This document shows, in pieces, positions 1-7,616 of a DNA stretch of 7,616 nt. The stretch comes from Deltaproteobacteria bacterium (GTDB taxonomy: Bacteria > JAUYMQ01): positions 1 through 7,616 of the forward strand of contig JAUYMQ010000538.1 in the NCBI GenBank assembly GCA_030698575.1, given 5' to 3'. Made by a program: the position numbers and the translations under genes. Position 1 is the stretch's first letter, and each line of letters begins with the position of its first letter. Below the pieces are notes generated by a model, which worked only from the letters and a program-made list of their open reading frames with translations, ran no database searches and was not told where the DNA came from.

Positions 1-474
1 GTACTCCCCCACGCCGATCAGGAAGAGCAGTTGGAAGCCCGCGAGCGCAAGGACGGCCGCGAGCGCACCCGCCGCCCCCGGCACCCCCCGCCCGAGCGCC
101 CGCGTCGCCACGAGGAGGGGAAGCAGGATGAGCCAGTTGAAGTGGGTGCTCCGGGCGTCGATCTTCGTTCCAGTAGCCGGGATCTTCGCCCAGAGATGAA
201 CGTAGAACGTCCGGTCCACGAGCGTCACCTGGTGATGGGTGACGCGGGGGGTGAGACGATGGAGCGCCGCGCTGGCCGCGCCGGCGAGGAGCCGCTCGTA
301 GGCCGGCGAAGCAGCGATCCAGAGGGCCCAGCCAAGCAGGTAGGCCAGGACGAAGGCCGCCGTGAAACGCCGGAGATCAAGCCCCCCGGGGGGGTCGCGC
401 GGCGGGGACGGCGCGCCGGGCCCAGAGGAGCCAGAGGAGGACGGCGGCCCCGATGACGACGGACTGCCATACAT
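1..474 (-). CDS. Exosortase H-associated-type membrane protein (partial, runs off left edge)
   Basis: This open frame follows xrtH directly on the minus strand and is still open at base 1, so only the first 158 codons are seen. I translated it by hand. A hydrophobic helix lies near residues 39-55. A soluble stretch follows at about 57-110, containing VTLVDRTFYVHLWAKIPATG. The segment THFNWLILLPLLVATRALG (about 110-128) starts a second helix, and a third lies near 136-156. A short-loop membrane protein with a Thr-His-Phe-Asn motif next to XrtH matches my memory of the exosortase H-associated membrane protein family, whose exact role is unknown. The only in-frame ATG is at 474, preceded by a weak GAGGGAG-like site. 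It would overlap xrtH by 98 bases and give an odd Ser/Pro/Gly-rich N-terminus of about 30 residues, so the true start may be a non-ATG codon nearer 376. Coding is well supported by the helix pattern; the family name is moderately sure. Confidence 0.7.
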   Translation of the reverse strand, partial: MYGSPSSSGPPSSSGSSGPGAPSPPRDPPGGLDLRRFTAAFVLAYLLGWALWIAASPAYERLLAGAASAALHRLTPRVTHHQVTLVDRTFYVHLWAKIPATGTKIDARSTHFNWLILLPLLVATRALGRGVPGAAGALAAVLALAGFQLLFLIGVGEY

Positions 475-943
475 AGATGTGGGCTCCCTCGAAGGCGCCC
501 GGATAGTGGAGGACGATGTAGTACAGGCTCAGGACGCGGATCAGGTTGATGACGAAGATGGCGGCAAAGCCGGCGGCGACGCCGATGAGCTTCGCCCGCA
601 TAGTGCTCGGGAAGGCCAGCACGGCCGAGACGAAGATGATCGTCGCCCAGACGCCGTTGCAGCCGTTGCGCAGCTCGAAGGAGACGCCGCGGCCGGCGAG
701 CCGCGTGCCGCTGGCATGGGCGTCGGTGCCGAGGAGCTGAAGCGTCGCGCTTGACACCTTCGCGATGAACGCCGTGAACGGATTGATCGCCCGCTCGACG
801 ACAGGCGCGTAGATGCTCAGGTAGTAGCCGGCCCCGAGAAACGCTCCGAAGAGCAGGCAGAACACGATCGTCCGCCGGTTCTCGTCCCTTCCGGCCCGCG
901 ATCCCTGCCGCGGGATCGGGGGACGGCCGCCGTTCGGCGCCAT
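377..943 (-). CDS. xrtH: Exosortase, XrtH type (membrane transpeptidase-like sorting enzyme)
   Basis: This 188-residue integral membrane protein belongs to the exosortase/archaeosortase family. These enzymes are proposed to cleave C-terminal sorting signals at the inner membrane and pass the protein on toward the surface. The expected triad is visible: Cys95 in RNGCNGVW, Arg136 in INLIRVLSL, and His155 in FEGAHIYVWQ. Helices lie near residues 25-45, 97-113, 116-145 and 158-175. The short length and the NGCNGV form of the cysteine motif (instead of the ACSGL-like form of EpsH/XrtA) point to XrtH, a type described as specific for IPTL-CTERM signals. The start ATG at 943 lies 12 bases after the upstream lipoprotein gene, with only a weak GCGG-like ribosome site, so translational coupling is likely. 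Oddly, the substrates seen in this window carry classical PEP signals. Membership in the superfamily is very sure; the subtype is fairly sure. Confidence 0.88.
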   Translation of the reverse strand: MAPNGGRPPIPRQGSRAGRDENRRTIVFCLLFGAFLGAGYYLSIYAPVVERAINPFTAFIAKVSSATLQLLGTDAHASGTRLAGRGVSFELRNGCNGVWATIIFVSAVLAFPSTMRAKLIGVAAGFAAIFVINLIRVLSLYYIVLHYPGAFEGAHIYVWQSVVIGAAVLLWLLWARRAVPAARPPRGA

Positions 944-955
944 GCGTCCGCCGCG

Positions 956-1987
956 TCAGCTGCCGGCTGCCGGCGGGGCTTCCTCCGCGGGCGCGGGCGC
1001 GGCCTCCGGCGCCTCGCCTGCCGGCGGTTCACCGGCCGGTTCGCCGGGCTGAGCCTCTCCCAGCTCCTCCAGGATAATCGCGTTCGTGATCTCGTAGGTG
1101 AGCGTCCCCGACATGAAGACGTCGTTCACCAGGAACGCCGGAGTTCCGCGCACGCCGATGGTCTTCCCCTCGTCGACGTTGGCGAGGATGGCCTCGGTCT
1201 GCTCCGCCTCGAGGTAGCACTTGTTGAACGCGTCCATGTCGATGCCTTCGTCCTTCACCTGCTCCCGGCTCTTCTCGAAGACGTTGGTTTGATTAATCAC
1301 GGTCGACTGCGTGTAGTAGAAGTCGTGGAGCTTCCAGAAAAGTTCAGGCTTCTGCACGCGCGCGCACTCGGCGAGAAGCGAGGAGTCCATCGCCCAGTCG
1401 TGGATCTTGAGCGGGTAGTGCTTGTACACCAGCTTCACGCGCCCCTCGTATTCGCGGAGGATCTGATCTATCGCCGGCTGGCTGGCCCGGCAGTAGGGGC
1501 ACTGGAAATCCGAGTACTCGACGATTGTCACTTCCGCGTCGGCATTGCCCCGCACCGGCACGTCCGTGAGCTTGACGTTGTCGAGGTCGACGCGCATGCG
1601 GGGGATTATTCCGAGAGGGAGAATGGACCCCGCGACGGCGAACTTCATGTCGGGGGTGACGGGGAGCCGGCGAACGGCCGATCGTCCCTCGCGGGTCACA
1701 CGCAGCTTCAGCTCCACGAGCCCGGGAACTCCCGTGGGTGCGGCCCCGACGACTTCGATCTTGGTTTCACGCGAAGCCCCCATGGTCAGGCGGACCTTTT
1801 CGATTTCTTCCTCCGCCTTTTTCACCACAGCGTCGAGATCGGCCTCGGCCGAGGGCGCCGCGGACTCGGTAGCGGGAACACCGGCCTCCTTCGCGGGCGA
1901 ACAGGCGGCCAGGGGCGCAAGGGCGAGCGCCGGGACAAGCGCAACGGCCGGCAGGACGCCGGCGATGATCCTGAAACGAGACTGCAT
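956..1987 (-). CDS. DsbA-family thioredoxin-fold lipoprotein (CPYC)
   Basis: This 343-residue protein begins with a lipoprotein signal peptide ending in a lipobox (LAAC, Cys29), so it should be lipid-anchored and face the periplasm. Residues about 35-140 form a family-specific N-terminal part. The DsbA/thioredoxin-like domain spans about 145-312: VEYSDFQCPYC carries the redox pair Cys163/Cys166, and GTP at 281-283 supplies the expected cis-proline. Extra cysteines occur at 208 and 257. The C-terminal 30 residues are a Pro/Ala/Glu-rich tail. The likely role is thiol oxidation, reduction or isomerisation of exported proteins; its direction cannot be read from sequence. The start at 1987 has a strong AGGAGGA site at 1996-2002 (8-base spacer). 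It lies 24 bases after a paralog and 12 bases before the exosortase gene, which suggests it serves the sorting system. The fold assignment is secure; the exact substrate is unknown. Confidence 0.92.
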   Translation of the reverse strand: MQSRFRIIAGVLPAVALVPALALAPLAACSPAKEAGVPATESAAPSAEADLDAVVKKAEEEIEKVRLTMGASRETKIEVVGAAPTGVPGLVELKLRVTREGRSAVRRLPVTPDMKFAVAGSILPLGIIPRMRVDLDNVKLTDVPVRGNADAEVTIVEYSDFQCPYCRASQPAIDQILREYEGRVKLVYKHYPLKIHDWAMDSSLLAECARVQKPELFWKLHDFYYTQSTVINQTNVFEKSREQVKDEGIDMDAFNKCYLEAEQTEAILANVDEGKTIGVRGTPAFLVNDVFMSGTLTYEITNAIILEELGEAQPGEPAGEPPAGEAPEAAPAPAEEAPPAAGS

Positions 1988-2011
1988 CTCTTGGTTCCTC
2001 CTGTGCGGGCT

Positions 2012-2989
2012 TCAGCCCGCGAGCTGACCCGCCTTCTTGAGCTCCTCCTGGATGATCTCCTCGAGAACCGGAAGGGGCTGGTTGCCGATGACCACCACGC
2101 CGTTGATGACGAACGTGGGCGTCGAGGTGAAGCCGTAGTTGATCGCCTCGTTCAGGTCATAGTCGATTCTTGCCTTCGGCTCCTGGCTTTCGACGCAGGC
2201 GTTGAGCTTGCCGATGTCGAGGTCGAGGGTCTTCGCGAAGCTCTCCGTCTTGTCCTTGAAGTTATCCTCATCGAGCCGCTTGGAAGGATCGAAGAAGTAG
2301 TCGTGGAAGTACCAGAACGCTTCCGGCTTCTGCGCCGCGGCGCATTCGGACGTGATGGCGGCGTCATAGGCCCAGGCGTGAAGTTCCGAGAGCGGCATGT
2401 GCTTGAAGACGAGCCGCACCTTGCCATCGTACTTCTTCATGATGGCGTTCACGGTGCGTGAAGCCGCGCCGCAGAAAGGGCACTGAAAGTCGGAATACTC
2501 GGCGATCACGATGGGCGCCGCTTCGGGGCCTTTCGCGGGCCGATCGAGCAGCACCATGTTGCGCGTCTCGACGCGCGCCCGGAACACCTCGCCCACCGTG
2601 TAGACGGGCCCCATCACGAAGTGCTTCGCTTCCGCGTCGAAAAAGAAGGATCGCCGCCCCTGGACGCCGCCCACCTCGATCACGAAATTCGCTTCGAACA
2701 TTCCCGTGTAAGGCGCCTTCTTCACCCACTCGAGCGTCACCTTTGCGGTGCTCGGCACCTTGTTCGTGATGATAAAGTCCTGCATGTTGGCCTGGATCTT
2801 CTCGGCGACTTCCTGCGACTCGGCGTCGAGAGCGACGCGGCCGGGAGGCGGGGTCTGTATTTCGCCTTTCTCCCCCGATCCTTCTCCGCATCCCCAGACG
2901 GCCATGAGCAGGCCGAGCAAGAGGGCAGCGGCGCCGGCCGCACTGCGGCGCGAGCTCCCGGAAATTGCGTAACGTCGAGGCTTGGGCAT
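2012..2989 (-). CDS. DsbA-family thioredoxin-fold lipoprotein (CPFC), first gene of the exosortase operon
   Basis: This 325-residue protein is a diverged paralog of the next gene. From the chosen start, residues 17-34 form a hydrophobic signal ending at a lipobox-like MAVWGC (Cys34; Trp at -2 is unusual). The redox domain has AEYSDFQCPFC with Cys170/Cys173, then HMPLSELHAWAYDA, further cysteines at 216 and 265, and the cis-proline in STPTFVING (Pro291). The N-terminal region of about 50-145 resembles its neighbour's in length and placement, so both share one architecture. The frame stays open to an upstream ATG at 3052, but the ATG at 2989 is preferred: it has an AAGGAGGA site seven bases upstream and puts the signal peptide at the N-terminus. 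It probably opens the operon that ends in the exosortase genes. Two different active-site dipeptides (Pro-Phe, Pro-Tyr) may mean two different redox roles or partners. Confidence 0.92.
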   Translation of the reverse strand: MPKPRRYAISGSSRRSAAGAAALLLGLLMAVWGCGEGSGEKGEIQTPPPGRVALDAESQEVAEKIQANMQDFIITNKVPSTAKVTLEWVKKAPYTGMFEANFVIEVGGVQGRRSFFFDAEAKHFVMGPVYTVGEVFRARVETRNMVLLDRPAKGPEAAPIVIAEYSDFQCPFCGAASRTVNAIMKKYDGKVRLVFKHMPLSELHAWAYDAAITSECAAAQKPEAFWYFHDYFFDPSKRLDEDNFKDKTESFAKTLDLDIGKLNACVESQEPKARIDYDLNEAINYGFTSTPTFVINGVVVIGNQPLPVLEEIIQEELKKAGQLAG

Positions 2990-2996
2990 CGAGTCT

Positions 2997-3004
2997 TCCT
3001 CCTT
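2997..3004 (-). promoter_or_regulatory. Ribosome binding site that fixes the start at 2989
   Basis: AAGGAGGA on the minus strand, seven bases from the ATG at 2989. It decides between this start and the longer in-frame ATG at 3052, which would place 21 charged residues ahead of the lipoprotein signal. Confidence 0.85.
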
Positions 3005-3058
3005 CGTCCCTGTCCGTGTGGTGTGGTGAGATCTAACCCGGTCATTCGTCATCAGCTA

Positions 3059-3145
3059 TTGGGCGTCATCAGACACTGGGCGTCAGAGGACGGACATCAG
3101 ATGACTCAGAAATGACCTGACATCGGATGACCTGACATCGGATGA
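3059..3145. repeat. Short tandem repeats upstream of the DsbA/exosortase operon
   Basis: The unit ATGACCTGACATCGG occurs twice head to tail at 3112-3126 and 3127-3141 and starts again (ATGA). A degenerate relative (GACATCAGATGACT) lies just before, near 3093-3106. The word TGGGCGTCA also occurs twice, at 3059-3067 and 3078-3086. The cluster begins about 70 bases upstream of the operon's first start codon, where a promoter or operator would lie. Whether it binds a regulator or is only slipped sequence cannot be told from the window. Confidence 0.7.
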
Positions 3146-3600
3146 ACCAGGGCTGTACCTGAATGGACTTCGAGCGGTCCGAAGGCCGAGAAGCCTCCCC
3201 TCACAGGCCGGGAAGGCTATCACACCGGCGCGCGCCAGAGTACGCCGCGGGACGAGATTTCTCATCCGGGAGCCGCCGGCCTCGCCCGGCGGCTCCCGGC
3301 GCCATGACACCGCGCCCCTTCGTGGACCACTATTAGAGTGAGGAGAACGGCGCGGGAATACGCCCGAAGCCCGGCAGGGCTGGGAAGCCTGAACCAGAAC
3401 TGTAATAGTCGTTTTATTCAGGAATCCTGCTTCCGGCAAAGTTTTTCTCCCGGATGCAAAGGTTGTCATAAAAAGGGAAAAGTTTTGCCCACCCCGAGGC
3501 ACCCAAAGGGACCGCTGACTGGGCATTTGGTCAGGATTTGAATTTTCTCATTTAGTTTCAGGAGGTTACGGAGGCCCAAAAAGCACCTGTAGCCTGTCAA
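3146..3600. other. Gene-free part of the divergent control region
   Basis: No convincing gene is seen on either strand. The longest frame, on the minus strand at 3083-3526, has no signal, domain or ribosome site and runs through the tandem repeats. The stretch holds the 14-bp inverted repeat described separately. It turns relatively AT-rich from about 3400 to 3600, just upstream of the sigma-54 promoter, which is where activator or IHF-type sites would be expected; I could not identify any. TGCCCA at 3486-3491 and TGGGCA at 3520-3525 form a loose inverted pair of doubtful meaning. Confidence 0.6.
3266..3299. terminator. Perfect 14-bp GC-rich inverted repeat (hairpin), terminator-like without a U tract
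   Basis: CCGGGAGCCGCCGG at 3266-3279 pairs perfectly with 3286-3299 across the six-base loop CCTCGC. No T run follows on either strand, so it is not a textbook intrinsic terminator. It lies between the two divergent units and may insulate them or act as a binding palindrome. The structure is certain; its function is not. Confidence 0.5.
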
Positions 3601-3603
3601 TTT

Positions 3604-3619
3604 TGGCACATGGCTTGCA
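3604..3619 (+). promoter_or_regulatory. Sigma-54 (RpoN) promoter
   Basis: TTGGCACATGGCTTGCA matches the consensus TGGCAC-N5-TTGCA. The invariant GG (3605-3606) and GC (3617-3618) are separated by exactly ten bases. The expected transcript start is near 3630, about 290 bases before the ATG at 3923. Known PEP-CTERM/exosortase systems of the EpsH type are tied to RpoN and the PrsK/PrsR two-component pair, so the site fits the neighbourhood. No sigma-54 activator gene is in the window. Confidence 0.8.
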
Positions 3620-3629
3620 CTATCCGGGG

Positions 3630-3922
3630 TCGGGCTTCATGTGCTGATCCAGCCAGGGGATCTTTTCCCCTGGGGAAGCCGTCAGCAACGGCTCTTTTGG
3701 AAGGGCGACGGAAACTGAAGGGAAAACGCCGGGCCTCCGGGGGAAAAATCGGGGGCGCGGTGGCCGGCAACGGCCAGGTTCCCGACGCGGCCCCGGGCCA
3801 ACCCGAGAGGGGGTGAGCGTCTCTTCCGTATGAATGTTTCTAAGCTAGTAAGGGTAATGAGGGTATCGCTAAGCAAGAAGTCGAAACACTGAGGGTTAAT
3901 CTTCCAAGGAGGTCTAGACCCC
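3630..3922 (+). ncRNA. Long structured 5' leader of the secreted-protein gene, possible cis-regulatory RNA
   Basis: No gene lies here, but the predicted transcript is rich in stem-loops. CCAGGGGA/TCCCCTGG at 3653-3660 and 3666-3673 has a five-base loop. AGCCGT/ACGGCT at 3677-3682 and 3688-3693 is followed by CTTTT, like a weak intrinsic terminator. TGGCCG/CGGCCA at 3761-3776 is closed by a GCAA (GNRA) tetraloop. Further G-runs and C-runs lie between 3720 and 3815. I could not match it to a named riboswitch. A terminator-like hairpin early in the leader suggests attenuation, but this is inference. Confidence 0.45.
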
Positions 3923-5254
3923 ATGAGAAAGCTGACTGCGTTAGTTTTTGCAGTGGCGCTTGTGTTGGGTGGAACGTCAATGGCGTTCGCCCAGGCGACC
4001 TATACGTTTGATACGGTTCGCAGCGCAGGCGCACACGAGATCTGGCCGAACCAGGCCAACTCGCCGAACACGTTCGAAGCGGATGGCGGTCTTCTCGGCC
4101 GCGTGGTGACGACCGCTGGTGGCGCAACGCCGGTTCTGAACCCGGCCGTGGCGAACGCCTGCGAGCTCGCACCGAGCTTTGACTGCTCCGGAACCACCCC
4201 GCCGGTCTTCCTGCTTCCGGCGGGTGCTGCTGAGGGTCCGGCCGGTGCGGGCGGCGGTTCGGAGTGTAACCGCGTTGTCAACGCTTGTAACGCGGCGCCC
4301 ATCCCGAGCGGGGGACACGGCGGCCACTTGAACGAGACCGAGGGTAGCTACAGCTACCTGGTCATCCACACGCCTTCCCAGGGCACGAACCCGGCCGGCA
4401 AAGGCATTGGGTTCTTCACGGGTAGCTATCAGATCGTGCAGCAGCCCTACCTCTGCAACGATTGCCCCGTGGGCGGCGCTGGCAAGGACATCGACAACCA
4501 GCTCGCCATGGACAACACGGGCCCGGGCTCGGTTGCCCAGAGCACCAACGTCACGCTCTGGCTCTCCCAGTCCACCGCGCCCTTCGGCCACGCGCTCGTT
4601 TCTCTCCAGAGCGCGGGTCCCGGGAAGCTCAGCCCCTGCGGCTCCGGCATCGTCTTCCAGGATCTCACTACGGATCTTTGCGTCGACGGTCTGCAGGGTG
4701 GCGTGGGTAACTTCCTCATCCCGGCACAGAAGGTCGTTGCTCGCAACTACTCGGTCAACCTGGCCAACCATTCGGCGTTTGGCGCCAACTCGGGCCTCTG
4801 CAACGCGCCGGACTGCTACGTCGAAAACGTGATCATCCCGGCGGCGCTTACTCAGAACGCCGGAACGCTCAACGTTCAGACGCAGTCGGCCACCAGCGTT
4901 CTTCCTTCGACCGCACCGGGCAGCCTCGCGAACGCGACGGTCGACTCGCTCCTCTTCTTCCTCACCACCCAGCAGCTGGATATGGATGGCGACGGAACCG
5001 AGGACCGGATCGACCCGTGTCCGAACGACCCGGCGAACGGTTGTCTGTTCAACGTGCTCACCAGCTCGGCTTGCCCCGCTGGCACGGTCTTCTGCAACGA
5101 CCTGGCCGGCACACCGGGCTGCTACTCGGCATCCCTCTGCGAGACACGGCGTGACGTCGACCAGAACTGCTTCGTCGATGGCGGTGACCTTAACACCGTT
5201 CAGAACACGCTGTTCTTCAACAACCCGTTCCCGATCGGCCCGTTCGATCCATGA
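3923..5254 (+). CDS. Secreted cysteine-rich protein with TSP3-like and half-dockerin-like calcium motifs
   Basis: This 443-residue protein has a clear Sec signal peptide (MRKLTALVFAVALVLGG...) with a likely cut after AFA or AQA near residues 23-25. The mature part has no named domain that I recognise over about 30-345, but carries 17 cysteines, many in close pairs (Cys80/88, 115/122, 178/181, 293/298, 366/374). Near the end, DMDGDGTEDRIDPC (353-366) is a thrombospondin type 3-like calcium motif, and DVDQNCFVDGGDLNTV (411-426) looks like a single dockerin/F-hand repeat. The protein stops at FPIGPFDP without a PEP-CTERM or other anchor, so it is probably released or held by partners. The start is supported by AAGGAGG at 3906-3912. 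It follows a sigma-54 promoter and long leader and precedes two PEP-CTERM genes, suggesting a surface or matrix role. High disulfide potential makes it a candidate client of the DsbA-like proteins. Confidence 0.88.
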   Translation: MRKLTALVFAVALVLGGTSMAFAQATYTFDTVRSAGAHEIWPNQANSPNTFEADGGLLGRVVTTAGGATPVLNPAVANACELAPSFDCSGTTPPVFLLPAGAAEGPAGAGGGSECNRVVNACNAAPIPSGGHGGHLNETEGSYSYLVIHTPSQGTNPAGKGIGFFTGSYQIVQQPYLCNDCPVGGAGKDIDNQLAMDNTGPGSVAQSTNVTLWLSQSTAPFGHALVSLQSAGPGKLSPCGSGIVFQDLTTDLCVDGLQGGVGNFLIPAQKVVARNYSVNLANHSAFGANSGLCNAPDCYVENVIIPAALTQNAGTLNVQTQSATSVLPSTAPGSLANATVDSLLFFLTTQQLDMDGDGTEDRIDPCPNDPANGCLFNVLTSSACPAGTVFCNDLAGTPGCYSASLCETRRDVDQNCFVDGGDLNTVQNTLFFNNPFPIGPFDP

Positions 5255-5282
5255 TCAGGCTGATCTAAGCGTCATCCCCGAA

Positions 5283-5312
5283 GGGGGCGGTCCCGGAAAC
5301 GGGGCCGCCCCC
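5283..5312 (+). terminator. Strong GC hairpin after the secreted-protein gene
   Basis: Bases 5283-5294 pair with 5301-5312 (12 pairs including one G-T) around the loop GGAAAC, 28 bases after the stop codon. A G-rich tract, not a T run, follows, so termination would be Rho-assisted or partial; mRNA 3' protection is the alternative. It separates the gene from the first PEP-CTERM gene. Confidence 0.5.
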
Positions 5313-5424
5313 GGAAGGGGCGGCGGCGGCAAGCACCAAGGCATCATGATTTGAATGCACGAGTTCCAAACAACCTGAAGCAGAGTAAGCAAGCAGCGCT
5401 TCACTTCACGAAGGAGAAAATCAA

Positions 5425-6063
5425 ATGAGAGTCCGCCATCTGTTGATTGCATCAATGGTGGTATTAGGCCTCGTCATCGCCCCGGTCACGGCCAAGGCCA
5501 TCGTGGTCGACTGGGAGATCGAGGTCCTGGTGAACAACGTCTCGCAGGGCACCGCCAGCTCCGCCGGCGGGATCCTCGACGTGAGCGTTGCCGTGGGCGA
5601 CACCGTACGCTTCATCGTCGGCGTCTCGGCCCTCGGGACGGGCACCCTGACCACCTACACGACGTCCGTCACGTCTGACGATCCGCTCGAGATCGACTAC
5701 ACCATCAACAGCGCCGTCGATCTGACGGGGCTCGGCTTCACGAGCGGCGCGCAGCCGAACGCCACGTTGAACGACGCTTCCCCGGGTGACGGCGCGGTGA
5801 ACGCCAACGCCGGCGCAGTGGCGCAGGTGCTCGACCTCTACCGGCTCGACTACGTCGTGCAGGCAGGCGTCGACAGCACTGCGGGCGTTGACTTCACCGC
5901 TCGCGGTATCATCGTCACGACCGGTGGCGACACCGCCACCACCGGCACCGCCCAGGTTCGCCTGAACGCGGGCGTTGCGGTCCCCGAACCCGCCACGATG
6001 CTGCTCCTCGGCAGCGGTCTGGCAGGCCTCGCGGGCTTCGGCCGGAAGAAGCTCCGAAAGTAA
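5425..6063 (+). CDS. PEP-CTERM sorting-signal protein, copy A
   Basis: This 212-residue exported protein has a signal peptide (1-25, cut after AKA). A mature region of about 26-184 has no cysteine, is rich in Thr, Gly, Val and Asp, and is probably all beta. The C-terminal tripartite sorting signal starts at VPEPATM (186-192), continues as the helix LLLGSGLAGLAGFG, and ends in the basic tail RKKLRK. This is the classical PEP-CTERM form, expected to be cut by an exosortase after the tail lodges in the inner membrane. AAGGAG at 5411-5416 lies eight bases before the ATG. No clear promoter is visible in the 170 bases upstream, so it may be read through from the secreted-protein gene. The core is about 92 percent identical to the copy at 6739. 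The mature domain's function is unknown to me; a surface or extracellular-matrix role is inferred. Confidence 0.92.
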   Translation: MRVRHLLIASMVVLGLVIAPVTAKAIVVDWEIEVLVNNVSQGTASSAGGILDVSVAVGDTVRFIVGVSALGTGTLTTYTTSVTSDDPLEIDYTINSAVDLTGLGFTSGAQPNATLNDASPGDGAVNANAGAVAQVLDLYRLDYVVQAGVDSTAGVDFTARGIIVTTGGDTATTGTAQVRLNAGVAVPEPATMLLLGSGLAGLAGFGRKKLRK

Positions 6064-6083
6064 AGCACTCACTCTGTAGCAAG

Positions 6084-6119
6084 CGAAGGGCAGGTTCCCG
6101 CAAGGGCGCCTGCCCTTCG
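6084..6119 (+). terminator. Terminator-like hairpin after PEP-CTERM copy A
   Basis: CGAAGGGCAGG at 6084-6094 pairs perfectly with 6109-6119, with a nested CCC-GCAA-GGG at 6097-6106. It begins 20 bases after the stop. No long T run follows, so efficiency is uncertain, but its position argues for transcript ending here. Confidence 0.6.
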
Positions 6120-6165
6120 TCCGTTGGGGCCAATGCCCGAACCGCCCCCCTCGGCGGCCACCCCC

Positions 6166-6401
6166 CGCATGTCATCGCGAGGAGCCCCTTCCCGCATGTC
6201 ATTGCGAGGAGCGCAGCGACGAAGCAATCCCCCGGCAGCCCACCCCCCGCATGTCATTGCGAGGAGCCCCTTCCCGCATGTCATTGCGAGGAGCCCCTTC
6301 CGCATGTCATTGCGAGGAGCGAAGCGACGAAGCAATCCCCCGGCAGCCCACCCCCCGCATGTCATTGCGAGGAGGGCCGCAGGCCCGACGAAGCAATCCC
6401 C
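6166..6401. repeat. Mosaic array of six REP-like units, full and half length
   Basis: Six copies start with CGCATGTCAT at 6166, 6193, 6248, 6275, 6301 and 6356. Those at 6193, 6301 and 6356 are full units whose ends ATTGCG and GCAAT form the arms of a hairpin. Those at 6166, 6248 and 6275 stop after GCGAGGAGCCCCTTCC. Spacing is 26-27 bases for short units and 55 for full ones. The last unit has a different tip, GGGCC-GCA-GGCCC. The sequence belongs to a repeat widespread in bacterial genomes that yields the spurious peptide CHCEERSDEAI, from memory. It is mobile-like or REP-like, not coding; the frames crossing it should be ignored. Confidence 0.85.
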
Positions 6402-6508
6402 ACCATCCCGTGAATCGCCCGGCTTCCTGGCGAATCCCAATTCCGGGACATTCGCCCCGCAGCCCCATCCGCATTCCCGCCCGGCCCTCCACCGGTTTGT
6501 GTCAGGAC

Positions 6509-6535
6509 TAAAGTATTCCGCAAGGCTGCCGATGG
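6509..6535 (+). promoter_or_regulatory. Sigma-28 (FliA) type promoter
   Basis: TAAAGTAT (6509-6516), an 11-base spacer, then GCCGATGG (6528-6535) match the flagellar/motility sigma-28 consensus TAAAGTTT-N11-GCCGATAA at all but three of sixteen positions, with the exact usual spacing. The transcript would start near 6542 and lead into PEP-CTERM copy B. It is the only such site I noticed in the window. Confidence 0.65.
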
Positions 6536-6725
6536 TGCTCCATGTATCCGCGCCCTCCCCCCCTAGAACCGGGCGGACGGGCCGACCTGACGCCGGAGCA
6601 CCGGGCTGCGGGACTTAACGCGAGGGCCGACGGGCGGCGCTCGCAGGCAAGCCACGGCTCCGGGAACAACGCGCGCAGATCCATCAAGGGAACACCAGAT
6701 CACGAGTGGATCGCATCGCAGGCAT

Positions 6726-6730
6726 GGAGG
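6726..6730 (+). promoter_or_regulatory. Ribosome binding site that fixes the start of copy B at 6739
   Basis: GGAGG eight bases before the ATG at 6739. An in-frame GTG at 6706 would lengthen the protein by 11 residues and break the alignment with copy A, which begins MRVR against MRGR here. Confidence 0.8.
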
Positions 6731-6738
6731 AACAAGTC

Positions 6739-7377
6739 ATGAGGGGTCGCTTCCGCTTCACGCTCTTATTCGCAGCTCTGGGCATCGTCGCGATGCCCAT
6801 CACGGCCAACGCCATCGTGGTCGACTGGGAGATCGAGGTCCTGGTGAACACGGTCTCGCAGGGCACGGCCAGTTCCGCCGGCCCCATCCTGGACGTGACC
6901 GTCAACGCGGGCGACACCGTGCGCTTCATCGCCGGCGTCTCGGCCCTCGGGACGGGCACCCTGACCACCTACACGACGTCCGTCACGGCTGACGACCCGC
7001 TTGAGATCGACTACACCATCAACAGCGCCGTCGATCTGACGGGGCTCGGCTTCACGAGCGGCGCGCAGCCGAACGCCACGCTGAACGATACCAATCCGGA
7101 TGACGGCCAGGTGAACGCCAACGCGGGCGCGGTGGCGCAGGTGCTCGACCTCTACCGGCTCGACTACGTCGTGCAGGCAGGCGTCGACAGCACTGCGGGC
7201 GTGGACTTCACCGTTCGCGGCATCATCGTCACGACCGGCGGCGACACCGCGACCACCGGCACCGCGCGCGTGCGCCTCAACGCCGGGGTGGGAATCCCCG
7301 AGCCGGGAACGATTCTCCTGCTCGGCAGCGGCCTGGCCGCCATGGCGGGCTTCGGCCGCCGGCGGGCGCGCCGGTAG
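6739..7377 (+). CDS. PEP-CTERM sorting-signal protein, copy B
   Basis: This 212-residue protein aligns without gaps to the copy at 5425. It has a signal peptide (1-25, cut after ANA), a cysteine-free mature core (26-184) with only about 13 substitutions, and a C-terminal sorting signal: IPEPGTI (186-192), the helix LLLGSGLAAMAGFG and the tail RRRARR. Two stretches, 78 bases (7003-7080) and 71 bases (7132-7202), are identical in both genes including silent sites, so duplication or gene conversion is recent. The signal peptide and sorting tail have changed much more. It has its own sigma-28-type promoter and leader, unlike copy A, so the two are probably expressed under different conditions. 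It is a probable exosortase substrate exported to the surface; the core's activity is unknown. Confidence 0.92.
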   Translation: MRGRFRFTLLFAALGIVAMPITANAIVVDWEIEVLVNTVSQGTASSAGPILDVTVNAGDTVRFIAGVSALGTGTLTTYTTSVTADDPLEIDYTINSAVDLTGLGFTSGAQPNATLNDTNPDDGQVNANAGAVAQVLDLYRLDYVVQAGVDSTAGVDFTVRGIIVTTGGDTATTGTARVRLNAGVGIPEPGTILLLGSGLAAMAGFGRRRARR

Positions 7378-7421
7378 CCATTCCAGCCGGCACCGCGCGA
7401 CGCGTAGGAATCACGGTCCGC

Positions 7422-7477
7422 TTCTGACGGATCCAGGATCCGATTCTGACGGAACCGGGATCCGGATCTGAATCTGA
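7422..7477. repeat. 22-bp tandem duplication plus a short 6-bp repeat
   Basis: TTCTGACGGATCCAGGATCC and two more bases (7422-7443) repeat at 7444-7465 with three differences. ATCTGA then occurs twice at 7466-7477. The block sits between PEP-CTERM copy B and the presumed intron end, and may be a remnant of the insertion target or ordinary slipped sequence. Confidence 0.7.
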
Positions 7478-7616
7478 ATCGGGATAGGGGACGGCGGGGT
7501 TCGCCCCGCCGTTCCCCTCCCACACCACCGGACATGCGGGTCCGCATCCGGCGGTTCGAAAGGTTGAGGTTACGCGGCGAGCCGGGGTACTCCTAGCTCG
7601 TCGAAGTAGCGAATGG
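7478..7616 (-). mobile_element. Probable 3' end of a group II intron (partial)
   Basis: Read on the minus strand, a short reading-frame end is followed by two strong stem-loops, as in group II introns after the maturase gene. The first (7525-7554) has an eight-pair outer stem, a two-base bulge on the 3' side and a five-pair inner stem, like domain V, but it lacks the usual AGC near its base and a GNRA cap. The second pairs 7492-7499 with 7504-7511 around a four-base loop (CGAA on this strand), with a further G/C extension, in the place of domain VI. The phrase GGTGGTGTGGGAGGGG between them is one I associate with reverse-transcriptase introns. The boundary near 7478-7486 is a guess, and the body lies outside the window. 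Confidence 0.45.
7570..7616 (-). CDS. C-terminal tail of a probable group II intron reverse transcriptase/maturase (partial)
   Basis: Only the last 14 codons and the TAA stop are in the window: IRYFDELGVPRLAA. Tails of the form FDELGxPRL occur, as I recall, at the end of intron-encoded reverse transcriptases, and the intron-like hairpins just downstream support this. The fragment is too short for certainty; it could belong to another mobile-element protein. Confidence 0.45.
   Translation of the reverse strand, partial: IRYFDELGVPRLAA

Follow-up and report, generated by a model that had tools for sequence, protein, structure and literature searches.

Two thioredoxin-fold lipoprotein genes precede an exosortase H gene in an apparently private arrangement

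To our knowledge, the cysteine chemistry of exosortases has been little studied, and a true link between such an enzyme and thiol-exchange proteins encoded beside it would give the first redox partner of an exosortase. The described systems closest to the locus reported here are exosortase H (TIGR04177), the DsbC/DsbG isomerases, DsbA/BdbD together with DsbA-like proteins of solved structure, and the Rcas_1661 thioredoxin-like (seleno)lipoprotein family (NF041057). DsbG has been described as a protector of single-cysteine periplasmic transpeptidases against sulfenylation (PMC3526765), and PEP-CTERM genes of Proteobacteria have been described with upstream sigma-54 sites (PMC1569441). An earlier note on this DNA had proposed that two DsbA-like lipoproteins form a functional unit with the adjacent exosortase, either by keeping its cysteine reduced or by folding disulfide-bonded substrates before sorting.

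The window, meaning the whole stretch of DNA analysed, is 7616 bases long and makes up an entire contig (C634) of the 4.13 Mb genome of an uncultured bacterium, which is assembled in 653 contigs with an estimated contamination of 4.6%. The minus strand carries D2 (2012–2989), which opens the run, its paralogue D1 (956–1987), xrtH (377–943) and a partial ORF (1–474), which is cut by the contig end and whose true start is uncertain. Since the window is the entire contig, the dsb-xrtH operon is truncated at its 3' end. D2 and D1 are separated by 24 bases, and D1 and xrtH by 12. Strong ribosome sites were found for D2 (ggaggaag) and D1 (aggaggaa) and a weaker one for xrtH, and the GC content of 0.83–0.90 at codon position 3 in D2, D1 and xrtH indicated that all three are real genes. 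Together, the short gaps, the ribosome sites of D2 and D1 and the uniform codon-position GC support a predicted single transcript for D2-D1-xrtH. The coordinates, the gaps and the Pfam and TIGR04177 matches all agreed with the earlier description of two thioredoxin-fold lipoproteins (CPFC and CPYC) beside an exosortase H, and the co-expression that had been read from the spacing is likewise supported by the operon-like gaps and ribosome sites.

The xrtH product matched the TIGR04177 exosortase H model with 110.7 bits (E 6.6e-32), which exceeds the curated cut-off of 86, and its catalytic residues Cys95, Arg136 and His155 were invariant in an alignment of 11 XrtH sequences. The two cysteines of XrtH are Cys29, which lies in the first membrane segment, and Cys95 of the catalytic site, which is likely to be the only one that faces the periplasm. 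The partial ORF was recovered by a model of XrtH-associated membrane proteins built without it (leave-one-out E 8.1e-24), and members of this partner family lie downstream of xrtH in 83 of 97 XrtH loci. The window therefore resembles known exosortase H in its score, in the presence of the Cys, Arg and His residues and in the usual membrane partner downstream; what sets it apart is the two thiol-exchange lipoprotein genes that precede xrtH. Here, two additional genes stand in front of a standard pair of xrtH and its partner.

Both D1 and D2 displayed the hallmarks of the DsbA family: matches to PF01323 (DSBA; E 2.4e-16 for D1 and 1.6e-17 for D2) and PF13462 (Thioredoxin_4; E 1.1e-29 and 1.5e-26, respectively) that lie above the Pfam cut-offs, a CPxC active site (QCPYC in D1 and QCPFC in D2) and a cis-proline. 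A Thr precedes the cis-proline in each protein, within a GTP loop in D1 and a TS-TP loop in D2, and an additional conserved cysteine pair is present in both. The signal peptide of D1 ends in a good lipobox (...PLAAC), and that of D2 ends in ...AVWGC, which is acceptable and atypical, with a Trp at position −2. D1 also has a C-terminal tail rich in Ala, Pro and Glu. The two proteins share 32% identity, and their grouping as sisters in the tree (support 85/90), with a long branch for D1, indicated that they are an old duplicate pair.

Ten full-length members of the D1/D2 family could be aligned over both halves of the protein, and 8 of these 10 matched DsbC_N at E≤0.05 (best 2.8e-5). On D2 alone the DsbC_N match scored 20.0 bits, which is below the Pfam cut-off of 25, and none was listed for D1; nonetheless, the family-wide matches suggest that the N-terminal domain of D1 and D2 is likely DsbC_N-like. 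The Thr before the cis-proline in both proteins and the CPYC of D1 are features that we take to be DsbC/DsbG-like. The family shares with the DsbC/DsbG isomerases a putative DsbC_N-like domain, the Thr-cis-Pro and, in D1, the active-site dipeptide, and departs from them in a thioredoxin domain of DsbA/Thioredoxin_4 type with a helical insertion and the extra cysteine pair, and in a predicted lipid anchor. DsbA/BdbD and DsbA-like solved structures (among them 7unn, 4pwo, 3eu3 and 3gyk) have the thioredoxin domain and CPxC in common with D1 and D2, but cover only their C-terminal half. The DsbA-like identity given in the earlier note held for the thioredoxin domain, whereas the proteins as a whole appear better read as a DsbC/DsbG architecture that incorporates a DsbA-like thioredoxin domain with a Thr-cis-Pro. 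An AlphaFold model made from the two window sequences had a mean pLDDT of 50, too poor for a judgement of the fold. The top NCBIfam match of both D1 and D2 was NF041057 at 102.1 bits each, which reflects the thioredoxin domain; this score is well under the 190-bit cut-off and the match covers that domain alone. A selenoprotein reading was dropped on account of the ordinary CPxC in both proteins and the scores under the NF041057 cut-off.

The linkage of dsb-like genes to xrtH, which had been set beforehand as the test of a functional unit, was examined in XrtH loci drawn from three sets, namely a diverse sample of 386 genomes across the domain, 132 genomes of the Zixibacteria and 297 genomes of another large phylum. 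The sequence around 99 other XrtH loci was inspected for up to about 6 kb in each direction; including the window, 101 xrtH ORFs were counted, of which 86 had 3 kb or more upstream and 70 had 3 kb on both sides. Two profiles were applied at an E value of 0.01, one built from the thioredoxin-type proteins of the window genome and the other from D1, D2 and their full-length relatives. With both, relatives were found at 0 of the 99 other loci and only the two genes of the window matched, in a survey in which remote thioredoxins could escape the profiles, the XrtH of some loci is weak, and the window genome is the sole representative of its phylum. When genome contigs were scanned with an XrtH alignment, seven loci came up in the Zixibacteria and none was related to the window; viral contigs scanned with D2 and with XrtH yielded no relatives, and literature naming exosortase, DsbA, thioredoxin and operon together concerned unrelated contexts. 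A dsb-like neighbour at none of 99 loci suggests that the gene order is local and does not represent a conserved new system, and with the linkage seen, among the genomes sampled, in the window genome only, the proposed DsbA-exosortase unit was not borne out.

Relatives of D1 and D2 occur away from xrtH. Besides D1 and D2, the window genome itself has six Thioredoxin_4 genes on other contigs, which brings its matches to eight. When the diverse sample was searched with the D1+D2 profile, relatives at E≤1e-25 were present in 81 of its 386 genomes. These include nine of that sample's 21 other XrtH genomes, and none of their D-like genes is near xrtH; they lie on other contigs or, in genome G355, about 320 kb from xrtH. 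Relatives with the full architecture, from eight genomes, are located among housekeeping genes (argF/glmU/glmS-like, purB-like and similar), and an exosortase was absent from the 18 neighbourhoods of the best D1/D2 relatives, as searched with the XrtH profile and an EpsH-type query. Hence, within the genomes sampled, the suggestion that such genes are tied to xrtH did not survive, in view of the six further Thioredoxin_4 genes elsewhere in the genome and the housekeeping context of the relatives. A plasmid search with D2 returned only matches below 60% identity, none reaching 80% query coverage, and those listed were largely confined to the thioredoxin half. There are also large open frames of 600–1400 amino acids with several tandem D1/D2-like thioredoxin domains (G258:C128, G394:C53, G305:C13 and G377:C60), which are apparently multi-domain thioredoxin proteins.

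We favor, with a probability of roughly 0.6, a lineage-restricted operon in which a general thiol-exchange lipoprotein pair stands ahead of an ordinary xrtH and its partner; the operon is probably limited to a single lineage. D1 and D2 would be lipid-anchored in the envelope, where they may reduce or isomerise disulfides, or reverse single-cysteine oxidation, on several envelope proteins in the manner of DsbC/DsbG, and a transcript shared with xrtH would then amount to co-expression of envelope biogenesis genes and not to a dedicated partnership. A general role is favored by the lack of linkage at the 99 loci, the six other Thioredoxin_4 genes and the relatives among housekeeping genes without an exosortase. 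Against it stand the 24- and 12-base gaps and the good ribosome sites, which imply co-translation of the pair with xrtH. Alternatively, D1 and D2 could, like Escherichia coli DsbG, be a dedicated guard that would reduce a sulfenylated or mixed-disulfide Cys95 with electrons from a DsbD/CcdA-type transporter. Keeping Cys95 reduced is mechanistically reasonable, as it is one of only two cysteines in XrtH and Cys29 sits in a membrane segment, and the DsbG precedent with single-cysteine transpeptidases (PMC3526765) is in keeping with it, as are the CPYC of D1, the Thr before the cis-proline in both proteins and the putative DsbC_N-like domain. However, this part of the earlier proposal found no comparative support: the exposed cysteine is common to every XrtH, yet the pair is missing from all 99 other loci, which argues against a general requirement for a guard, and no D1/D2-like neighbour lies within 1.5 kb of the genome's second exosortase. 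We therefore consider a dedicated guard doubtful, and unlikelier still in the narrower form in which a lipid-anchored DsbC/DsbG-type pair serves Cys95 in the window's phylum and the redox state controls surface sorting.

A role in folding, in which D1 and D2 would form or shuffle disulfides in XrtH-sorted proteins before or during sorting, depends on what those proteins are. On the plus strand, upstream of the run, lies a divergent gene for a secreted protein with 17 cysteines (3923–5254), which could conceivably be a client of D1 and D2, and an IPTL-like candidate substrate fragment (L225) has five cysteines; however, the former lacks a recognised sorting signal. The two PEP-CTERM proteins of the window (5425–6063, PF07589 29.8 bits, and 6706–7377, PF07589 23.1 bits, both on the plus strand) are cysteine-free, and among the roughly 14 PEP-CTERM proteins of the genome most have 0–2 cysteines, some of them within leader or signal regions. 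A likelier enzyme for the PEP-CTERM cargo is the second exosortase, an EpsH-type protein on contig C317 (24749–25552; L207; 225.8 bits) whose neighbours encode an EpsI-like protein and polysaccharide/glycosyltransferase functions. Genome-wide, there are two or three IPTL-like proteins, and TIGR04174 (IPTLxxWG-CTERM) gave two matches barely above its cut-off (23.0 and 22.7 bits) and one below; in the Zixibacteria, at least one locus has IPTL-CTERM proteins upstream of xrtH. The folding proposal is weakened by the lack of cysteines in the adjacent PEP-CTERM proteins, which are likelier clients of the C317 enzyme, and we regard it as improbable, more so than a guard in general and less so than the phylum-specific version. 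Less probable than any of these is an artefact of assembly or binning, in which the contig joins unrelated pieces or comes from another organism. A short whole contig in a fragmented genome with some estimated contamination invites that reading, but the codon-position GC is uniform across the window genes and similar to that of other contigs of the genome, and the tight gene junctions carry ribosome sites. The general thiol-exchange pair in a lineage-restricted operon remains our preferred reading, and D2-D1-xrtH is a real, apparently private arrangement and not a new system. It provides a cautionary case, in which tight spacing in one genome was no guide to a conserved functional unit; the partner that follows xrtH at most loci and the putative DsbC_N-like domain in the thiol-exchange lipoproteins may be the more reusable side results.

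One exact match to the sigma-54 −24/−12 promoter pattern TGGCAC-N5-TTGC (3604–3618, plus strand; TGGCACATGGCTTGC), for which 0.38 matches are expected by chance when up to one mismatch is allowed, lies outside the dsb-xrtH run, in the gap that separates it from the divergent genes. Some 300 bases lie between this match and the gene of the 17-cysteine protein downstream at 3923, an unusually long leader for a site of the kind described for PEP-CTERM genes of Proteobacteria (PMC1569441). Within this leader, positions 3630–3830 (plus strand) folded strongly, at −99.3 kcal/mol with a z of −1.66, which is not clearly above shuffles, and matched no Rfam family. The two PEP-CTERM genes stand in tandem about 640 bases apart and encode near-identical products, and the real start of the second may be downstream of the listed GTG. 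Several copies of an intergenic repeat (GTCATTGCGAGGAGCGAAGCGACGAAGCAATCCC) are present between them at about 6170–6400. At the contig end, a group II intron Rfam match (7478–7556, minus strand; 40.6 bits against a gathering score of 40) possibly explains the contig break there.
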